Assembly: GCF_900100345.1 (NCBI RefSeq)
Contig: NZ_FMTT01000019.1
Span: 1 to 64,000 of the forward strand
Source of the DNA: Paenibacillus tianmuensis
Lineage (GTDB): Bacteria; Bacillota; Bacilli; Paenibacillales; NBRC-103111
DNA: 64,000 nucleotides
Reading direction: 5' to 3'
This document shows, piece after piece, positions 1 through 64,000 of the stretch. A model generated the notes under the pieces. That model was given only the letters and a program-made list of their open reading frames with translations, searched no databases and was not told the origin of the DNA. A program made the translations under genes and the position numbers. Each line of letters begins with the position of its first letter. Position 1 is the first letter of the stretch.

Positions 1-1139
1 ATAGACAAAGGCTCTTCCTTTTTCGGACGTCCTCGGCCGGTTCGCTTGGCTGGCCGCGTCACCGTTTGGACACCCAACTTCCACTGAAACCATGCGCTTC
101 GCTGTTCGCTATTGAATCTCTGAATCGCTTGCCAAGCATCCGATTCGCAGTGGAATTCGGTTTCTCCCAGCTTCCGAATGAGGCGTGTCAACCGTTCTTC
201 TTCTTTCTTTAGCGTACTGTCCAGTGCCCGCTGTTTACGTGCATCCAAGTTGCTCGAATAGACGACGATCAGCCGAAATGAACGGCCGTCAATCCGGCGC
301 TCCATCGATTGAATGCGGTATTCCGCTGCGGACGGCCCCTGGCTCAACCTGCCGATCTCTTGCCATGCACCGGATTCCCAAGCCGCTCGCTTGACCTCCT
401 CACAGACAGAGAACAAGTCGGGCAAACGGGAAACGAAACGTAAATGGAGCCGTTTCATGTATTTTAGGTTCCGCTTCGTGATCAGCGCAGAGTCGGCCAC
501 ATAGAGAAGCTGCTGCCAGTCTTCTTGGCCGAGCGTTTGCCGCAGCTTCCGGATGAACGTGAAGTTCCACGTTTTGTCCGAGGTGTTCCCGTTCTCCACA
601 TTTGCCAGTATGGGGATGCGCTCCGGCGAAACAGCTAGCCCGAGCATAATCTGCTTGAGGTTAGGCCGATAGTCTTTGCTATGTCCTCGTACGATCTTAA
701 GATCGGCCTCCCCTTCGTAAGCACTGTGCAAACTTACTGATGTCGTGTCGTTATGCAGTGTACTGATCGGCAGGCCAAGCTTGCGCATGGTACGAATGGC
801 GAGCGTGGAGTAAACCTTCCACGGCGTGGCCTCATGCAGCTTGTCGAGTGCGCGAGCGAGCGCGTCATCATTCAAATCATCGGCGGTTACACCGTCACCG
901 AACAACAGCTCAACGTCTTGGTCACGGTAAAATCGCTTAACATGGCAGAGGGGATCTTTGCCGCTAAGTACATTAATGACAAGGGCTTTGATTCGCGCAC
1001 CGGGCGACAGCTTGCAGCGGCTCGCATCCCATGGAAGCAGCTCATTCAAAGTCTGCTCAAACTCGATTTCACGACAAAGTCGGTCCACCAACACGGCGGG
1101 GCCGGAAGTATACGAATACGTTTTAAGTGGAGTATTCAC
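1..1139 (-). CDS. IS1634-family transposase, 5' part (runs off left edge)
   Basis: An open frame of about 379 codons on the minus strand starts at a GTG (1139-1137). GGAGG lies 7 nt upstream of it. It is open to the window edge, so the C-terminus is missing here. It reads like an IS1634/IS4-type DDE transposase. The first catalytic Asp sits in LHNDTTS and the second in YVADSAL, and a basic RGRPKK stretch follows near the visible end. Such enzymes cut and paste their own element. No frameshift or internal stop is seen, so the gene may be intact. It lies just upstream of spoVK, where hfq is found in B. subtilis. Confidence 0.85.
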   Translation of the reverse strand, partial: MNTPLKTYSYTSGPAVLVDRLCREIEFEQTLNELLPWDASRCKLSPGARIKALVINVLSGKDPLCHVKRFYRDQDVELLFGDGVTADDLNDDALARALDKLHEATPWKVYSTLAIRTMRKLGLPISTLHNDTTSVSLHSAYEGEADLKIVRGHSKDYRPNLKQIMLGLAVSPERIPILANVENGNTSDKTWNFTFIRKLRQTLGQEDWQQLLYVADSALITKRNLKYMKRLHLRFVSRLPDLFSVCEEVKRAAWESGAWQEIGRLSQGPSAAEYRIQSMERRIDGRSFRLIVVYSSNLDARKQRALDSTLKKEEERLTRLIRKLGETEFHCESDAWQAIQRFNSEQRSAWFQWKLGVQTVTRPAKRTGRGRPKKEEPLS

Positions 1140-1245
1140 GTGATCGCCTCCAGAGAAAAAAAACTATACCCTTACATTCTCTGGAAGTTAGTGATTTCCC
1201 TTCAATAAATTTGATTTTCGCGCAGTTTCACCTGCGAAATGTGGG
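1..1245 (-). mobile_element. IS1634-like insertion sequence, one end only
   Basis: The transposase fragment and its upstream region form one end of an insertion sequence. The outer boundary cannot be fixed because the other terminus is outside the window. A small hairpin (CGCAG/CTGCG, 1221-1236) lies between the transposase start and spoVK and may be close to the terminus. Target-site duplications cannot be assessed. Confidence 0.5.
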
Positions 1246-1399
1246 TTACAACAAGGCGCCGATGTTCGCCCCGGAGTTCGGAATTACTTGAGGCAAGCGC
1301 GGCAGCTCGGGCTGCGGACCGGACTCACATTAGTTTGCTTCAGAGAGTTATAAATTTTCCTCCGGCCGACTATTAATTAGGGTAGGGGAAGGTGATGAA

Positions 1400-2380
1400 A
1401 TGACTCCAGAAACAAACAGGCTCATTACTACGAGAGACCGGCAAATCAATGTTGTTTTCAAGTCAACTTCTCCTGAGCCGCTTTCCGTTCAGGAAAAAGT
1501 TGATTCAAAAGACGTCATGCAAGCCATGGAAGCATTCTCGGATATCTACAAAGAACTGGATAAGATGATCGGCTTAGACGAGATCAAAGAGCTTGTTTTT
1601 CAAATTTATGCGATTCTTCAAATAAAACAATTTCGCGCGCAAGAGGGGCTCCAGGTTAGCTCCAACGTTTATCACATGATCTTCAAGGGCAACCCCGGTA
1701 CGGGAAAGACAAGTGTAGCGAGAATTATCGGGAAGCTGTTCAGATCCATGGGGCTGCTCTCCAAAGGACATCTGATCGAAGTGGAAAGAGCGGACTTGGT
1801 CGGCGAATACATCGGCCACACTGCCCTGAAGACGAGAGAAATGGTCAAGAAAGCGCTCGGCGGTATCTTGTTCATTGATGAGGCATACAGTCTGGCTCGG
1901 GGCGGAGATAAAGACTTTGGCAAAGAAAGCATCGATTGTTTAGTAAAATCCATGGAGGATCACAAGAACGATTTTATTCTTATTTTGGCCGGTTACCCTA
2001 AAGAGATCGAGGATTTTTTAAAGACGAATCCCGGCCTGCCTTCCCGTTTTCCGATTCAGGTTAATTTTCCCGACTACACGATCGATCAATTGATCGAGAT
2101 CGCGAAGCAAATGGCGGCGGAACGGGAGTACGTTATTCTTCCTGAAGCCATCCATAAGATCAAGAACCATTTGATGCAGGAAAAGTTACTAAATCTGAAC
2201 TTCAGCAATGCCCGTCACATTAGGAATCTGATCGAAAAAGCGATCAGGTTTCAGGCTGTAAGGCTGGTTCGAAGGGCACGAAAGCTGACGAAGCAGGATC
2301 TGTTGAATCTGACGCATGAGGATTTTCATATCAATGGCAAAACAGAGGAAGAGATCTATTTTAACCTGAAACCGTCGTAG
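1400..2380 (+). CDS. spoVK: SpoVK-like AAA+ ATPase, stage V sporulation protein K
   Basis: 326 aa, one CbbX-type AAA+ domain. Walker A GNPGTGKT is near residues 97-104, Walker B ILFIDEAY near 155-162, and the arginine-finger region contains LPSRFP. SpoVK acts in the mother cell late in spore formation; its exact substrate is not known. The start ATG follows GGGGAAGGTGATGAA. The identity is supported by synteny, since spoVK lies upstream of hflX-ynbB-glnRA in B. subtilis as it does here. No clear sigma-E promoter was recognised in the 260 bp upstream, which may have been disturbed by the insertion sequence. Confidence 0.88.
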   Translation: MTPETNRLITTRDRQINVVFKSTSPEPLSVQEKVDSKDVMQAMEAFSDIYKELDKMIGLDEIKELVFQIYAILQIKQFRAQEGLQVSSNVYHMIFKGNPGTGKTSVARIIGKLFRSMGLLSKGHLIEVERADLVGEYIGHTALKTREMVKKALGGILFIDEAYSLARGGDKDFGKESIDCLVKSMEDHKNDFILILAGYPKEIEDFLKTNPGLPSRFPIQVNFPDYTIDQLIEIAKQMAAEREYVILPEAIHKIKNHLMQEKLLNLNFSNARHIRNLIEKAIRFQAVRLVRRARKLTKQDLLNLTHEDFHINGKTEEEIYFNLKPS

Positions 2381-2405
2381 CGAATGCTGCGCTTTCAAAG
2401 CAAGG

Positions 2406-2430
2406 GTGAGGCCTCATGCCTCTTTTTTTT
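2406..2430 (+). terminator. Intrinsic terminator after spoVK
   Basis: GAGGC-CTCAT-GCCTC stem-loop followed by eight T residues, 26 bp past the spoVK stop. It separates spoVK from the downstream genes. Confidence 0.8.
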
Positions 2431-2656
2431 GCGCTACAAAGGGACAAGAACTCCGATGAGTCAAAGGCGGAAGCGGTTCGTCTGGTGAATTGTGCGTTAC
2501 CGTTGTTTATATGGTAAAATCGGGATTGATTCGTTCGCTGTGTTTAAAGCCGGAAGGGCTGCTGTTTAGTAAAGCGCAGTATGATTTTGAATTCACGTTT
2601 GATTTCGAGGACCGGTCTAATAAATGAGAATATAGGCCAAGGAGGAAGACGCGGGC

Positions 2657-3241
2657 TTGGAAAGACAAGGAACAGTCAAAATTTTGGAAGGCAAACAAAT
2701 TTACCTGCGGCCTGTCGAAATGGATGATCTGGATGATTATTATGTTTACTTGTCCGATCCGACAACGAGTAGGTTTACGGGTAGTCAAAAAGTGTTTTCG
2801 AAACAAACGGCAGCCAGTTGGATTGAAAAAATTTCAAAACTTGATTCAAGCCGTGTGGACCTTATGATTGTTTCCCAATCGACAGATCGCCTTGTGGGAG
2901 AAGTGGTGTTGAATGACATTGATCCGGTAAACCGGAGTGCGAATATCCGGATTGCCATAGCGGGCCAAGCGAATCAAGGGAAAGGCTATGGTACGGAAGC
3001 GATGCTGCTCATGCTTCATCATGCTTTCGGGACATTGAATTTGCATAGGGTTGAACTGAGTGTCTACACGTTTAACGACAGAGCGATTCATGTCTACGAG
3101 AAGCTGGGTTTCAAAAGAGAGGGCGTTCAAAGGGATTGCTTATTTTGGGACCATCAATATTACGATGCGATAAACATGAGCATATTGGAGCATGAATTTC
3201 GGAAGCTGCATATGCCGGATCGATTCAACGACGGAGTTTAA
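2657..3241 (+). CDS. GNAT family N-acetyltransferase (RimJ/RimL-like)
   Basis: 194 aa. The TTG start is preceded by AAGGAGGA at optimal spacing and is the only well-supported start. The protein has the RimL/RimJ layout: an N-terminal LRPVEMDDLDDYY strand-helix, the acetyl-CoA pyrophosphate loop QGKGYGTEAM around residues 113-122, and the late motif VYEKLGFKREG. It probably acetylates a small molecule or a protein N-terminus; the substrate cannot be read from sequence. It sits between spoVK and hflX, a position without a GNAT gene in B. subtilis, so it looks like a lineage-specific insertion along with the next small gene. The 2431-2656 gap upstream holds only a 38-codon ORF (2511-2627) with no ribosome binding site. 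Confidence 0.85.
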   Translation: MERQGTVKILEGKQIYLRPVEMDDLDDYYVYLSDPTTSRFTGSQKVFSKQTAASWIEKISKLDSSRVDLMIVSQSTDRLVGEVVLNDIDPVNRSANIRIAIAGQANQGKGYGTEAMLLMLHHAFGTLNLHRVELSVYTFNDRAIHVYEKLGFKREGVQRDCLFWDHQYYDAINMSILEHEFRKLHMPDRFNDGV

Positions 3242-3268
3242 TTTATTACAGCCTTGGAGGTTTGGTTC

Positions 3269-3430
3269 ATGAGATCGGAAGATCAAATTAAACGTATGAT
3301 GATTCAATTGGAACAAATGGTACAACGATTGGATAAAGCGCACAATGAAAATGAAATCAACGAAATTAAAGCAAAGATTGAAATTTTGGAATGGGTGCTT
3401 GATGCGCCTGCTGGTAAGTATCATGCATAA
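3269..3430 (+). CDS. Small coiled-coil protein of unknown function
   Basis: 53 aa, with GGAGG 8 nt before the ATG. The protein begins MRSEDQIKRMMIQLEQM and carries regular hydrophobic spacing (I, M, L, L, I, I, I, L) with many Q/E/K/N residues, which suggests one or two amphipathic helices forming a coiled coil. No Cys, no membrane segment. It starts 28 bp after the acetyltransferase gene and may be cotranscribed with it. I do not recognise the family. The strong ribosome binding site and helical pattern are the main reasons for calling it. Confidence 0.55.
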   Translation: MRSEDQIKRMMIQLEQMVQRLDKAHNENEINEIKAKIEILEWVLDAPAGKYHA

Positions 3431-3557
3431 CCCGGAGAATCATCATGAGAAGAACATTGTTCAAGTATTTATAGAAAAAGTTTTATTCCTTGAAGATGAA
3501 ATTGAAATTGGTTTAAAATTTGGTGGAGGCTGGAACGCACAACCCCAAAGGAGATAA
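3423..3557 (+). pseudogene. Possible C-terminal remnant of a serine recombinase
   Basis: The frame downstream of the 53-aa gene reads NIVQVFIEKVLFLEDEIEIG and then LKFGG before its stop. This resembles the last strand pair of large serine recombinases, which often end in a pattern like FI.KI.VYED.IEI.FKF. The matching body of a recombinase is absent upstream, so if real this is a decayed end left from a past insertion. The resemblance is by eye only. Confidence 0.3.
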
Positions 3558-3567
3558 ATAAACTTAT

Positions 3568-4893
3568 ATGAAAAAAACGAATCACGAAGTAACGGGAGAA
3601 ATTCAAGATCGTGCGGTGCTGGTCAGTCTGGTCACGTCGCAGCTCAAAAAGAAGGAGATGTATGACCCGGACCATTCGCTCGCGGAGCTAATCAGCTTGG
3701 CCGAGACCGCACAGGTCGAGGTGCTCGGCACGTTGACGCAAAATAAGGAGTACACCGATTCCAAATGGTTCATCGGCAAAGGTAAAGCCGAAGAGCTGAA
3801 AGCGATGCTGGAGCAGACGGGCGGCAATACCGCCATCTTCGACCAGGAGCTTTCCGGCGCGCAGGTGCGCAATCTTGAGCAGTTTCTAGATGTCAAAATT
3901 ATCGACCGGACGCAGCTCATCCTGGACATTTTCGCGCAGCGGGCGAAGACGCGGGAAGGGATCATTCAAGTCGAGCTTGCCCAGCTCAGCTATCTGCTGC
4001 CGAGGCTGTACGGACAAGGCAAAAACTTGTCCCGCCTCGGAGGCGGCATCGGGACGCGGGGGCCGGGGGAAACGAAGCTGGAGACGGACCGCCGTCATAT
4101 CCGCGAGCGAATCTCGGAGCTGAAGCGGCAGCTGCAAGAGGTCGTCAAACACCGCAGCCTGCACCGGGAGCGCCGCAAAAAGGCTGGCGTGTTTCAAGTG
4201 GCGCTGGTCGGCTATACGAACGCCGGCAAATCCACGTTGCTGCGGCAATTGACCCATGCCGACGTATATGTCGAGAACCAGCTGTTTGCGACCCTCGATC
4301 TGACTTCGCGCTCGCTTGAGCTGCCGGGCGGCATGGAGATCGTCGTTACTGATACGGTCGGATTTATTCAAAATCTGCCTCACGATCTGGTCGCGGCCTT
4401 CCGGGCGACGCTGGAGGAGGCTTGCGAGGCGGATCTGATTATGCATGTCGTCGACAGCTCGTCCGAGATGATGGCGACGCAAATGAAGGTCGTCGATCAA
4501 GTGTTGGAAGAACTGGAGGCGCACGGCAAAGAACGCGTGACGGTGTTTAACAAAATCGACCTCTGTTCCCCCGAGCAGAAAGAGCTGCTGACGACCGACG
4601 GGCCGTTTGTCCGCATCTCGGCTTACCGGGAAGAAGACTTAAGTCTCATCGTCGAACTGATCGAATCCCGGTTCATGGGCGCAAGCCGAACCTACCGCAT
4701 CCCGGCGGACAAAGGCGACCTGATCTCACTCGTTTATCGTGTGGGCGAGGTGCTGGAAAATGAAGTGGATGGGGAAGACATGCGGTTCAAGGTCCGGGTA
4801 AACAACAAAGAATACGACAAAATCGGGTATCTGCTCGCAGCTTACGATGAGGCGCGCCCAACGCAAGAGCAACCCAAGGGAGAGACATTGTAG
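3568..4893 (+). CDS. hflX: GTPase HflX
   Basis: 441 aa. HflX is a ribosome-associated GTPase that splits or rescues stalled 70S/100S ribosomes under stress. The N-terminal HflX domain ends in the family signature GGGIGTRGPGETKLETDRR. A coiled linker is followed by the G domain: G1 GYTNAGKST (about 214-222), G3 DTVGF, G4 NKID. Length is typical. The Shine-Dalgarno AAGGAG is about 14 nt upstream of this ATG, longer than usual, but no better start is visible. It is followed after one base by ynbB, as in B. subtilis (ynbA-ynbB). Confidence 0.93.
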   Translation: MKKTNHEVTGEIQDRAVLVSLVTSQLKKKEMYDPDHSLAELISLAETAQVEVLGTLTQNKEYTDSKWFIGKGKAEELKAMLEQTGGNTAIFDQELSGAQVRNLEQFLDVKIIDRTQLILDIFAQRAKTREGIIQVELAQLSYLLPRLYGQGKNLSRLGGGIGTRGPGETKLETDRRHIRERISELKRQLQEVVKHRSLHRERRKKAGVFQVALVGYTNAGKSTLLRQLTHADVYVENQLFATLDLTSRSLELPGGMEIVVTDTVGFIQNLPHDLVAAFRATLEEACEADLIMHVVDSSSEMMATQMKVVDQVLEELEAHGKERVTVFNKIDLCSPEQKELLTTDGPFVRISAYREEDLSLIVELIESRFMGASRTYRIPADKGDLISLVYRVGEVLENEVDGEDMRFKVRVNNKEYDKIGYLLAAYDEARPTQEQPKGETL

Positions 4894-4894
4894 G

Positions 4895-6145
4895 ATGTTT
4901 AAAGAGAAGGTGCTCGGTCTCATGGAGCAGGCCGAGCTGCAGATCGAGGGGAAGTTGAAAGAGATCGACCGCGTGATCGACCGGAACCAATGGAAGGTCA
5001 TCCGCGCTTTTCAGAAGCATAAAGTGAGCGATTATCATTTCGCCGGATCGACAGGCTACGGCTATAACGACCGGGGACGGGAAGTGCTCGATCTGGTGTA
5101 CGCCGACGTGTTCGGCGCCGAGGCGGCGCTTGTCCGGCCGCATTTCGTTTCGGGAACGCATACGATCGGCACCGCGCTCTTCGGGGTGCTTCGTCCGGGA
5201 GACGAGCTGCTGATGATGACCGGGCGGCCTTACGATACGCTGCATAAAGTGATCGGCAAGCCGGGAGACGGGCAAGGCTCGCTTCAGGATTGGGGCATTG
5301 CTTACCAGGAGGTCGACTTGCTGGAGGATGGGTCCCCGGATTTTGCCGCGGTTGCGGAGCGCATTACCCCCCGGACGAAGGTGATCGGCATTCAACGTTC
5401 CCGCGGGTACGCTTGGCGTCCGTCGTTCACCGTAGCGCAAATCGGAGAGATGGTGCGGTTCGTCAAAGAAATCAAGCCGGACGTCATCGTTTTCGTCGAC
5501 AATTGCTATGGGGAATTTACGGAGCTGACCGAGCCGACAGAGGTTGGTGTCGATTTGATGGCCGGGTCGCTGATCAAAAATCCCGGCGGCGGGCTCGCGG
5601 CTACGGGTGGCTACATCGCGGGCAAGAGCCGTTACGTGGAGCTGGCTTCTTACCGTTTAACGGCGCCCGGTATCGGCGGCGAGGTGGGCGCCATGCTGGG
5701 GACGACCAGAGCTATTTTCCAAGGGCTGTTTCTGGCGCCTCATCTGGTCGGGCAGGCCGTCAAGGGATCGGTTTTTGCCGCATCGGTGTTCGAGCAGCTT
5801 GGGTTCACGACGCATCCGCGTTGGAACGATCCGCGAACAGATCTGATTCAGGCGGTTCAATTCACGGGGCCTGAGCATTTGATCGCTTTCGTTCAGGGGA
5901 TTCAACAGGCGGCTGCGGTCGATGCCCATGTCGTTCCGGAGCCTTGGGACATGCCGGGGTACGAGCATCCGGTCATTATGGCTGCAGGCACGTTCATCCA
6001 GGGAGGAAGTCTGGAGCTTTCCGCAGATGCGCCGATCCGGGAGCCGTACATCGCCTATATGCAAGGCGGGTTAACGTATTCGCATTGCAAAATGGGCGTG
6101 CTGACTGCGATCCAAAATATGATGGACCGCGGACTGCTTTCATAA
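4895..6145 (+). CDS. ynbB: YnbB-like methionine gamma-lyase family protein (aluminium-resistance family)
   Basis: 416 aa. A fold-type I PLP enzyme of the family annotated as aluminium-resistance or methionine gamma-lyase related. The PLP-lysine region reads SLIKNPGGGLAATGGYIAG, and the internal-aldimine Asp is in VFVDNCYGEF. True substrate unknown. The ATG at 4895 lies one base after the hflX stop, with AAGGGAGAG inside the end of hflX, so translation is probably coupled. An upstream in-frame ATG inside hflX was rejected because homologues begin near MFKEKVL. The family usually sits just before glnRA in Bacillales, as here. Confidence 0.88.
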   Translation: MFKEKVLGLMEQAELQIEGKLKEIDRVIDRNQWKVIRAFQKHKVSDYHFAGSTGYGYNDRGREVLDLVYADVFGAEAALVRPHFVSGTHTIGTALFGVLRPGDELLMMTGRPYDTLHKVIGKPGDGQGSLQDWGIAYQEVDLLEDGSPDFAAVAERITPRTKVIGIQRSRGYAWRPSFTVAQIGEMVRFVKEIKPDVIVFVDNCYGEFTELTEPTEVGVDLMAGSLIKNPGGGLAATGGYIAGKSRYVELASYRLTAPGIGGEVGAMLGTTRAIFQGLFLAPHLVGQAVKGSVFAASVFEQLGFTTHPRWNDPRTDLIQAVQFTGPEHLIAFVQGIQQAAAVDAHVVPEPWDMPGYEHPVIMAAGTFIQGGSLELSADAPIREPYIAYMQGGLTYSHCKMGVLTAIQNMMDRGLLS

Positions 6146-6239
6146 CATCACTTGTCCTTAATTGGATGCGCGGATGTGGGTCATCCGCGTATTTTTTGTG
6201 AGAAAATATACGGTAATATGGGTTGACATAAGGCGAAAA

Positions 6240-6279
6240 CCTTACATAACTTGACACGTTTTTTGAACGAGGTTACAAT
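6240..6279 (+). promoter_or_regulatory. glnRA promoter with candidate GlnR operator
   Basis: TTGACA (6251-6256), 17-bp spacer, TACAAT (6274-6279): a near-perfect sigma-A promoter 36 bp before the glnR start. A partial GlnR/TnrA box (TGTNA-N7-TNACA type) overlaps the -35 at 6240-6256. The right half TGACA fits exactly and the left half CCTTA fits poorly. A second half-site lies at 6222-6230. Autorepression by GlnR is expected from the B. subtilis operon. Confidence 0.75.
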
Positions 6280-6314
6280 AACGGTAAGGTTCTAAGTACT
6301 TAGGAGTGATGGTC

Positions 6315-6728
6315 ATGAGTGATGATATCCGCAGGAATATGGCGCTTTTTCCCATCGGCATCGTAATGAAGCTGACCGATTTAACCGCGCGGCAAATCCG
6401 GTACTACGAACAGCACGAGCTTGTAATTCCGGCCCGAACAGGAGGCAACCAGCGGTTGTATTCGTTCAACGATGTCGAGAGACTGCTCGAGATTAAAGAT
6501 TTGATTGAAAAGGGAGTCAACATCGCCGGGATCAAGCAGGTGCTGCTGCCGGTCGACAAAAACTCCGAGGAAGCGACTGTCTTGAACGAGCAAACCGAGG
6601 TCAAACGTCGGGAAATGACCGATACGCAACTGCACAAAATGCTTAAGCAGGAGCTGTTGGTCGGCGGCAAGCGTCCGAATCAGGTTTCGCTGATTCAGGG
6701 CGAATTATCCCGCTTTTTCCGCAAGTAA
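6315..6728 (+). CDS. glnR: GlnR, MerR-family nitrogen repressor
   Basis: 137 aa. A MerR-type winged helix with the GlnR hallmark FPIGIVMKLTDLTARQIRYY and the recognition segment QRLYSFNDVERLLEIK. In Bacilli, feedback-inhibited glutamine synthetase unlocks the GlnR C-terminal tail so that it binds DNA and represses glnRA and other nitrogen genes. The C-terminal tail rich in basic and polar residues is present (SLIQGELSRFFRK). The ATG at 6315 has GGAG 8 nt upstream; an in-frame GTG at 6306 overlaps that site and is less likely. Gene order glnR-glnA is the normal one. Confidence 0.93.
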   Translation: MSDDIRRNMALFPIGIVMKLTDLTARQIRYYEQHELVIPARTGGNQRLYSFNDVERLLEIKDLIEKGVNIAGIKQVLLPVDKNSEEATVLNEQTEVKRREMTDTQLHKMLKQELLVGGKRPNQVSLIQGELSRFFRK

Positions 6729-6820
6729 GGCTGTGTTGGGGCCTGTTCCGGTAGCGCTTTCGCGCCTGTCCGGACAACGCTCCGTTAATTTGGCTCATAG
6801 TTTAAGGAGGAGATTGTACA

Positions 6821-8158
<1,338 letters not shown>

Positions 8159-8180
8159 TAAGCTTGGTAAGCATTAGAAG

Positions 8181-8222
8181 CAGCCTCTCATGATGGTGAA
8201 GCCATGATGAGAGGCTGTTTTT
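8181..8222 (+). terminator. Terminator of glnRA
   Basis: Long stem CAGCCTCTCAT / ATGAGAGGCTG with a short imperfect loop, followed by TTTTT, 22 bp after the glnA stop. Confidence 0.85.
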
Positions 8223-8334
8223 CAAACTTCTGAACAACTCTGGCCTACCTCCGGCCACTTATTCGCTGCTTATCATAGTAGGGATGGAGGCGCGCGTTTT
8301 TATCCGAAGGCCTGGACGTTCGGCGGACGGCAGC

Positions 8335-8362
8335 AAAAAAAGACTCCCTCATTGGGAGTCTT
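8335..8362 (-). terminator. Terminator of lexA
   Basis: AAGACTCCC-AATGA-GGGAGTCTT on the minus strand, followed by a run of seven T (the A run at 8335-8341 of the plus strand). It lies 25 bp beyond the lexA stop. The 8223-8334 stretch between it and the glnRA terminator has no gene. Confidence 0.85.
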
Positions 8363-8386
8363 GATTTTGGCTACATGGGAGCGAAA

Positions 8387-9007
8387 TTAATGAATATTGC
8401 GGAACACGCCGATGACTTTGCCCAGGATAGATACGTTCTTCAGACGGAGCGGCTCCATCGTAGGGTTTTCCGGTTGTAGACGGATGTGATCCTTTTCTTT
8501 AAAGAACGTTTTGACCGTCGCTTCGTCGTCCTCGGTCATGGCGACCACGATCTCGCCGTTGCTCGCCGTTTGCTGTTGGCGAACGATGACGTAGTCCCCG
8601 TTGCGAATGCCTGCGTCGATCATACTTTCGCCGATGACGCTCAACATGAAGACGTTATGTTCCCCGACGACGTTGCTCGGAAGCGGGAAGTAGTCTTCAA
8701 TGTTCTCCGTCGCGGTAATCGGTACGCCGGCCGTAACTCGTCCAATCAACGGGACGCGAGAAACCGATACTGCGAATGCGCCGTCGCCGGTCGTGCCGTC
8801 CAAAATCTCAATGGCTCTGGGCTTCGTAGGATCGCGCCGGATCAGCCCTTTCTTTTCCAGCCGCTCCAAATGACCGTGTACCGTTGAACTGGAAGCAAGA
8901 CCGACCGCTTCGCCGATTTCCCGAACGGACGGAGGATACCCTTTATCTTTGACCTCGTTCTTGATGAACTCCAGAATAGCTTGCTGGCGAGTGGATATCT
9001 TGCCCAT
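8387..9007 (-). CDS. lexA: LexA repressor, SOS response regulator
   Basis: 206 aa, the family length. N-terminal winged helix (about 1-65) and C-terminal S24 autopeptidase domain. The self-cleavage site is Ala93-Gly94 in RVTAGVP, the nucleophile Ser128 is in GESMIDAGI, and the general base Lys166 is in ATVKTF. Under DNA damage RecA filaments trigger self-cleavage and derepression. The ATG at 9007 has GGAGTG 8 nt upstream; a longer frame to 9034 lacks a good site. It is divergent from yneA, with four LexA boxes in between, so it should repress itself and yneA. Confidence 0.96.
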
Positions 9008-9042
9008 ATGAATCACTCCATTTTTGGTAATCATTACTTAGG

Positions 9043-9071
9043 AGTATAACACAGAACCGGAGTTCGTACAA
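9043..9071 (-). promoter_or_regulatory. lexA promoter with internal LexA box
   Basis: On the minus strand: TTGTAC (complement of 9066-9071), 17-bp spacer, TATACT (complement of 9043-9048). The LexA box CGAACTCCGGTTCT (complement of 9053-9066) occupies the spacer, the classic layout for autorepression. Confidence 0.8.
9053..9066. promoter_or_regulatory. LexA box 1
   Basis: Reads CGAAC-TCCG-GTTCT on the minus strand, matching the Gram-positive consensus CGAAC-N4-GTTCG at all but the last base. It lies inside the lexA promoter. Confidence 0.85.
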
Positions 9072-9082
9072 ACATAAGTTCG
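9069..9082. promoter_or_regulatory. LexA box 2
   Basis: Reads CGAAC-TTAT-GTTTG on the minus strand, a good match to the consensus, between the two divergent promoters. Confidence 0.85.
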
Positions 9083-9091
9083 AAAAATGGA

Positions 9092-9120
9092 TTGACACAA
9101 ACATTTGTTCGTGTTAAATT
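9092..9120 (+). promoter_or_regulatory. yneA promoter with internal LexA box
   Basis: TTGACA (9092-9097), 17-bp spacer, TAAATT (9115-9120). LexA box 3 fills the spacer, so LexA would block RNA polymerase directly. Confidence 0.8.
9098..9111. promoter_or_regulatory. LexA box 3
   Basis: Reads CGAAC-AAAT-GTTTG on the minus strand, within the yneA promoter spacer. Confidence 0.85.
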
Positions 9121-9126
9121 CAGAAC

Positions 9127-9140
9127 AGAACAAATGTTTG
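9127..9140. promoter_or_regulatory. LexA box 4
   Basis: AGAAC-AAAT-GTTTG, just downstream of the yneA -10 and 13 bp before its start codon. A fifth, weaker match (CGAAC-ATAT-GTACG, 9241-9254) lies inside the yneA coding region. Confidence 0.75.
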
Positions 9141-9153
9141 GGGGATGATACTC

Positions 9154-9522
9154 ATGTATCAGAACAGTCAAATGCTAGCTCAATACAACCACGGTCCAAC
9201 TGCCGTCTCCATAGATCACGCTTGTAAAGTGAAAAAAAACCGAACATATGTACGAGTTGTGGTTTTCATTATATCGGTAATACTGCTGCTCTTTGTCGGA
9301 GGTACCGTGTCCGCTTGGGTAGGGAACGGTGACGCGCACGCCAAAGGTGCCGCTCCTGTTCAAGTTTACGTAGTCGTACATCAAGGAGATACCTTGTGGA
9401 GCATTGCTTCTTCGCACGCGGCCAAAGGACAAGATCTGAGAGAGTACGTCTTTCAGCTAAAGAAGCTGAACAACTTGAAGAACGTAACGATTTACGAAGG
9501 GCAGAAGCTGCTGCTTCCATAA
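9154..9522 (+). CDS. yneA: YneA-like SOS cell-division inhibitor with LysM domain
   Basis: 122 aa. One membrane segment (about 33-55, VVVFIISVILLLFVGGTVSA) is followed by an extracytoplasmic LysM domain (about 72-122, VVVHQGDTLWSIAS ... IYEGQKLLLP). YneA delays septation during DNA repair in Bacillus. GGGGG lies 9 nt upstream of this ATG; the in-frame ATG at 9145 directly abuts it and is unlikely. The position divergent from lexA, with three LexA boxes in front, matches the B. subtilis SOS locus. The resolvase-like yneB that follows in B. subtilis is absent; the DUF896 gene follows directly. Confidence 0.9.
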   Translation: MYQNSQMLAQYNHGPTAVSIDHACKVKKNRTYVRVVVFIISVILLLFVGGTVSAWVGNGDAHAKGAAPVQVYVVVHQGDTLWSIASSHAAKGQDLREYVFQLKKLNNLKNVTIYEGQKLLLP

Positions 9523-9680
9523 TACATAACTGTTTTAACTTTTCCTGAATTATTTCTTCCGCAAGGCTTCGGGTCTTCTCTTGACTTTCAAATCCGGTAA
9601 TGTCAAAGTATAATTTGATATGAAGCTCTTATCGTTCGCGGATAAACGGACGAAGACCTAACATTACCGGGAGGACAGGC

Positions 9681-9875
9681 ATGATTGAATCGGAGCACGA
9701 CGTAACCGTTAAGCGGATCAACGAATTGGCCCGCAAGGCGAAAGCCGAAGGATTGACGGAAGAAGAGATGGACGAGCGCAACGCACTTAGGAAAAAGTAT
9801 ATCGATTCTTTTAAATCCTCCTTGCGTTCTCAACTGGACAACATTAAATTCGTGGATGAGGACGAGAAGAAGTAA
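9681..9875 (+). CDS. DUF896 (YnzC-like) small protein
   Basis: 64 aa, all helical, with the DUF896 pattern INELARKAKAEGLTEEEMDE followed by RNALRKKYIDSFKSSLRSQL. YnzC folds as a two-helix hairpin; its function is not established. In B. subtilis ynzC is the last gene of the SOS-induced yneA-yneB-ynzC operon. Here a 158-bp gap with a TATAAT at 9609-9614 (weak -35) separates it from yneA, so it may have its own promoter. GGGAGGA precedes the ATG. Confidence 0.88.
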   Translation: MIESEHDVTVKRINELARKAKAEGLTEEEMDERNALRKKYIDSFKSSLRSQLDNIKFVDEDEKK

Positions 9876-9937
9876 GGAGGAGGGGACTTGCTTCACTGGT
9901 ACACCCCATTGAGACACGCATCACACGTTGGATGATC

Positions 9938-9966
9938 TTGTTGCCGCTGGAAAAACGCGGTATACT
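9938..9966 (+). promoter_or_regulatory. Candidate sigma-A promoter upstream of the 10072 gene
   Basis: TTGTTG (9938-9943), 17-bp spacer, TATACT (9961-9966), about 105 bp before the downstream start codon. The 9876-10071 gap otherwise contains a short overlapping frame without a ribosome binding site. Confidence 0.45.
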
Positions 9967-10071
9967 TGGATGCACCAACTTTTTGGCGTATTTGGACGTA
10001 TCGGTTGACGAAATCGCTCGGGATCGGCGATTTACGGTAAGTATAGAAAGAATGGATAAAGGGGCTCAACT

Positions 10072-10587
10072 ATGTCACGGAAATGGCAACGCATGGTTCG
10101 CAAGAATACGAAAGTAACCAACATTCAGCGCAAAAAGGGCGGCAAGGAATCGATTTCGCAGTCCAGCGCCTCCGACAACTCGGTCACCTTCAAAGGACGC
10201 AGCTGGTTTCTTCCGATGATACTGGTCGCCACCGGGATTTTCTGCTTCGTCATATTCCGCGGTCAAGCGGGGCAGGATCAGATGTACTGGCTCACGGGCG
10301 CGAGCTATATTGTCCTTGCGCTGTTGATTTATTGGGTCCGCAGGCCGCTGTTGAAAATAGGCCAGGATTCGCTTACCTCACGTCGTTTCGGCGGAGACCG
10401 GACGATGAGTGCGGATATGATTAACGAAATTTCCGTGTCGAAGGATTCGATCTTTATTACATTAAAGCCGAAAGGTGCCCGCTGGGGATACACGAAATTT
10501 TATCATCAATTCCCTGTGGATGCGGCGAAGGAAAAGCTTCAGGAATTTGCTCAAAAAAATCAAGTGGCATTTAAGCAAGAATCTTAA
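10072..10587 (+). CDS. Two-helix membrane protein of unknown function
   Basis: 171 aa. A basic N-terminus (RKWQRMVRKNTK..RKKGG) precedes two hydrophobic segments, about 44-62 (WFLPMILVATGIFCFVIF) and 74-92 (ASYIVLALLIYWV), with a short loop. A soluble C-terminal domain of about 75 residues follows (SADMINEISVSKDSIFITLK). I do not recognise the family; the arrangement resembles proteins with a PH-like cytoplasmic domain behind a membrane hairpin. The ATG follows AAAGGGG by 8 nt. A HAD phosphatase gene starts 41 bp downstream and may be cotranscribed. Confidence 0.7.
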   Translation: MSRKWQRMVRKNTKVTNIQRKKGGKESISQSSASDNSVTFKGRSWFLPMILVATGIFCFVIFRGQAGQDQMYWLTGASYIVLALLIYWVRRPLLKIGQDSLTSRRFGGDRTMSADMINEISVSKDSIFITLKPKGARWGYTKFYHQFPVDAAKEKLQEFAQKNQVAFKQES

Positions 10588-10628
10588 GACAGAACCGACA
10601 TCACAGGGGAGAAAGAGGAATCCGGCTT

Positions 10629-11426
10629 ATGGCAATCAAAGCGGTGCTTTTTGATTTGGACGATACGCTGCTCTGGGACGAGCGCAGCGTAAAAGAAGCG
10701 TTTCAGGCGACATGCAGCGAGGCTGCCAAGCATTATGATCTCGATCCCGTCCAGCTTGAGGAAGCGGTGAGACGCGAAGCGCGGGCATTGTACGAATCGT
10801 TCGAGACGTTCCCATTTACTAAAAAAATCGGCATTAACCCGTTTGAAGGGCTATGGGCCCGGTTTGTCGAAGGAGAACAGGAAGAGTTCCGCAAGCTTCA
10901 AGCGTTGGCCCCGGCTTATCAGCGGGATTCGTGGACACGCGGCTTAAAGGCTCTGGGGATAGAAGATGCCGCGCTGGGACTAAAGCTGGCGGAGATGTTT
11001 TCGGTTGAGCGAAGAAACCGTCCGATCGTTTATGAAGAGACTTTCGAAGTATTGGATCAACTGAAAGAGAAGTATAAGCTGCTTCTGCTTACGAACGGTT
11101 CGCCTGATCTGCAAAAAGAGAAATTGGCGGGCGTCCCGCAGCTTGCTCTTTATTTCGATCATATCGTCATTTCCGGCGAGTTTGGCGAAGGAAAGCCGGC
11201 GGTATCGATTTTCGAGCATGCCATGCAACTGCTTGGCATTTCGGCCGAGGAAGGCGTCATGATCGGGGACAAGCTGACGACGGACATTTTGGGCTCCAAC
11301 TCGATCGGGATGCGGAACATGTGGATTAACCGTCATGGGCTCCCGTTAACGGACGAGATTGCTCCGGCGCACGAAATTACGAGCCTGCAGGATATTCAAA
11401 AGATCATTGATTCTTTGGAAGATTAG
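10629..11426 (+). CDS. HAD-superfamily hydrolase (subfamily IA)
   Basis: 265 aa. All four HAD motifs are present: motif I FDLDDTLL (nucleophile Asp9, Asp11), motif II LLLTNGS, motif III Lys in GEGKPAVSIF, motif IV MIGDKLTTDILG. A helical cap lies between motifs I and II, as in YjjG/YfnB-type nucleotide or sugar phosphate phosphatases. Substrate unknown. It follows the membrane protein gene closely and ends at a terminator. Confidence 0.9.
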   Translation: MAIKAVLFDLDDTLLWDERSVKEAFQATCSEAAKHYDLDPVQLEEAVRREARALYESFETFPFTKKIGINPFEGLWARFVEGEQEEFRKLQALAPAYQRDSWTRGLKALGIEDAALGLKLAEMFSVERRNRPIVYEETFEVLDQLKEKYKLLLLTNGSPDLQKEKLAGVPQLALYFDHIVISGEFGEGKPAVSIFEHAMQLLGISAEEGVMIGDKLTTDILGSNSIGMRNMWINRHGLPLTDEIAPAHEITSLQDIQKIIDSLED

Positions 11427-11497
11427 GATCTAACGGCACCATAACCTTATCTGTGAGCCAATGTGTAACCGGCACTCATTTTTGTTCTAATCTAAAC

Positions 11498-11526
11498 AAG
11501 CCCGTCATTCCATTTGGCGGGTTTTC
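11498..11526 (+). terminator. Terminator after the HAD gene
   Basis: AAGCCCG ... CGGGTTTT hairpin with a 13-nt loop and a T-rich tail, 72 bp after the stop. Confidence 0.6.
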
Positions 11527-11540
11527 ATTTTGTTATAAAT

Positions 11541-11572
11541 AATAAAACAAGCCGCCTTTCACAAGGGGCTTG
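11541..11572 (-). terminator. Terminator of mtnD
   Basis: Minus-strand hairpin CAAGCC ... GGCTTG followed by TTTTATT, 34 bp beyond the mtnD stop. With the preceding element it forms back-to-back terminators between converging genes. Confidence 0.65.
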
Positions 11573-11605
11573 CTGCTTGAGTGTCGTTTATTTTAAAAGT
11601 TCCAC

Positions 11606-12148
11606 TTACGCTTTTTGGAAAGTCAAGTCTTCGAACGGATGTGCGATCCAGCCCTCGGTTTCGATGAATAGACGGACGGCTACGATTTGACGGTTTTCCA
11701 TTAAGGTGAAGAAATGCGGCTTGTGTTCCGGAACAGAGATCACGTCGCCGGCTTCCAGTTCAACGTCGAAATAGCCGACATCGTCGGTCCCTTTAATGAT
11801 GAAGATTCCTTTGCCGGCCGTGATGGCGCGAACTTCGTCTTCCGTATGCGTATGCACCTGTTCGAATTTTTTGAGCAGTTCGTCCAAATTCGGGGTGGCG
11901 TCGGAAAGCGCGACAATGTCCCAAGTCTGGTAGCCGCGGCGGCTAGCCAGATCGCGAATTTCTTCATGGTAGGTAGCCAAGATCTGCGATTTTTCCTCGT
12001 CCGTCAACGAAAACTTCCCTTGAAGTTCTGCGGGCAGTTTAGCGGCGTTCCAATGCTCATAAAGCACCTCTTGCTTATCCAAAAATGCTTTGACGTTGGC
12101 TTCGCCCGAGATGCGCTCGTTGGTGTTGCGAATGCGAATTTCTGCCAT
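11606..12148 (-). CDS. mtnD: Acireductone dioxygenase (MtnD)
   Basis: 180 aa cupin. It cleaves acireductone to the methionine precursor KMTB and formate (Fe form), the last oxygenase step of methionine salvage. Metal ligands are visible as His99, His101 and Glu105 in VHTHTEDE and His145 in EHKPHFF. AAGGAAGAGGGA precedes the ATG. Other salvage genes (mtnKABCX) are not in the window, so it stands alone, divergent from metH, which also makes methionine. No SAM (S-box) riboswitch was recognised upstream, although methionine genes of Bacilli often have one. Confidence 0.92.
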   Translation of the reverse strand: MAEIRIRNTNERISGEANVKAFLDKQEVLYEHWNAAKLPAELQGKFSLTDEEKSQILATYHEEIRDLASRRGYQTWDIVALSDATPNLDELLKKFEQVHTHTEDEVRAITAGKGIFIIKGTDDVGYFDVELEAGDVISVPEHKPHFFTLMENRQIVAVRLFIETEGWIAHPFEDLTFQKA

Positions 12149-12190
12149 AGTTCTCCCTCTTCCTTCTTGAATTCGTGATTTCTGCTTCTT

Positions 12191-12219
12191 ATTATAGTGG
12201 AAGGGGACGCATCTGTCGA
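12191..12219 (-). promoter_or_regulatory. mtnD promoter
   Basis: On the minus strand: TCGACA (complement of 12214-12219), 17-bp spacer, TATAAT (complement of 12191-12196), 43 bp upstream of the start codon. Confidence 0.65.
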
Positions 12220-12430
12220 TGTATAATGTATATAAATCCGATAGGGTTCATTTGATAATTGCTGGATTTTGTCACCATTGCTTTTCAACATGTATCGTTT
12301 CTGATACACTTAAGGTTACATAATTTGTGAGTATTATGCGCAGTACGGTGCGAGAATCATAGATCGGCTGCAAGAGTATCCGACCCCAATACAGAATGGA
12401 GCGGGGCGGCAGGGTGAAAGGGGATCACGG

Positions 12431-15400
12431 ATGAGCAAGCCATTATTGCAGGAGCAACTACAGAAAAAAATTATGATTTTAGACGGCGCCATGGGAACGA
12501 TGATCCAACAGGAGAATTTAACCGCGGAAGATTTCGGCGGCGACGACTTAGACGGCTGCAACGAAATTTTGGTAGCGACCCGGCCTGACGTCATCCGTAA
12601 AATCCATGAAGCGTATTTTGCGGCGGGTGCCGATATGGTTGAGACAAATACGTTTGGCGCAACAAGCGTCGTACTGGCGGAATACGATCTGCAGGACCGC
12701 ACGCGGGAGCTTAACCTGGCAGCGGCCAAGCTGGCCGTCGAAGCGGCTGAAAAATACAGTACGCCGGAATGGCCAAGATACGTTATCGGTGCGATGGGGC
12801 CGACGACGAAGACGCTTTCCGTAACCGGCGGAGTCACGTTCGACGAACTCGTGGACAGCTACTACGAACAAGCGTTGGCGTTGATGGAGGCGGGCGTGGA
12901 CGCGCTGCTGCTCGAAACGTCGCAGGATACGTTGAACGTCAAAGCCGGCAGCATAGGCATCCGCAAAGCGTTCGAGACGGAAGGACGTAAGCTGCCGCTC
13001 ATGATTTCCGGTACGATCGAGCCGATGGGCACGACGCTGGCGGGTCAAAATATTGAATCTTTCTATATATCGCTTGAGCATCTCGAACCGATTTCGGTCG
13101 GTCTGAACTGCGCTACCGGACCGGAGTTTATGCGTGACCATATCCGGACGTTGGCCGATATTGCAGGAACCGCGGTAAGCTGCTATCCGAACGCCGGTCT
13201 GCCGGACGAGAACGGACAGTACCATGAATCGCCGGAATCGCTCGCGAAGAAGCTGGCAGGCTTTGCCGAGCAGGGCTGGCTGAACATTGCCGGCGGCTGC
13301 TGCGGTACGACGCCGGATCATATCCGCGCCATGGCCGAAACGCTCGGCCAGTACCAACCGCGAGGTCACCGGGGAGAGCATCCGCCCGCGGTATCCGGCA
13401 TTGAGACGGTCTACATTGAAGATGCGAACCGCCCTTACATGGTTGGGGAGCGGACGAACGTTCTCGGATCGCGGAAGTTCAAGCGGCTTATTGCCGAAGG
13501 CAAATATGAGGAAGCATCCGAGATTGCACGGGCGCAGGTGAAAGGCGGCGCGCATGTCATCGACGTCTGTCTGCAGGACCCGGACCGCGACGAAATGAGC
13601 GATATACAGCAGTTTCTGGAGCTTGTCGTTAAAAAAGTGAAAGTTCCGCTTATGCTTGATTCCACGGATTATCGGGTAATTGAGCTCGGGCTCAAATATT
13701 CGCAGGGAAAAGCAATCATTAACTCGATCAACCTGGAGGACGGGGAAGAGAAGTTCGAGACGGTCGTACCGCTGATTCTTCAATACGGCGCGGCCGCTGT
13801 CGTCGGCACGATTGACGAGCGGGGGCAGGCCATTACGGCCAAAGACAAGCTTGAAGTAGCCCAGCGTTCCTATGACTTGCTGGTGAACAAGTACGGGATG
13901 CACCCGAACGATATTATTTTTGACCCGCTTGTTTTCCCGGTCGGAACGGGAGATCAGCAGTATATCGGTTCGGCCAAGGAGACGATCGAAGGTATCCGGT
14001 TAATTAAAGAAGCTATGCCTGACACCGAGACGATTCTTGGTCTCAGCAACGTATCGTTTGGCTTGCCGGAAGCGGGCCGCGAGGTGTTGAACGCCGTCTT
14101 TTTGTACCATTGTACAAAAGCCGGGCTCGACTATGCGATCGTCAATACGGAAAAGCTGGAGCGCTATGCGTCCATACCGGAAGAAGAGCGCCGTCTTGCC
14201 GAAAGCCTGATCTATGATACGAACGACGAAACGCTGGCTGAATTCGTAGCGCACTTCCGTACAAAGAAAGTCGAGAAGAAGGAAAAAATTTCAAACTTAA
14301 CGCTGGAAGAGCGACTGGCCTCTTACGTCGTCGAAGGCACGAAGGACGGACTGATCGGGGATTTGGGCGAAGCGCTGCAAAAATACAAGCCGCTCGATAT
14401 TATTAACGGTCCGCTGATGAAAGGGATGGGGGAAGTCGGCCGGCTGTTCAACAATAACGAGCTGATCGTGGCGGAGGTGCTTCAGAGCGCCGAAGTCATG
14501 AAGGCGTCCGTTGCTTATTTGGAACCGTTCATGGAAAAATCGGAAAGCGCCGTGAAAGGAAAAATCATTTTGGCCACGGTCAAGGGCGACGTGCATGATA
14601 TCGGCAAAAACTTGGTCGAAATCATTTTATCCAACAACGGCTACCAGATCATCAACTTGGGCATTAAAGTGCCGCCGGAGCAGTTGATCGAAGCTTACCG
14701 CAAGGAGCGGCCGGATGCGATCGGTCTGTCCGGGCTGCTCGTCAAATCGGCACAGCAAATGATCGTCACGGCGCAGGACTTGAAGACGGCCGGTATCGAT
14801 GTACCGATTATGGTGGGCGGTGCGGCGCTGACCCGGAAGTTCACCAAGACGCGCATTGCGCCGGAGTATGACGGTTTGGTATTATATGCCAAAGACGCGA
14901 TGGACGGGCTGGATATTGCGAACAAGCTGAGCGACCCCGAGCAGCGGAAGCAGCTTGTGCGGGAGCTTCGGGAAAGCATGGAATCCGACGTGAAGGAATC
15001 CGGCCGCAAAGAAGAGCAAATGCCGGTCTTGACCCGCGTCAGAACATCGTCGGTGGACCGGAATGTTCCGGTACAGGTGCCGCCGAGCTTGGAGCGACGC
15101 GTGCTGCGCGATTACCCGATAAGCCATCTGATCCCGTATATCAACATGCAGATGCTGCTCGGACATCATCTTGGCTTGAAGGGGAAAATCGAGCAATTGC
15201 TGGCCGACAAAGATCCGAAGGCGCTGCAGCTTAAAGAAACCGTTGACGAGCTGTTGGCGGAGGCACAGAAAAACGGTATCCTTCAAGCGCACGGCATGTA
15301 CCGTTTCTTCCCGGCGCAGTCGGACGGCAACGATGTGCTCGTCTACGACCCCGAGGATCATACGAAGTTGCTTCAGAAGTTTACGTTCCCGCGGCAGGAG

Positions 15401-15865
15401 AAGGAGCCGTACTTGTGCCTGGCCGACTATCTCAAGCCGGTGGACAGCGGAATCATGGATTACGTCGGTTTCCTCGTCGTGACGGCCGGTCATGGCGTCA
15501 GCAATTTGGCGGCCGAGTGGCGGGAGAAAGGCGATTACCTGCGGTCCCATGCACTTCAAGCGGCGGCTCTCGAGGCTGCCGAAGGGTTTGCCGAACGTAT
15601 CCACCAAATGATGCGCGACGTCTGGGGCTTCCCGGACCCCGCCGAAATGACGATGCAGGAGCGCTTCGGAGCCAAGTACCGCGGGCAGCGGTTCTCGTTC
15701 GGCTATCCGGCGTGTCCGAACCTCGACGATCAGCAGCAGCTGTTTGCTTTACTAAAGCCGGAGGATATCGGCGTGCACTTGACGGAAGGCAGCATGATGG
15801 AGCCGGAGGCATCCGTTTCGGCTATCGTATTTGCGCATCCGCAGGCTCGTTATTTCAACGCATAA
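12431..15865 (+). CDS. metH: Cobalamin-dependent methionine synthase MetH
   Basis: 1144 aa with all four modules: homocysteine/zinc domain (1 to about 320, zinc Cys in GLNCATG and GGCCGTT), methyl-THF domain (about 340-610), B12 cap and Rossmann module (about 645-860, cobalt-ligand motif DVHDIGKN near 720), and the AdoMet reactivation domain (about 890-1144, with RFSFGYPACPN near 1083). It transfers the methyl group of 5-methyl-THF to homocysteine. The ATG follows GAAAGGGGATCACGG. The 282-bp divergent region with mtnD contains no B12 or SAM riboswitch core that I could recognise, so B12 control is not evident. Confidence 0.97.
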   Translation: MSKPLLQEQLQKKIMILDGAMGTMIQQENLTAEDFGGDDLDGCNEILVATRPDVIRKIHEAYFAAGADMVETNTFGATSVVLAEYDLQDRTRELNLAAAKLAVEAAEKYSTPEWPRYVIGAMGPTTKTLSVTGGVTFDELVDSYYEQALALMEAGVDALLLETSQDTLNVKAGSIGIRKAFETEGRKLPLMISGTIEPMGTTLAGQNIESFYISLEHLEPISVGLNCATGPEFMRDHIRTLADIAGTAVSCYPNAGLPDENGQYHESPESLAKKLAGFAEQGWLNIAGGCCGTTPDHIRAMAETLGQYQPRGHRGEHPPAVSGIETVYIEDANRPYMVGERTNVLGSRKFKRLIAEGKYEEASEIARAQVKGGAHVIDVCLQDPDRDEMSDIQQFLELVVKKVKVPLMLDSTDYRVIELGLKYSQGKAIINSINLEDGEEKFETVVPLILQYGAAAVVGTIDERGQAITAKDKLEVAQRSYDLLVNKYGMHPNDIIFDPLVFPVGTGDQQYIGSAKETIEGIRLIKEAMPDTETILGLSNVSFGLPEAGREVLNAVFLYHCTKAGLDYAIVNTEKLERYASIPEEERRLAESLIYDTNDETLAEFVAHFRTKKVEKKEKISNLTLEERLASYVVEGTKDGLIGDLGEALQKYKPLDIINGPLMKGMGEVGRLFNNNELIVAEVLQSAEVMKASVAYLEPFMEKSESAVKGKIILATVKGDVHDIGKNLVEIILSNNGYQIINLGIKVPPEQLIEAYRKERPDAIGLSGLLVKSAQQMIVTAQDLKTAGIDVPIMVGGAALTRKFTKTRIAPEYDGLVLYAKDAMDGLDIANKLSDPEQRKQLVRELRESMESDVKESGRKEEQMPVLTRVRTSSVDRNVPVQVPPSLERRVLRDYPISHLIPYINMQMLLGHHLGLKGKIEQLLADKDPKALQLKETVDELLAEAQKNGILQAHGMYRFFPAQSDGNDVLVYDPEDHTKLLQKFTFPRQEKEPYLCLADYLKPVDSGIMDYVGFLVVTAGHGVSNLAAEWREKGDYLRSHALQAAALEAAEGFAERIHQMMRDVWGFPDPAEMTMQERFGAKYRGQRFSFGYPACPNLDDQQQLFALLKPEDIGVHLTEGSMMEPEASVSAIVFAHPQARYFNA

Positions 15866-15960
15866 CCGTTTTTTGGGTATGCTATAACAGGGTGGGGCCT
15901 TGGTCGCTCCACTCTTTTGTTTATTACCAATCGGAATGATAGAAATGGGGTTGATGGAGC

Positions 15961-16929
15961 TTGGAACTGTATTTTCTTGGGACAGGCGCCGGTATGCCTT
16001 CCAAAGAGCGGAATGTCACCTCCGTCATGCTGAATCTGCTTGCGGAACGGAATGTCTATTGGATGTTCGACTGCGGGGAAGGAACGCAGCATCAAATACT
16101 ACGGGCGCCGGTCAAAATCGGCAAGCTGGAAAAGCTGTTTATTACCCATCTGCACGGCGATCACATTTACGGCCTTCCGGGGCTCATGTCGAGCCGTTCT
16201 TATCAAGGAGGGGATGCGCCGTTTACGATTTATGGGCCGGTAGGCATCCGGGAGTTTGTAGAAACGGCGCTTCGGATCAGCGATTCCCATCTCGGCTACC
16301 AGACGAACATTGTGGAGTTCGAAGAGAAGGCGGAGTTTGTGCTGTATGAGGATGAGCAGTTCATCGTGAAGGCTGCTCCGCTGGTTCACCGGGTCGACAG
16401 CTACGGCTACCGGATTGAAGAAAAGCCGCAGAAGGGGAAGCTTGACGCGGCGAAGCTGAAGGAGCTCGGCATCGCTTCGGGACCGCTGTACGGCAAAATC
16501 AAGAAAGGCGAAGACGTTACGTTGGAGGATGGCACAGTGCTTGAAGCCAGTCGGTTTATCGGTCCTCCGGTTCCCGGCCGGATCGTGACGATCCTTGGGG
16601 ATACCCAGCCTTGCGAACATGCCGTCACGCTTGCGCGCCAGGCGGATGTGCTGGTGCACGAAGCGACCTTTGCGGAGGACCGCAAGGAGCTTGCGATGCA
16701 ATATGATCATTCCACAGCGATGGATGCGGCTCGTGCTGCTCAGGAAGCAGGGGCCAACATGTTGGTTTTAACTCATATCAGCTCCCGGTATCAGGATGCG
16801 GAGGTTGAGCAGCTGCGGGAAGAAGCGCGAACGGTTCATGATGAAACTTATCTTGCGCACGATCATTTTCGTTTGGACATACCGGCGCGAAAACCTTCGC
16901 CGGCTTCCGGCGAAGCGGCTCCGTTGTAA
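15961..16929 (+). CDS. rnz: Ribonuclease Z
   Basis: 322 aa metallo-beta-lactamase enzyme that removes the 3' trailer of CCA-less tRNA precursors. The zinc motif ITHLHGDHIYGLPGL is at about residues 60-74, followed by the tRNase Z features LGDTQPCEH and VLVHEATF and the terminal LTHISSRY. The start is TTG at 15961: the frame is closed by a stop just upstream, and GGGG/GATGGAG lies before it. The protein is slightly longer than B. subtilis Rnz because of a Pro/Ala-rich C-terminal tail whose codons form a perfect hairpin (CTTCGCCGG/CCGGCGAAG). Confidence 0.93.
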   Translation: MELYFLGTGAGMPSKERNVTSVMLNLLAERNVYWMFDCGEGTQHQILRAPVKIGKLEKLFITHLHGDHIYGLPGLMSSRSYQGGDAPFTIYGPVGIREFVETALRISDSHLGYQTNIVEFEEKAEFVLYEDEQFIVKAAPLVHRVDSYGYRIEEKPQKGKLDAAKLKELGIASGPLYGKIKKGEDVTLEDGTVLEASRFIGPPVPGRIVTILGDTQPCEHAVTLARQADVLVHEATFAEDRKELAMQYDHSTAMDAARAAQEAGANMLVLTHISSRYQDAEVEQLREEARTVHDETYLAHDHFRLDIPARKPSPASGEAAPL

Positions 16930-16958
16930 GTACTGTCCGTATCGCATCGCCGCGATGA

Positions 16959-17008
16959 CAAAAACCTCCGTTCCTTACGAGATGTCTGCAAGGAACTGGA
17001 GGTTTTTG
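16959..17008. terminator. Bidirectional terminator between rnz and tlp
   Basis: AAAAACCTCCGTTCCTT pairs with AAGGAACTGGAGGTTTTT (one bulge). The T tail on either strand serves the two converging genes. Confidence 0.85.
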
Positions 17009-17034
17009 TATCATGCCCCGTTGCTGGGCTGAAA

Positions 17035-17256
17035 TTATTGTTGATTTTCGGCTTCGTCCTTAATTTCCGAACGGAAGGCGTTCAAGCTTTCGTGGCGGCG
17101 TTCGTTTTTGGACTCGATTTGCTCCCGTTCCTGCGGGCTGATTTCATCAGCGTGCTCGCCCAAATAGTCTTCGGCTTCATTCATGTTTTCAATCGTATGG
17201 TCGATGCTTTTTTGCAAATGCTCCACGTTGTCGGCACGGTTGTCCGGTTTAGCCAT
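17035..17256 (-). CDS. tlp: Tlp, small acid-soluble spore protein
   Basis: 73 aa, hydrophilic and helical, with the Tlp-family pattern MAKPDNRADNVEHLQKSI, NMNEAEDYL and ISPQEREQIESKNERRHESL. Tlp is a minor acid-soluble protein of the spore core, made in the forespore and degraded during germination. The true start is the ATG at 17256: conservation begins there, and AAGGAG plus GGTGG lie upstream. A longer frame to 17364 has no family match. No sigma-G promoter could be fixed with confidence. Confidence 0.92.
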   Translation of the reverse strand: MAKPDNRADNVEHLQKSIDHTIENMNEAEDYLGEHADEISPQEREQIESKNERRHESLNAFRSEIKDEAENQQ

Positions 17257-17413
17257 AATTCCACCAAACTCCTTTATTGTAAAAGTAAGGCGCTTGAATA
17301 GCGCGCCATCTTTACGGTGCCACTGTCCGTGCCGGAATATGCATGAAAGCATCAACTTTGGCATACTAGCAGAAACGGGCTGATATTTTTGGGGAGAGGG
17401 GAGGCGGCTCCTG

Positions 17414-17785
17414 ATGCGCGGCTTTGCTATCTTGCTCGGTTTTTATTTGCTGGGAACGATTCTGCAGCTCGGCTTGCAGCTTCCGCTTCCGGCTAACGTC
17501 ATCGGTTTGATTTTGTTTACGGCCAGTCTGTTTCTAAAGTGGGTCAAGGTGGAATGGGTAGAGGAGACCGGCAGTTTCTTGATCAAGCATATGCTGCTGC
17601 TCTTTGCGCCGATTGTCGTCGGGACGATGGTGTTTTTTTCTTGGATCGGGGAACAGGCAGCGGCCATCCTGGTCAGCTTGTTTGCCAGCACGTTCGGAGT
17701 GCTGCTCGTGACAGGCTGGACGGCTAAGCTCCTTGGCGGCGGACGCTCACAGAAGGAGGGGGATCGTCGTCATGACATTCCTTGA
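17414..17785 (+). CDS. lrgA: CidA/LrgA family holin-like protein
   Basis: 123 aa with four hydrophobic segments and the family signature GFYLLGTILQ ... PLPANVIGLILFTASL. CidA/LrgA proteins are small holin-like membrane proteins linked to murein hydrolase control and overflow metabolite transport. The ATG follows GGGGAGGCGGCTCCTG. It overlaps the start of the partner lrgB by 14 bp, giving translational coupling. CATACTA at 17362-17368 with GCATG 16 bp upstream vaguely resembles a sigma-G promoter, but the spacing is short, so this is only a hint. Confidence 0.9.
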   Translation: MRGFAILLGFYLLGTILQLGLQLPLPANVIGLILFTASLFLKWVKVEWVEETGSFLIKHMLLLFAPIVVGTMVFFSWIGEQAAAILVSLFASTFGVLLVTGWTAKLLGGGRSQKEGDRRHDIP

Positions 17786-18464
17786 ATGGACGGAGCAGCC
17801 GCTGTTCGGCATCGCTCTGACGGTGCTGGCTTATGTGTTTGCACTCGCGCTGCAGCAGCGCTGGAAAGCGCTTCATCCGCTGCTGACGTGCTCGGCGCTT
17901 GTGATCGCCTTCCTGCTCGCCACGAATGTGCCTTACGAAGCGTACCGAAAAGGTGGGGATTATATTGTGTTCCTGCTCGGTCCCGCGACGGTAGCGCTCG
18001 GCGTCCCGCTGTACAAAAATGCGCAGCGCATCCGCAATGCCCTGCTGCCGATTGCTGCGGGCATTACTGCGGGTTCAATCAGCGCGCTGCTGCTGGCTGC
18101 CGGACTCGTCTGGGGGCTCGGAGGCAGCCGAGAGCTGCTTGTGACGATGATGCCCAAATCGGTCACTTCGCCGATTGCGCTTGAGATTTCCCGGCAAGCG
18201 GGAGGGATTCCCGAGCTGACCGCCGTGCTGACCGTTCTGACAGGCCTGATCGGAAGCATGTTCGGACCGTGGCTGCTGCGGCTGGCAGGCGTGCGCGACG
18301 ACATTTCGATCGGCACCGCCATCGGCACTTCGTCGCACGGTATCGGCACGGCGCGGATCATCCGCGATTCGGAGCTGGCGGGCAGCGTCAGCGGCTTTGC
18401 GATGGGCGCTGCGGCGATTTTGACATCGTTGCTTTTTATTCCGCTGTATTGGTGGTTGCGGTGA
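17772..18464 (+). CDS. lrgB: CidB/LrgB family membrane protein
   Basis: 230 aa, six or seven hydrophobic segments. The LrgB core LVTMMPKSVTSPIALEISR and the late motif IGTSSHGIGTARIIRDSE are clear. It works with the LrgA-type partner encoded immediately upstream. The ATG at 17772 has AAGGAGGGGG about 10 nt upstream and gives the family length. A longer frame from 17733 lies inside lrgA and was rejected. Confidence 0.92.
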   Translation: MTFLEWTEQPLFGIALTVLAYVFALALQQRWKALHPLLTCSALVIAFLLATNVPYEAYRKGGDYIVFLLGPATVALGVPLYKNAQRIRNALLPIAAGITAGSISALLLAAGLVWGLGGSRELLVTMMPKSVTSPIALEISRQAGGIPELTAVLTVLTGLIGSMFGPWLLRLAGVRDDISIGTAIGTSSHGIGTARIIRDSELAGSVSGFAMGAAAILTSLLFIPLYWWLR

Positions 18465-18511
18465 CGCTTCAAATCGCATTACTGAACAAAATAGAGTCTG
18501 TTTCCATGATG

Positions 18512-18540
18512 GAGCCGTTCTGCTAAACGGTTCATTTTTT
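18512..18540 (+). terminator. Terminator after lrgAB
   Basis: GAGCCGTT/AACGGTTC stem (one G-U pair) with a 6-nt loop, followed by TTTTTT. Confidence 0.7.
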
Positions 18541-18629
18541 GTACCGGACGGCCGGACAAGCCGGGCGAAGCTAACCCACAAAATGCTGTACTATCGTTCC
18601 ATAATTGGCAAATATGGTTTTGTCCCGAG

Positions 18630-18659
18630 GTATGAATAAAAAACGATCGGGTTAGAATA
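18630..18659 (+). promoter_or_regulatory. Candidate forespore (sigma-F/G-like) promoter
   Basis: GTATG (18630-18634), 15-bp spacer, GGTTAGAATA (18650-18659). The -10 matches the sigma-F pattern GGNRANAHTR at nine of ten positions and the -35 matches GYWTA at four of five. It lies 37 bp before the downstream start. Read by eye only. Confidence 0.35.
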
Positions 18660-18696
18660 GTTTCAGTAAACAACCAAGCATGGGGAGGTTGACGGA

Positions 18697-18912
18697 ATGG
18701 ATTTTACAAGCCAGGATATCGCCGTAATCGAGCAGGCGCTGCAGCTTGCCATTCGGTCGCAATCAAGCGGGGCCAAGGCGCTGCCGTTCCAGGAAGTGCT
18801 GGGCAAGCTACAGGCGAGCGCAAACGCGGCCATGAACTCAGCTTCGTTTCATAAGGTGTCTATGCATGACGGCATAAGATTCGACTACGACGATTCCTCC
18901 GATATGCTCTAA
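18697..18912 (+). CDS. Small protein of unknown function
   Basis: 71 aa, with GGGGAGG about 11 nt before the ATG. An N-terminal helical half (SQDIAVIEQALQLAIRS) is followed by an Ala-rich helix and an acidic tail ending DYDDSSDML. No Cys and no membrane segment. Family not recognised. The possible forespore promoter upstream suggests a role in sporulation, but this is inference. Confidence 0.6.
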   Translation: MDFTSQDIAVIEQALQLAIRSQSSGAKALPFQEVLGKLQASANAAMNSASFHKVSMHDGIRFDYDDSSDML

Positions 18913-19223
18913 GTTGATCCATGCGTTTAAAGCAATCGGAACCCAGCCGATCCGATGAGCGGCAGGCCAAGGCTATTCTGCTCGACTGCCGCTTACCGGT
19001 TTCACGAGAGATTATTCCCCAATAAAATCTGCATCGCATCAAGCCAACCTTCATGGTGAGTATTACTTTTCCTTCCAAAATCGAAGTGCCCCCTTTTACA
19101 GACGACTCTACAACGAAAAACTTTCCCGGGAAAGCGCAGAATACGACATGCGTTCTTCAAGTTTCAGCACCGCTTAAGCGCGTCATTCCGATCCCGTTCG
19201 ACCGGCTTCGCTAAGAAAAGAGA
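18913..19223. other. Intergenic region without a recognisable gene
   Basis: About 310 bp between the 71-aa gene and the mrfA promoter. Short frames exist on both strands but none has a ribosome binding site or a recognisable product. No terminator hairpin with a T run was seen for the upstream gene. Confidence 0.6.
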
Positions 19224-19252
19224 TTGTCACACGAACATGCATTCGATATAAT
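19224..19252 (+). promoter_or_regulatory. mrfA promoter
   Basis: TTGTCA (19224-19229), 17-bp spacer, TATAAT (19247-19252): a strong sigma-A promoter 34 bp before the mrfA start codon. It probably drives the whole 19.3-27.8 kb block. Confidence 0.85.
19232..19245. promoter_or_regulatory. Candidate LexA box in the mrfA promoter
   Basis: CGAAC-ATGC-ATTCG: one mismatch from CGAAC-N4-GTTCG. It lies entirely inside the promoter spacer, the same placement as the boxes in the lexA and yneA promoters of this window. Confidence 0.65.
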
Positions 19253-19286
19253 GAAAGGAACGTTACCGTCAAAAGGAGCTGCACTT

Positions 19287-21572
19287 ATGAACCGTTTGAC
19301 TGGCAAGGTCTCTTCCATCGAAGAAATGATCGATTTGATCCGCTCGTCGTCCGAGCTGATGTCCCAGGTGACTTACTGGCATACGATTCCGCCGCGGGAA
19401 GGGCGGTACGAGTCATTCCCGGAAGGCTTGCACTCTGAGTTGCGGGAAGCATTGCTCGCCCGGGGCATCGGACAATTATATACGCATCAAGCCCAATCGT
19501 TCCGCGAAGTAAGTGAGGGACGCCACGTCGTGACCGTAACCCCGACCGCCTCGGGCAAGACGCTGTGCTACAACCTGCCGGTGCTGGAGGGCATATTGAA
19601 AGACGAGAGCGCGCGTGCGCTCTATTTGTTTCCGACTAAAGCGCTCGCTCAAGACCAGGTGGCCGAGCTTCAAGAGTTGGCGAATATCATGGGCGCGGAT
19701 ATCAAAACCCATACCTACGACGGGGATACGCCGCCGACCGTACGCCAAGCCATTCGCAATGCCGGGCACATCGTTGTGACGAACCCGGATATGCTGCACT
19801 CCGCGATTTTGCCGCATCACACGAAATGGGTAAAGTTATTCGAGAATATAATGTTCATTGTTATTGACGAGGTTCACTCCTATCGCGGAGTATTCGGCAG
19901 CCATGTGGCCAACGTAATTCGGCGGCTTAAGCGGATTTGCCGCTTTTACGGCTCGAATCCGCAGTTTATTTGCGCTTCGGCGACGATCGACAATCCGAAG
20001 GAGCATACAGAGCGGCTGATCAGGGAGAGCGTATCCCTTGTCAACGACAACGGCGCGCCCGCGGGAGAGAAGCATTTTGTCTTCTATAATCCTCCTGTGG
20101 TCAATCAGCAGCTTGGCATCCGCAAGAGCAGCGTGCTGGAGACGAGGAAAATCGCTGCGATGCTGCTGCGCCAAGGCATACAAACAATCGTTTTCGCACG
20201 GAGCCGCGTACGGGTCGAAATTTTGCTTACGTATTTGCAGGAACTGGTCGCCCACGAATTGGGCACGAAATCGATCCGCGGTTACCGCGGAGGGTATCTG
20301 CCCAAGCTGCGCCGTGAAATCGAGCGGGGGCTGCGCAGCGGAGAGATCCGCGGCGTCGTCAGCACAAACGCGCTGGAGCTCGGGATCGATATCGGGCAGT
20401 TGCAGGCCTGCGTGCTGAACGGCTATCCCGGCACCATCGCAAGCACGTGGCAGCAGTCGGGCCGCGCCGGGAGGCGGCAGGAAAGCTCCGTCACGTTCCT
20501 CGTCGCAAGCAGCAATCCGCTGGATCAATATATGATCGAGAACCCCAGATTTTTTTTCGAGCGTCCGCCGGAGCGGGCGCTGATCGAGCCGGACAACCTT
20601 ATCATCTTGGTTGATCATGTCAAATGCGCCGCCTACGAGCTGCCATTCGAAGAGAACGAACAATTTGGCGGCGAATCGCTGCATGATATTTTGGAGTTTT
20701 TGACGGAGGAACGCATATTGCACCGGGTCAAAAGCAGGTGGCACTGGATGGAGCAGTCGTTTCCGGCGCACGACATCAGCTTGCGTTCAGCCGCACAGGA
20801 AAATTTCATTATCATCGATATGACGAACGGCGCCCGGGTCATCGGCGAGGTAGACCGGTTCAGCGCGCCGACGATGATTCACGAGGAAGCAATCTATATC
20901 CACGAGGGCGTACAGTATCAGGTGGAGAAGCTCGATTACGAGGAGAAGAAGGCTTACATACGCGAGGTCGACGTCGATTATTTCACGGACGCCAGCCTGG
21001 CCGTCCAGTTGAAGGTGCTGCATGTGCACCGGGAGGCAATTGACAGGGGGCTCAAGCGGCAGTTCGGCGAAGTGACCGTGAACGCGAAGGCGACTATTTT
21101 CAAAAAAATCAAGCTGCGGACCCATGAGAATATCGGATCGGGGCCGATTCATCTGCCGGAGGAGGAGCTGCACACGAGCTCTTACTGGTTCACGTTCGAC
21201 GACGAGATTGCCGCGGGTATGACGGTGAACGATATGCAGTTTGCGCTGCTGGGGCTGGCGAACGTGCTTGTGCATATCGCGCCGCTTTATTTGATGTGCG
21301 ATCCGCATGACATCCGTGTCGTTCCGCAGGTGAAGGCGGTGCATAACAAGCAGCCTACGATATTTTTCTACGACCGTTACCCGGGCGGCGTTGGGCTTAG
21401 CGAGCGGCTGTACGAAGTGCATGGGGAACTGCTCGCCGAAGCGCAGCGCCTGATTTCGTCGTGCGGCTGTTTAAGCGGCTGTCCGGCCTGTGTCGGACCG
21501 ATTGAAGAAGTCGGGCTGACGGGGAAGCAGCTGTCGCTCGGGCTGCTGAAGCAGTTGGAGGCCTCGCGATGA
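19287..21572 (+). CDS. mrfA: MrfA, DEAD/DEAH-box DNA repair helicase (YprA)
   Basis: 761 aa. An SF2 helicase core has motif I TPTASGKT (about 85-92), motif II DEVH (about 194), SATI (motif III) and QSGRAGRRQ (motif VI). The C-terminal DUF1998 domain carries four cysteines in CGCLSGCPACVGP near residue 725. B. subtilis MrfA works with MrfB in a UvrA-independent excision of mitomycin C lesions. The ATG at 19287 has AAGGAG 8 nt upstream and lies downstream of the promoter. A TTG further upstream overlaps the -35 and is excluded. It overlaps mrfB by 4 bp. Confidence 0.93.
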   Translation: MNRLTGKVSSIEEMIDLIRSSSELMSQVTYWHTIPPREGRYESFPEGLHSELREALLARGIGQLYTHQAQSFREVSEGRHVVTVTPTASGKTLCYNLPVLEGILKDESARALYLFPTKALAQDQVAELQELANIMGADIKTHTYDGDTPPTVRQAIRNAGHIVVTNPDMLHSAILPHHTKWVKLFENIMFIVIDEVHSYRGVFGSHVANVIRRLKRICRFYGSNPQFICASATIDNPKEHTERLIRESVSLVNDNGAPAGEKHFVFYNPPVVNQQLGIRKSSVLETRKIAAMLLRQGIQTIVFARSRVRVEILLTYLQELVAHELGTKSIRGYRGGYLPKLRREIERGLRSGEIRGVVSTNALELGIDIGQLQACVLNGYPGTIASTWQQSGRAGRRQESSVTFLVASSNPLDQYMIENPRFFFERPPERALIEPDNLIILVDHVKCAAYELPFEENEQFGGESLHDILEFLTEERILHRVKSRWHWMEQSFPAHDISLRSAAQENFIIIDMTNGARVIGEVDRFSAPTMIHEEAIYIHEGVQYQVEKLDYEEKKAYIREVDVDYFTDASLAVQLKVLHVHREAIDRGLKRQFGEVTVNAKATIFKKIKLRTHENIGSGPIHLPEEELHTSSYWFTFDDEIAAGMTVNDMQFALLGLANVLVHIAPLYLMCDPHDIRVVPQVKAVHNKQPTIFFYDRYPGGVGLSERLYEVHGELLAEAQRLISSCGCLSGCPACVGPIEEVGLTGKQLSLGLLKQLEASR

Positions 21573-23212
21573 GCTCGCTTAAGGAAAGGCTGCTGCGGCA
21601 CAAAAAGTCGATAGCGGGTACGCAGGAACGCGAGGAAGAAGTCAAGGCCCGAATGCCTGCGGGAGACGAGCCGCCAGGGCCGGCCGAAGAGGGTCAGGCG
21701 ACTCACGGCGGAAGTAGACCGGAGTCCGCGGCGGAGATTGACGAATGGATGGTCGTCGGCGCGGCTATGGAGCATACGGAGTGGGGCGATTTCGTGATCC
21801 GCCGCCGCACGTACGAAGCGGGGTTTCGTCACGGGGAGCATGAGCTTGGTCGTTTATCATCCTGCGCGGAGGAGTTGTTTGCGCTGCTGGAGCCGACGGC
21901 AGGCAAGGCTGCGGCGAACCGTTCGGCCGCTCCATTCCACGAACGGCTGCTCTTTCTGGATACCGAGACGACAGGGCTAGGGCATGGAGCAGGCAATGTG
22001 CCGTTTATGGTCGGAGTCGGATTTTACCAAGGCGATCAATATCATATCGAGCAGATGCTGATCCGGCACCCCGGCGAAGAGTCGGCGATGCTGGCCTATT
22101 TGGAGCAAAAGCTTGCTGCACATCCGGTGTTAATCTCGTATAACGGCAAATCGTTCGATTGGCCAATTCTCAAAAACCGCTATATCATGAACCGGATGGA
22201 GCTTGTCGCCGAGCTTTCGGGGCACATCGATTTTTTGCATCCTTCCCGCAGCTTGTGGAAGCATACGCTGCCCTCCTGCCGACTAGGCAAAGTAGAGGAG
22301 GAGCGGCTTGGCGTCCGCCGCGAAGAAGATGTTCCGGGCTCGCTTGCGCCGACGCTCTATTTTCAATATTTGGCGCAGCGCGATCCTTCCGTTTTGGAAG
22401 GCGTGTTCGTGCATAACGAGCTGGACGTGCTGTCGCTAGCTGGCTTGGCCGTTCATTTTGCCTGCTTGCTGAACGGTTCCTATGATTGGTCTCACGCGAG
22501 GTTGTTCGGTTTAGAGGAGTGCTTTCGGCTTGGCCTGTGGCTCGATAAAATCGGTCGAAGCGGCATGGCTGACACCGTGATGAATGCGCTGACCGAAGAG
22601 CTGCTTGCTGCGGACGAGCTTGCTTCCGAAGAACCGTGCCTGCTGCCGCTTGCGCAATTTTGCAAGCGACGGGGACGCTATACGCAAGCCTGCTCACTCT
22701 GGAGCCGGTATATCGCCCTGAAGGGCGGTCGGGCAACGGCTTCGCTGGAGCCGTATATCGAGCTGTCCATGTACTATGAGCATAAGGAAAAACAGTGGGA
22801 GCGCGCTCTCGACTATGCGCAGGAAGCGCTGGACCATCTCTGGCGGCGAGATGCCTTGAAGCGGAGCGGGGAGCGCAAATCGAACGCACTTAGCGGCAAC
22901 CGTTCAAGGGAAAAAGAGGAGCGCGAAGAGGATGCCGAAGCCGTCAGTCTGCGCAAGCGAATCGAACGGCTGCGGCGGAAAGCGTCCTCTTCCGCTAGTG
23001 CGAGGCGTGCTGCAAGCGCTGTTGAGCAAGATGCATCCGATTCGCTACTGCCGACGCAGTCAAGCGCCCAGACACAGGCAAAGCTATCCGCCGGGGCAGC
23101 TGGTCAAGCTCCGGTTCAGGGGGCAGCGTCTGCGGTATCCCGTGTTCCTCAATCAACAAGAAAAAGAAAGTCCAGCCTGTCTGCGGTGGAACAGCTTTCT
23201 ATGCCGCTGTAA
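21569..23212 (+). CDS. mrfB: MrfB, DEDDh-type exonuclease with TPR-like tail (YprB)
   Basis: 547 aa. A ribonuclease-H-like exonuclease domain starts at about residue 128 with LFLDTETTG and continues through VLISYNGKSFDWPILKNRY and HNELDVLSLAGLAVHF. A helical, TPR-like region follows (about 330-440). The last 100 residues are Ser/Ala/Gln-rich and look disordered. MrfB is the metal-dependent nuclease partner of MrfA in mitomycin repair. The ATG overlaps the mrfA stop (ATGA), showing coupled translation. The low-complexity tail is longer than I would expect for the family. Confidence 0.92.
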   Translation: MSSLKERLLRHKKSIAGTQEREEEVKARMPAGDEPPGPAEEGQATHGGSRPESAAEIDEWMVVGAAMEHTEWGDFVIRRRTYEAGFRHGEHELGRLSSCAEELFALLEPTAGKAAANRSAAPFHERLLFLDTETTGLGHGAGNVPFMVGVGFYQGDQYHIEQMLIRHPGEESAMLAYLEQKLAAHPVLISYNGKSFDWPILKNRYIMNRMELVAELSGHIDFLHPSRSLWKHTLPSCRLGKVEEERLGVRREEDVPGSLAPTLYFQYLAQRDPSVLEGVFVHNELDVLSLAGLAVHFACLLNGSYDWSHARLFGLEECFRLGLWLDKIGRSGMADTVMNALTEELLAADELASEEPCLLPLAQFCKRRGRYTQACSLWSRYIALKGGRATASLEPYIELSMYYEHKEKQWERALDYAQEALDHLWRRDALKRSGERKSNALSGNRSREKEEREEDAEAVSLRKRIERLRRKASSSASARRAASAVEQDASDSLLPTQSSAQTQAKLSAGAAGQAPVQGAASAVSRVPQSTRKRKSSLSAVEQLSMPL

Positions 23213-23274
23213 GTATAATTTCATTTCGGGGTGGAAATACATGGTAAGATCATGATCCGAAAGGAGCAATGACG

Positions 23275-24084
23275 ATGCCTGAGCTGCCCGAAATGGAAAA
23301 TTACCGAAAGCTGCTAAGCGAGCGAATCATAGGCCGGACTATGACGGATACGGAAGTCACAAGAGAAAAATCGATTAACGTGACGCCCGAGCGATGGGCG
23401 CAGGAGTTGATCGGTCACGCCGTTTCCCGCATCGATCGGAGAGCGAAGCATTTACTGTTTCGTTTAACGACAGGCAACGTTCTGGTGCTTCATCTTATGC
23501 TCGGAGGCATGATGTTCTACGGCAGGGCAGAGGAAAAGCCCGATCGGTCCGTTCAAGTGCGGCTCGGCTTCGGAGATCGTCACTTGTTTTTTATCGGGCT
23601 GCGGCTCGGTTATTTGCATCTCCATGCTCCGTCGGAAGTCGATGAGCTAATGAATAAGCTCGGTCCCGAGCCATTTGATCCGGGGCTGACGCCCGACCGT
23701 TTCGCCGAGCGTCTGCGCGCAAAAGCGGGTACGCTCAAAAGCAGTCTCGTCGATCAGAGCGTCTTTGCGGGCATCGGCAACTGCTACAGCGATGAAATCT
23801 GCTATCATGCAGGTCTCCTGCCGTCCCGGCGTCCCAGTGCGCTCTCCGATGAAGAGCTTCACCGCTTATTCCACTCCATGCGTGAAGTGCTGACGGAAGC
23901 GACGCAGGGCGGCGGGTACATGGAAATGCCGCTATTCGACGGCGATTCGCTTACGGGCGGCTTCGACAGCCGCTGCCGGGTTTACGACCGCGAAGGAGAA
24001 CCGTGCTTGCGCTGCGGCAGCCCGATTGCCAGACGCGATGTCTCGTCCAAGAAATCGTTTTGCTGTCTTGTCTGTCAGAGGTGA
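23275..24084 (+). CDS. Fpg/Nei family DNA glycosylase/AP lyase
   Basis: 269 aa. It begins MPELPEME; the family needs Pro2 as the N-terminal nucleophile and Glu3 as the acid, so the ATG at 23275 rather than the one at 23269 is correct, and AAGGAG lies 8 nt before it. The H2TH region reads LVDQSVFAGIGNCYSDEICYHAG and the C-terminal zinc finger has EPCLRCGSPI ... FCCLVCQR. These enzymes excise oxidised bases and nick the abasic site. Whether it prefers 8-oxoguanine (Fpg) or oxidised pyrimidines (Nei) cannot be decided here. Third gene of the repair block. Confidence 0.92.
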   Translation: MPELPEMENYRKLLSERIIGRTMTDTEVTREKSINVTPERWAQELIGHAVSRIDRRAKHLLFRLTTGNVLVLHLMLGGMMFYGRAEEKPDRSVQVRLGFGDRHLFFIGLRLGYLHLHAPSEVDELMNKLGPEPFDPGLTPDRFAERLRAKAGTLKSSLVDQSVFAGIGNCYSDEICYHAGLLPSRRPSALSDEELHRLFHSMREVLTEATQGGGYMEMPLFDGDSLTGGFDSRCRVYDREGEPCLRCGSPIARRDVSSKKSFCCLVCQR

Positions 24085-24097
24085 AGGGGCGATAACC

Positions 24098-24946
24098 ATG
24101 CGTTTCGGCTGCCATATCAGTATTCGGGGCGGTTATGCGGAAGCGGCGAAGACGGCGGTAAAGCTAGGAGCCCAGTCGTTTCAATATTTCCCCAAAAATC
24201 CACGAAGCCTGACCGTTAAGTCGTTCAACCGCCAGGACGCCGAGCAGTGCGCCCGGTTTTGCCGCGAGCACGGCCTGTTCAGCATCGCTCACACTCCTTA
24301 TCCGACGAATCTTGCCGTAGGCCCAGGCGAGCTGCGGCAGGCGACGATCGCCTCGCTTCGCAACGATCTTGAGATTGCGGACGCGTGCGGCTCGGTCGGC
24401 GTCGTGGTCCATTTTGGCAAATATAAAGGGGAAGACCCGTTACAAGGCTATAAAAATATTATACAATGTATGAATGAAGCGCTTGCCGGCTATACGGGCC
24501 GTTCGCTGCTGCTGATCGAGAATCAGGCGGGCGAAGGAACCTCTATGGGGACGTCGCTTGAGGAACTGGTGCAGGTGCGGCATCTTTGCGCTTTCCCGGG
24601 GCTTGTCGGCTTTTGCCTCGACACGTGTCATGCTTTTGCCTCGGGCTTGTGGCCCTCCTCCAAGGACGGGTGGCCGGAGCTGGAGCGGCATGCGGTAGCG
24701 ACCGGTTATTTGCAGCATCTTCGGGCGATCCATCTGAACGATTCCGTGTATCCGCGAGGCGCGCATAAAGATCGGCATGCCATGATCGGCCGAGGCGAAA
24801 TCGGGGAAGCCAGGTTCGCTTCGCTGCTGCGCTCGACTGTGCTCAAGTCGATGACCGACCTTCCGGCGGTGCTGGAAACGCCTGTCCTGCGGGGGAGCAC
24901 GCACGCTTCCGAAATTCGATATGTTAAGGAGCTGAGCGAAGGGTGA
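24098..24946 (+). CDS. nfo: Endonuclease IV (AP endonuclease)
   Basis: 282 aa TIM-barrel of the AP endonuclease 2 family. Motifs: GCHISIRGGY at the start, ENQAGEG (metal Glu), GFCLDTCHAFASG, HLNDS and HAMIGRGEIG. It cuts abasic DNA left by glycosylases and also some oxidised bases. The ATG is 13 bp after the glycosylase stop, with GAAGGGG upstream. Pairing a glycosylase with its AP endonuclease gives a complete incision pathway within one operon. Confidence 0.92.
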   Translation: MRFGCHISIRGGYAEAAKTAVKLGAQSFQYFPKNPRSLTVKSFNRQDAEQCARFCREHGLFSIAHTPYPTNLAVGPGELRQATIASLRNDLEIADACGSVGVVVHFGKYKGEDPLQGYKNIIQCMNEALAGYTGRSLLLIENQAGEGTSMGTSLEELVQVRHLCAFPGLVGFCLDTCHAFASGLWPSSKDGWPELERHAVATGYLQHLRAIHLNDSVYPRGAHKDRHAMIGRGEIGEARFASLLRSTVLKSMTDLPAVLETPVLRGSTHASEIRYVKELSEG

Positions 24947-25284
24947 TTCACGTTTATTTGGACGATTATCGCGCTTGTCCAAAAGGCTTCGTGCCTGCCC
25001 GTACCGTTGACGAATGCTTGCTTCTGCTGCGGGAATGCGAAGTGGACGTGCTTTCGCTCGACTACGACTTGGGCTGGGGACAGCCCAACGGACTGGAATT
25101 GGTCCGGGCGATGGCAAGCGCCGGTTTATTTCCACAGCGCATTTATTTGCACACGTCGAGCGATGCGGGTCGTCAGCAAATGTTTCAACTACTGTATGCG
25201 AACAAGCCGGAGCACGTCCAGCTGACGAACGGCCCGATGCCTCCCGAGCTGCTTATGGAAATTTTCGAAACTGTAAAAGAATAG
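24943..25284 (+). CDS. cREC: cyclic-phosphate-processing receiver-like domain protein
   Basis: 113 aa. It begins with the cREC hallmark VYLDDYRACPKGF, followed by VLSLDYDLGWGQPNGLEL and LHTSSDAGRQQM. This is a receiver-like fold proposed from comparative genomics to act on cyclic nucleotide or RNA-end phosphates rather than as a phosphorelay receiver. The GTG start overlaps the nfo stop (GTGA), so translation is coupled. Its presence among DNA repair genes is unusual and hints that damaged RNA ends, or a nucleotide signal, are handled at the same time. Biochemical activity is unproven. Confidence 0.8.
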   Translation: MIHVYLDDYRACPKGFVPARTVDECLLLLRECEVDVLSLDYDLGWGQPNGLELVRAMASAGLFPQRIYLHTSSDAGRQQMFQLLYANKPEHVQLTNGPMPPELLMEIFETVKE

Positions 25285-25297
25285 GTTGTGATTCAAC

Positions 25298-26071
25298 ATG
25301 ACAATGGTCTTATCCTTGCAAGATATTTATTTTATTCGCGAAGACCGGCATATTTTGTCCGGCGTCAATATCGATATTCGTCAAGGGGAGCATTGGGTCG
25401 TGCTCGGCCGGAACGGCTCGGGCAAAACGACGGTTCTGGAGCTGATGAACGGCTACGAGTTCCCGACCCGGGGAAAAGTGCAAGTGCTCGGCAATACATA
25501 CGGGCAGTGCGACGTCCGCGAAGTGCGCAAGCAGATCGGTTATATCAGCCAATCGCTGTATGAGAAATTGAATGCCGGGGACCCGGTGTGGGAAGTGATT
25601 GCCACCGGCGAATTCGGTTACTTGCGTTTTTATGAAGAAATCCCGCAGTCTGCCCGCGAGAAGGCGATCAGCATGCTGGACAAGGTGAAGCTCGTCCATT
25701 TGGCTAATCAGCCGCTTGGTACGCTGTCGCAAGGCGAGCGGAAAAAAGTGATGCTGGCCCGCGCTTTGATGACAAATCCGTCCATTCTCATTATGGACGA
25801 GCCTTGTTCGGGTCTCGACTTGTACGAACGTGAGCGGCTGCTTGAAAATATCAACGTGCTCGGCGGCCAGCAAATGACAGTCATTTATGTCACGCATCAT
25901 ATCGAAGAGATCGTACCGCTTTTCACGCACGTTGTGCTGATCGAGCAGGGACGTATTATTGCTTCCGGCGCGAAGCGGGACGTATTGACCGAGGAAAATT
26001 TGGAAAAAGCGTATCAAGTGCCGATCCGGATCGAATGGTCCGGAGACCGGCCTTGGATTAAGGTGCTGTGA
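25298..26071 (+). CDS. ABC-type ATPase, YlmA-like, without permease
   Basis: 257 aa, one ABC nucleotide-binding domain: Walker A GRNGSGKT (about 41-48), Q-loop YISQSLYEKL, signature LSQGERKKV, Walker B ILIMDEPCSGL, H-loop YVTHH. No transmembrane gene is adjacent, so it is probably a soluble ATPase or borrows a permease from elsewhere. It starts 13 bp after the cREC gene with only a weak ribosome binding site (AGGTTGTG), and its last base overlaps the next start codon. Confidence 0.88.
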   Translation: MTMVLSLQDIYFIREDRHILSGVNIDIRQGEHWVVLGRNGSGKTTVLELMNGYEFPTRGKVQVLGNTYGQCDVREVRKQIGYISQSLYEKLNAGDPVWEVIATGEFGYLRFYEEIPQSAREKAISMLDKVKLVHLANQPLGTLSQGERKKVMLARALMTNPSILIMDEPCSGLDLYERERLLENINVLGGQQMTVIYVTHHIEEIVPLFTHVVLIEQGRIIASGAKRDVLTEENLEKAYQVPIRIEWSGDRPWIKVL

Positions 26072-27105
26072 TGAGCGACTCGACATTTATCGGCACGTCC
26101 AACCGGGGATTTGCCCAGCAGGCGCAAGAAGAGCTTCGGCGTCTGCTGGGTCAGTCGGTTAAGTTCGAATGGCTGGCTCCGGGCGAAGTGTTCGTATTTA
26201 CATCCGAATTTGAGCGAAGCGATGCGATTGGGCGCATCCTGGCGCAGGAGCCTGTGTTTCTGCGGCACATACAGCCGGTCGACGTGGAGCAATTGTGGGA
26301 CGGCAGTTTCGATCATGCAATTCGCCATATTCATGAGATGCTGGTCGCTAGGGGAGCGTCGCTGAAGCAGATGAACGTAGCGGTACAAGCCAGAAAAGCG
26401 GAAGGGGAAGCTTTAGCGAGCCTTTCCCTGCCGACGGTGCGCTCTTCCGTTGAAGAGATGCTGGCAACGGTCGAGGCGAATCCGGTATCGCGCGATGCGG
26501 ACTTCATCCTTTCGCTGTATTTCACAGAAGTTAAGCTATATTTTGGCTTGTCCCGGCCGCAGGACAATTTGTCCGATTGGTCCGGCGGCGCCATCCGCTT
26601 CCGCAAGGAGGAAGGGCAAGTATCGCGAGCCAAGTTCAAGCTGTTGGAGGCGGAGCAGGCCTTCGGCTTGGATTTGTCTCAATACCGGGCGGCGCTCGAT
26701 ATCGGCGCGGCGCCGGGCGGGTGGACGTCGCTGCTGCTGGAACGTGGACTTCGGGTAACCGCGATCGACCCGGCCAAGCTGGATGCGGCGTTGCTGCGTC
26801 ATCCGCAGCTTACGTATTTTCCGAAAAAGGCGGATGAGGTTTCGTTTGCGGCGAACACATTCGACCTGCTCGTTTGCGACATGAGCTGGAGTCACCGGCA
26901 AATGGCCAGGCTCGTCCGGGGGCTGTTGGGTGCGCTGCAGCCGGGCGGAACGGCTGTTATCACGGTGAAGCTGATGCACAAGAAGGCGTTTCAAACGATT
27001 CGCGAAGTGGTGAGCGATCTGGCTCCGGAGCTGGAGCTGCAGCAAGCAAAGCAGCTTTTTCACAACCGCGAGGAGCTGACGCTGTTTTTGATGAAACAAG
27101 TGTGA
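26071..27105 (+). CDS. RlmM/FtsJ-type SAM-dependent methyltransferase
   Basis: 344 aa. An N-terminal region resembling the THUMP-containing half of RlmM (about 1-180) is followed by a Rossmann methyltransferase with ALDIGAAPGGWTSLLLERG (SAM motif I). The 2'-O-methyltransferase tetrad K-D-K-E can be traced: Lys in SRAKFKLLEA, Asp in LLVCDMSW, Lys in VITVKLM, Glu in REELTLFL. The target is probably an RNA ribose, by analogy to RlmM (23S C2498), but the substrate is not known. The ATG overlaps the ABC stop by one base (TGATG). Confidence 0.82.
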   Translation: MSDSTFIGTSNRGFAQQAQEELRRLLGQSVKFEWLAPGEVFVFTSEFERSDAIGRILAQEPVFLRHIQPVDVEQLWDGSFDHAIRHIHEMLVARGASLKQMNVAVQARKAEGEALASLSLPTVRSSVEEMLATVEANPVSRDADFILSLYFTEVKLYFGLSRPQDNLSDWSGGAIRFRKEEGQVSRAKFKLLEAEQAFGLDLSQYRAALDIGAAPGGWTSLLLERGLRVTAIDPAKLDAALLRHPQLTYFPKKADEVSFAANTFDLLVCDMSWSHRQMARLVRGLLGALQPGGTAVITVKLMHKKAFQTIREVVSDLAPELELQQAKQLFHNREELTLFLMKQV

Positions 27106-27145
27106 CCGGTTGTTCTGGCAATGAGAGCCGAAAGGAGCCTTGCGA

Positions 27146-27778
27146 ATGTCGGATACGATTTTTTGGAACGATTTGTTTTCCAAGCTGAGACCGGAGCAGG
27201 TCAAGTACGATATGTGGCTGGAGCCGTTCATTGGAGGCCTTGATCCGTCCGAGACGGGGTCCATTCTGGATCTTGGCTGCGGCGCGGGGAACGATACGCT
27301 GTATTTAACGGAAAAAGGCTACTCCGTCATCGCTTGCGACCGTTCAGCCGAAGCGCTTATGCTGGTGCAAGAGCTGGTATCGCAGGCTAAGACGAAGCAG
27401 CTTGATCTGCTGCAGCCACTGCCGTTTCCGGACGGTTCGGCGCGGGCTGTAGTAGCCGATTTAAGCCTCCATAACTTCTCTTGGAGCGATACCGGGAGAA
27501 TCGTTGCGGACATTTCCCGGGTACTTCAGCCGGGCGGGCAGCTTTGGTGCCGGGTCAATTCGACAAGGGACTTCGAATACGGCGCCGGACAAGGAAGGCT
27601 GATCGAGCCGAATTACTACGAGCTCGACGGGAAGCGCAAGCGTTTTTTCGACCGTCCGCACCTGGAACGGCTGTTTCAGAAATGGCAAGTCACGTTTGTA
27701 CAGGAGCAGACCATGAACCGCTATGATAAACCGAAGGTTGTCTGGGTACTGGCGGCAGCCAAGCCCGAGCTTCGTTAA
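27146..27778 (+). CDS. Class I SAM-dependent methyltransferase
   Basis: 210 aa. Motif I ILDLGCGAGNDTLYL (about 41-55), acidic post-motif VIACDRSAEAL, motif IV VVADLSLHNFSW, and the usual ISRVLQPGGQLWCRVNS strand. UbiE/Methyltransf_11-like; substrate unknown. The ATG at 27146 has AAGGAG 8 nt upstream. Last gene of the eight-gene block, 40 bp after the RlmM-like gene. Confidence 0.85.
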   Translation: MSDTIFWNDLFSKLRPEQVKYDMWLEPFIGGLDPSETGSILDLGCGAGNDTLYLTEKGYSVIACDRSAEALMLVQELVSQAKTKQLDLLQPLPFPDGSARAVVADLSLHNFSWSDTGRIVADISRVLQPGGQLWCRVNSTRDFEYGAGQGRLIEPNYYELDGKRKRFFDRPHLERLFQKWQVTFVQEQTMNRYDKPKVVWVLAAAKPELR

Positions 27779-27856
27779 TAGGCGATGCAACTGGGTGATA
27801 CGGAAGTGTAGATCGGGAAACGGACAAAGTGGAAACGTAATTTTTGCTCCGAACTC

Positions 27857-27884
27857 TTGCGCTACCCATTTTTTATGCTATAAT
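27857..27884 (+). promoter_or_regulatory. Promoter upstream of the Tad operon leader
   Basis: TTGCGC (27857-27862), 16-bp spacer, TATAAT (27879-27884), about 175 bp before tadZ. The predicted transcript runs directly into the hairpin at 27914-27962. Confidence 0.7.
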
Positions 27885-27913
27885 ACGGTTAATTGCATAT
27901 TTACAAAAGCGGA

Positions 27914-27962
27914 AGCACCGCTGACCAAGGAAAGGATTTCCTGTCAGTGTGTGCTTTTTTTT
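27914..27962 (+). terminator. Terminator-like hairpin (attenuator or small-RNA end) before the Tad operon
   Basis: Three stacked helices: AGCAC/GTGCT (27914-27918 with 27951-27955), CTGAC/GTCAG (27921-27925 with 27943-27947) and an inner AGGAAA/TTTCCT, followed by eight T. It starts about 25 nt after the predicted transcription start, so it either ends an RNA of roughly 70-75 nt or acts as a conditional terminator for tadZ. It could also serve as the terminator of the upstream block. Confidence 0.7.
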
Positions 27963-28060
27963 GTGTTTCTAAGGGGGAACTGGAGAGTATGTGATCTATG
28001 AAGCGCAAGGAAGAAATGGAATAAGCTTATCGCACAGATACGAAGGAGAGGGAGTCGTCG

Positions 28061-29173
28061 GTGGCCAAAATTATGCTGGTGCTGTTGGACGAGGATGCTT
28101 ATTTTGGCGAAATGCTGTCCGCTTACGTTCGCTCGTCCGAATATGCGGAGCGGTTTAGTATACGCGTGTTTACGTCGATGGATGAAGGAGTCCGGTTTGT
28201 AGAGCAAACCAAGGAACCGCTGATCATTATGGTCCATGAATCGCTTATGCCGCTGCCTGATGCCGTTTTCGGGCTTAAACCGGGGTGTACGGTCGTGATC
28301 AGCGACTCGGCAAGAGAGGGCGGACTGCTCGAATATCCGATTATGTTTAAATACCAGCCGCTGGACAGGCTGTTATCGGGTATTACCGCGCATTACAACG
28401 AATTTTTTGCAGGCGAGCCGCTGCGGGGGAACCGGGGAGCGAAGACGGTCGCCGTTTATTCGGCCGTCGGTGGAACGGGCAAAACGGTAACGGCCGTTCA
28501 TTTGGCGTACCAGCTTGCCCAGCAGGGGGAACGCGTCTTCTGTTTGGGTCTGGAGCTGCTCCCCTCCCGGGCTTGGTATGTTCAGGAAGGAGCGGAGGAA
28601 ACGGAATCGTTTTCCCAGCTTTTATATTATGCCAAGACCGCTCCAGCGCTTATTTCTTCCAAGCTGGAAGGGCTCAAAAGGAAGCATCCTGACTGCAAGT
28701 TCGATTACGTTCCTCCGTCGATGCACCTGAAAGAGCTGGCGGAGATGGAGGCGTCCGATTTGAAGCACATGTTGCAAGGGATCGAAGCCACGAGGATGTA
28801 CGACCGTATCGTAATCGATTTGGACTCGGCGCCGCATGCGGCGACAAGGGAAGCGATTCAAGAGGCCGACCTCGTTCTATGGCTGCTGCTGGACGACTGC
28901 GTACATTTGAGTAAAAACGCCGAGCTGCTCCGAAGCTGGACTGCCGGGGAACGAACGACAGACTGGCTGCATAGGGTGCGGTTCGTACATAACAAAAATG
29001 CCGGACAGGCGGTGAACCGGTTCGAAGCGTACGGATTTGCAAATAGCAGCGAACTGCCCTACGTTCCCGAATGGAAAGGCGTTGGACGAGTGGAGGACAT
29101 GATGTCGCCGGCCTTTGCCTTGGCCGCTGCCGGTTTGGTTCGAGCCGGCGGGGAGGGATCGCGGTACCGATGA
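28061..29173 (+). CDS. tadZ: TadZ/CpaE-like ATPase with N-terminal receiver-like domain
   Basis: 370 aa. An atypical receiver-like domain (about 1-125; KIMLVLLDEDAYFGEML) is followed by a MinD/ParA-type ATPase domain with P-loop GGTGKTVTAVHLA (about 137-150) and the acidic strand YDRIVIDLDSAP. TadZ/CpaE proteins mark the pole or site where the Tad pilus machine assembles. The GTG start follows GGAGAGGG. The first gene of the pilus operon, it overlaps tadA by 4 bp. Confidence 0.85.
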   Translation: MAKIMLVLLDEDAYFGEMLSAYVRSSEYAERFSIRVFTSMDEGVRFVEQTKEPLIIMVHESLMPLPDAVFGLKPGCTVVISDSAREGGLLEYPIMFKYQPLDRLLSGITAHYNEFFAGEPLRGNRGAKTVAVYSAVGGTGKTVTAVHLAYQLAQQGERVFCLGLELLPSRAWYVQEGAEETESFSQLLYYAKTAPALISSKLEGLKRKHPDCKFDYVPPSMHLKELAEMEASDLKHMLQGIEATRMYDRIVIDLDSAPHAATREAIQEADLVLWLLLDDCVHLSKNAELLRSWTAGERTTDWLHRVRFVHNKNAGQAVNRFEAYGFANSSELPYVPEWKGVGRVEDMMSPAFALAAAGLVRAGGEGSRYR

Positions 29174-30390
29174 AGGATGTCGCCGTAAAGCAGCTAATCA
29201 AACAGCGCGTACAGGACAGCTTTGATTATGGAAATGCCTTGTCGGACGAGCAGCTCATGGAGCAGATTGAGCAAGTCGTGTTTGCTTACTCCAGGGAATC
29301 ATTTTTGACCGCGGGGCAAAAGCAGACTTTGGTGCAAGAGGTGTTTCACTCGTTCCGCGGTTTGGACGTGCTCCAACCGCTCGTCGACGATCGGACGATT
29401 ACTGAAATTATGATCAATTCTCACGACCAGGTCTTTGTTGAAAAAGACGGCCGCGTGCTGGAGACGGATATTCGCTTCGAAAGCAGGGAGAAGCTGGAAG
29501 ATACGATTCAAGCGATCGTCGGCCGGGTCAACCGGATTGTGAACGAGTCGACTCCGATCGTTGACGCCCGACTTGCGGACGGCTCCCGCGTCAATGTCGT
29601 CCTCCCGCCGATTGCGTTGAAAGGTCCGGCGATGACGATCCGGAAATTTCCGGAAAAGCCGATGACGCTGGAAGATCTGATTGCACGTCAGGCGCTTTCG
29701 CGCGAAGCGGCGCAACGGCTTATTTGCTTCGTTAAGGCAAAATACAATTTGTTTATCGGAGGGGGAACAGGTTCGGGGAAAACGACGTTTCTCAATGCGC
29801 TGGGACAATTTATTCCGCCGGACGAACGCGTCATCACGATCGAAGATTCGGCCGAACTGCAAATTCGCGGCGTACCGAACCTCGTTAGCCTCGAAACCCG
29901 CAATGCTAATTCGGAAGGAAAAGGCGAGATTACGATTCGCGACTTGATTCGTTCATCACTGAGGATGCGGCCGAATCGCATCATTGTCGGCGAAGTCCGG
30001 GGGGCTGAAGCCTTGGATATGCTTGCAGCACTTAATACTGGGCACGACGGGGCGTTATCGACCGGCCATGCGAATTCGGTTCAGGATATGCTCAGTCGTT
30101 TGGAGACGATGGTATTGAGCGGGGCCAGCCTGCCGGTCGAAGTTGTGCGCAAGCAAATCGCATCGGCGATTGATGTCATGATCCACTTGACCCGTCTTCG
30201 CGACCGTTCCAGACGGGTGACGGAAATTACCGAAATTGTCGGGGTTGATGAAGGGGAGGTGAAGCTCAATCCGCTTTACCGGTTCGTGGAGACAGGTGAA
30301 ACGCCGGAAGGCAAAGTCATTGGGCAGCTTGAGCCTACCGGGAATGAACTGGCAGGAACATGGAAGCTGGAGATGGCTGGCTTGATCTAA
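29170..30390 (+). CDS. tadA: TadA/CpaF secretion ATPase
   Basis: 406 aa type II/IV secretion ATPase. Walker A GGGTGSGKTT (about 196-205), the Asp box ITIEDSAELQI, Walker B region RMRPNRIIVGEVRGAEA and the His box GHDGALSTGHANS are all present. It powers pilin polymerisation (and retraction) of the Flp pilus. The ATG at 29170 overlaps the tadZ stop (ATGA); a longer frame inside tadZ was rejected. Confidence 0.95.
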   Translation: MKDVAVKQLIKQRVQDSFDYGNALSDEQLMEQIEQVVFAYSRESFLTAGQKQTLVQEVFHSFRGLDVLQPLVDDRTITEIMINSHDQVFVEKDGRVLETDIRFESREKLEDTIQAIVGRVNRIVNESTPIVDARLADGSRVNVVLPPIALKGPAMTIRKFPEKPMTLEDLIARQALSREAAQRLICFVKAKYNLFIGGGTGSGKTTFLNALGQFIPPDERVITIEDSAELQIRGVPNLVSLETRNANSEGKGEITIRDLIRSSLRMRPNRIIVGEVRGAEALDMLAALNTGHDGALSTGHANSVQDMLSRLETMVLSGASLPVEVVRKQIASAIDVMIHLTRLRDRSRRVTEITEIVGVDEGEVKLNPLYRFVETGETPEGKVIGQLEPTGNELAGTWKLEMAGLI

Positions 30391-30426
30391 CAGGGACGAT
30401 AGCAGGAAAGGAGGAGGATATCCGTC

Positions 30427-31254
30427 ATGTACAAATTGGTTTTCGGCCGTTTGCGCGCCTTTGCAGGGTTGTCTTTCGGCACGAAACCGGCGCCCGCGGC
30501 ATCCAAAGCAAAGCTTCCGGATTATAACGAATACCAGCTAACGTGGGGACAAAAGGTCTCTGCTGTCTTTTGCGGCGCAGCCGTTATGGCGGGGATTGGT
30601 ATAGTGTTTTACAAAAATCCGTTGATTGCCGGGCTGTTTGCCTTAACCGGGTTTTATTATCCCGTCATGCGGCGCAAGGCCATCATAGCTAAAAGGAAGG
30701 CACAGCTTAAACAGCAGTTCAAACAAATGCTTGCTTCCCTAGCCTCTTCCATGGGGGCAGGCCGCTCGATCGAATCGTCTTTTGCCGAGGCGCTCGATGA
30801 CTTGCGGCTGCTGTATCCTGATGCCGGAGCGATGATTGTGCGCGAGCTCGAACTGATCATCCGGCGGCTGCAAAACGGTGAAACGGTGGAAGCATGCCTG
30901 CTCGACTTCAGCCGTCGGGCCCACATCGACGAGATCGGCCAGTTCGCGGACGTATTTGTGATATGCAAGCGAACTGGCGGCAGTCTGGTTCAGGTGGTTC
31001 GGCGAACGGCCGTCATTATTCAGGAAAAATTGGATATCGAGCAGGACATCCAAGTCACGTTGGCCCAAAAGAAATTTGAATCCAAAGTGCTCACGGTTGC
31101 GCCCGTCATTCTCATTGCAGCACTTGCTTGGACGACGCCGGATTACATGGAACCGCTGTATCAAGGCGGCGGCCTGCTTATCATGACCGGTGCGCTTGGG
31201 GTATTGTTCGGCTGCTTTGCCTTGGCGCAAAAAATTATGAATATAAAGGTGTGA
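30427..31254 (+). CDS. tadB: TadB inner-membrane platform protein
   Basis: 275 aa of the type II secretion F (GspF) family. Two hydrophobic segments lie near 45-75, a cytoplasmic GspF core at about 95-205 (MLASLASSMGAGRSIESSF; ICKRTGGSLVQVV), and two more membrane segments lie at the C-terminus. TadB and TadC form the membrane platform on which TadA acts. The ATG has GGAGGATATCCGTC upstream. Confidence 0.9.
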   Translation: MYKLVFGRLRAFAGLSFGTKPAPAASKAKLPDYNEYQLTWGQKVSAVFCGAAVMAGIGIVFYKNPLIAGLFALTGFYYPVMRRKAIIAKRKAQLKQQFKQMLASLASSMGAGRSIESSFAEALDDLRLLYPDAGAMIVRELELIIRRLQNGETVEACLLDFSRRAHIDEIGQFADVFVICKRTGGSLVQVVRRTAVIIQEKLDIEQDIQVTLAQKKFESKVLTVAPVILIAALAWTTPDYMEPLYQGGGLLIMTGALGVLFGCFALAQKIMNIKV

Positions 31255-31260
31255 AGCGAT

Positions 31261-32130
31261 TTGTGGATGCTGGCGCTGTTGCTGTTGGAGCTGATCGCCG
31301 TTGCAGGTGCATCTTGGGCAGGATTTCCAAAGTATGCTCCATGGGTCCGCGACAATCGAAGTCTTACGCGCTCGGATGCGTTCTATTGGCTCGCTCCTGC
31401 TAGCTTATGGTTTATGGACCGGACGAAGCTTGCCGACCGATTATCCGAGTCGCTCGGCAAGGTGCATCGCGTCATGATAGGACTATACGGAGCGAAATCA
31501 GCGATCTCGGAAACGAAATGGTTTGCAGCCAAGACGCTTATTATCGTTTACGGTCTGGTTATTTTGAGCACCATGGCCGGTTTGGCAGCCGGTGAAGCTG
31601 AGATGCTGGTTTACTGCCTGCCATTGACGATCTTTGTTCCGTTTCTAATGTATAAACAAGCAGCCGGGGAGCTTAAACGGAAGAAACAGTCCATCTTGAT
31701 TGAGCTTCCGGAAGTATTGAACCAACTGATGCTGCTGATTGGCGCAGGCGAAACGGTCCCGCAGGCCCTGGTACGGATTGCGAATGGAAAAGAGGCCGTC
31801 ACCAGTCCGTTAATGGCCGAATTGAAAGAAACCGTTCATGCCCTTAAAGTGAACGTCTCCTTTCCCAAAGCAATGGAGGACTTCAGCAAGCGGTGCGCAA
31901 TGCAGGAGGTTTCTCTGTTTACGACAACGCTGCTGTTAAATTACAAGCGGGGAGGCGACGAACTGGTAATGGCTTTAAAGGAACTATCCGCCAACCTGTG
32001 GGAGAAGCGCAAGGCGCTTGCCAAAACGCTCGGTGAAGAAGCGGCATCCAAACTGGTGTTTCCGATGGTCATGATATTTTTTGTCGTCATGGTTATGGTG
32101 GCGGCGCCTGCTTTAATGATGGTGAATTAA
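31261..32130 (+). CDS. tadC: TadC inner-membrane platform protein
   Basis: 289 aa, GspF-family partner of TadB. An N-terminal membrane segment, two central segments (about 80-130), the core ELPEVLNQLMLLIGAGETV ... LTTTLLLNYKRGGDEL-type region and a C-terminal membrane segment. The TTG start at 31261 follows AAGGTG by 9 nt, 6 bp after the tadB stop. An ATG two codons in (31267) is possible. Confidence 0.88.
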   Translation: MWMLALLLLELIAVAGASWAGFPKYAPWVRDNRSLTRSDAFYWLAPASLWFMDRTKLADRLSESLGKVHRVMIGLYGAKSAISETKWFAAKTLIIVYGLVILSTMAGLAAGEAEMLVYCLPLTIFVPFLMYKQAAGELKRKKQSILIELPEVLNQLMLLIGAGETVPQALVRIANGKEAVTSPLMAELKETVHALKVNVSFPKAMEDFSKRCAMQEVSLFTTTLLLNYKRGGDELVMALKELSANLWEKRKALAKTLGEEAASKLVFPMVMIFFVVMVMVAAPALMMVN

Positions 32131-32175
32131 TCGAGTAACTGACATCGTCTTGCGACAATAGAGGAGGAAAAAGGA

Positions 32176-32394
32176 ATGGAAGCTTTGAAAACGGCGTGGC
32201 ATCGGTTTTGGAAAGAAGAAGACGGACTCGGTACGCTTGAGATTTTATTAATCATTGCGGTGCTGCTCATTATTGCGATTGCTTTCCGGAAGTGGATCAC
32301 GAAGTGGATGGAAAGCTTATTTAACGATGCCAGTAAAGAAATTAAGGATTCCAAAAATGTAAAAATCGATGACAGCAAGTTAGGCACCCCCTAA
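32176..32394 (+). CDS. Flp-like major pilin precursor
   Basis: 72 aa. A short leader ends at EEDG, then LGTLE begins the mature protein: the class IV prepilin cleavage pattern G/xxxxE, followed by the hydrophobic helix ILLIIAVLLIIAIAF and a short charged tail. It should be processed by the TadV peptidase encoded downstream and polymerised into the pilus. GGAGGAAAAAGG gives an unusually strong ribosome binding site, as expected for the most abundant product of the operon. Confidence 0.88.
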   Translation: MEALKTAWHRFWKEEDGLGTLEILLIIAVLLIIAIAFRKWITKWMESLFNDASKEIKDSKNVKIDDSKLGTP

Positions 32395-32409
32395 CCTTGG
32401 TATGATGAC

Positions 32410-33450
32410 ATGACAGGGTTCATGAGAATTATCTATATCCGATCGTTCGTTATAACGCTCCGCCGATTCGTCATCGGTCATTCCGGTCAATTTACGATTG
32501 AGGCGTCCCTGACACTGCCGATCATTTTAATCGCGACCTTGCTGCTTATTTTCTTATCGCTGTTTGCTTATCAACAAGCTTCCGTTCATTATACAGCGGC
32601 ATTGACGGCGGAACGGACGGCTTATATTTGGGACAACAGCAGGAAAGATCCGGTCACCGGATCGGTTGGGTTGGGGCAAACGGATGGCCTGTACTGGCGG
32701 CTGACGAACGACCATGTGATGAATTTGTTCAGCTTTATGCTCCCTATGGCTCCCGTATCCGTTCAGCTTCCGGCATCCGGGCATGCAGCCGGTCCAGCCG
32801 GTCCGGCCGGGAAACTTTCCCGAGCCGCCGGCAGCCTGCCGGAGCAGCTGCGCGGAGAGATCGAGTATTCGAATCACGGGTTTTTGCGCTATGTTCGCGT
32901 CGCCTTGGAAAAAAAGTTTCATGTTCCTTCTATGGCACGGTATTGGCGGGGCAAAGAAGCCGATGTGGAGACTTCGTCCAAATCCTACATCGTTGACCCG
33001 ATCGAAACGATCCGGCTGACGGATCTGACCCGAACCTTTATCGGTGAAATCCAAGGGCGAATCAAGCCGAAGGATGCGCTAAAAACGATGGTCGACCCGA
33101 AGACCTCGGTCAAAGAACCGGTAAAAATCACCTCCGAAAGTGAAGCTGCGGAGCATTTACGCGGCTTGGTTGGCGGGGTAAGCAAAAAAATTAATGTGAC
33201 CCCGGAGACCGTCAGGGTTGTTGACGCTCTGGATTCTTCCAATGTAGCGCATCAGGCTTTTTACACCTTTTATGAACAAAATTTGCGAGAGCAGATGGCA
33301 AAAGACGCAGAGCTGTTGAAGCAGGGCACAGAAATTAGAGGCGTGGTATGGCATTTTTTCAAGGTGTCGAAGAACGATGAAATGAGGCTGTCTCAAGGGC
33401 TAAAACGTGAGCTGGAACAAAAAGGAATTGTGGTCGTGTTTCATGAGTAA
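32410..33450 (+). CDS. TadE-like pseudopilin, long form
   Basis: 346 aa. N-terminal TadE motif HSG/QFTIEASLTLPIILIAT (cleavage site G/xxxxE plus hydrophobic helix), then a large extracytoplasmic domain of about 290 residues with a Gly/Pro/Ala-rich patch near 130 (PAGPAGK). Probably a minor pilin at the tip or base of the pilus. The start is uncertain: the ATG at 32410 has only a weak ribosome binding site, and the ATG at 32422 (after ACAGGG) is an alternative. Confidence 0.78.
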   Translation: MTGFMRIIYIRSFVITLRRFVIGHSGQFTIEASLTLPIILIATLLLIFLSLFAYQQASVHYTAALTAERTAYIWDNSRKDPVTGSVGLGQTDGLYWRLTNDHVMNLFSFMLPMAPVSVQLPASGHAAGPAGPAGKLSRAAGSLPEQLRGEIEYSNHGFLRYVRVALEKKFHVPSMARYWRGKEADVETSSKSYIVDPIETIRLTDLTRTFIGEIQGRIKPKDALKTMVDPKTSVKEPVKITSESEAAEHLRGLVGGVSKKINVTPETVRVVDALDSSNVAHQAFYTFYEQNLREQMAKDAELLKQGTEIRGVVWHFFKVSKNDEMRLSQGLKRELEQKGIVVVFHE

Positions 33451-33480
33451 AGGAAAGCAGGGGAATCCGGAGGTGAATTT

Positions 33481-35550
33481 TTGAGGAGGTTGCTAAAGCT
33501 ATGGAAGGAGCAGAGCGGCGCCGTATCCATCTATTTGATCATCATTCTTGTTCCTTTGTTTCTGCTGTGCGGGCTGCTGATCGATGTCGCAAGGTGGAGG
33601 ACCGCGGATAAGGAAGCCGAGAATGCCGTAAAATCCGGGGTTCGCTCGACACTTTCGGCTTTTTCTCCGAAGCTGGCAGCTTATGGATTGTTCGGTACGG
33701 ACCTGACCGGCAGCAAGGGAGACGAGATTTTCAAGCAAACGGTAGCCGGCAATTTGTCCGGCGCTGCGGAGCCTGGCCAATTCCGTTTTATTGATCAGCG
33801 TTTGGAAGAGGATTCGGCTAAGGTGACACCGATTTTCGTCCTATCCAATCATACGATCTTCAAGCAGCAAATATTGGAGGAGATGAAATACCGGGCTCCG
33901 ATGATTTACGCGCTTGAACTGACCGACAAATTCAAAAAAACAGGCCTTGATGCTCAATTGAATCAGGCTTCGAAATTCGCCGAAAATGCGGTTAAAGTGG
34001 AAGAACTGCTGGAGGAACGCGAGCGTAGACTGGACGAAGTTTGGGACGCCTTTCAAGCGATCCGTCAAAAATCTGAGGTGCTATACCCGCATTACGATAC
34101 GCAGCTTCGCGATTTGAATACCTTAAGTGAGAAAATCGGCAGCCCTACGCTGGAAACCGAATACGCCGCTCTACTCGGATTGTTGAAGGGCGAAGCAGCG
34201 CTTGATGATGCGGCGCTCTCCCAATATAAGGATGCGTTCTTGGAAGCGATGGAGCTGGCTAAAAAAGCAAATGATGACTTGAATGCCGAAATCAGCAAGG
34301 TTCGGCAGCCAAACGATTCGGGTCAGCAGCTAAGGGCCGAGGATGTATTCAACTTTGTGCATTTAGTTGACCACCAAGAACTGGAACAGTGGGAAGCGGG
34401 AGTAGGAACGGCGTTAGCCCAGTTTTCCAGCGTACGGGTTCAGCTTGAAGATAACCTCTTGTTTACGAATCAAAAATATTCTGCGACCTCAACGGCGTTG
34501 AACGGCTTCAAAACGAAAGTGGATGAATGGTACGACAAACAGAATAAGTCGCAAACCGAGCGTCAGAGCAAAAACAAAGCGACGGCAGCGGCTAAGCGGG
34601 AGCAAAGGGCCAAAGCGCAGCCGATTTTGGACGAGTTTCGGCGAACGATCGGCAGCTGCTCTCTTGGATCGAATGTCGATTCGTATGAGGAGAGCTACCG
34701 CAAGCTTCAGGGCGATCCGGGGACGGCTGGCAGCAAAGGTTTCTATCAGACGTATTTGGAGATGAACCAAGCTGCCGGGGCAATTTCTCCTGTATCGACT
34801 GTTAAATTGAAAACTCCGGATCAGGCCGGGTCCAGCTCTTTGAAGCTGGTTTCTGCACTGGAAGGTCTGTTGATGGAGGTACGGGACGAATTTTATATCG
34901 ATGAATTTGCCGTCAGCAAATTTAGCTACCGGACACTTGGTTTGGAAAAGGATACTTTCGGACGGCCGAAAACCTCCAAAGAGCTTTCCAATCCTGCCGG
35001 TCATGAATTAACCAATCAAGAAGTTGAATATTTAATTTACGGTTCGAATACGTGCAGTGGCAATTATTCGTCGGCGTACGCGGAAATGTTCGCCGTACGG
35101 CTGGCGATCGGAACGACCGAAGCGCTGCTTGAACCGCGCAACGAAGCGCTCGCCGCCGGTTCGCCGCTGCTCGTCTTGCTGGCTGCGGTGACGGAAGGCG
35201 CAATTCGGGCACAAGCGGACATGACGAAGCTCGTTCAAGGCGAGCAGGTGCCGCTGTCCCGGAAATTGAGCGGAGTAATCACGCTAGGATATAAAGATTA
35301 CTTGAGATTATTCCTGCTTCTTCATAGCCGTGAATCGGTTCTGTTGTCCCGAATGCAGGCGCTGATCGAATTGAACACAAAACAGAAGCTTTATCAAATG
35401 ACTACATATGTTTCCGGTGGTGTTTCAACCTCATATCGGCTCTGGTTTTTACCGGCTATCATGAAGCTGGTAGGGAATAGCGAGTTCTCCGGTTGCGAGG
35501 TAAGCGGTAACCGCTGCCGAATGACCAAAACGGCAGACTTTACATATTAG
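33481..35550 (+). CDS. TadG-like pilus assembly protein
   Basis: 689 aa. The N-terminal segment EQSGAVSIYLIIILVPLFLL and then CGLLIDVAR is the TadE/TadG-type membrane anchor. A long, mostly helical extracytoplasmic region follows, with coiled-coil-like stretches (about 155-230 and 330-390). No von Willebrand A domain was recognised, unlike many TadG proteins. The TTG start at 33481 has GGAGG 7 nt upstream. Likely surface-exposed and part of, or associated with, the pilus; its precise role is unknown. Confidence 0.75.
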   Translation: MRRLLKLWKEQSGAVSIYLIIILVPLFLLCGLLIDVARWRTADKEAENAVKSGVRSTLSAFSPKLAAYGLFGTDLTGSKGDEIFKQTVAGNLSGAAEPGQFRFIDQRLEEDSAKVTPIFVLSNHTIFKQQILEEMKYRAPMIYALELTDKFKKTGLDAQLNQASKFAENAVKVEELLEERERRLDEVWDAFQAIRQKSEVLYPHYDTQLRDLNTLSEKIGSPTLETEYAALLGLLKGEAALDDAALSQYKDAFLEAMELAKKANDDLNAEISKVRQPNDSGQQLRAEDVFNFVHLVDHQELEQWEAGVGTALAQFSSVRVQLEDNLLFTNQKYSATSTALNGFKTKVDEWYDKQNKSQTERQSKNKATAAAKREQRAKAQPILDEFRRTIGSCSLGSNVDSYEESYRKLQGDPGTAGSKGFYQTYLEMNQAAGAISPVSTVKLKTPDQAGSSSLKLVSALEGLLMEVRDEFYIDEFAVSKFSYRTLGLEKDTFGRPKTSKELSNPAGHELTNQEVEYLIYGSNTCSGNYSSAYAEMFAVRLAIGTTEALLEPRNEALAAGSPLLVLLAAVTEGAIRAQADMTKLVQGEQVPLSRKLSGVITLGYKDYLRLFLLLHSRESVLLSRMQALIELNTKQKLYQMTTYVSGGVSTSYRLWFLPAIMKLVGNSEFSGCEVSGNRCRMTKTADFTY

Positions 35551-35560
35551 GGAGGCCAGT

Positions 35561-36220
35561 ATGTTGCGATGGACGAAAGAGCAGAGAGGAAGCATCACTC
35601 TTGAGGCGGCGCTCGTGCTGCCCTTTTTTCTGGCATTTCTTCTGCTGCTGATTGCGTTTATTCGCGTATCTTTGGCTGAGATGGCGCTGCAGTCTGCCGT
35701 CTCGGAATCGGCTAAAGTCATTGCTGCAAACATGTATCCGGTCGAGCTGCTGTACCGACAAGGGCAAGCGCGGTGGCAGAACAGCCAAGCCAGCGCTTGG
35801 CTGGGTAACGTAGTCACCCAACTGGAGACGGCCAGACAAACGGTCGTCGATTCCGAACAATTCGTAGAGGATTACTCTAAATGGATTCCTGAACCTATGG
35901 TACGTTTGGTCGCTTGGGAAAAAGAACGAAGAGAACAGCTGGAGGCGCTTGGCAGCTCAGCGAAGGACGAGGCGAAGCAAACGGTCGAAATGAAGGTCGC
36001 GGAGGCGGCGACGCCAATTATTGCATCGTTTGCCGATATGGGCAGCCTTGATCAACGTAAGCTCAAAGTAACCTCTCTACAATTTCCAAACTTTGACGAC
36101 CGTGAGAAGGCTTATGTTGTTATCGAAGCGCAGTATGAGTATACGTTCGCAGTCCCTTTTTTTAAGAAAACCGTCATACTTCGAAAAAAAGCGCAAGAGC
36201 GCGCATGGATAGGGGGATAA
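35561..36220 (+). CDS. TadE-family pseudopilin, short form
   Basis: 219 aa. Short leader ending RG, then SITLEAALVLPFFLAFLLLL: the TadE prepilin motif with Glu at +5. A helical, charged ectodomain and a C-terminal beta-rich segment follow (KAYVVIEAQYEYTFAVPF). The second pseudopilin of the locus. GGGAGG lies just before the start and the prepilin peptidase gene begins 2 bp after its stop. Confidence 0.85.
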   Translation: MLRWTKEQRGSITLEAALVLPFFLAFLLLLIAFIRVSLAEMALQSAVSESAKVIAANMYPVELLYRQGQARWQNSQASAWLGNVVTQLETARQTVVDSEQFVEDYSKWIPEPMVRLVAWEKERREQLEALGSSAKDEAKQTVEMKVAEAATPIIASFADMGSLDQRKLKVTSLQFPNFDDREKAYVVIEAQYEYTFAVPFFKKTVILRKKAQERAWIGG

Positions 36221-36222
36221 GC

Positions 36223-36747
36223 ATGCTCGGTATTTGGTTTGCTGCGGTGATGCTGGCCGTTGCGTTCGTTACGGACATCACGAAACAAAAAATTCCGAAT
36301 TGGCTTACCGTGACGGGGGCATTCTCCGGATTGATCTTTCATTTGGCTACGACCGGTTGGAACGGGCTGGCATTTTCCGCTGCTGGATTGGCCTGCGGCT
36401 TTGCTCCGATGCTCGCGTTGTATGTGCTGCGCGCGGTAGGGGCAGGAGACGTTAAGCTGTTTGCTGCGCTGGGAGCCTTTACCGGGGCGGTGTTTTCTCT
36501 CTACGCAATGGCAGCTTCTCTCATATGCGCCGGTCTGATCGCGCTGCTTGTGCTGTTTTGGCGCAGCGACGGCGTTCAACGGCTGACCCATGCAGCATTT
36601 TTGCTTATCCAGCTCGCCGCGTTCCGCAAGCTGTCGGTATTGAAGTCTGATCCCGCATCTGACGGCCGGCTCCGTTTTCCATTCATGTGGGCAGTGCTGC
36701 CAGGCGTTATTATTACGATCGTTCAATGGGAAGCTCTAGGCATTTAA
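36223..36747 (+). CDS. tadV: TadV/CpaA prepilin peptidase (A24)
   Basis: 174 aa aspartic membrane peptidase with about five hydrophobic segments. The first catalytic Asp is in AFVTDITKQKIPNWLT and the second in the GxGD motif VGAGDVKLFAAL. It cleaves the leaders of the Flp pilin and TadE-like pseudopilins encoded just upstream. The ATG at 36223 has GGGGG 7 nt upstream; a frame starting at 36205 overlaps the previous gene and is less likely. Confidence 0.92.
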   Translation: MLGIWFAAVMLAVAFVTDITKQKIPNWLTVTGAFSGLIFHLATTGWNGLAFSAAGLACGFAPMLALYVLRAVGAGDVKLFAALGAFTGAVFSLYAMAASLICAGLIALLVLFWRSDGVQRLTHAAFLLIQLAAFRKLSVLKSDPASDGRLRFPFMWAVLPGVIITIVQWEALGI

Positions 36748-36783
36748 GTTGATAGACGGAAAATGAAGGAAAGGAGAATGACA

Positions 36784-38448
36784 TTGGACCAGCAGCTATA
36801 CGGCCTGAAAGTCGATTTCGACAACCGGAACGGTCATTTTATGGTACTCTCTTCACCGACCGGGATGAAGCAGCAAGACCTCTCGAGCTTTCAAGTCAAT
36901 ATGCTGTCGGCTAACCGGATTCCGCGGCTGCTCGAAGTTCAGGTAGAGGCAAGGAACGGAGATGTATGCTTGTATTATGCCATTACCGGTAAACGAATGC
37001 TCAGCCACTGGCTGCGAATGGAGAAGCTTTCGCTCGCCCAATATTATGCGCTGCTTCTGCATATTGTCGAAGTGCTTGACGACAGCAAGGTATACATGCT
37101 CCAGCCCGACAGATACGTTCTAAAGGAGGAATACATTTATTGCGGAGCCGGTTTTCAGGATTTGTATTTAACTTATATTCCTAAAGAACATTTGGATGGG
37201 AAGGGATCGGTTTCTTCAGATCTCCATCATTTGGCGTCGCGTTTGATTCACCGGGTAACCGAGCTCCACGGAAGCGGATTTCAGGAGCTGATGCGATATT
37301 TGCAGGAGGAAGCTTTCAATCTGCCCGAGCTTAAACAACTGCTCTTGAAGCAAATCGGTCTTTTGCAGCATGTGTCACCCGCAGGACAAGAACTGGCGGG
37401 GATGACGGCTTCGCCACAGCATACTTTCAGAGCTTCCGTTCATCCGGAGTCTGCGTTATTCCATCGTCCGGACCAGCCGTTTAGCGATCCCCCGAGAGCG
37501 GTGCGCAACGAGCATTCGGGGTATGAGCCGATTGGCGGACAAGTACCGGTATCGTCCCAGTTGCAGCATTCGACGGAGCCCGGAATGTTCAAGGCCGAAG
37601 CAGTACTGACAGCAAGGCCTGAATCCCGTAGGAAGCGATTGTTTGTTATTTTACTTACCGTGCTCGCATGGTGCTTCATTTGGAAAATTTATCTTGACGA
37701 TCCGAGCGACACCATGCTCTGGATGTGCATCGGTTTGACGCTGATCTTCACGGCGGGAGCATTGCTGCTGTTTCTCAGAATTGCAAAGACTTCATCCGAG
37801 GCACCGAAACAGGGGGCATCGGGTTTATCCTTCGAGTCCAATAACGAAAAATTGCCATCGTCGGACCGCGAGGACCAGGCAAGTTTTATGAGCCGTGTCG
37901 GTTTGGCGTCGCCATCGCCGATTAGCTTTGCCACTCCGGGAGACCCGGTAGCGCCGGATGCGGGACGTCCGAGGGAGCCGGACCCTGTTTCTTCTCAGGC
38001 AACCGGGTACAACCAATTGCCGAATGGGGAGTCACAGCCGTACGTAACGCAGCTCCAATCCTCGGATCTCGCGATGCGAACAACGCTGCTTGCGCCGCAG
38101 GATGCAACGATCTTTCTAGGCAAATCGCCTCGCCCTTCGGACCGCTTGTGCGCATGCTTGGAAGTTTATCGCAACGGCGTCAGGGAGCAAATACAGCTTC
38201 ATAAAAACAGCTTCGTCATTGGACGAGCTGGAGCGGGTGCGGATTGGGTGCACGAGGAGGCCGGCGTGTCCCGCTTGCATGCCGAATTTGTTAAGGATGA
38301 CGAAGGCTATGCCGTCAAAGATTTAGGATCGCGTAACGGAACAAGCGTCAATGCCGAATCTTTGGTGCCTTACCGGGTGCATCGGTTGAAGGAAGGTGAT
38401 ATAGTTAAGATCGTATCGACCGAATTTACGTTTAAAATGGGGTTCTGA
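36784..38448 (+). CDS. DUF6382-like / FHA-domain membrane protein
   Basis: About 554 aa. An N-terminal domain of about 200 residues (DUF6382-like) is followed by a Pro/Ser-rich linker, two adjacent membrane segments (about 285-335), a second disordered linker and a C-terminal FHA domain (about 465-554) with the phosphothreonine-binding signature GRAGAGADW, VSRLHAEF, LGSRNGT. It should bind a Thr-phosphorylated partner. The TTG at 36784 has AAAGGAG 7 nt upstream; the in-frame ATG at 36763 has only a weak site. It is directly followed by a PP2C gene, which suggests a reversible phospho-switch on the Tad machine. Confidence 0.82.
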   Translation: MDQQLYGLKVDFDNRNGHFMVLSSPTGMKQQDLSSFQVNMLSANRIPRLLEVQVEARNGDVCLYYAITGKRMLSHWLRMEKLSLAQYYALLLHIVEVLDDSKVYMLQPDRYVLKEEYIYCGAGFQDLYLTYIPKEHLDGKGSVSSDLHHLASRLIHRVTELHGSGFQELMRYLQEEAFNLPELKQLLLKQIGLLQHVSPAGQELAGMTASPQHTFRASVHPESALFHRPDQPFSDPPRAVRNEHSGYEPIGGQVPVSSQLQHSTEPGMFKAEAVLTARPESRRKRLFVILLTVLAWCFIWKIYLDDPSDTMLWMCIGLTLIFTAGALLLFLRIAKTSSEAPKQGASGLSFESNNEKLPSSDREDQASFMSRVGLASPSPISFATPGDPVAPDAGRPREPDPVSSQATGYNQLPNGESQPYVTQLQSSDLAMRTTLLAPQDATIFLGKSPRPSDRLCACLEVYRNGVREQIQLHKNSFVIGRAGAGADWVHEEAGVSRLHAEFVKDDEGYAVKDLGSRNGTSVNAESLVPYRVHRLKEGDIVKIVSTEFTFKMGF

Positions 38449-38451
38449 CGC

Positions 38452-39348
38452 GTGAAACCGACGATTGCCGTCCATTTTCAATATGGATCCGCCACGCATA
38501 CGGGATGGTTCCGTACAATTAATGAAGACCGCTCGCTGCTGCGAGTGGGACAGACAGTGAAAGGCGTTCCGTATGCCGCTGCCGCGCTCGCTGACGGGAT
38601 GGGCGGCTCAGAGGACGGCGCACAAGCCAGCGAATTGGCCATTCGTCGGTTGAAGGAGTGGCTTGACGCCAAGGTTCCCGCTTTGCTTTCCGCAGGAGAC
38701 AGTCTGGCAAGATTGGAACGCGAGGCGGAAGCATGGTTTTTTGCTGTTCACCGGGAGTTAGTCGAAACGGGGCAGGGCAGCGGCGGCCGTCTCGGCACGA
38801 CATTGACGCTCTTATTACTGACGGATGCCGTCTACTTCATAGCACATGTCGGGGATTGCCGCATTTACCGGTTAACGCCGGCAGACCGATGCAAAAGGTT
38901 GACCCGCGATCATACATGGGTATCCGCCCAAGTCCGCCGCGGGCGAATGTCCGTACGGCGCGCGCGAAGTCATCCCAAGCGCAATGTGCTGCTTCATTCG
39001 CTCGGCATGGGGGAACGGCCTGTCGTCTACATCCGTTCGGGCTGTTACGCACCGGGCACTTTATTTTTGCTGAGCAGCGACGGTTTTCACGACCGCTTTC
39101 TGCCTAGATCCATTGCCGCGCTGCTGCGTGCGGCGAACGGCAAGGGCAGCGACCTGCAGGAAATGTGCGACTTGCTGTTAACAAAGGCGCTGCAGCGAAA
39201 ATCCGATGATAATATCAGCGTTGTTTTGCTGAAGCCCGTAACAGGGAGAAAGAATGCGAAAGAGCGGCTGCGATTACACTGCGGACTATGGCTCCGCCGA
39301 CTTTATCGCTACGGCCGCAAGCTCCTGTCAAGTCTATCATCTGGATAA
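38452..39348 (+). CDS. PP2C-family Ser/Thr protein phosphatase
   Basis: 298 aa. Metal-binding PP2C motifs are intact: NEDRSLL, ALADGMGGSEDG, GRLGTTLTLLLL, AHVGDCRIYRL, LLSSDGFHDRF and KSDDNISVVLL. It should dephosphorylate Ser/Thr residues, possibly the ligand of the FHA protein encoded 3 bp upstream. No membrane segment; a basic tail of about 40 residues. The GTG start is next to the FHA stop. No Ser/Thr kinase gene is present in the window. Confidence 0.9.
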   Translation: MKPTIAVHFQYGSATHTGWFRTINEDRSLLRVGQTVKGVPYAAAALADGMGGSEDGAQASELAIRRLKEWLDAKVPALLSAGDSLARLEREAEAWFFAVHRELVETGQGSGGRLGTTLTLLLLTDAVYFIAHVGDCRIYRLTPADRCKRLTRDHTWVSAQVRRGRMSVRRARSHPKRNVLLHSLGMGERPVVYIRSGCYAPGTLFLLSSDGFHDRFLPRSIAALLRAANGKGSDLQEMCDLLLTKALQRKSDDNISVVLLKPVTGRKNAKERLRLHCGLWLRRLYRYGRKLLSSLSSG

Positions 39349-39420
39349 CTTGCGCCTACTGATGTTATAATGAATTGTCGAGCGCGAATTATTTTCATAG
39401 ACAGGAGATTCCGAAATTAC

Positions 39421-40980
39421 ATGAGCTTGTTGACGGTGGAAGAACTAAGCCACAGCTTTGGTGGCAGGGTATTGTTTAAAAATGTTTCGTTTCGCCTGCT
39501 TCCGGGAGAGCATGTTGGATTGGTAGGTGCCAACGGCGTCGGCAAATCGACGCTGATGAATATTTTGACCGGCAAATTATTGAAGGACTCGGGGAAGGTC
39601 GAATGGACCCCCAAAGTAAATTATGGCTATTTGGACCAACATACGAAACTCACACCGGGGAAAACGGTACGTGAAGTGCTCAAGGACGCTTTTCTGCCTT
39701 TATTTGAACTGGAGCAGGAGCTCAATGGGATCACCGAACAGATGGCCGATGCCGACCCGGACAAATTGGAGCTGCTGCTAGAGCAAATGGGCGAGATTCA
39801 AGATAGGTTGGAAAATAGCGGCTTTTATCTGCTTGACGTAAAGGTCGAGGAGATGGCGAACGGTCTGGGACTCGATGCAATCGGATTGGACCGCGACGTG
39901 GCTCAGCTTAGCGGCGGACAACGGACGAAGGTACTGCTGGCCAAGCTGCTGCTGGAACAGCCGACGGTGCTTCTGCTCGACGAGCCGACCAACTATTTGG
40001 ACGTTGAGCACATCGACTGGCTGACGGATTACTTGCAAAACTATCCGTACGCCTTCATGCTGATATCCCATGATACCGAGTTTATGAACAAGGTTGTAAA
40101 CGTCATTTATCATTTGGAATTTGCCAAGCTGACGCGTTACACCGCCAACTACGAAAAATTTCTGCAAATGGCAGATATCAATAAACAGCAGCATATCGAC
40201 GCGTACGAGAAGCAGCAGGAGTTTATCAAGAAGCAGGAAGATTTCATTCAGCGCAACAAAGCCCGTTATTCGACGTCGGGCCGGGCAAAAAGCCGTCAAA
40301 AGCAGCTTGACCGCATCGAGCGGATCGACCGTCCCGAAGATGCTGTAAAACCGACCTTCGTGTTCAAGGAATCGCGGGCAAGCGGACGTATTGTATTCGA
40401 GGGCAAAGACCTGGAAATCGGCTATTCCCATGCACTGCTGCCCAAAATGAACGTCACGATTGAGCGCGGCGACAAAATAGCCGTCGTGGGTTGTAACGGA
40501 GTCGGGAAATCAACGCTGTTGAAGACGATTTTGGGCAAAATCCAGCCGTTCAGCGGATCGACGTTTTTGGGTGATTTTCTGCACCCTTCTTATTTCGAGC
40601 AGGAAGTGAAAGCGCCGAATTTGACGCCGATCGACGATGTGTGGAATGAATTTTCGCATATGAACCAGCATGAGGTTCGGGCTGCGCTTGCCCGGTGCGG
40701 GCTTAAAAACGAGCACATCACCCGGCCGCTGCGCAGCTTGAGCGGTGGCGAGCAGGCAAAGGTTCGGCTGTGCAAGCTGCTGATGCATGAGAGCAACTGG
40801 ATTGCGTTTGACGAGCCGACGAACCATTTGGATGTGGCGGCCAAAGACGAGCTGAAGCGAGCGCTGAAGGAGTACAAGGGCACGATCGTACTTGTATGCC
40901 ACGAGCCCGATTTTTACGAGGATTGGGTAACCAAGGTGTGGGATGTCGAGGAATGGTCCGCCACCAAAGCAGGTAGGTAG
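39421..40980 (+). CDS. ABC-F ATPase (YfmM-like)
   Basis: 519 aa with two ABC domains and no membrane segment, the ABC-F layout. First domain: [29 protein letters not shown]. Second: [29 protein letters not shown]. The linker between them (about 245-315) is charged and helical (EKQQEFIKKQEDFIQRN), shorter than in antibiotic-resistance ABC-Fs. Such proteins act at the ribosomal E site during translation. TATAAT at 39366-39371 may be the -10 of its own promoter. The ATG has AGGAG about 13 nt upstream. Confidence 0.9.
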   Translation: MSLLTVEELSHSFGGRVLFKNVSFRLLPGEHVGLVGANGVGKSTLMNILTGKLLKDSGKVEWTPKVNYGYLDQHTKLTPGKTVREVLKDAFLPLFELEQELNGITEQMADADPDKLELLLEQMGEIQDRLENSGFYLLDVKVEEMANGLGLDAIGLDRDVAQLSGGQRTKVLLAKLLLEQPTVLLLDEPTNYLDVEHIDWLTDYLQNYPYAFMLISHDTEFMNKVVNVIYHLEFAKLTRYTANYEKFLQMADINKQQHIDAYEKQQEFIKKQEDFIQRNKARYSTSGRAKSRQKQLDRIERIDRPEDAVKPTFVFKESRASGRIVFEGKDLEIGYSHALLPKMNVTIERGDKIAVVGCNGVGKSTLLKTILGKIQPFSGSTFLGDFLHPSYFEQEVKAPNLTPIDDVWNEFSHMNQHEVRAALARCGLKNEHITRPLRSLSGGEQAKVRLCKLLMHESNWIAFDEPTNHLDVAAKDELKRALKEYKGTIVLVCHEPDFYEDWVTKVWDVEEWSATKAGR

Positions 40981-41028
40981 GGACAGAAGCAGCTGATAAA
41001 TTCGATTTTGAAAAGGGGATTGGAAGCG

Positions 41029-41319
41029 ATGTTTACTCATATTGTATTGTTCAAATTAAAGGACCGCAGCCCGGAAGCGATCAAGCGCACGTATGACGTT
41101 CTGGCGAACATGGAAGGTAAAATCCCGGTGCTTCGCCATCTGGAAGTCGGCATGGATGTGCTTCACTTGGAACGTTCCTACGATATTGCGCTGATTACGA
41201 AATTCGATTCCCTCGAAGACTTGAAAACGTACGACACGCATCCGGTGCATGAAGAAGTGAAGGCGCATATGAAGCAGGTGCTTGACGGAACCAGCATTTG
41301 CGTCGATTTCCAAAGCTGA
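41029..41319 (+). CDS. Dabb family (stress-responsive A/B barrel) protein
   Basis: 96 aa, dimeric alpha/beta barrel family. Begins MFTHIVLFKLKDRSPEAI, followed by LRHLEVGMDVL and YDIALITKFDSLEDLKTYDTHPVH. Function of the bacterial members is mostly unknown. The ATG has GGGG/GGAAG upstream; an in-frame TTG at 41008 is less likely. It lies 48 bp after the ABC-F gene. Confidence 0.88.
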   Translation: MFTHIVLFKLKDRSPEAIKRTYDVLANMEGKIPVLRHLEVGMDVLHLERSYDIALITKFDSLEDLKTYDTHPVHEEVKAHMKQVLDGTSICVDFQS

Positions 41320-41343
41320 TTCCGGACGAGCTTCCACAAGGTG

Positions 41344-41775
41344 TCACCATAACATCGGCTTCATGATCATGAGCCACAGCATGACGAACAATACGAATAA
41401 ATATAAATAAAGCGACCGGCTAAGCTTGCGGAGAAGCGCCTGACGGTCGTGTTCCGGTTCGCGCAGCTTGCGGATCGTCGGAGAGAACGCGCGGGCCATG
41501 AACAACAGCGACGCGAACAGGACAACGAACGTGCCGAAAATCCACGGGGTTGTCCAAGGCCAACCGCCAAGCCACATCAAAAGCAGCCCGGAAGCGACGA
41601 GCACGTGTCCGGTATGCTTAGACAAACGAACGACGAAGCGGAAGGAATCAAGGTAGGAGTGCAGCAGATCGCCATCGGCGGTTTTTAACCTGCGAAGCAT
41701 CGGTATCAGCACGAAGAATGGTCCGATCGATACCATGGCACTGACGGCATGAATGAATACGAGCCAGGAATACAA
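41344..41775 (-). CDS. DUF2269-like integral membrane protein
   Basis: About 143 aa with four hydrophobic segments. An N-terminal His-containing helix (LVFIHAVSAMVSIGPFF) and a central helix (HVLVASGLLLMWLGGWPW) are typical of the DUF2269/CopD-like families, where such His residues may bind haem or metal, though this is not established. GGAGG lies 10 nt before the TTG at 41775; a GTG at 41784 abuts the site and is unlikely. The gene stands alone on the minus strand. Confidence 0.7.
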   Translation of the reverse strand: MYSWLVFIHAVSAMVSIGPFFVLIPMLRRLKTADGDLLHSYLDSFRFVVRLSKHTGHVLVASGLLLMWLGGWPWTTPWIFGTFVVLFASLLFMARAFSPTIRKLREPEHDRQALLRKLSRSLYLYLFVLFVMLWLMIMKPMLW

Positions 41776-41820
41776 GGTCAACACACCTCCAAACGGTAGC
41801 TGAAAATCTTTAAAGAAAAG

Positions 41821-41902
41821 AAACAGTGTAGCAAAGGCACCTGCAGCAAGCGGACCCGGCTTGGCCGGGGAGGCCGTGGCAAGTACCGAGGCTACACTGT
41901 TT
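41821..41902 (-). other. 82-nt inverted-repeat structure (terminator-like or structured RNA)
   Basis: A perfect 12-bp inverted repeat (AAACAGTGTAGC, 41821-41832, and its complement, 41891-41902) encloses a 58-nt GC-rich loop. The loop holds a second perfect hairpin CCCGGC-TTG-GCCGGG. On the minus strand the T-rich tail TTTCTTTTCTTT follows, and the element begins 8 bp after the ASCH gene stop, so it may end that transcript. The long structured loop is atypical of a simple terminator. Confidence 0.55.
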
Positions 41903-41910
41903 TTGCCGTA

Positions 41911-42240
41911 TTATACGGCGCGGAATTCGTGGACCCACACTTTCATGTGCGGAAGCCACGGCATGCCCGCATGCAGAGATAAAATATAATTTTTGTAGGC
42001 CTCGACCGTCTCGTAACCTTCCATCTTTGCGTGCTCGTCAGACAGCTCTCCGAGCGATTGCTGATAAACGTTCGTCACTTCAAAGCGACTGCCGTTCAAC
42101 TCCATGATTTCGCCCGGATCGGCGTAACGTCCGTTGCGGCGGGTAGCCGTTTTTTCTCCGCGGAGCACTTTTTCGACATCTTCTTGAACGGTGACCAAAC
42201 GGTCGATACTACAGGTTTTCGGCGGCAATGGTTGAGTCAT
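41911..42240 (-). CDS. ASCH-domain protein
   Basis: 109 aa. The ASCH pattern is visible: VEKVLRGEKTATRRNGRY (substrate-binding Lys/Arg cluster), GEIMELNGSRFEVTNVY, and the closing WVHEFRAV strand. ASCH folds resemble PUA domains and bind RNA or nucleosides; some members deacetylate N4-acetylcytidine. The role here is unknown. The ATG at 42240 has AAGGAGG about 11 nt upstream. Divergent from the M42 peptidase gene. Confidence 0.78.
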   Translation of the reverse strand: MTQPLPPKTCSIDRLVTVQEDVEKVLRGEKTATRRNGRYADPGEIMELNGSRFEVTNVYQQSLGELSDEHAKMEGYETVEAYKNYILSLHAGMPWLPHMKVWVHEFRAV

Positions 42241-42326
42241 TCTGATATGTACCTCCTTGGTTATTAGATCCATTCCGTAGCTTACCTTAAATTGTTTTGA
42301 GAAGCAAACGAACGGAGGCAGATTGT

Positions 42327-43388
42327 ATGAAATGGGATATAAACGAAACGTATATGATGCAGGTGCTGGACATGCTGCTTTCGACGCCGAGCCCGAGCGG
42401 TTTTTGCAGCGAGATTATGGGCAAGCTGGCCGCCGAAGCGGAAAAGCTGGGGTACCCGATCAGCTTCACGCCCAAGGGCTGCGGGATTATAACCGTCGAA
42501 GGCCGGCAAAAGAACCGGGTGATCGGCTTGTTCGGTCATGTCGATACGCTGGGTGCGATGGTGCGTTCAATTAAGAGCAACGGCACGCTGCGTTTTACGC
42601 TGATCGGCGGCTACATGATGGGTTCCGTCGAAAACGAATACTGCCGCGTGCATACCCGTGACGGACGAACCTACGATGGTACGATCCTGACGACCAAGCC
42701 TTCGGTGCATGTCTTTCCGGATGCGCGAGATTTGAAGCGGGAAGAAGCGGTCATGGAGGTGCGTCTGGACGAACCGGTCAAGTCGGCGGACGATGTCAAA
42801 GCGCTCGGTATTGCTACAGGGGATATCATTTCCTTTGACCCGCGCACCGAGTTCAAAACGAATGGCTTTATCAAATCCCGTCACCTGGATGATAAAGCGG
42901 GCGTTGCCGCTCTGTTCGGGCTGCTTGAATTGCTTAAGCGCGAGGCTATCGTACCATCCTGCACGCTGAAGATTATGATCAGCGTATATGAAGAGGTCGG
43001 CCATGGCTCGGCTTGGATTCCGGGAGACATCAGCGAGGTGCTCGCGGTCGATATGGGCGCGATGGGAGAAGACTTGAATTGTACGGAGTTCGACGTCTCG
43101 ATCTGCGCCAAAGATTCGTCCGGGCCTTACGATTACGCGATGACGTCGAAGCTGATCGAGCTGGCGAAGCGCGACGGACTGAGCTACGCAGTCGATATTT
43201 ACCCGCAGTATAGTTCGGATGCTTCCGCTGCACTTCGCGGAGGAAGCAACATTCGCGCCGCATTGATCGGCCCGGGCGTTCATGCTTCCCACGCGATGGA
43301 GCGGACGCATAAGGATGCCGTACGGCATACGGCTTCGCTGCTTGCCGCTTACGTAACGGAGCCTGCCGAACCTTACGGCAATGAATAA
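42327..43388 (+). CDS. M42-family metallo-aminopeptidase
   Basis: 353 aa. Di-metal ligands of the M42 family: His in GLFGHVDTLG, Asp in SRHLDDKAGVAAL, the Glu pair in SVYEEVGHGS, Asp in VLAVDMGA, and His in HASHAMERTH. These cytosolic peptidases form tetrahedral complexes and trim small peptides. The ATG at 42327 has GGAGG 8 nt upstream; a frame beginning at 42297 lacks a site. An ABC-F gene follows after 32 bp. Confidence 0.92.
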   Translation: MKWDINETYMMQVLDMLLSTPSPSGFCSEIMGKLAAEAEKLGYPISFTPKGCGIITVEGRQKNRVIGLFGHVDTLGAMVRSIKSNGTLRFTLIGGYMMGSVENEYCRVHTRDGRTYDGTILTTKPSVHVFPDARDLKREEAVMEVRLDEPVKSADDVKALGIATGDIISFDPRTEFKTNGFIKSRHLDDKAGVAALFGLLELLKREAIVPSCTLKIMISVYEEVGHGSAWIPGDISEVLAVDMGAMGEDLNCTEFDVSICAKDSSGPYDYAMTSKLIELAKRDGLSYAVDIYPQYSSDASAALRGGSNIRAALIGPGVHASHAMERTHKDAVRHTASLLAAYVTEPAEPYGNE

Positions 43389-43420
43389 ACGCAAGCAACG
43401 GCGAGGAGGCTTGAATCCGC

Positions 43421-45337
43421 TTGAACCTCATGACAGTAGAAGATATATATAAAAGCTACGGCGAGAAAGTTTTATTTGATGGCATTCACTTTCAGATCAA
43501 CGATAAAGAACGGATTGGACTTGTCGGCGTGAACGGATCGGGCAAATCGACTCTGCTGAAAATTATGGCCGGATTCGAATCGACGGAAAGAGGAAAGCTC
43601 ATTCACGCGAACCACTTCCATGTCGAGTATTTGCCGCAAAATCCGTCGTTTGATTCCGACTCGACCGTGCTTGAGCAGGTGTTTTACGGGGATACGCCGA
43701 TGATGCAGGCATTGCGGGAATACGAATGGGCGCTTGCCGAGCTGCAGCTTGCCCCCGAGGATGAGAAGCGGCAGGCGAAGCTGTTCGCCGTGCAGCAGCG
43801 CATGGATGCGACGGGTGCATGGGACGCCTCCACGACGGCAAAGACCGTGCTGACCCGGCTCGGCATCCGCGATTTCGGCCAAAAGGTCGGCACGCTTTCC
43901 GGCGGGCAGCGCAAGCGCGTCGCCATGGCCCGGGCGCTGATTCAACCGGCGGATTTACTCATTTTGGACGAGCCGACCAACCATATCGACCATGAAACGG
44001 TGCAGTGGCTGGAAGAATTTCTGACGAAGTGGCGAGGCGCGCTGCTGCTCGTGACGCATGACCGGTATTTTCTCGACCGGGTAACGAACCGGATCTTCGA
44101 GCTGGACCGCGGCAAGCTGTACAGCTATGAGGGCAATTATGCGGCATTTCTGGAGAAAAAGGCCGAGCGGCTGGAGCGCGAAGCCGCGGAGGAAGACAAG
44201 CGGCAAAACCTGCTACGCAGAGAGCTGGCGTGGCTTCGGCGGGGCGCCAAAGCACGGACGACGAAACAGAAAGCGCGTGTGGAGCGTGTCATCGAGCTCC
44301 GCGACCGCAAGGTGGATGGACCCTCAGCGCAGTTGGACATTTCGCTCGGTGCGAGCCGGCTCGGCAAAAAGATCATGGAGCTGGAAGATGTCAGCAAATC
44401 GTTCGAGCAGTGTAAAATCGTCGACAATTTCAGCTATATCGTTTTGCCTGAAGATCGCATCGGCATTATCGGACCGAACGGGACCGGTAAATCGACGTTT
44501 TTGAACATGCTGGCCGGCCGACTAGAGCCGGATGCGGGCTCCATCGAAACCGGTCCGACCGTGAAGCTGGCTTACTACACGCAGGAAAGCGTTGAGATGG
44601 ATGAGAAGCAGCGGGCGATCGACTATATTAAGGAAGTGTCCGAGGTAGTGCGAACCTCAAGCGGTGAATCGGTTACGGCGGCGCAAATGTTCGAACGTTT
44701 CCTGTTTACGCCCGCCCAGCAATGGACGCCGATCGGCAAGCTGTCCGGAGGCGAACGGCGTCGGCTGTACCTGCTGCGCACGCTGATGGGCGAGCCGAAC
44801 GTGCTTTTGCTGGACGAGCCGACGAACGATCTGGATATCCAAACGCTGACTATTTTAGAAGAGTATCTGGAAGATTTTCCAGGCGTGGTCATCACCGTGT
44901 CCCATGACCGTTATTTTCTGGACCGGACGGCGGATCATTTGTTCGTGTTCGAAGGGGAGGGCCGCATCCGAAGGTTTTTCGGCAATTATACGGAATATTT
45001 GGAAGCGTCCCGAAGTGAAAAGCAGGCGGCAGCGGAAGAGCGGCGCGAAACCAAAGCAGCTGGCGAAACGACGCAGACGCAGCAGCGCGAATCGAATCGT
45101 CCCCGCAAGCTCTCCTATAAGGAGCAAAAGGAATGGGACGAGATTGAGGATAAAATCGCCGGGATCGAGGAGCGTTTAATACAGGTCAAGCGCGACATTG
45201 AGAACGCAGGCAGCGATTATACGAAAGCGCAAGAACTATTTCAGGAAGAGCAGGAGCTGACACAGCGGCTGGAGGAAGCGATGGAGCGCTGGACCGAGCT
45301 CTCCGAGCTGGTAGAGAGTATCGCACAGAACAAGTAA
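43421..45337 (+). CDS. ABC-F ATPase (Uup/YfmR-like) with C-terminal coiled coil
   Basis: 638 aa. Two ABC domains (GVNGSGKST / LSGGQRKRV / LILDEPTNHID; GPNGTGKST / LSGGERRRL / [11 protein letters not shown]), a charged linker with RRGAKARTTKQKARVERV, and a C-terminal coiled coil (about 555-638) after a Gln/Arg-rich spacer. This layout is that of Uup/YfmR, ABC-F proteins that act on the ribosome. The TTG start at 43421 has GGAGG 11 nt upstream; the ATG three codons later is too far from it. Confidence 0.92.
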   Translation: MNLMTVEDIYKSYGEKVLFDGIHFQINDKERIGLVGVNGSGKSTLLKIMAGFESTERGKLIHANHFHVEYLPQNPSFDSDSTVLEQVFYGDTPMMQALREYEWALAELQLAPEDEKRQAKLFAVQQRMDATGAWDASTTAKTVLTRLGIRDFGQKVGTLSGGQRKRVAMARALIQPADLLILDEPTNHIDHETVQWLEEFLTKWRGALLLVTHDRYFLDRVTNRIFELDRGKLYSYEGNYAAFLEKKAERLEREAAEEDKRQNLLRRELAWLRRGAKARTTKQKARVERVIELRDRKVDGPSAQLDISLGASRLGKKIMELEDVSKSFEQCKIVDNFSYIVLPEDRIGIIGPNGTGKSTFLNMLAGRLEPDAGSIETGPTVKLAYYTQESVEMDEKQRAIDYIKEVSEVVRTSSGESVTAAQMFERFLFTPAQQWTPIGKLSGGERRRLYLLRTLMGEPNVLLLDEPTNDLDIQTLTILEEYLEDFPGVVITVSHDRYFLDRTADHLFVFEGEGRIRRFFGNYTEYLEASRSEKQAAAEERRETKAAGETTQTQQRESNRPRKLSYKEQKEWDEIEDKIAGIEERLIQVKRDIENAGSDYTKAQELFQEEQELTQRLEEAMERWTELSELVESIAQNK

Positions 45338-45417
45338 CCAAGCAGCGTTTCATCGATGCAGCTCGCCGAATTGGGCGGCACGAAAAATAACATCCAGTGG
45401 GAAGACGCGCCAATTTA

Positions 45418-45426
45418 TGCTATAAT
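45418..45426 (+). promoter_or_regulatory. Extended -10 promoter upstream of the third ABC-F gene
   Basis: TGCTATAAT: a consensus -10 (45421-45426) with the TGN extension and no clear -35, 68 bp before the start codon. Confidence 0.55.
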
Positions 45427-45457
45427 ATACGTTCGGAAGCGGCTTTACATGGGCTGA

Positions 45458-47107
<1,650 letters not shown>

Positions 47108-47150
47108 TTATCATCCCAAGCTTGCCAGACAGCTGTTCTGATAATTTAAA

Positions 47151-47195
47151 AAAGGATGAGCCACAGGCCTGAAAAGGCTGTGCTCATCCTTCTTT
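47151..47195. terminator. Bidirectional terminator
   Basis: AAGGATGAGCCACAGGCC / GGCTGTGCTCATCCTT: a nearly perfect stem with a TGAAAA loop, flanked by A and T runs, between converging genes. Confidence 0.85.
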
Positions 47196-47210
47196 TCCAA
47201 TCGCGGCCGG

Positions 47211-47435
47211 TCAGCTTCCGCCGGTACGCCGGCGTTGGTTGTTCGGCTTTTTGTTGTTTTGGCTTTTCATTACAGATGCGTTTCCGGCACGCAGTTGGCC
47301 GTTGGCCTTAGCGTCGTGCTGGGCTTGCTTTTTTTGCGCGAGCTTGTTTTTAATCGCATCCGCCAAGCTGACTTTTTTAGCCTCGCTGGCGGATTGCGGT
47401 TGCTCATTCGAATTTTGGTTCGTTGTGTCCGACAT
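47211..47435 (-). CDS. Small basic, probably disordered protein
   Basis: 74 aa rich in Asn, Gln, Lys and Ala. A short conserved-looking helix KKVSLADAIKNKLAQKKQAQ is followed by a basic tail (NNKKPNNQRRRTGGS). No Cys. Possibly nucleic-acid binding from its charge, but the family is not recognised. CAGGTG precedes the ATG and the gene ends at a good terminator. Confidence 0.65.
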   Translation of the reverse strand: MSDTTNQNSNEQPQSASEAKKVSLADAIKNKLAQKKQAQHDAKANGQLRAGNASVMKSQNNKKPNNQRRRTGGS

Positions 47436-47529
47436 TGTTTAACACCTGCCCTATACCCTGGATAGTACTATTCTACCGGATAGGTCCCTCTGGAAGCAAT
47501 AAGCAAATATGTAGGGAAGGATTCAAACC

Positions 47530-47871
47530 ATGACGTTCGAGGAATGGTCGGATAAAGACCTGCTTACATGGACGCTTGCTCCGTCCGAAGACCGCTTGGC
47601 TCATTCGGAGCCCCGATACGTATTCTTCTACACTCCGCTGTGCGGTACGTGCAAGGTAGGCGAGAGGATGCTGGAAGTCGTCGCGGCGTTGAATCCGCGG
47701 ACTACCATTGGCCGCTGCAATATTAATTTCTCTCCGGTTCTGGCGCGGAATTGGCAAATCGAAAGCGTGCCGTGTCTGGTGCGATGGCAGCGGGGAACGA
47801 TGGACAAAAAATACCGGTTCGACGACGTGCAGGAGCTGCACCGCTGGATGAACGTTACTACGAATGGCTGA
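47530..47871 (+). CDS. Thioredoxin-like protein (YusE-type)
   Basis: 113 aa. The active site CGTC is in FYTPLCGTCKVGERML, and the cis-Pro segment is IESVPCLVRWQ. No signal peptide, so cytosolic. Likely a thiol-disulfide reductase; the partner is not known. GGGAAGGA precedes the ATG by about 10 nt. Confidence 0.85.
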   Translation: MTFEEWSDKDLLTWTLAPSEDRLAHSEPRYVFFYTPLCGTCKVGERMLEVVAALNPRTTIGRCNINFSPVLARNWQIESVPCLVRWQRGTMDKKYRFDDVQELHRWMNVTTNG

Positions 47872-47917
47872 TGAGGCCTTTCAAACTTAAAACAAGGAAG
47901 GGAGTTGTATCTATACG

Positions 47918-48301
47918 ATGCTGGAATCTATGTTAACACCCGGAACGATGGTCCGGGCTTCCTACAAAACAGGCGATTATATCGGCGAGGTAGTTGAGCT
48001 GTCCCCTACTGGTAAAGTCGCCGTCAAGATTGCCGCGGTTGTAAAACACCCGACGCAAGGAGATTTGCACAATCCGATGGACCCGGATGTAGCGTTTTTC
48101 CATCAGCGGCGCGCGCTGGCTTATCAGGAGATTGCGCTAATGCCGCCGAATACGGTCCGGCCATACCAAGGGACGGTGCCGGATTACCGCGAATCGCTGC
48201 GGCAAGCCTTGGCGCAGGAGCGCGCGCAGCTGCAGCGGACGGTTCGCTGGGCCGAGCGGTGTCTCGAAGAATTGGACCGGCTCGAAGGAGAGTACGCTTA
48301 A
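47918..48301 (+). CDS. kapB: KapB-like, kinase-associated protein B
   Basis: 127 aa. KapB-family features: VRASYKTGDYIGEVVE, VVKHPTQGDLHNP, VAFFHQRRALAYQE and VPDYRESLRQAL. In B. subtilis kapB follows kinB and is needed for KinB to feed the sporulation phosphorelay. Here it precedes a membrane histidine kinase gene by 21 bp, so it may assist that kinase instead. No lipobox is visible, so it is probably cytosolic. Confidence 0.8.
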   Translation: MLESMLTPGTMVRASYKTGDYIGEVVELSPTGKVAVKIAAVVKHPTQGDLHNPMDPDVAFFHQRRALAYQEIALMPPNTVRPYQGTVPDYRESLRQALAQERAQLQRTVRWAERCLEELDRLEGEYA

Positions 48302-48322
48302 GACGGAAGGGATCGGGTTGTC

Positions 48323-49711
48323 ATGCTGTTTGTGTTTATCGGCCTATGGACGATCGGGCTGCTCCTGATCGTCACCGATCCGAAGAGGGCGACGACACAA
48401 TGGATTAGCAGCATCGCTTTTACAGGAGGCTGCGGGGGATTGTCGGCGGTGATTGCGGACGATATCGTGCCTTATTTGTTTGACCGCGGCCTGTTGACGA
48501 TGCCTGTTGCGGTGCTGGTTGCCAAAGCCGAGCTCGCCAGTTCGCTAATGTGCTACTTCGGCCTACCTTATACATTTTTGATGTTCGCAATCGTTTACTA
48601 TCCGGATTATTCGGTGTGGCCGTGGAAACGATGGATTCCGTGGGCGCTGGCGGTTCTTCCTGCTTTTTCCTTCGTGCTCGAGCCGAAACCCGGCGATCCG
48701 ATCCCTTATTACTTTGTCACCCCTTGGGCGGCGCCGTATATTGTGGCAGGGGCCGTTTTATTGATCATGGCGCTGCTGAAGGAGAAAAATTCGTTCCTCC
48801 GCCGCAGCCGGATGCTGACGACGCTAGCGGCTGCGCCAACGCTGGTATTCGCTTTGTTTACGCTTTATTTGCTGCCCACCTTTTTCGGTTTCTCCGAATT
48901 GTGGCGCTATAACATCGGGGTGATTGCGCTCACCCTGGCCATCATTGTCGGATCGAGCTTCCGCTACGGATTCATGGGTCTGCAAATCTCCATACGAAAC
49001 CAGAAGCTCGATTATACGCTGCGCGCGATTACGTCCGGGACATCGATTTTGAACCATGCGATCAAGAACGATGTCGGCAAAATCCGGCTGTTCGGCGACA
49101 AAATCAAATCCGAAGCGGCAGCCGGACAAACGGACCCGGCTCAAGTGGTGCAGGATATGGAAGTTATATTGTCTGCTTCGCAGCATATTTACGATATGAT
49201 CTACCGGATTCAAGGCCAAACCCAGGAGATCAAGCTTCAACTGGTGGAGTTGGACCCGTGCGAGCTGATGAGGGACTGCATCCGCACGCTGTCTCCGGAG
49301 CTGCAAAAAGTCGAGGTTCGCGAGCAGTATTTGACCGAGGAGCCGATTGCTGCCGATCGGGCGCAGCTGACCGAGGTGTGGACCAATGTGCTGACCAATG
49401 CCATTGAAGCGATGCCGGACGGAGGCGTCCTGACCGTACGCTTGACGGAAACGAAGCGCAAAGTCGTTGTGGAAGTGAAGGACACGGGCCCCGGAATGGA
49501 GAAGGCGCAGCTCAAGCGCGTCTTCGATCCGTTCTACACGACCAAAAGCGGCAAAAAAATGAACTTCGGCTTGGGACTGTCTTACTGTTATACTATAGTT
49601 CAGAAGCACAAAGGCACCATGAACATTCACAGCGAGCCGGGCCAAGGAACGAGTGTCTTCATGCAGTTTCCGAAGCGAAAGCGGCTTCCGGCGGGAAGGG
49701 AGTTAATTTGA
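48323..49711 (+). CDS. Membrane sensor histidine kinase
   Basis: 462 aa. About seven hydrophobic segments in residues 1-215 form a membrane sensor. The dimerisation helix contains the likely phospho-acceptor His in TSILNHAIKNDVGKI (about 245). The ATPase domain has N-box TNVLTNAIEAMPDGG, G1 VKDTGPGME, F-box FDPFYTTK and G2 NFGLGLSYCY. Signal unknown. The stop is immediately followed by the ATG of the response regulator. The kinase partner is NarL-type while the upstream gene is KapB-like, an unusual combination. Confidence 0.9.
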   Translation: MLFVFIGLWTIGLLLIVTDPKRATTQWISSIAFTGGCGGLSAVIADDIVPYLFDRGLLTMPVAVLVAKAELASSLMCYFGLPYTFLMFAIVYYPDYSVWPWKRWIPWALAVLPAFSFVLEPKPGDPIPYYFVTPWAAPYIVAGAVLLIMALLKEKNSFLRRSRMLTTLAAAPTLVFALFTLYLLPTFFGFSELWRYNIGVIALTLAIIVGSSFRYGFMGLQISIRNQKLDYTLRAITSGTSILNHAIKNDVGKIRLFGDKIKSEAAAGQTDPAQVVQDMEVILSASQHIYDMIYRIQGQTQEIKLQLVELDPCELMRDCIRTLSPELQKVEVREQYLTEEPIAADRAQLTEVWTNVLTNAIEAMPDGGVLTVRLTETKRKVVVEVKDTGPGMEKAQLKRVFDPFYTTKSGKKMNFGLGLSYCYTIVQKHKGTMNIHSEPGQGTSVFMQFPKRKRLPAGRELI

Positions 49712-50371
49712 ATGGAGCACCCTGCGATTCGCGTCGTCATTGTCGAGGACGATCCGGACTGGCTGCGCGGCCTGCACAGCTACTTGCAGAAGGAACTGGA
49801 TATCGAAGTAGTGGGTCAGGCCTCGTCCGGCGAAGCGGCTGTCGAGCTGCTGGAGAAGACGGAAGCGGATGTCGTTCTGATGGACGTCATGATGTCGGAT
49901 AGTCCGGAGGGACTATGGGCCGCAGCGGAAATTGTCAAATGCAGCGGGGCCCGCGTCGTAATGCTTTCTTCGATGGAAGAGAAAGAAATCATTTTTGAGG
50001 CGTTCAAGGCCGGCGCGGTCGATTATATGGTGAAGTCCAACTTCACGGAAATTCCGCAGACGATCCGCAGCGCATACGCCAACCGGAGCTCGATCCATCC
50101 GAGCGTCGCTGCACAGATGCGGGAAGAATTCCGCCGCTTGAAGCAGCTTGAGCACGAGGTCCGGGTGAGAGAACTCAAAAATTTGCTGACGCCGACTGAA
50201 ATTCAAGTGCTCGACCTGATCGAAAAAGGTCACACGCAAACGCAAATCGCCGACAAATTCGTCGTTTCCATCCGGACGATCAAAGTGCATGTTGGGAACA
50301 TTTTGAAGAAATTGGGCGGAAAAAGCAGCAAGGAAGCGGCCCAAAAAGCAAAAGATATGGGCATTTTGTAA
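49712..50371 (+). CDS. NarL/LuxR-type response regulator
   Basis: 219 aa. Receiver domain: acidic pair VEDD, phospho-acceptor Asp in VVLMDVMM, Thr/Ser in VVMLSS, Lys in VDYMVKSNF. The C-terminal LuxR helix-turn-helix reads LTPTEIQVLDLIEKGHTQTQ followed by IADKFVVSIRTIKVHVGNIL. Cognate of the histidine kinase gene with which it abuts. GGGAAGGGAG lies inside the end of the kinase gene. Confidence 0.93.
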   Translation: MEHPAIRVVIVEDDPDWLRGLHSYLQKELDIEVVGQASSGEAAVELLEKTEADVVLMDVMMSDSPEGLWAAAEIVKCSGARVVMLSSMEEKEIIFEAFKAGAVDYMVKSNFTEIPQTIRSAYANRSSIHPSVAAQMREEFRRLKQLEHEVRVRELKNLLTPTEIQVLDLIEKGHTQTQIADKFVVSIRTIKVHVGNILKKLGGKSSKEAAQKAKDMGIL

Positions 50372-50382
50372 GCTGCCCGAAC

Positions 50383-50428
50383 AGCGGCTGCCACAGGCGT
50401 AAAAACCGGAAGGACGCCGCTTTTTTCC
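50383..50428 (+). terminator. Terminator after the two-component operon
   Basis: AGCGGC ... GCCGCT followed by six T; an alternative inner stem GGCGT/ACGCC overlaps it. Confidence 0.65.
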
Positions 50429-50429
50429 G

Positions 50430-50459
50430 TTACACCTTGCCCGAGGTTTGTGGTATAGT
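50430..50459 (+). promoter_or_regulatory. Promoter of the Gfo/Idh/MocA oxidoreductase gene
   Basis: TTACAC (50430-50435), 18-bp spacer, TATAGT (50454-50459) with a TGG extension, 48 bp before the start codon. Confidence 0.55.
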
Positions 50460-50506
50460 GGAACTGTTTGAAAACATAGAAAACCGTCAGCGAAGGAGCC
50501 TAACGC

Positions 50507-51586
50507 ATGAGCGCAAACGACAAAATACAAATCGGCGTCATCGGCGCCGGCAACATCGGCAACGTACACATTCAGGAATTTTTACAGCTCTCGGACGCCG
50601 CTGTAACGGCTGTGACAGACGTCTACCACCCTTTGGCTATCGCGCGGGCGGAGGAATACAACATTCCGAACGTTTATACAACCTATCAGGAATTGCTGCA
50701 GGACCCGAGCGTGGATGCGGTGATCGTGGCCGTCTCGAACGATGCTCATGCCCCCATTGCTATTGAAGCGCTTCAAGCCGGCAAGCACGTTCTGCTTGAA
50801 AAGCCGATGGCTGTTAATGCGGCTTCCGCCAAAGAAATTGTCAAGGCACGCCAGAAGTCGGGTAAAGTGCTGATGATGTCGCATCAGATGCGTTGGGAAT
50901 CGCTTAACATGCAGGTGAAGGAACAAATCGACAAAGGTGCGCTCGGCAGCATCTATAATGTAAAGACCGGCTGGATGCGCCGCAAAGGGATTCCGGGCTG
51001 GGGCTCTTGGTTTACGCAAATGAATAAATCCGGCGGCGGGCCGCTGATCGATATCGGCGTGCATATGCTTGATTTGTCGCTGCATTTGATGGGCAATCCG
51101 AAGCCGGTCTCCGTCTTCGGGACGACGTATGCCGAGTTCGGACCGAAGAAGCGCGGCATCGGTACTTGGGGCAAAACGGACTGGAACGGCTTCTATGACG
51201 TTGAAGACCTGGCAACCGCTCTAATCAAGCTGGATAACGGCAGCACGCTGTCGCTTGATGTAAGCTGGGCCGCCAATACCGATTTTATCGATAACGGACC
51301 TTACATTTATCTGATGGGCTCCGAGGGAGGCGCTTCCCTGCGCGCAGGCAGAGGGACGCTGCATACCGAGCTGTTCGATCGGACCGCCGATGTGGATTTG
51401 ACGATGGATTCGAACGATGAAGGGCCTCGTCAGCGTATGAGCCGCCACTTCCTGGAATGTATCCGGGAGCATCGCGAACCGCTTACGTCTGCAATGTCAG
51501 GCCTGACGAACAGTTTAGTGCTGGAAGCGATCTATGAGTCGTCCCGTACAGGTCAACTCGTCACGCTGGATTGGAGCTTGGATTAA
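50507..51586 (+). CDS. Gfo/Idh/MocA family oxidoreductase
   Basis: 359 aa. The Rossmann NAD(P)-binding start is IGVIGAGNIGNVHIQEF, followed by the family motif HVLLEKPMAVN (catalytic Lys in EKP) and the C-terminal domain with GGGPLIDIGVHMLDLSLHLM (active-site Asp and His). It oxidises or reduces a sugar or inositol-type substrate that cannot be named. No transporter or sugar gene is adjacent. Confidence 0.9.
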   Translation: MSANDKIQIGVIGAGNIGNVHIQEFLQLSDAAVTAVTDVYHPLAIARAEEYNIPNVYTTYQELLQDPSVDAVIVAVSNDAHAPIAIEALQAGKHVLLEKPMAVNAASAKEIVKARQKSGKVLMMSHQMRWESLNMQVKEQIDKGALGSIYNVKTGWMRRKGIPGWGSWFTQMNKSGGGPLIDIGVHMLDLSLHLMGNPKPVSVFGTTYAEFGPKKRGIGTWGKTDWNGFYDVEDLATALIKLDNGSTLSLDVSWAANTDFIDNGPYIYLMGSEGGASLRAGRGTLHTELFDRTADVDLTMDSNDEGPRQRMSRHFLECIREHREPLTSAMSGLTNSLVLEAIYESSRTGQLVTLDWSLD

Positions 51587-51591
51587 CCCTC

Positions 51592-52242
51592 ATGGATGAG
51601 CTGCTTCAAGTCAATCTGCAATTATTCAGTATTATCGGCACGATCGCGTTTGCTATTTCCGGCGCGGTCGTTGCCATGGAAGAAGATTACGATATTTTGG
51701 GAGTTTTTGTGCTGGCGTTTGTGACGGCGTTCGGCGGTGGGGTCGTCCGGAACTTGCTGATCGGCATTCCGGTTAACACGCTTTGGACGCAGGGACTTTA
51801 CTTGAAAACGGCGCTCATCGCGGCGTTTCTTGTTTTTATCGTTCCTGTCAGCTGGATTCGCCGCTGGAAAACATGGGAATCCTTGTTCGACGCGCTCGGC
51901 TTGGCGGCTTTTTCCATTCAAGGGGCGCTGTATGCGGTTCAGATGAATGCTCCGCTAAGCGCCGTCATCGTAGCGGCGATGATGACCGGGATCGGCGGCG
52001 GAATCATCCGCGACGTGCTGGCCGGACGGAAGCCGCTTGTGCTGCGTGACGAGATCTATGCGGTCTGGGGGATGCTCGCGGGACTTCTGATCGGGATCGG
52101 CTGGTTCCAAGGGTCGTGGGCACTGCTTGGACTATTTGCGCTTATTGTTATTTTGCGGATGCTGTCGGTGGTGTACAAATGGCGGCTGCCGCGGCGTACG
52201 CTGCGGCTTAGTGAGGAATCGAAGAAAGCTGAGGGGGCTTAG
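51592..52242 (+). CDS. TRIC-family cation channel (UPF0126)
   Basis: 216 aa, seven hydrophobic segments built of two repeats. Each repeat has the TRIC glycine motif: FVTAFGGGVVRNLLIG and MMTGIGGGIIRDVLAG. Bacterial TRIC proteins are trimeric K+-permeable channels. The ATG at 51592 is 5 bp after the oxidoreductase stop; the ribosome binding site is weak (GGAG about 16 nt upstream). Confidence 0.9.
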   Translation: MDELLQVNLQLFSIIGTIAFAISGAVVAMEEDYDILGVFVLAFVTAFGGGVVRNLLIGIPVNTLWTQGLYLKTALIAAFLVFIVPVSWIRRWKTWESLFDALGLAAFSIQGALYAVQMNAPLSAVIVAAMMTGIGGGIIRDVLAGRKPLVLRDEIYAVWGMLAGLLIGIGWFQGSWALLGLFALIVILRMLSVVYKWRLPRRTLRLSEESKKAEGA

Positions 52243-52243
52243 C

Positions 52244-52762
52244 ATGATGTTCGAAGCAAATGAACCGAACGCGTCCTGGAGCAGCCGGAAGCGTATTTCG
52301 GGCGAAGAAATCGGGGAGCGGCTCGACTCCGTGCGCGTGTTGAAGGAAGATGCGCTTGAACTGTATGAGATCGCCAAAGACAAGGCGACCGGGGAGCATT
52401 ACCTGCATTACGCCTACGTGCACCGGAATTTGGCCGCGATCCCGGCGGGACCGGATGCTGGACAGGAAGAATCGTTTCACCATTTGATGCCGCTGGAAAG
52501 CGACGAGGTGCTCGGCTTATTATTCGGGGAAGCGCCTTACGATTATCCGGCCCACTGGAGCAAGCCGTTCCTGCGCAATGGCCCCGAAGGTGATTATGTG
52601 TGGTTCGATCCTGGCTATGCGGCGGCAGAGGCCGAGCACGAAGCGATCGGCCGCGACATTGCGGAGCAGCTTGCGCTCTTTAAGCAAGCGGGAGACGTAT
52701 CGGAACAGAAAGTTCGCGAGCTGCTGGAGCGGTTAAATCGAGGCGATAGCGAAAAGAAGTAG
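52244..52762 (+). CDS. Conserved-looking soluble protein of unknown function
   Basis: 172 aa, acidic, no membrane segment. An N-terminal Trp/Arg-rich stretch, a central beta region (HYLHYAYVHRNLAAIP) and a helical C-terminus (KVRELLERLNRGDSEKK). GAGGGGG 6 nt before the ATG overlaps the end of the TRIC gene, so the two are probably coupled. Family not recognised. Confidence 0.7.
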   Translation: MMFEANEPNASWSSRKRISGEEIGERLDSVRVLKEDALELYEIAKDKATGEHYLHYAYVHRNLAAIPAGPDAGQEESFHHLMPLESDEVLGLLFGEAPYDYPAHWSKPFLRNGPEGDYVWFDPGYAAAEAEHEAIGRDIAEQLALFKQAGDVSEQKVRELLERLNRGDSEKK

Positions 52763-52768
52763 CGCTGC

Positions 52769-52797
52769 GCATATTTTCCGGCGGGTGATTCATCCTA
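52769..52797 (+). promoter_or_regulatory. Candidate forespore (sigma-G-type) promoter
   Basis: GCATA (52769-52773), 17-bp spacer, CATCCTA (52791-52797): matches GHATR fully and CATWHTA at six of seven positions. It lies 45 bp before a YhcN/YlaJ spore lipoprotein gene, a family that is forespore-expressed in B. subtilis. Confidence 0.5.
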
Positions 52798-52842
52798 AGC
52801 GTGAGCCTTACGAGGGCACGTTTACAGGAGGGACACGACAGG

Positions 52843-53580
52843 ATGAACACCGTGATAAACCGAAAGGGGCTGCTTCTGTTCGCTGTCGCCGGCTGCTTGC
52901 TGCTGCAAAGCGCCTGCGGCGGGAATCGACCGCAGGCCAGCCGGCCGGGCGGCGGGCTGGAGGATTACCGGCGGCAAGCCTTGTATGATCGCGATTCCCG
53001 CAATAACGAAGACGGATCGCTTGGGGTCAAGCAGCGTTGGGTAGACGAGCAGCAAGCCCGCCAAGGGAAGGAATATAGCGGACGAAAACAGCTCGATATG
53101 ACGAACCGGCACTCGGCGGGTACGATTGCATTTGCGCCGCAGATCGCAGAGCGGGTGAAGAGCATCTCCGGCGTTCGCGAGGCTCAAGTGCTGCTGACGG
53201 AAGTGAACGGCTATGTGGCGGTTGTTTTGGACGGGCATAGCCCGGAAGCCGAGGCGTCTCCGGACATGCTGGGATATCAGGTAACATCGAAAGGCGGAGT
53301 CGGGATATTCGGAGGAAGCGAAAAAGGGCCGAACCGGTATTCGTGGACGGAAAACGGGGGCTTGTCGACCGGAAAGGCCGATGAAATCCGCAAGCTGGTG
53401 TTGTCGATGGCGCCTACCAACATTCAGCAGGTATATGTATCAGCCAATCCGAATTTCGTGCAGCGCGTCCGCTTTTATGCGAAGGAAGAGAAGGAGCGCG
53501 GTACCACGTCCAATTATGTGAACGAGTTCAACACCCTGATTCTGCACGTATTTCCGGACGATGCCAACACCCGCAAATAA
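52843..53580 (+). CDS. YhcN/YlaJ family sporulation lipoprotein
   Basis: 245 aa. Signal peptide with lipobox LLLQSAC (lipid Cys about residue 25), then a polar linker and the YhcN/YlaJ domain (about 95-245; SISGVREAQVLLTEVNGYVA). Members sit in the inner spore membrane and affect germination or outgrowth. AGGAGGG precedes the ATG at 52843. The forespore-like promoter and a bidirectional terminator make it a single-gene unit. Confidence 0.88.
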   Translation: MNTVINRKGLLLFAVAGCLLLQSACGGNRPQASRPGGGLEDYRRQALYDRDSRNNEDGSLGVKQRWVDEQQARQGKEYSGRKQLDMTNRHSAGTIAFAPQIAERVKSISGVREAQVLLTEVNGYVAVVLDGHSPEAEASPDMLGYQVTSKGGVGIFGGSEKGPNRYSWTENGGLSTGKADEIRKLVLSMAPTNIQQVYVSANPNFVQRVRFYAKEEKERGTTSNYVNEFNTLILHVFPDDANTRK

Positions 53581-53596
53581 ACGATGTCGCCGTATG

Positions 53597-53653
53597 CAAA
53601 AATCCGGCGGGTCGCAACGCTTGACAAGGTTGCGTGCCCGACCGGATTTTTGT
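53597..53653. terminator. Bidirectional terminator
   Basis: AAAAATCCGG ... CCGGATTTTT outer stem with a further inner stem CGCAAC/GTTGCG, between two converging genes. Confidence 0.85.
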
Positions 53654-53684
53654 GTAGATACAAGTGTGCCGTTGGTGAGCCCGG

Positions 53685-54395
53685 TTAATTGGCCTTCATT
53701 GGCATTTCGAATTTATATCCGACGCCCCATACGGTTTTGATATATTTAGGCTCTTTAGGGTCCGTCTCGATTTTTTTGCGGAGATTGGTAATATGTACGT
53801 CGACCGAACGTTCGGTCACAAAGGAATCGATACCACGAATTTTGTTCAGCAGCTCTTCTCTTGAGAAGACTTTGCCCGGATGAAGCCAGAAGTTTTTCAT
53901 GATTTCAAATTCCGAATACGTCGTTTCCACCGCTTGACCGTGCAAGTAGATGCCCCGCTTTTCCAAATCGAGGACGATGTCCTTCGTTTCCGCCGGAACG
54001 GGGTCCGCAGCTGCAGTTCTGACTGTTTGGGTTAAGGCGGAGCGGCGCAGAAGCGCACTCGTCCGCGCGGCCAACTCCCGCATGCTGAACGGCTTGCACA
54101 AATAATCGTCAGCGCCGATCATCAGCGCGTTGACGCGTTCGGATACCTCGTTTTTGGCAGAAACGATCATGATCGGTACGTTGGAGACGGTGCGAAAGTG
54201 CTTGCACAGCTCGATGCCGTTCGTATCCGGAAGCATCAAATCAAGAATAATGACATCCGGCTCATGCCGGCTGAACAATTCTTTGCCCTGCTTGCCGTCG
54301 GTTGCGCAATACACGGTGTAATTTTCTTCGCTCAAGTAAATGGATATCATATCCGCAATACTTTGATCATCCTCAACCAGCAATACTGTAGACAT
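53685..54395 (-). CDS. OmpR/PhoB-type response regulator, orphan
   Basis: 236 aa. Receiver: VEDD, phospho-acceptor Asp in VIILDLMLPDTNG, Ser in IMIVSA, Lys in DDYLCKPFS. The winged-helix domain has TYSEFEIMKNFWLHPGKVF and the recognition segment VTERSVDVHITNLRKKIE. No histidine kinase gene lies on either side, so its partner is elsewhere. The C-terminal half closely resembles PhoB/WalR-type DNA-binding domains; the regulon is not predictable. Confidence 0.92.
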   Translation of the reverse strand: MSTVLLVEDDQSIADMISIYLSEENYTVYCATDGKQGKELFSRHEPDVIILDLMLPDTNGIELCKHFRTVSNVPIMIVSAKNEVSERVNALMIGADDYLCKPFSMRELAARTSALLRRSALTQTVRTAAADPVPAETKDIVLDLEKRGIYLHGQAVETTYSEFEIMKNFWLHPGKVFSREELLNKIRGIDSFVTERSVDVHITNLRKKIETDPKEPKYIKTVWGVGYKFEMPMKAN

Positions 54396-54428
54396 GGCGT
54401 GGCACCTCGACGCAATGAAGTCTTAGAT

Positions 54429-54457
54429 ATTATGTTAAGAAACTTAATAAAAATCAA
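54429..54457 (-). promoter_or_regulatory. Promoter of the orphan response regulator
   Basis: On the minus strand: TTGATT (complement of 54452-54457), 17-bp spacer, CATAAT (complement of 54429-54434). Confidence 0.5.
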
Positions 54458-54541
54458 ATATGCGGCTGCTACTTTTTAAATGAATGTCCTTCATAATCAT
54501 AATCGAACTCATAGAAAGCCTTAAGATGCGGAGAAACCAGT

Positions 54542-54637
54542 ATGGAAACGAATATGAAAATCAAATGCCCGCAGTGCGGGCACCGTATGTTTTATTACCC
54601 GGTCACCTGGATGGCCGAGCCTGTCCATCACGATTAA
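54542..54637 (+). CDS. Possible tiny zinc-ribbon protein
   Basis: 31 aa (METNMKIKCPQCGHRMFYY and so on), with GGAGA 8 nt before the ATG. The single CPxCG knuckle followed by RMFYY resembles the first half of Com-like zinc ribbons; the second Cys pair is missing, so it may be a truncated gene, or it may dimerise around the metal. Called on the ribosome binding site and motif alone. Confidence 0.35.
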   Translation: METNMKIKCPQCGHRMFYYPVTWMAEPVHHD

Positions 54638-54681
54638 CGCCTCTTCCATTGTAGCATGAGAGGGAATGACAAGAAACGGGG

Positions 54682-54999
54682 TCATTTGACCCACGTTTCG
54701 CCCCACTTTTGAACGGCATTCATGACCGGTTCCAGTGCTTTTCCCTTATCTGTTAATTCGTATTCGATCCGGACCGGCGTCTCGGGATAGACGTGCCGGC
54801 TGATTAATCCGGAGGCTTCCAGCTCTTTGAAGCGTTCGGCAAGCATGCGGTCGCTCATCCCGGGAATCATCTCGGAGATATCTTTAAAGCGGCACGGCCC
54901 TCCCAATAATGCTCGGATAATCAGACCGGTCCAGCGCTTGCCTAAAATTTCAAAGGCGGCTTCGAACTTGGGACATAAATGATGCGGATGATCTGTCAT
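54682..54999 (-). CDS. HxlR/DUF24-family redox-sensing repressor (YodB/CatR-like)
   Basis: 105 aa winged helix. LCPKFEAAFEILGKRWTGLI matches the N-terminus of YodB/CatR, where this Cys (here Cys9) is the thiol switch for quinones and electrophiles. FKDISEMIPGMSDRMLAERF is the recognition region. The ATG at 54999 follows AAGAGGTG; a GTG at 55008 overlaps that site. A TACT-N7-AGTA palindrome, the operator type of this family, covers the -35 region of its own promoter. Likely an autorepressor that also watches a nearby or distant detoxification gene. Confidence 0.88.
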   Translation of the reverse strand: MTDHPHHLCPKFEAAFEILGKRWTGLIIRALLGGPCRFKDISEMIPGMSDRMLAERFKELEASGLISRHVYPETPVRIEYELTDKGKALEPVMNAVQKWGETWVK

Positions 55000-55023
55000 C
55001 GTTTTCACCTCTTCTTACTGTTC

Positions 55024-55053
55024 ATTTTAGCATAAGTTACTTGACAAAAGTAA
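55024..55053 (-). promoter_or_regulatory. HxlR-gene promoter and YodB-type operator
   Basis: TTACTT-GACAA-AAGTAA at 55037-55053 is a perfect 6-bp inverted repeat containing TACT-N7-AGTA. The minus-strand promoter TTACTT (complement of 55048-55053), 18-bp spacer, TAAAAT (complement of 55024-55029) overlaps it. Confidence 0.65.
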
Positions 55054-55177
55054 GTTTTTTGTTTCGTTTTTTGATGGTTCCAGCAACCTGAAGTTCCGGC
55101 AGCTCCGTTCGCCTCAGGCGTGGTGGGGCTTTTCCTGTTTCTGAACGAAATTTGTCGTTTCTTGTCGCGAAATAGAG

Positions 55178-55206
55178 TTGAAAAATCGAATAAAGTAAAG
55201 TATAAC
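55178..55206 (+). promoter_or_regulatory. purT promoter
   Basis: TTGAAA (55178-55183), 17-bp spacer, TATAAC (55201-55206), 52 bp before the start codon. No PurR box was recognised. A GC-rich hairpin with a T-rich tail (about 55101-55142) lies upstream of it with no plus-strand gene to terminate except possibly the 31-aa one. Confidence 0.6.
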
Positions 55207-55257
55207 AGCGATAGGACTTTCATGAAAATCATACCAATCATTCAGGAGGAACCTTCC

Positions 55258-56448
55258 ATGTACGGTGCACCGTTATCGACGAACGCAAAAAAAATGATGC
55301 TGCTGGGAGCAGGCGAGCTGGGCAAGGAGGTCATTCTTGAAGCTCAGCGTCTTGGCGTAGAGACGATCGCGGTCGACCGTTATGCGAATGCGCCCGCTAT
55401 GCAGGTGGCGCACCGATCCTATGTCATCAACATGCTGGACGGCGAGGAGCTGCGCCGAATCATTGAGAAAGAACGCCCCGATCTTATTGTGCCCGAGATC
55501 GAAGCGATTGCGACGCCCACCTTGGTGGAGCTGGAAAGCGAAGGCTATCGTGTCGTGCCTACGGCAACCGCCGCAAGGCTGACGATGGACCGGGAAGGCA
55601 TCCGCAGGCTGGCCGCGGAGACGCTTGGTTTGCCGACAGCAAGGTATGCGTTCGCCGATAGCTTGGAGGAGCTGCGGGAGGCTGTCGCGACGATCGGGAC
55701 GCCGTGCGTCATTAAGCCGATTATGAGCTCCTCGGGCAAAGGGCAGAGCGTCTGCCGCGCGCCGGAAGACGTTGAAGCTTGCTGGAACTACGCGATGGAA
55801 GGCGGCCGGGCCAAAAAGACCCGCGTCATCGTGGAAGAATTCATCCGGTTCGATTCGGAAATTACCCTGCTTACCGTCCGATCCGTCTCCGGGACGACCT
55901 ATTGCGCGCCTATCGGTCATATCCAAAAGGATGGCGATTACATCGAATCCTGGCAGCCGCATGCGATGAGCGACGCTCAAATCGCAGAGGCCCAGCGGGT
56001 GGCGAGAGCGATCACTGAAGCGCTTGGCGGCGCCGGCATTTATGGGGTGGAATTGTTCCTTGCGCCGGACAAGGTGTACTTCAGCGAGGTAAGTCCCCGA
56101 CCGCACGATACGGGAATGGTGACGATGGCCTCGCAGGATTTGTCCGAGTTTGCCCTGCATGTGCGGGCGATCCTCGGGTTCCCGATTCCGAATGTGCGGC
56201 TGCTGACGCCAGCGGCTTCGTACACGCTGAAAGCGGACCGGGAAACGTCGTACTTTCGCATCGGCGGTCTCGAACAGGCGCTGGCGGTCTCGAATTCCCA
56301 AGTTCGCGTGTTCGGCAAGCCGGAGACGAAGCCGGGCCGGCGCATGGCTGTCGCTTTGAGCTCGGCGGAGACGGTAGAAGCCGCCCGCCGGCAGGCCAAG
56401 GAGGCGGCTTCGCACCTGCGCATCGAGTACGGGCCGGACAAGGCTTGA
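55258..56448 (+). CDS. purT: Formate-dependent phosphoribosylglycinamide formyltransferase PurT
   Basis: 396 aa ATP-grasp enzyme that makes formyl-GAR from GAR, formate and ATP in purine synthesis. Features: [36 protein letters not shown] (ATP-grasp loop), [32 protein letters not shown]. It replaces or backs up the folate-dependent PurN. The ATG at 55258 has AGGAGG 8 nt upstream. A longer frame upstream includes the promoter and was rejected. Confidence 0.95.
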
Positions 56449-56546
56449 GGCCGCGAACCCCCAGTATGCGCATGCCGCGGTCTCCGAAATTTCTACATTC
56501 CATCATTTTGAAACGGGTACAAGCCCCCTAAAAGGAGAGATCGTCC

Positions 56547-57335
56547 ATGAATGCACATGAGTTAGATTACCGGATTATCGGTTCGGAAATGCAGTTTGTC
56601 GAGATCGAGCTTGACCCGGGAGAAACTGTTTTTGCCGAAGCCGGAGCGATGATGATGATGGACCAGAACATTCAGATGGAAACGATTTTCGGCGACGGCA
56701 GCGACCAGAACAAAGGCTTCGTTGGAAAGCTGTTCGGCGCGGGCAAGCGGTTGCTTTCGGGCGAGAGCTTGTTCATGACCGCGTTCACGAATCGGGGAAC
56801 GGGCAAGGAATGCGTCAGCTTTGCTTCCCCTTATCCCGGCCGCATTTTGCCGATGGATCTGATGGAGCTGAACGGCAAGCTGATCTGCCAAAAGGATGCG
56901 TTTCTGTGCGCAGCGAAGGGCGTTTCGGTCGGCATCGAGTTTCAGCGCAAGCTGGGCACCGGGTTTTTCGGCGGGGAAGGTTTCATCATGCAGAAGATTG
57001 AAGGCGACGGTCTGGCTTTCGTTCACGCGGGCGGGGCGATTCATGAGCGAGTGCTGGGCCCGGGCGAATTGATCCGTGTGGATACCGGTTGTCTGGTCGC
57101 GATGACGCAGGATGTGGATTACGACATCGAGTTCGTCAAAGGCATCAAGACGGCGATCTTCGGCGGCGAAGGGCTGTTCTTCGCTACGCTGCGCGGACCG
57201 GGCCGGGTGTGGATTCAATCGCTGCCGTTCAGCCGGTTGGCGGATCGGGTGACGAGCGCGGCGCGGACGGGCGGACGCAAGGAGGAGGGCAGCATTTTGG
57301 GCGGCGTCGGGAAACTGCTTGACGGCGACCGTTAA
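56547..57335 (+). CDS. TIGR00266/AIM24 family protein
   Basis: 262 aa, mainly beta structure with repeated Gly-rich turns (FAEAGAMMMMDQNI, GTGFFGGEGFIMQKIEGDG, AIFGGEGLFFATLRGPG). The family is widespread but its biochemical role is unknown; the eukaryotic AIM24 is mitochondrial. The ATG follows AAAGGAGAG. Confidence 0.9.
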   Translation: MNAHELDYRIIGSEMQFVEIELDPGETVFAEAGAMMMMDQNIQMETIFGDGSDQNKGFVGKLFGAGKRLLSGESLFMTAFTNRGTGKECVSFASPYPGRILPMDLMELNGKLICQKDAFLCAAKGVSVGIEFQRKLGTGFFGGEGFIMQKIEGDGLAFVHAGGAIHERVLGPGELIRVDTGCLVAMTQDVDYDIEFVKGIKTAIFGGEGLFFATLRGPGRVWIQSLPFSRLADRVTSAARTGGRKEEGSILGGVGKLLDGDR

Positions 57336-57401
57336 AAAACGATATGATCGATAGTACGATAATTTTTGCCGCTCACTATATCGTTGAAAGAGGTGCTGTA
57401 G

Positions 57402-57677
57402 ATGGCGTACCAACCACAGGTCATCGATGCCAAAATCGTCAGTCACAATCCGAAAAACGGATTGTTCGAAATCGTAGCACAATTGAAGGATCGGACGGCT
57501 TGCCGTCTTATTTACGAACGGGATACGGCAGGCAACGTCACGCCAACCCATATTAACCGGCTGTTGAAAGAGCCTTGCCCGATTTGCCGCAAAGACTTTT
57601 TGTGCAACTGCATGTCCAAGTTCAAAGAAAAAATTTCGTCTCAAGCGCTTGAGTTGGCGGGTACTCCGCAAGCTTAA
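57402..57677 (+). CDS. Small Cys-rich protein of unknown function
   Basis: 91 aa. The C-terminal half has CPICRKDFLCNCM, four cysteines in a CxxC-x5-CxC array that could bind zinc or an iron-sulphur cluster. The N-terminal half looks like a beta domain. AGAGGTGCTGTAG precedes the ATG. An 8-bp inverted repeat (AACGATAT, 57338-57345, with ATATCGTT, 57378-57385) lies just upstream and may be an operator. Family not recognised. Confidence 0.75.
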   Translation: MAYQPQVIDAKIVSHNPKNGLFEIVAQLKDRTACRLIYERDTAGNVTPTHINRLLKEPCPICRKDFLCNCMSKFKEKISSQALELAGTPQA

Positions 57678-57743
57678 ACCGGCGGACCGCTCGAACGACC
57701 CGTGGACCTCGATTGTTCACGGGTTTCTGGGTTCGATACGGCA

Positions 57744-57770
57744 AGCACCCTCGCGGTGCTTTTTTCTTTT
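57744..57770 (+). terminator. Terminator after the Cys-rich gene
   Basis: AGCACC-CTCGC-GGTGCT followed by T6 and more T; another hairpin (CCCGTG/CACGGG) sits just before it. Confidence 0.8.
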
Positions 57771-57826
57771 CCCGTGGTTGTATGGTAAAATGAAGAAATC
57801 AATGTAATTGGAAGGCGGGAGCTGCT

Positions 57827-58333
57827 ATGCGCATCGGAATCGTATCCGATACTCATATGTTCAGCCGGGCCAGGGCGCTGCCGGAGCCGCTTGTTCAAGG
57901 CTTGCAGGGGGTCGATCTGATCCTGCACGCGGGAGATTGGGTAGATGAGGTCGTGTGTGATCTGTTTGAGGCGCTGGCCCCGGTTGACGGGATTGCCGGC
58001 AACAACGACGGTGTGGACATCGTTAGACGCTTCGGCCGCCGCAAGCTCCTTGAGCTCGGCGGATACCGCATCGGGATGGTACACGGGCACGGCGGTCGTT
58101 CTACGCCCGATACGGCTTACGAGTCCTTCCGCGACGCGGAAGGGAAAGGAACGGCGGATATCGTGCTGTTCGGCCACTCGCATATCCCTTACAAGGAAGA
58201 ACGCGGAGGCATGCTGCTGTTCAATCCCGGATCGCCGACCGACAAGCGCCGGCAGCCCCGGTATTCCTACGGTATCCTTCAGCTCGGGGACCGGGTGGAG
58301 GCCGACCATTATTATTTTGATAAATCCAATTGA
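57827..58333 (+). CDS. Calcineurin-like phosphodiesterase (YfcE type)
   Basis: 168 aa. Metal ligands in order: SDTH (D8, H10), HAGDW, GNND, VHGHGG and GHSH, the compact MPE layout of YfcE/MJ0936. It hydrolyses phosphodiesters in vitro; the natural substrate is unknown. The ATG follows GGAAGGCGGGAGCTGCT. ytxJ starts 22 bp later. Confidence 0.9.
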   Translation: MRIGIVSDTHMFSRARALPEPLVQGLQGVDLILHAGDWVDEVVCDLFEALAPVDGIAGNNDGVDIVRRFGRRKLLELGGYRIGMVHGHGGRSTPDTAYESFRDAEGKGTADIVLFGHSHIPYKEERGGMLLFNPGSPTDKRRQPRYSYGILQLGDRVEADHYYFDKSN

Positions 58334-58355
58334 TTCAGGAGACGGAGGAAGCGGT

Positions 58356-58697
58356 ATGGCACAGTGGAAAGAAATTACAACAAATGAAGAATGGGAACAG
58401 CTTTTTGCGGCGACGACGGAACAACCGATCGTTGTGTACAAACATAGCACGGCATGCTCGATCAGTTTCATCGCGATGCAGGAATACGAGGCTTATCTCA
58501 GCAAAACGCCGAACCCGGATATTGAGTATGTTTTGGTCAAGGTCATCGAGTCCCGTCCGGTGTCCAACCAAATTACCGAGGATACAGGATTGAGGCACGT
58601 TTCGCCGCAAATGTTATATATCAAGAACAAAGAAGTGGTCTGGGACGCTTCGCATTGGAATATTAACGAAAAACGCATGACTGCCGCATTGAACTAA
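58356..58697 (+). CDS. ytxJ: YtxJ-like bacillithiol-system monothiol protein
   Basis: 113 aa thioredoxin-fold protein with a single active-site Cys in YKHSTACSISFIAM and the cis-Pro segment RHVSPQMLYIKN. YtxJ proteins are monothiol bacilliredoxin-like proteins proposed to act with bacillithiol, the low-molecular-weight thiol of Bacillales. GGAGG lies 7 nt before the ATG. Probably cotranscribed with the phosphodiesterase gene. Confidence 0.9.
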   Translation: MAQWKEITTNEEWEQLFAATTEQPIVVYKHSTACSISFIAMQEYEAYLSKTPNPDIEYVLVKVIESRPVSNQITEDTGLRHVSPQMLYIKNKEVVWDASHWNINEKRMTAALN

Positions 58698-58735
58698 GGC
58701 CGCAAGCTGAGGCTAAGGAAAGGGGAGCGACCGCA

Positions 58736-59557
58736 ATGGGAGTGACGCCGTTAGCGTTTTTTTCCGGCGCGTTGTTTGCGCGCAAGCTATGCTACGTCTA
58801 TCTTCCCCCGAGCTATACCGAGTCTGAGGACACCCGCTACCCGGTTATATATTTGCTTCACGGGCTATACGGGAACGAAACGAGCTGGAGCGTGAAAGGA
58901 AACGCCGAGCAAACGATCGAACAACTCATGGCTTCCGGAGACCTGCGCGAGAGCATCGTAGTGATGGTCAGCGACGGAGGTTACGGCCACGGCACGTTTT
59001 ACGTCAATTGGTTTGACGGCTCGGGACGCTTCGAGGATTATTTCCTGTACGATCTTATTCCTGCGATTGACCGCGAGTTCCGCACGATTGCAGCTCCTTC
59101 CCATCGAGCTCTCTGCGGCCTGTCTATGGGCGGCTACGGCTCGTTCGTGCTGGCGCTGCGCAATCCGCATCTCTTCGGGGCGGCCGCCAGTATCGCGGGC
59201 GCGCTCATGTCGGTCAGCCTTATGACGGAAGAGTTCCTTCGTACGGAAGTGTGCCGGATGATCGGACCCGTACACGGGCCTTATGCGCAAGAGCTGGATT
59301 TGCATGTGCTGGCTGCACGAAGGGTGAAGGAGGAAGTCCGGCCCGCGCTTCATTTCAACTGCGGGACATCGGACTCGTTCTTCCCGCTCAACTCCGCTTA
59401 TCAGGCGTTGCTGGAGCAAATTGGCTACCCGCACGAGTATATGGATTTCGAAGGGGATCATAACTGGGAGTACTTCGGAGGGCATCTGCCTGAGGCGCTC
59501 CGCTTCATCGAACGCTATTTCGCCGGATCGGCGCCAAAGCACACCACGACGGTTTGA
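58736..59557 (+). CDS. Esterase of the alpha/beta hydrolase (esterase D-like) family
   Basis: 273 aa. Oxyanion region YLLHGLYGNETSW, nucleophile Ser in CGLSMGGYGS, acid Asp in CGTSDSFFPLN, catalytic His in GDHNWEYF. Related to esterase D/S-formylglutathione hydrolase and to mycolyltransferase-like esterases. No signal peptide. The ATG has GGGGAG upstream, 38 bp after ytxJ. Substrate unknown. Confidence 0.9.
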   Translation: MGVTPLAFFSGALFARKLCYVYLPPSYTESEDTRYPVIYLLHGLYGNETSWSVKGNAEQTIEQLMASGDLRESIVVMVSDGGYGHGTFYVNWFDGSGRFEDYFLYDLIPAIDREFRTIAAPSHRALCGLSMGGYGSFVLALRNPHLFGAAASIAGALMSVSLMTEEFLRTEVCRMIGPVHGPYAQELDLHVLAARRVKEEVRPALHFNCGTSDSFFPLNSAYQALLEQIGYPHEYMDFEGDHNWEYFGGHLPEALRFIERYFAGSAPKHTTTV

Positions 59558-59776
59558 CAATCGGCGCCGCCGAGAAGCCCGCCGTCTTCAGTGGATGAAA
59601 TGGATCATTTCATCGCTGGAGACATGCGGGCTTTTGGTGTGCCCAGCTCTTTCGCCGCGGTAAATTTTAACAGGAGTAGAAGGGGAAGTGAAGATTTTCG
59701 GCGCAGCATGGCTTCACGAAGCGATTTCCGATATAATGAATGTCAAATAGATATCAGTGTAAGCGGAGGAACATTC

Positions 59777-60679
59777 ATGAAGGTCGCGATTACAGGGGGG
59801 ACCGGCTTTGTCGGCAAACATTTGACCCAGTTGTTTTTACAAAAAAAAGATACGATAATCCTCATTTCACGGAAAAAGCGACGTTCGGATCATCCGTTGA
59901 TTCGCCATATGACATGGGATGAACTGGAAAGTAACATGAAACCGTTGGAGGGTGTCGACGCGATCGTCAATCTGGCCGGGGAAACGATCAATCAGCGCTG
60001 GACGGAGGAAGCCAAGAAGCGGATTCTGGAATCGCGTTTGGATGCGGTTAACCGCGTCCAAGCCCTTATCGAACAGCTGGATAAAAAGCCTGTGTTGGTG
60101 AATGCATCCGGGATATCGATCTATGGCACGTCGGAAACCGGGACGTTCACAGAGGAAAGCGAGCTGAGCGTGGAGGACTTTTTGTCCGGCGTCGTCGACC
60201 AATGGGAGATGCTGGCGGAGCATATCCCCGATACGCGCGTCGTTCTGCTTCGGATCGGACTTGTGCTCGGCAACGACGGAGGCGCCTTTCCAAAGATGAG
60301 CTTGCCGTTTAAGCTCGGTGTCGGCGGACGGGTCGGCAGCGGCCGTCAAATCATGTCGTGGATTCATATTGAAGACCTGTGTCGAATGATTGAGTTCTGC
60401 ATCGAGCACGAAGAGATCGAGGGGCCGGTCAATGCGACGGCGCCGATTCCGGTGACGAATGACCAGTTCGGACGCAGCTTGGCCAAAGCGCTCCGCCGAC
60501 CGTACTGGTTTCCGGTTCCGGCATTTGTGCTGAAAGCGTTGTTCGGCGAATTGTCCGAGCTTTTGTTGAATGGTCAGCAAGTATTTCCGAAAGTCGTCAC
60601 CGACCTCGGATTTCGGTATAACTATCCGGTGATCGATCATGCGCTGGAAAATCTGTTGCGGTCCGGCAAGAAAGGGTGA
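59777..60679 (+). CDS. TIGR01777 family SDR epimerase-like protein
   Basis: 300 aa extended-SDR fold: NAD(P) loop ITGGTGFVGKHL at the start, VNLAGETINQRWT, VNASGISIYG, and the C-terminal DUF1731 region (RRPYWFPVPAFVLKALFGE). Similar to YfhF/YfcH; the reaction is unknown. The ATG has GGAGGA 6 nt upstream, with TATAAT at 59732-59737 as probable -10. A longer frame upstream has no support. Confidence 0.9.
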   Translation: MKVAITGGTGFVGKHLTQLFLQKKDTIILISRKKRRSDHPLIRHMTWDELESNMKPLEGVDAIVNLAGETINQRWTEEAKKRILESRLDAVNRVQALIEQLDKKPVLVNASGISIYGTSETGTFTEESELSVEDFLSGVVDQWEMLAEHIPDTRVVLLRIGLVLGNDGGAFPKMSLPFKLGVGGRVGSGRQIMSWIHIEDLCRMIEFCIEHEEIEGPVNATAPIPVTNDQFGRSLAKALRRPYWFPVPAFVLKALFGELSELLLNGQQVFPKVVTDLGFRYNYPVIDHALENLLRSGKKG

Positions 60680-60686
60680 ACGCGAG

Positions 60687-60995
60687 ATGATCGAATACGG
60701 CAATCCGGACATCCGCGATCTGCGGTTCACGCGGTTTCGTTCCCGGGCAGAGGTGCGCAGCGAGCAGTGGATCGAAGTGGAAGTAAGTATGGAGCTGGCG
60801 GAGGACAGCGAGGCGCCGGAAGGGATCGTTGAACTGGGAGCGCTCATCGTCTGTACGCGCCGGGGAGACATCGTCGAAATCGTCCCGCAGGACGAAGGGA
60901 GAGACTGCGAGTACCAGTTTACGGAGCAGGAAAAAGCGCAGCTGCGAGAGTATTATGAGCGGGAAGTTCGGCCGACAGTGGAACATATGCGCTAA
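60687..60995 (+). CDS. Small acidic protein of unknown function
   Basis: 102 aa, acidic, starting 7 bp after the epimerase gene, so probably cotranscribed. An N-terminal beta region (IEVEVSMELAEDSEAPEGIV) and a C-terminal helix (EQEKAQLREYYEREVRPT). No Cys or membrane segment. Family not recognised. Confidence 0.7.
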   Translation: MIEYGNPDIRDLRFTRFRSRAEVRSEQWIEVEVSMELAEDSEAPEGIVELGALIVCTRRGDIVEIVPQDEGRDCEYQFTEQEKAQLREYYEREVRPTVEHMR

Positions 60996-61033
60996 AAAAA
61001 GATTGAAGCCAAATGCGGCTTCAATCTTTTTCA
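60994..61033. terminator. Bidirectional terminator overlapping the topB 3' end
   Basis: AAAAGATTGAAGCC-AAATGC-GGCTTCAATCTTTT, flanked by A and T runs. The last codons of topB form part of one arm. Confidence 0.85.
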
Positions 61034-63171
61034 TTTTTCGCCATCGCGGCCTTCAGCGCTTCTTCCAGGCTGGAACCGAGCGAAACGTTATCGCTGTACT
61101 GCTTGGCAAGCTGGGCTTGCTGCCGCTTGGCTGCGCGTCCGCCGCCGCCGGATTCGCCGAGCATCTCGATCACGTTGCATGATCGACACTGCGCGTATTT
61201 GCCCGCTTTGCCCGTATGGATCTCCATCCGCTTGTGGCATTGCGGACAACGCTTGTTCGAAAGTGCAGGCTCCGCGGCCCGTTTATATGAGCATTCCCGG
61301 TCGCTGCACACGAGCAGTTTGCCCCGCTTGCTCTTGATCTCTTGCAGCGGCTTGTCGCACTCGGGGCAGCGGGAATGGGTCAGATTATGCGGCTTGTACT
61401 CCGCCTCACTCGCCTTGACCTCGCGGACAATGGCTTCGGTTTGTTTGCGGATGCTCTCCATGAACTTGCCGGCGTCGCCTTTGCCTTTGGAGATGCGCTC
61501 CAGTTCCTGCTCCCAGGCGGCTGTCAGCTCCGGGGAACGCAGCTCGGGTACGACGAGCTCGATCAACTGGGCGCCTTTGCCGGTTGGCTGGAGCGTGTTC
61601 ATGCGGCGTTCGATCGTATCGGTCTGCAGCAGCTTCTCGATAATATCGGCACGGGTCGCCGGCGTACCGAGATTGTGCTTTTCCATCACCGCAAGCAGCG
61701 CCGCCTCGGTGTAACGGCCCGGCGGCTTGGTTGTCTGCTTGTGCTGGTTGAGCCGGAACTCCTTCAGCTCCATTCCGAGCTGGAGCGGGGGCAGCGTTTG
61801 CCGGGAGGCCGGTTCGTCTTCGGCCGCCTCGTCGTCCTCGTCCGCTCCGGTCGATGCGGTTGCCTCATACAGCGCCTTCCAGCCCGCTTCTTTCACGATG
61901 CGCCCTTTGGCGTGGAAATGCTCTCCTCCGACCTCCAGCGTCACCGACGTCTCGTCATAGCGGAACGCCGGAGTGAATAACGCGATGAACCGGCGCACAA
62001 TCAGGTCATACAGCTTGCGCTCCTCGGCTGTCAAATTGTGCAGCTGCGGGCGTTCGTCCGTCGGAATGATCGCATGGTGGTCCGATATTTTGCTGTCGTC
62101 GACGACGCGCTTGGAGACCGGAAGCGGCTTCGAGAGCAGCGGTTTGATCCAAGGCGCGTAAGGCTGGACGTTCAAAGCCTTGAGCCGGTCGGGAAGCGTA
62201 GAGACCATGTCCGAGGACAAGTGCCGCGAATCGGTGCGCGGATACGTGACAAGCTTGTGCTGCTCATACAGCCGCTGGAGCACGTTCGATGTCTGCTTCG
62301 CGGTAAAGCCGTGCCGCTTGTTGGCATCGCGCTGCAGCTCGGTCAAATCATAGGCGAGCGGATGGGGCTCGCTCTTCTCCGTGACTTTAAGCTGCGTAAC
62401 CTTGGCCGCTCGCGCTTTATTCAAGCGTTCGAGCAGCGCGTCGGCTGCGGCTTTATCGAACAGGCGTCCGTCCGGATGCGCCTGGCTCCGCCATACGGCC
62501 TGGAACGAGCCAAACTGCGCCCGCAGCATCCAATAGTCTTTCGACTGGAACGATTTGATCTCGCGCTCGCGGTCCATCATCGCCGCCAGCGTCGGCGTTT
62601 GCACGCGTCCGGCTGCCAGTTGGGCGTTATGCTTGCAGGTCAAGGCGCGTGTAATGTTGAGGCCGATCAGCCAATCCGCTTCCGCCCGGCAAACGGCGGA
62701 ACGGTAAAGCGGGTCGTAAGACTGTCCCGGCTTCAGTGAGGCAAAGCCGTCGCGGATCGCCTTGTCCGTTTGCGAGGAAATCCAGAGCCGCTTGAACGGT
62801 TTTTTCCAATGAATCATTTCCATGATCCAGCGGGCGACCAGCTCGCCCTCGCGTCCGGCATCGGTTGCAATGATGAGCTGCTCCAGATCGCCGCGCCGGG
62901 CAAGCTGCGCGATCGCCTTATATTGCGGCGTCGTTTCGCGAATGATTTTCAGCTTCATCCGCGAGGGGAGCAAAGGCAAATCCTCCAAATTCCAGTTTTT
63001 GTACTTTGGATCGTATTCCTCGGGCTCGGCCAGCGTGACCAAATGCCCTAATGCCCAGGTCACCACATAACCGGGGCCCTCCATATAATGCTTATGCTTC
63101 TGCTGGCAGCCCAGAACGCGCGCGATTTCCTTGGCGACGCTCGGCTTTTCCGCTAATACGAGTGATTTCAT
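61021..63171 (-). CDS. topB: DNA topoisomerase III (TopB)
   Basis: 716 aa type IA topoisomerase. The Toprim domain begins SLVLAEKPSVAKEIARVLG with the metal motif IATDAGREGE; the catalytic Tyr is in LVTYPRTDSRHL (about 315). It ends with zinc ribbons: CPECDKPL ... CSDRECSYKR and CPQCHKRM ... CRSC. It decatenates DNA and resolves replication intermediates. AAAGGAG lies 6 nt before the ATG. An internal acidic insertion (TASTGADEDDEAAEDEPAS) lies near residue 440. Confidence 0.96.
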   Translation of the reverse strand: MKSLVLAEKPSVAKEIARVLGCQQKHKHYMEGPGYVVTWALGHLVTLAEPEEYDPKYKNWNLEDLPLLPSRMKLKIIRETTPQYKAIAQLARRGDLEQLIIATDAGREGELVARWIMEMIHWKKPFKRLWISSQTDKAIRDGFASLKPGQSYDPLYRSAVCRAEADWLIGLNITRALTCKHNAQLAAGRVQTPTLAAMMDREREIKSFQSKDYWMLRAQFGSFQAVWRSQAHPDGRLFDKAAADALLERLNKARAAKVTQLKVTEKSEPHPLAYDLTELQRDANKRHGFTAKQTSNVLQRLYEQHKLVTYPRTDSRHLSSDMVSTLPDRLKALNVQPYAPWIKPLLSKPLPVSKRVVDDSKISDHHAIIPTDERPQLHNLTAEERKLYDLIVRRFIALFTPAFRYDETSVTLEVGGEHFHAKGRIVKEAGWKALYEATASTGADEDDEAAEDEPASRQTLPPLQLGMELKEFRLNQHKQTTKPPGRYTEAALLAVMEKHNLGTPATRADIIEKLLQTDTIERRMNTLQPTGKGAQLIELVVPELRSPELTAAWEQELERISKGKGDAGKFMESIRKQTEAIVREVKASEAEYKPHNLTHSRCPECDKPLQEIKSKRGKLLVCSDRECSYKRAAEPALSNKRCPQCHKRMEIHTGKAGKYAQCRSCNVIEMLGESGGGGRAAKRQQAQLAKQYSDNVSLGSSLEEALKAAMAKNEKD

Positions 63172-63290
63172 GACAGGCTCCTTTCAACGGGGGTCGTTTA
63201 GTCTTAATACAATAGCACGAAAGTCCTAACACTTTTTTAATACGTGTCTGCTATGATCGACAACACAGAGAAATAGAGGGGGTGCGGTCT

Positions 63291-64000
63291 GTGTTCCAAT
63301 TATTCATCGCTAATTTGGCATTATTAACTGCATTTATGTTTTTGTCAAGCCGCCTCCTGCGCAACCATGAACGGAAGCCGTTTCTACCCGCTAAGTTTCG
63401 TTTCGTTATCGGAGGGGCGCACGGGTTTTTTGGCATTTTACTGATGTTCTTCAGCGTCAGGATCGACGGGACGACAATTCTCGATTTTCGGCAGATCGCC
63501 ATTATCGCGGCAGCGCATTTCGGGGGGATCTACGCTTCGGCTGTGGCGGGCCTGATCATCGCCACCGGCCGGATTGCGATGTTCGGGGTGACTCCGTCTT
63601 CTCTGACGGCAGCCACGACAGCCGTGCTTCTCGGCCTGATCAGCGGTATCCTTGCGAAGCGTATTACGGATTATTGGAAAAAATGGCTGTTTTCCATCGC
63701 GGCAAGCATTGGAGTCATCACCTTCAGTTTGTTCTTCCTGCTCGGATGGCAAAGCTGGAAAGTAAACCTTTATTTTGTCGCGGTCATTTTGTCTGGCGGT
63801 CTGTTCGTCGCATACCTGATCCGCTATTTGACCGATGCCAACCGTCTCGTCTATCAATTGGAGGAAAGCGAAGCCAAGTACCGGCGATCATTTACGCTGC
63901 AGGAAGCGATTTTTCGCTCGGCGACGGGCGTTGCGATTATTTTTACCGACCCGGCCGGTGTCGCTAAAGTGTTCAATCCCGGAGCGGAACGAATGTTCGG
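63291..64000 (+). CDS. 5TMR-LYT sensor protein with PAS domain, N-terminal part
   Basis: At least 236 aa; the frame is open to the right edge. The GTG start has GGGGG about 10 nt upstream. Five or six membrane segments (to about residue 180) match the 5TM receptors of LytS-YhcK type (5TMR-LYT), with FGGIYASAVAGLIIATGRIA as the most typical stretch. A short helix (YQLEESEAKYRRSFTLQEAI) leads into a PAS domain (IIFTDPAGVAKVFNPGAERM). The output domain is beyond the window: a diguanylate cyclase or histidine kinase is most likely. Confidence 0.82.
   Translation, partial: MFQLFIANLALLTAFMFLSSRLLRNHERKPFLPAKFRFVIGGAHGFFGILLMFFSVRIDGTTILDFRQIAIIAAAHFGGIYASAVAGLIIATGRIAMFGVTPSSLTAATTAVLLGLISGILAKRITDYWKKWLFSIAASIGVITFSLFFLLGWQSWKVNLYFVAVILSGGLFVAYLIRYLTDANRLVYQLEESEAKYRRSFTLQEAIFRSATGVAIIFTDPAGVAKVFNPGAERMF

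Follow-up and report, generated by a model that had tools for sequence, protein, structure and literature searches.

Eight genes lie in close succession on the forward strand of a 64,000-nucleotide stretch of Paenibacillus tianmuensis DNA (the window), spanning 19287-27778 with intergenic distances of at most 62 bp in the window's ORF list (Table 1). From mrfA to MT2 the junctions are an overlap of 4 bp, gaps of 62 and 13 bp, an overlap of 4 bp, a gap of 13 bp, an overlap of 1 bp and a gap of 40 bp. Open reading frames and family searches bear out an earlier note's description of eight co-directional genes with short overlaps or gaps, although the start it gave, 19224, is corrected here: that base is the first of the -35 hexamer, and mrfA likely starts at the ATG at 19287, with AAAGGAG ahead of it. 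We refer to mrfAB behind promoter P1 as module 1, and to nei-nfo-cREC-ABC-rlmM (with MT2 added here) behind the P2 element as module 2.

Table 1. Features of the mrfA-MT2 locus, with the lexA-like gene for context
Feature	Coordinates	Strand	Basis
lexA-like gene (context only)	8387..9034	-	ORF, recognised by eye
Promoter P1, TTGTCA-17-TATAAT (11 of 12)	19224..19252	+	Top-scoring of 9 sites in 18000-29500
LexA-type operator CGAACATGCATTCG, within the spacer of P1	19232..19245	+	Genome matches and relatives
mrfA, YprA helicase with MZB domain	19287..21572	+	Pfam DEAD, Helicase_C, MZB, WHD_HRQ1
mrfB, DEDDh 3'-5' exonuclease	21569..23212	+	RNase_H_2, 138 bits
Predicted promoter P2, GTATA-N15-GGAAATACAT, sigma-F (forespore) type	23213..23242	+	Conservation, likeness to spoIIR
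nei, Fpg/Nei-type DNA glycosylase	23275..24084	+	Fapy_DNA_glyco 85.7 bits, H2TH 69.9 bits
nfo, endonuclease IV	24098..24946	+	TIGR00587, 174.9 bits (cut-off 129.65)
cREC (cyclic-phosphate processing receiver) protein	24943..25284	+	PF20274, 99 bits (cut-off 27)
Stand-alone ABC ATPase	25298..26071	+	ABC_tran, 109.9 bits
RlmM-like FtsJ-fold methyltransferase	26071..27105	+	RlmM model 98.4 bits; 4atn
MT2, class I SAM methyltransferase	27146..27778	+	Methyltransf_25, 64 bits
Terminator-like hairpin and T-run, intrinsic type, 3' of MT2	27902..27965	+	-29.1 kcal/mol, z -3.96 for 27880-27965

Genes of the block and their conservation

The first two genes resemble MrfAB (YprAB), which repairs mitomycin damage in Bacillus subtilis and consists of an adjacent helicase and DEDDh exonuclease with solved relatives. 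The mrfA product matches YprA (PDB 6znp) at 1051 bits, and at E 0.001 no other protein of this genome matches MZB; the mrfB product matches MrfB (PDB 8un9) at 161 bits, and residues D131, E133, D197, H282 and D286, assigned by eye as the DEDDh set, are invariant in 78 alignment rows. Domains, structural matches and conserved exonuclease residues all agree with the identities originally proposed for the two proteins, and the pair probably removes bulky DNA lesions. The Paenibacillus pair is followed by a base-excision module, unlike that of B. subtilis, and carries a LexA-type operator, which may also set it apart. In their available sections, the MrfB paper (PMC11194089) does not mention SOS, LexA or an operon, and a YprA preprint (PMC12458937) describes such helicases as paired with MrfB or without conserved context, with no mention of glycosylase, Nfo or Paenibacillus.

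The glycosylase and endonuclease IV are both second copies in this genome, the former having a mutM-like family member (G000:C60) and the latter a paralogue that is 35% identical (G000:C43). The glycosylase retains Pro2, E3, K58 and the four finger cysteines, and falls below the canonical MutM (Fpg) cut-offs (199.7 vs 212 and 181.9 vs 203.3 bits); in Nfo, the nine positions that we take to be metal ligands are invariant in 61 rows. With these residues kept, the two enzymes probably form a coupled glycosylase and AP endonuclease pair for base excision, as had been proposed.

Next comes a cREC protein with D7 and D8 conserved at 90% or above and D40 invariant (47 rows), for which a structure model (pLDDT 95.6) has a REC-like fold. 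Its family and aspartates are those of known cRec domain systems; the cRec neighbours reported in the available sections of a jumbo phage survey (PMC7824862) are RNA ligases and NAD/ADP-ribose enzymes, whereas here they are DNA base excision repair genes. The ABC ATPase, for which the nearest solved chain by sequence is 2ihy, has no adjacent permease gene within the block. The RlmM-like protein does not reach the RlmM equivalog cut-off of 176 bits, but K190, D270, K300 and E335 are invariant in 37 rows, and because these residues, presumably the K-D-K-E set, are retained, it may act as RlmM. MT2 is present in 17 of 80 relatives' loci and is a local addition.

The comparison of gene neighbourhoods gives good support to the expectation that gene order is conserved in relatives. 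The order nei-nfo-cREC-ABC-rlmM follows mrfAB in 46 of 80 relatives, and a block-type nfo lies within 10 kb downstream of mrfA in 46 of the 51 mrfA genomes. One family retains the nei-nfo module without mrfAB and without an exact LexA-type box. We consider it rather unlikely that slow rearrangement in one lineage keeps the order, with the cREC, ABC, RlmM-like and MT2 genes as housekeeping passengers that have no role in repair. The local occurrence of MT2, the joint absence of nfo and ABC from 11 loci, and the fact that the RlmM-like protein has a 23S rRNA methyltransferase as its closest named model are in keeping with such passengers, but the order persists at about 50% protein identity, in several families and even where mrfAB has been lost, while inserted genes vary. 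The four proteins may have repair roles. This combination of genes was not found described in the open-licence literature, which omits most subscription papers.

Promoter P1 and its LexA-type operator

Nine promoter-like sites were found in a sigma-70 scan of 18000-29500 (shuffle mean 5.5, sd 2.4), and those internal to the block reach 9 of 12 at most. The view that a single strong promoter serves the block accordingly holds for sigma-70-type sites; it fails on the sigma-F-type P2 element, which a sigma-70 scan cannot detect. A scan against Rfam (18000-30000, E up to 1) returned a single snoRNA match, dismissed as below the gathering score.

The context of P1, TTGnnn-box-TAnnAT, is kept in 58 of 80 relatives. 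The search pattern for the box, CGAACRTRYATTCK, was drawn up after viewing the relatives' upstream sequences, and has three matches in the 6.03-Mb genome, upstream of recA, a Y-family polymerase gene and mrfA. Upstream of mrfA, 68 of 80 relatives have the exact box, a count that is partly circular because of the derivation of the pattern, and seven more have it with a single mismatch; the genome-wide matches at recA and the polymerase gene are independent of how the pattern was chosen. Control windows contained no exact box (0/8,000), superseding a control set with 83/8,000 exact matches that contained true LexA-type sites. Genus-wide there are 93 matches vs 22 with the reversed pattern, and 27 of the 32 inspected are at recA, Y-family polymerase or mrfA genes. 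The box at mrfA has ATTCT as its last bases in many relatives, which gives two mismatches to the palindromic LexA consensus, and at one locus (L176) mrfA is present without an exact box.

Two other patterns were rejected. The LexA consensus CGAACNNNNGTTCG, with up to two mismatches, was too loose (73 matches in the window vs 44 expected by chance), and the classical form CGAACRNRYGTTYG matched the genome 16 times vs 9 for the reversed control, with several of the matches within ORFs. LexA-like boxes also cluster at 9053-9140, near the lexA-like gene.

SOS-type control of mrfAB is a well-supported prediction from the operator that overlaps P1, and at the front of the block the SOS control proposed in the earlier note stands, with an operator that is common to recA, conserved and absent from the controls. 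The arrangement resembles the LexA/RecA SOS regulon of Bacillota, from which it may differ by having mrfA as a member.

The P2 element and the junction between the modules

P2 was noticed by eye and afterwards scored against the presumed sigma-F consensus (that used for sigma-G is likewise presumed), by which a predicted sigma-F-type promoter precedes the first gene of module 2. The pattern GYWTA-N15-GGNNANA is present next to nei in 37 of 69 relatives exactly and in 16 with one mismatch (26/56 and 14/56 after thinning), against 31 exact and 397 one-mismatch occurrences in 6,000 control windows, and 1/324 and 20/324, respectively, at five other junctions combined. The enrichment over controls is about 90- to 100-fold and restricted to the mrfB-nei junction. 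The element is not in every lineage with module 2: the other 16 of the 69 loci have neither form, and in the mrfAB-less family it is at nei in 0/6 loci with nfo (L168 has a one-mismatch version), with 3/7 having a one-mismatch match ahead of a HAD-IIA gene. Among the loci that also carry HAD-IIA, P2 remains at nei in 20 of 38.

In B. subtilis spoIIR is a sigma-F gene, and as a positive control it has a P2-type element that is exact in 16/30 cases and has one mismatch in 13/30, in regions of 294-405 bp vs 102 bp for nei and with spacers of 14 or 15 vs 15; spoIIR of the window genome has a one-mismatch match only. A stricter pattern has two matches in the whole genome, at nei and in the interior of a long ORF resembling isoleucyl-tRNA synthetase by eye, and since the reversed control also has two, no regulon is revealed. 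The scan found no F-type element upstream of the other nfo copy or the mutM-like gene, and the former has a single sigma-G-type match, with one mismatch. Sigma-G-type matches also occur at 5/6 SASP genes in the genome, and P2 is unlike these.

The mrfB-nei junction is loose, with a gap that is never 30 bp or less among 67 measured loci and that holds extra genes in some. A single SOS operon of eight genes driven by P1 alone, in which the GYWTA-GG element is irrelevant, would be consistent with the short gaps, the conserved gene order and P1, the lack of any fold resembling a terminator between mrfB and nei in the window, and a box with at most one mismatch at all 69 named loci with nei. It would leave unexplained why P2 is enriched at just this junction, and why module 2 is found without mrfAB and without an exact box. 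We thus regard the single operon, as the earlier note had it, as improbable: because P2 is conserved, the gap is loose and module 2 occurs without mrfAB, the block does not look like a single unit, nor, in relatives, like one regulatory unit free of internal promoters. That another sigma factor (e.g. sigma-B-like) reads P2, so that module 2 serves in stress and not in spores, is very improbable. Sigma-B-type promoters do share GTTTA and a GG-rich -10, and P2 is unlike the SASP matches, but spoIIR in the same genomes has a similar element and Paenibacillaceae are not known to have sigB.

A probable tandem arrangement of two modules

We favor a tandem composite of SOS-induced mrfAB and a forespore-loaded base-excision module, with possible SOS read-through, as the probable organization of the locus, with real room for doubt. 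The LexA-type operator would keep module 1 off until RecA triggers LexA self-cleavage, whereupon MrfA would unwind DNA at bulky adducts and MrfB digest it. As P2 is a predicted sigma-F-type promoter, the products of module 2 would be expected to arise in the forespore and to be stored in the spore. The glycosylase would then excise oxidised bases, leaving blocked 3' ends for endonuclease IV to trim, with repair starting at germination. Because no terminator is seen between the modules in the window, read-through from P1 under SOS could increase module 2 expression in vegetative cells with DNA damage as well.

Nfo (YqfS) of B. subtilis belongs to spore base excision repair; according to the available sections of PMC4770248, its gene is under sigma-G control and the protein is present in spores. 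The endonuclease IV described here is similarly predicted to be forespore-expressed, but it is a second Nfo, is joined to an Fpg/Nei paralogue and to cREC, ABC and RlmM-like genes, and lies in a module with a sigma-F-type element instead of a sigma-G-type one.

A more tentative extension, which we think doubtful, is that module 2 is a forespore-loaded recovery kit for spore DNA and RNA, used in vegetative cells after damage through SOS read-through. Repair of the spore's DNA would fall to the extra Fpg/Nei-Nfo pair. Its RNA and ribosomes would be repaired or marked anew during germination by the ABC ATPase, the RlmM-like 2'-O-methyltransferase and cREC, which is predicted to be a phosphodiesterase acting on cyclic phosphates or ADP-ribose.

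If the tandem arrangement is correct, mrfAB would count among the SOS genes of Paenibacillaceae, and a single locus would link the damage response of growing cells with the repair stocks of spores. The MrfAB switch would be testable. So would the functions of the RlmM-like enzyme, cREC and the lone ABC ATPase, since their genes accompany those for base excision repair throughout the group, and five candidate spore-resistance genes would be named.

Gene block and front promoter

Family-model searches bear out the eight co-directional genes and the families proposed for them in an earlier note – mrfA, mrfB, nei (Fpg/Nei-type glycosylase), nfo (endonuclease IV), cREC, an ABC ATPase gene, an rlmM-like gene, and MT2 (class I methyltransferase) – and place them at 19287 to 27778; the start of 19224 given there is that of the -35 hexamer of the front promoter, P1. 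The junctions, in block order, are -4, 62, 13, -4, 13, -1, and 40 bp. MrfA is 98-99% identical to its P. tyrfis and P. ehimensis counterparts, and the genome belongs to a Paenibacillus close to both.

Features of the block, forward-strand coordinates of the window
Feature	Coordinates	Strand	Description
P1, TTGTCA-17-TATAAT	19224-19252	+	sigma-70-type; spacer contains CGAACATGCATTCG
P2, GTATA-N15-GGAAATACAT	23213-23242	+	mrfB-nei gap; predicted sigma-F type
Terminator-like hairpin and T-run	27902-27965	+	from folding; closes the gene stretch

The LexA-type box CGAACRTRYATTCK has three exact matches in the genome, upstream of recA, a Y-family DNA polymerase gene, and mrfA, and its reversed control has none genome-wide. 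All 25 genus genomes contain it, with 93 matches in total versus 22 for the reversed pattern, and the 32 sites inspected among the 93 lie at recA (15), mrfA (8), the polymerase gene (4, one of them about 400 bp off), or none of these (5). Among 80 relatives' loci fetched by MrfA and kept from 130, the box lies within 300 bp upstream of mrfA exactly in 68, with one mismatch in seven, and with three or more in five; 8,000 control windows elsewhere in these loci gave no exact and three one-mismatch matches. Because the box is shared with recA and the polymerase gene, is conserved at mrfA, and is nearly absent from control windows, SOS control of mrfAB is strongly predicted, and the SOS-type front proposed earlier is thus upheld at the level of sequence. 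A lexA-like gene with boxes of its own also lies within the window.

Genes beyond the hairpin resemble CpaE and CpaF of the Flp pilus, by eye and from weak ParA-type matches. A promoter-like TTGCGC-16-TATAAT with a weak -35, noted by eye and absent from the promoter-scan list, directly precedes the hairpin upstream of the CpaE-type gene, and the stretch 27857-27965 may be a leader with attenuation. In 34 of the 80 relatives a Ser/Thr kinase gene follows rlmM or ABC (e.g. L042:19745-21334), at the place where the window has the Flp-pilus-like genes.

Gene order and spacing in relatives

Neighborhood comparison supports conservation of the order, with mrfAB followed by nei, nfo, cREC, ABC, and rlmM in 46 of the 80 loci; in 11, only nei, cREC, and rlmM are found after mrfAB, five have mrfAB alone (one, L035, ends at a contig end), and the remaining 18 lack one or more block genes. 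MT2 occurs in 17 overall. These counts rest on the top tblastn match at E 1e-6 or below downstream of mrfA on its strand, a scope within which no alternative order was found; in L174, fetched separately, nei precedes mrfA. MrfA was found at E 1e-100 or better in 51 of 89 sampled genomes of the order, 46 of which carry block-type nfo downstream on the same strand within 10 kb (39 of them within 4 kb). The other five comprise two with nfo at 16-19 kb, two in which it lies on a different contig, and one whose MrfA match is partial and which lacks block-type nfo.

The mrfB-nei gap is 30 bp or less in none of 67 measured loci, whereas the nei-nfo gap is that short in 54 of 58. Inside the former lies a HAD-IIA gene in 25 of the 80 loci (30 by a position-blind tblastn count) and a Gfo/Idh oxidoreductase gene in 10, each family named from one representative. 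The HAD-IIA phosphatase at L055:14648-15478, in this gap, matches TIGR01457, and 2-phosphoglycolate phosphatase models also match, under their cut-offs. Broken 3' ends can carry phosphoglycolate, which endonuclease IV can release; one idea is that the phosphatase may clear it.

Proteins of the base-excision module

The block's nei-nfo pair represents additional copies, since the genome has another Fpg-family gene and another nfo outside the block. What we take to be the glycosylase catalytic positions and nine Nfo ligand positions are retained in the window. The 69 loci with nei show an unexpected tie between the two genes: where nfo is present, 57 of 58 retain the catalytic Pro2, and where it is missing, all 11 have lost it. 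L168, fetched separately, keeps Pro2 despite having no nfo. Endonuclease IV can clear the blocked 3' ends left by Fpg-type enzymes, and the tie between Pro2 and nfo fits such a role. Because the 11 loci are probably one clade, the loss may be a single event rather than eleven. Pro2 is replaced by Gln or Leu in these loci (L043, L046, L047, L051, L053, L054, L057, L061, L062, L063, and L065), which have nei and lack both nfo and ABC, and the substituted glycosylase is possibly a dead enzyme kept in place. In L170 (6645-6920, reverse-complemented region) a short glycosylase remnant, with N-terminus and zinc finger and its middle missing, precedes an apparently intact nfo. The nfo gene of B. subtilis is described as sigma-G controlled, with its protein present in spores (PMC4770248).

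The cREC structure model is confident (pLDDT 95.6) and aligns with receiver domains at TM about 0.5-0.6, with only three matches at E 0.001 or better; the published account (PMC7824862) gives its activity as a proposal only. A second cREC gene, 45% identical, lies at G000:C44:134414-134716 in the same genome. A thioredoxin-like gene follows cREC in a Cohnella locus (L059:17323-17703, Pfam), as does a thioredoxin-like ORF, by eye, in L164 and L168, the two loci inspected there from f10, a family with the module and without mrfAB. In the RlmM-like protein the K-D-K-E residues are intact, yet its score lies below the RlmM cut-off.

A predicted second promoter element and a probable separation of two modules

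The pattern GYWTA-N14..16-GGNNANA, which we take to be the sigma-F consensus, occurs at nei exactly in 37 of 69 loci (spacer always 15 bases), with one mismatch in 16 and with two in 11, leaving five without it; thinning for similar glycosylases (n=56) leaves 26, 14, 11, and five. Random 102-base windows (n=6,000) gave 31 exact, 397 one-mismatch, and 2,070 two-mismatch cases. Upstream of other genes in these loci, exact and one-mismatch elements number 0 and 0 for mrfB (77 loci), 0 and 1 for nfo (60), 0 and 4 for cREC (62), 0 and 9 for ABC (62), and 1 and 6 for rlmM (63). Of the 38 loci that have HAD-IIA as well as nei, 12 show the element exactly at nei and eight with one mismatch, against one and five upstream of HAD-IIA; it is independent of the mrfB end, because it is found at nei even with HAD-IIA in the locus. 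The positive control spoIIR, in 30 loci from 38 genomes with a match and with scan regions about 3-4 times longer than those of nei, gave 16 exact and 13 one-mismatch elements, often GTTTA or GTATA with GGACATACT and a spacer of 14 or 15, while the window genome's SASP genes have the sigma-G form instead (one mismatch or better in 5/6). The element is missing from some lineages, among others at the three Cohnella loci and at those of f10.

Block-type nfo is present in 28 of 32 f10 genomes, as read from match lists, and MrfA in none of the 32 at E 1e-100. Among 18 further regions fetched, the exact box occurs in six of nine with mrfA and none of nine without; of the remaining three with mrfA, L169 and L172 have a one-mismatch box by eye, and none was seen in L176. 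Seven f10 loci carry HAD-IIA, nei, nfo, cREC, ABC, and rlmM without mrfAB (cREC not found in L166, ABC in L167, nfo and ABC in L168). In L174 the box is flanked by nei and mrfA, and where the module stands apart from mrfA, it is found at mrfA in L171 and is absent at the module in L170 and L181.

The proposal that all eight genes form a single SOS unit is not borne out, given the sigma-F-type element at nei, the occurrence of the module in f10 without mrfAB or the exact box, and the loose mrfB-nei gap. These sequence patterns make it reasonably likely that the block has a two-promoter anatomy, with mrfAB under LexA-type and the base-excision module under sigma-F-type control. This anatomy, of which no description was found in the open-licence literature searched, is the most informative result of the analysis.
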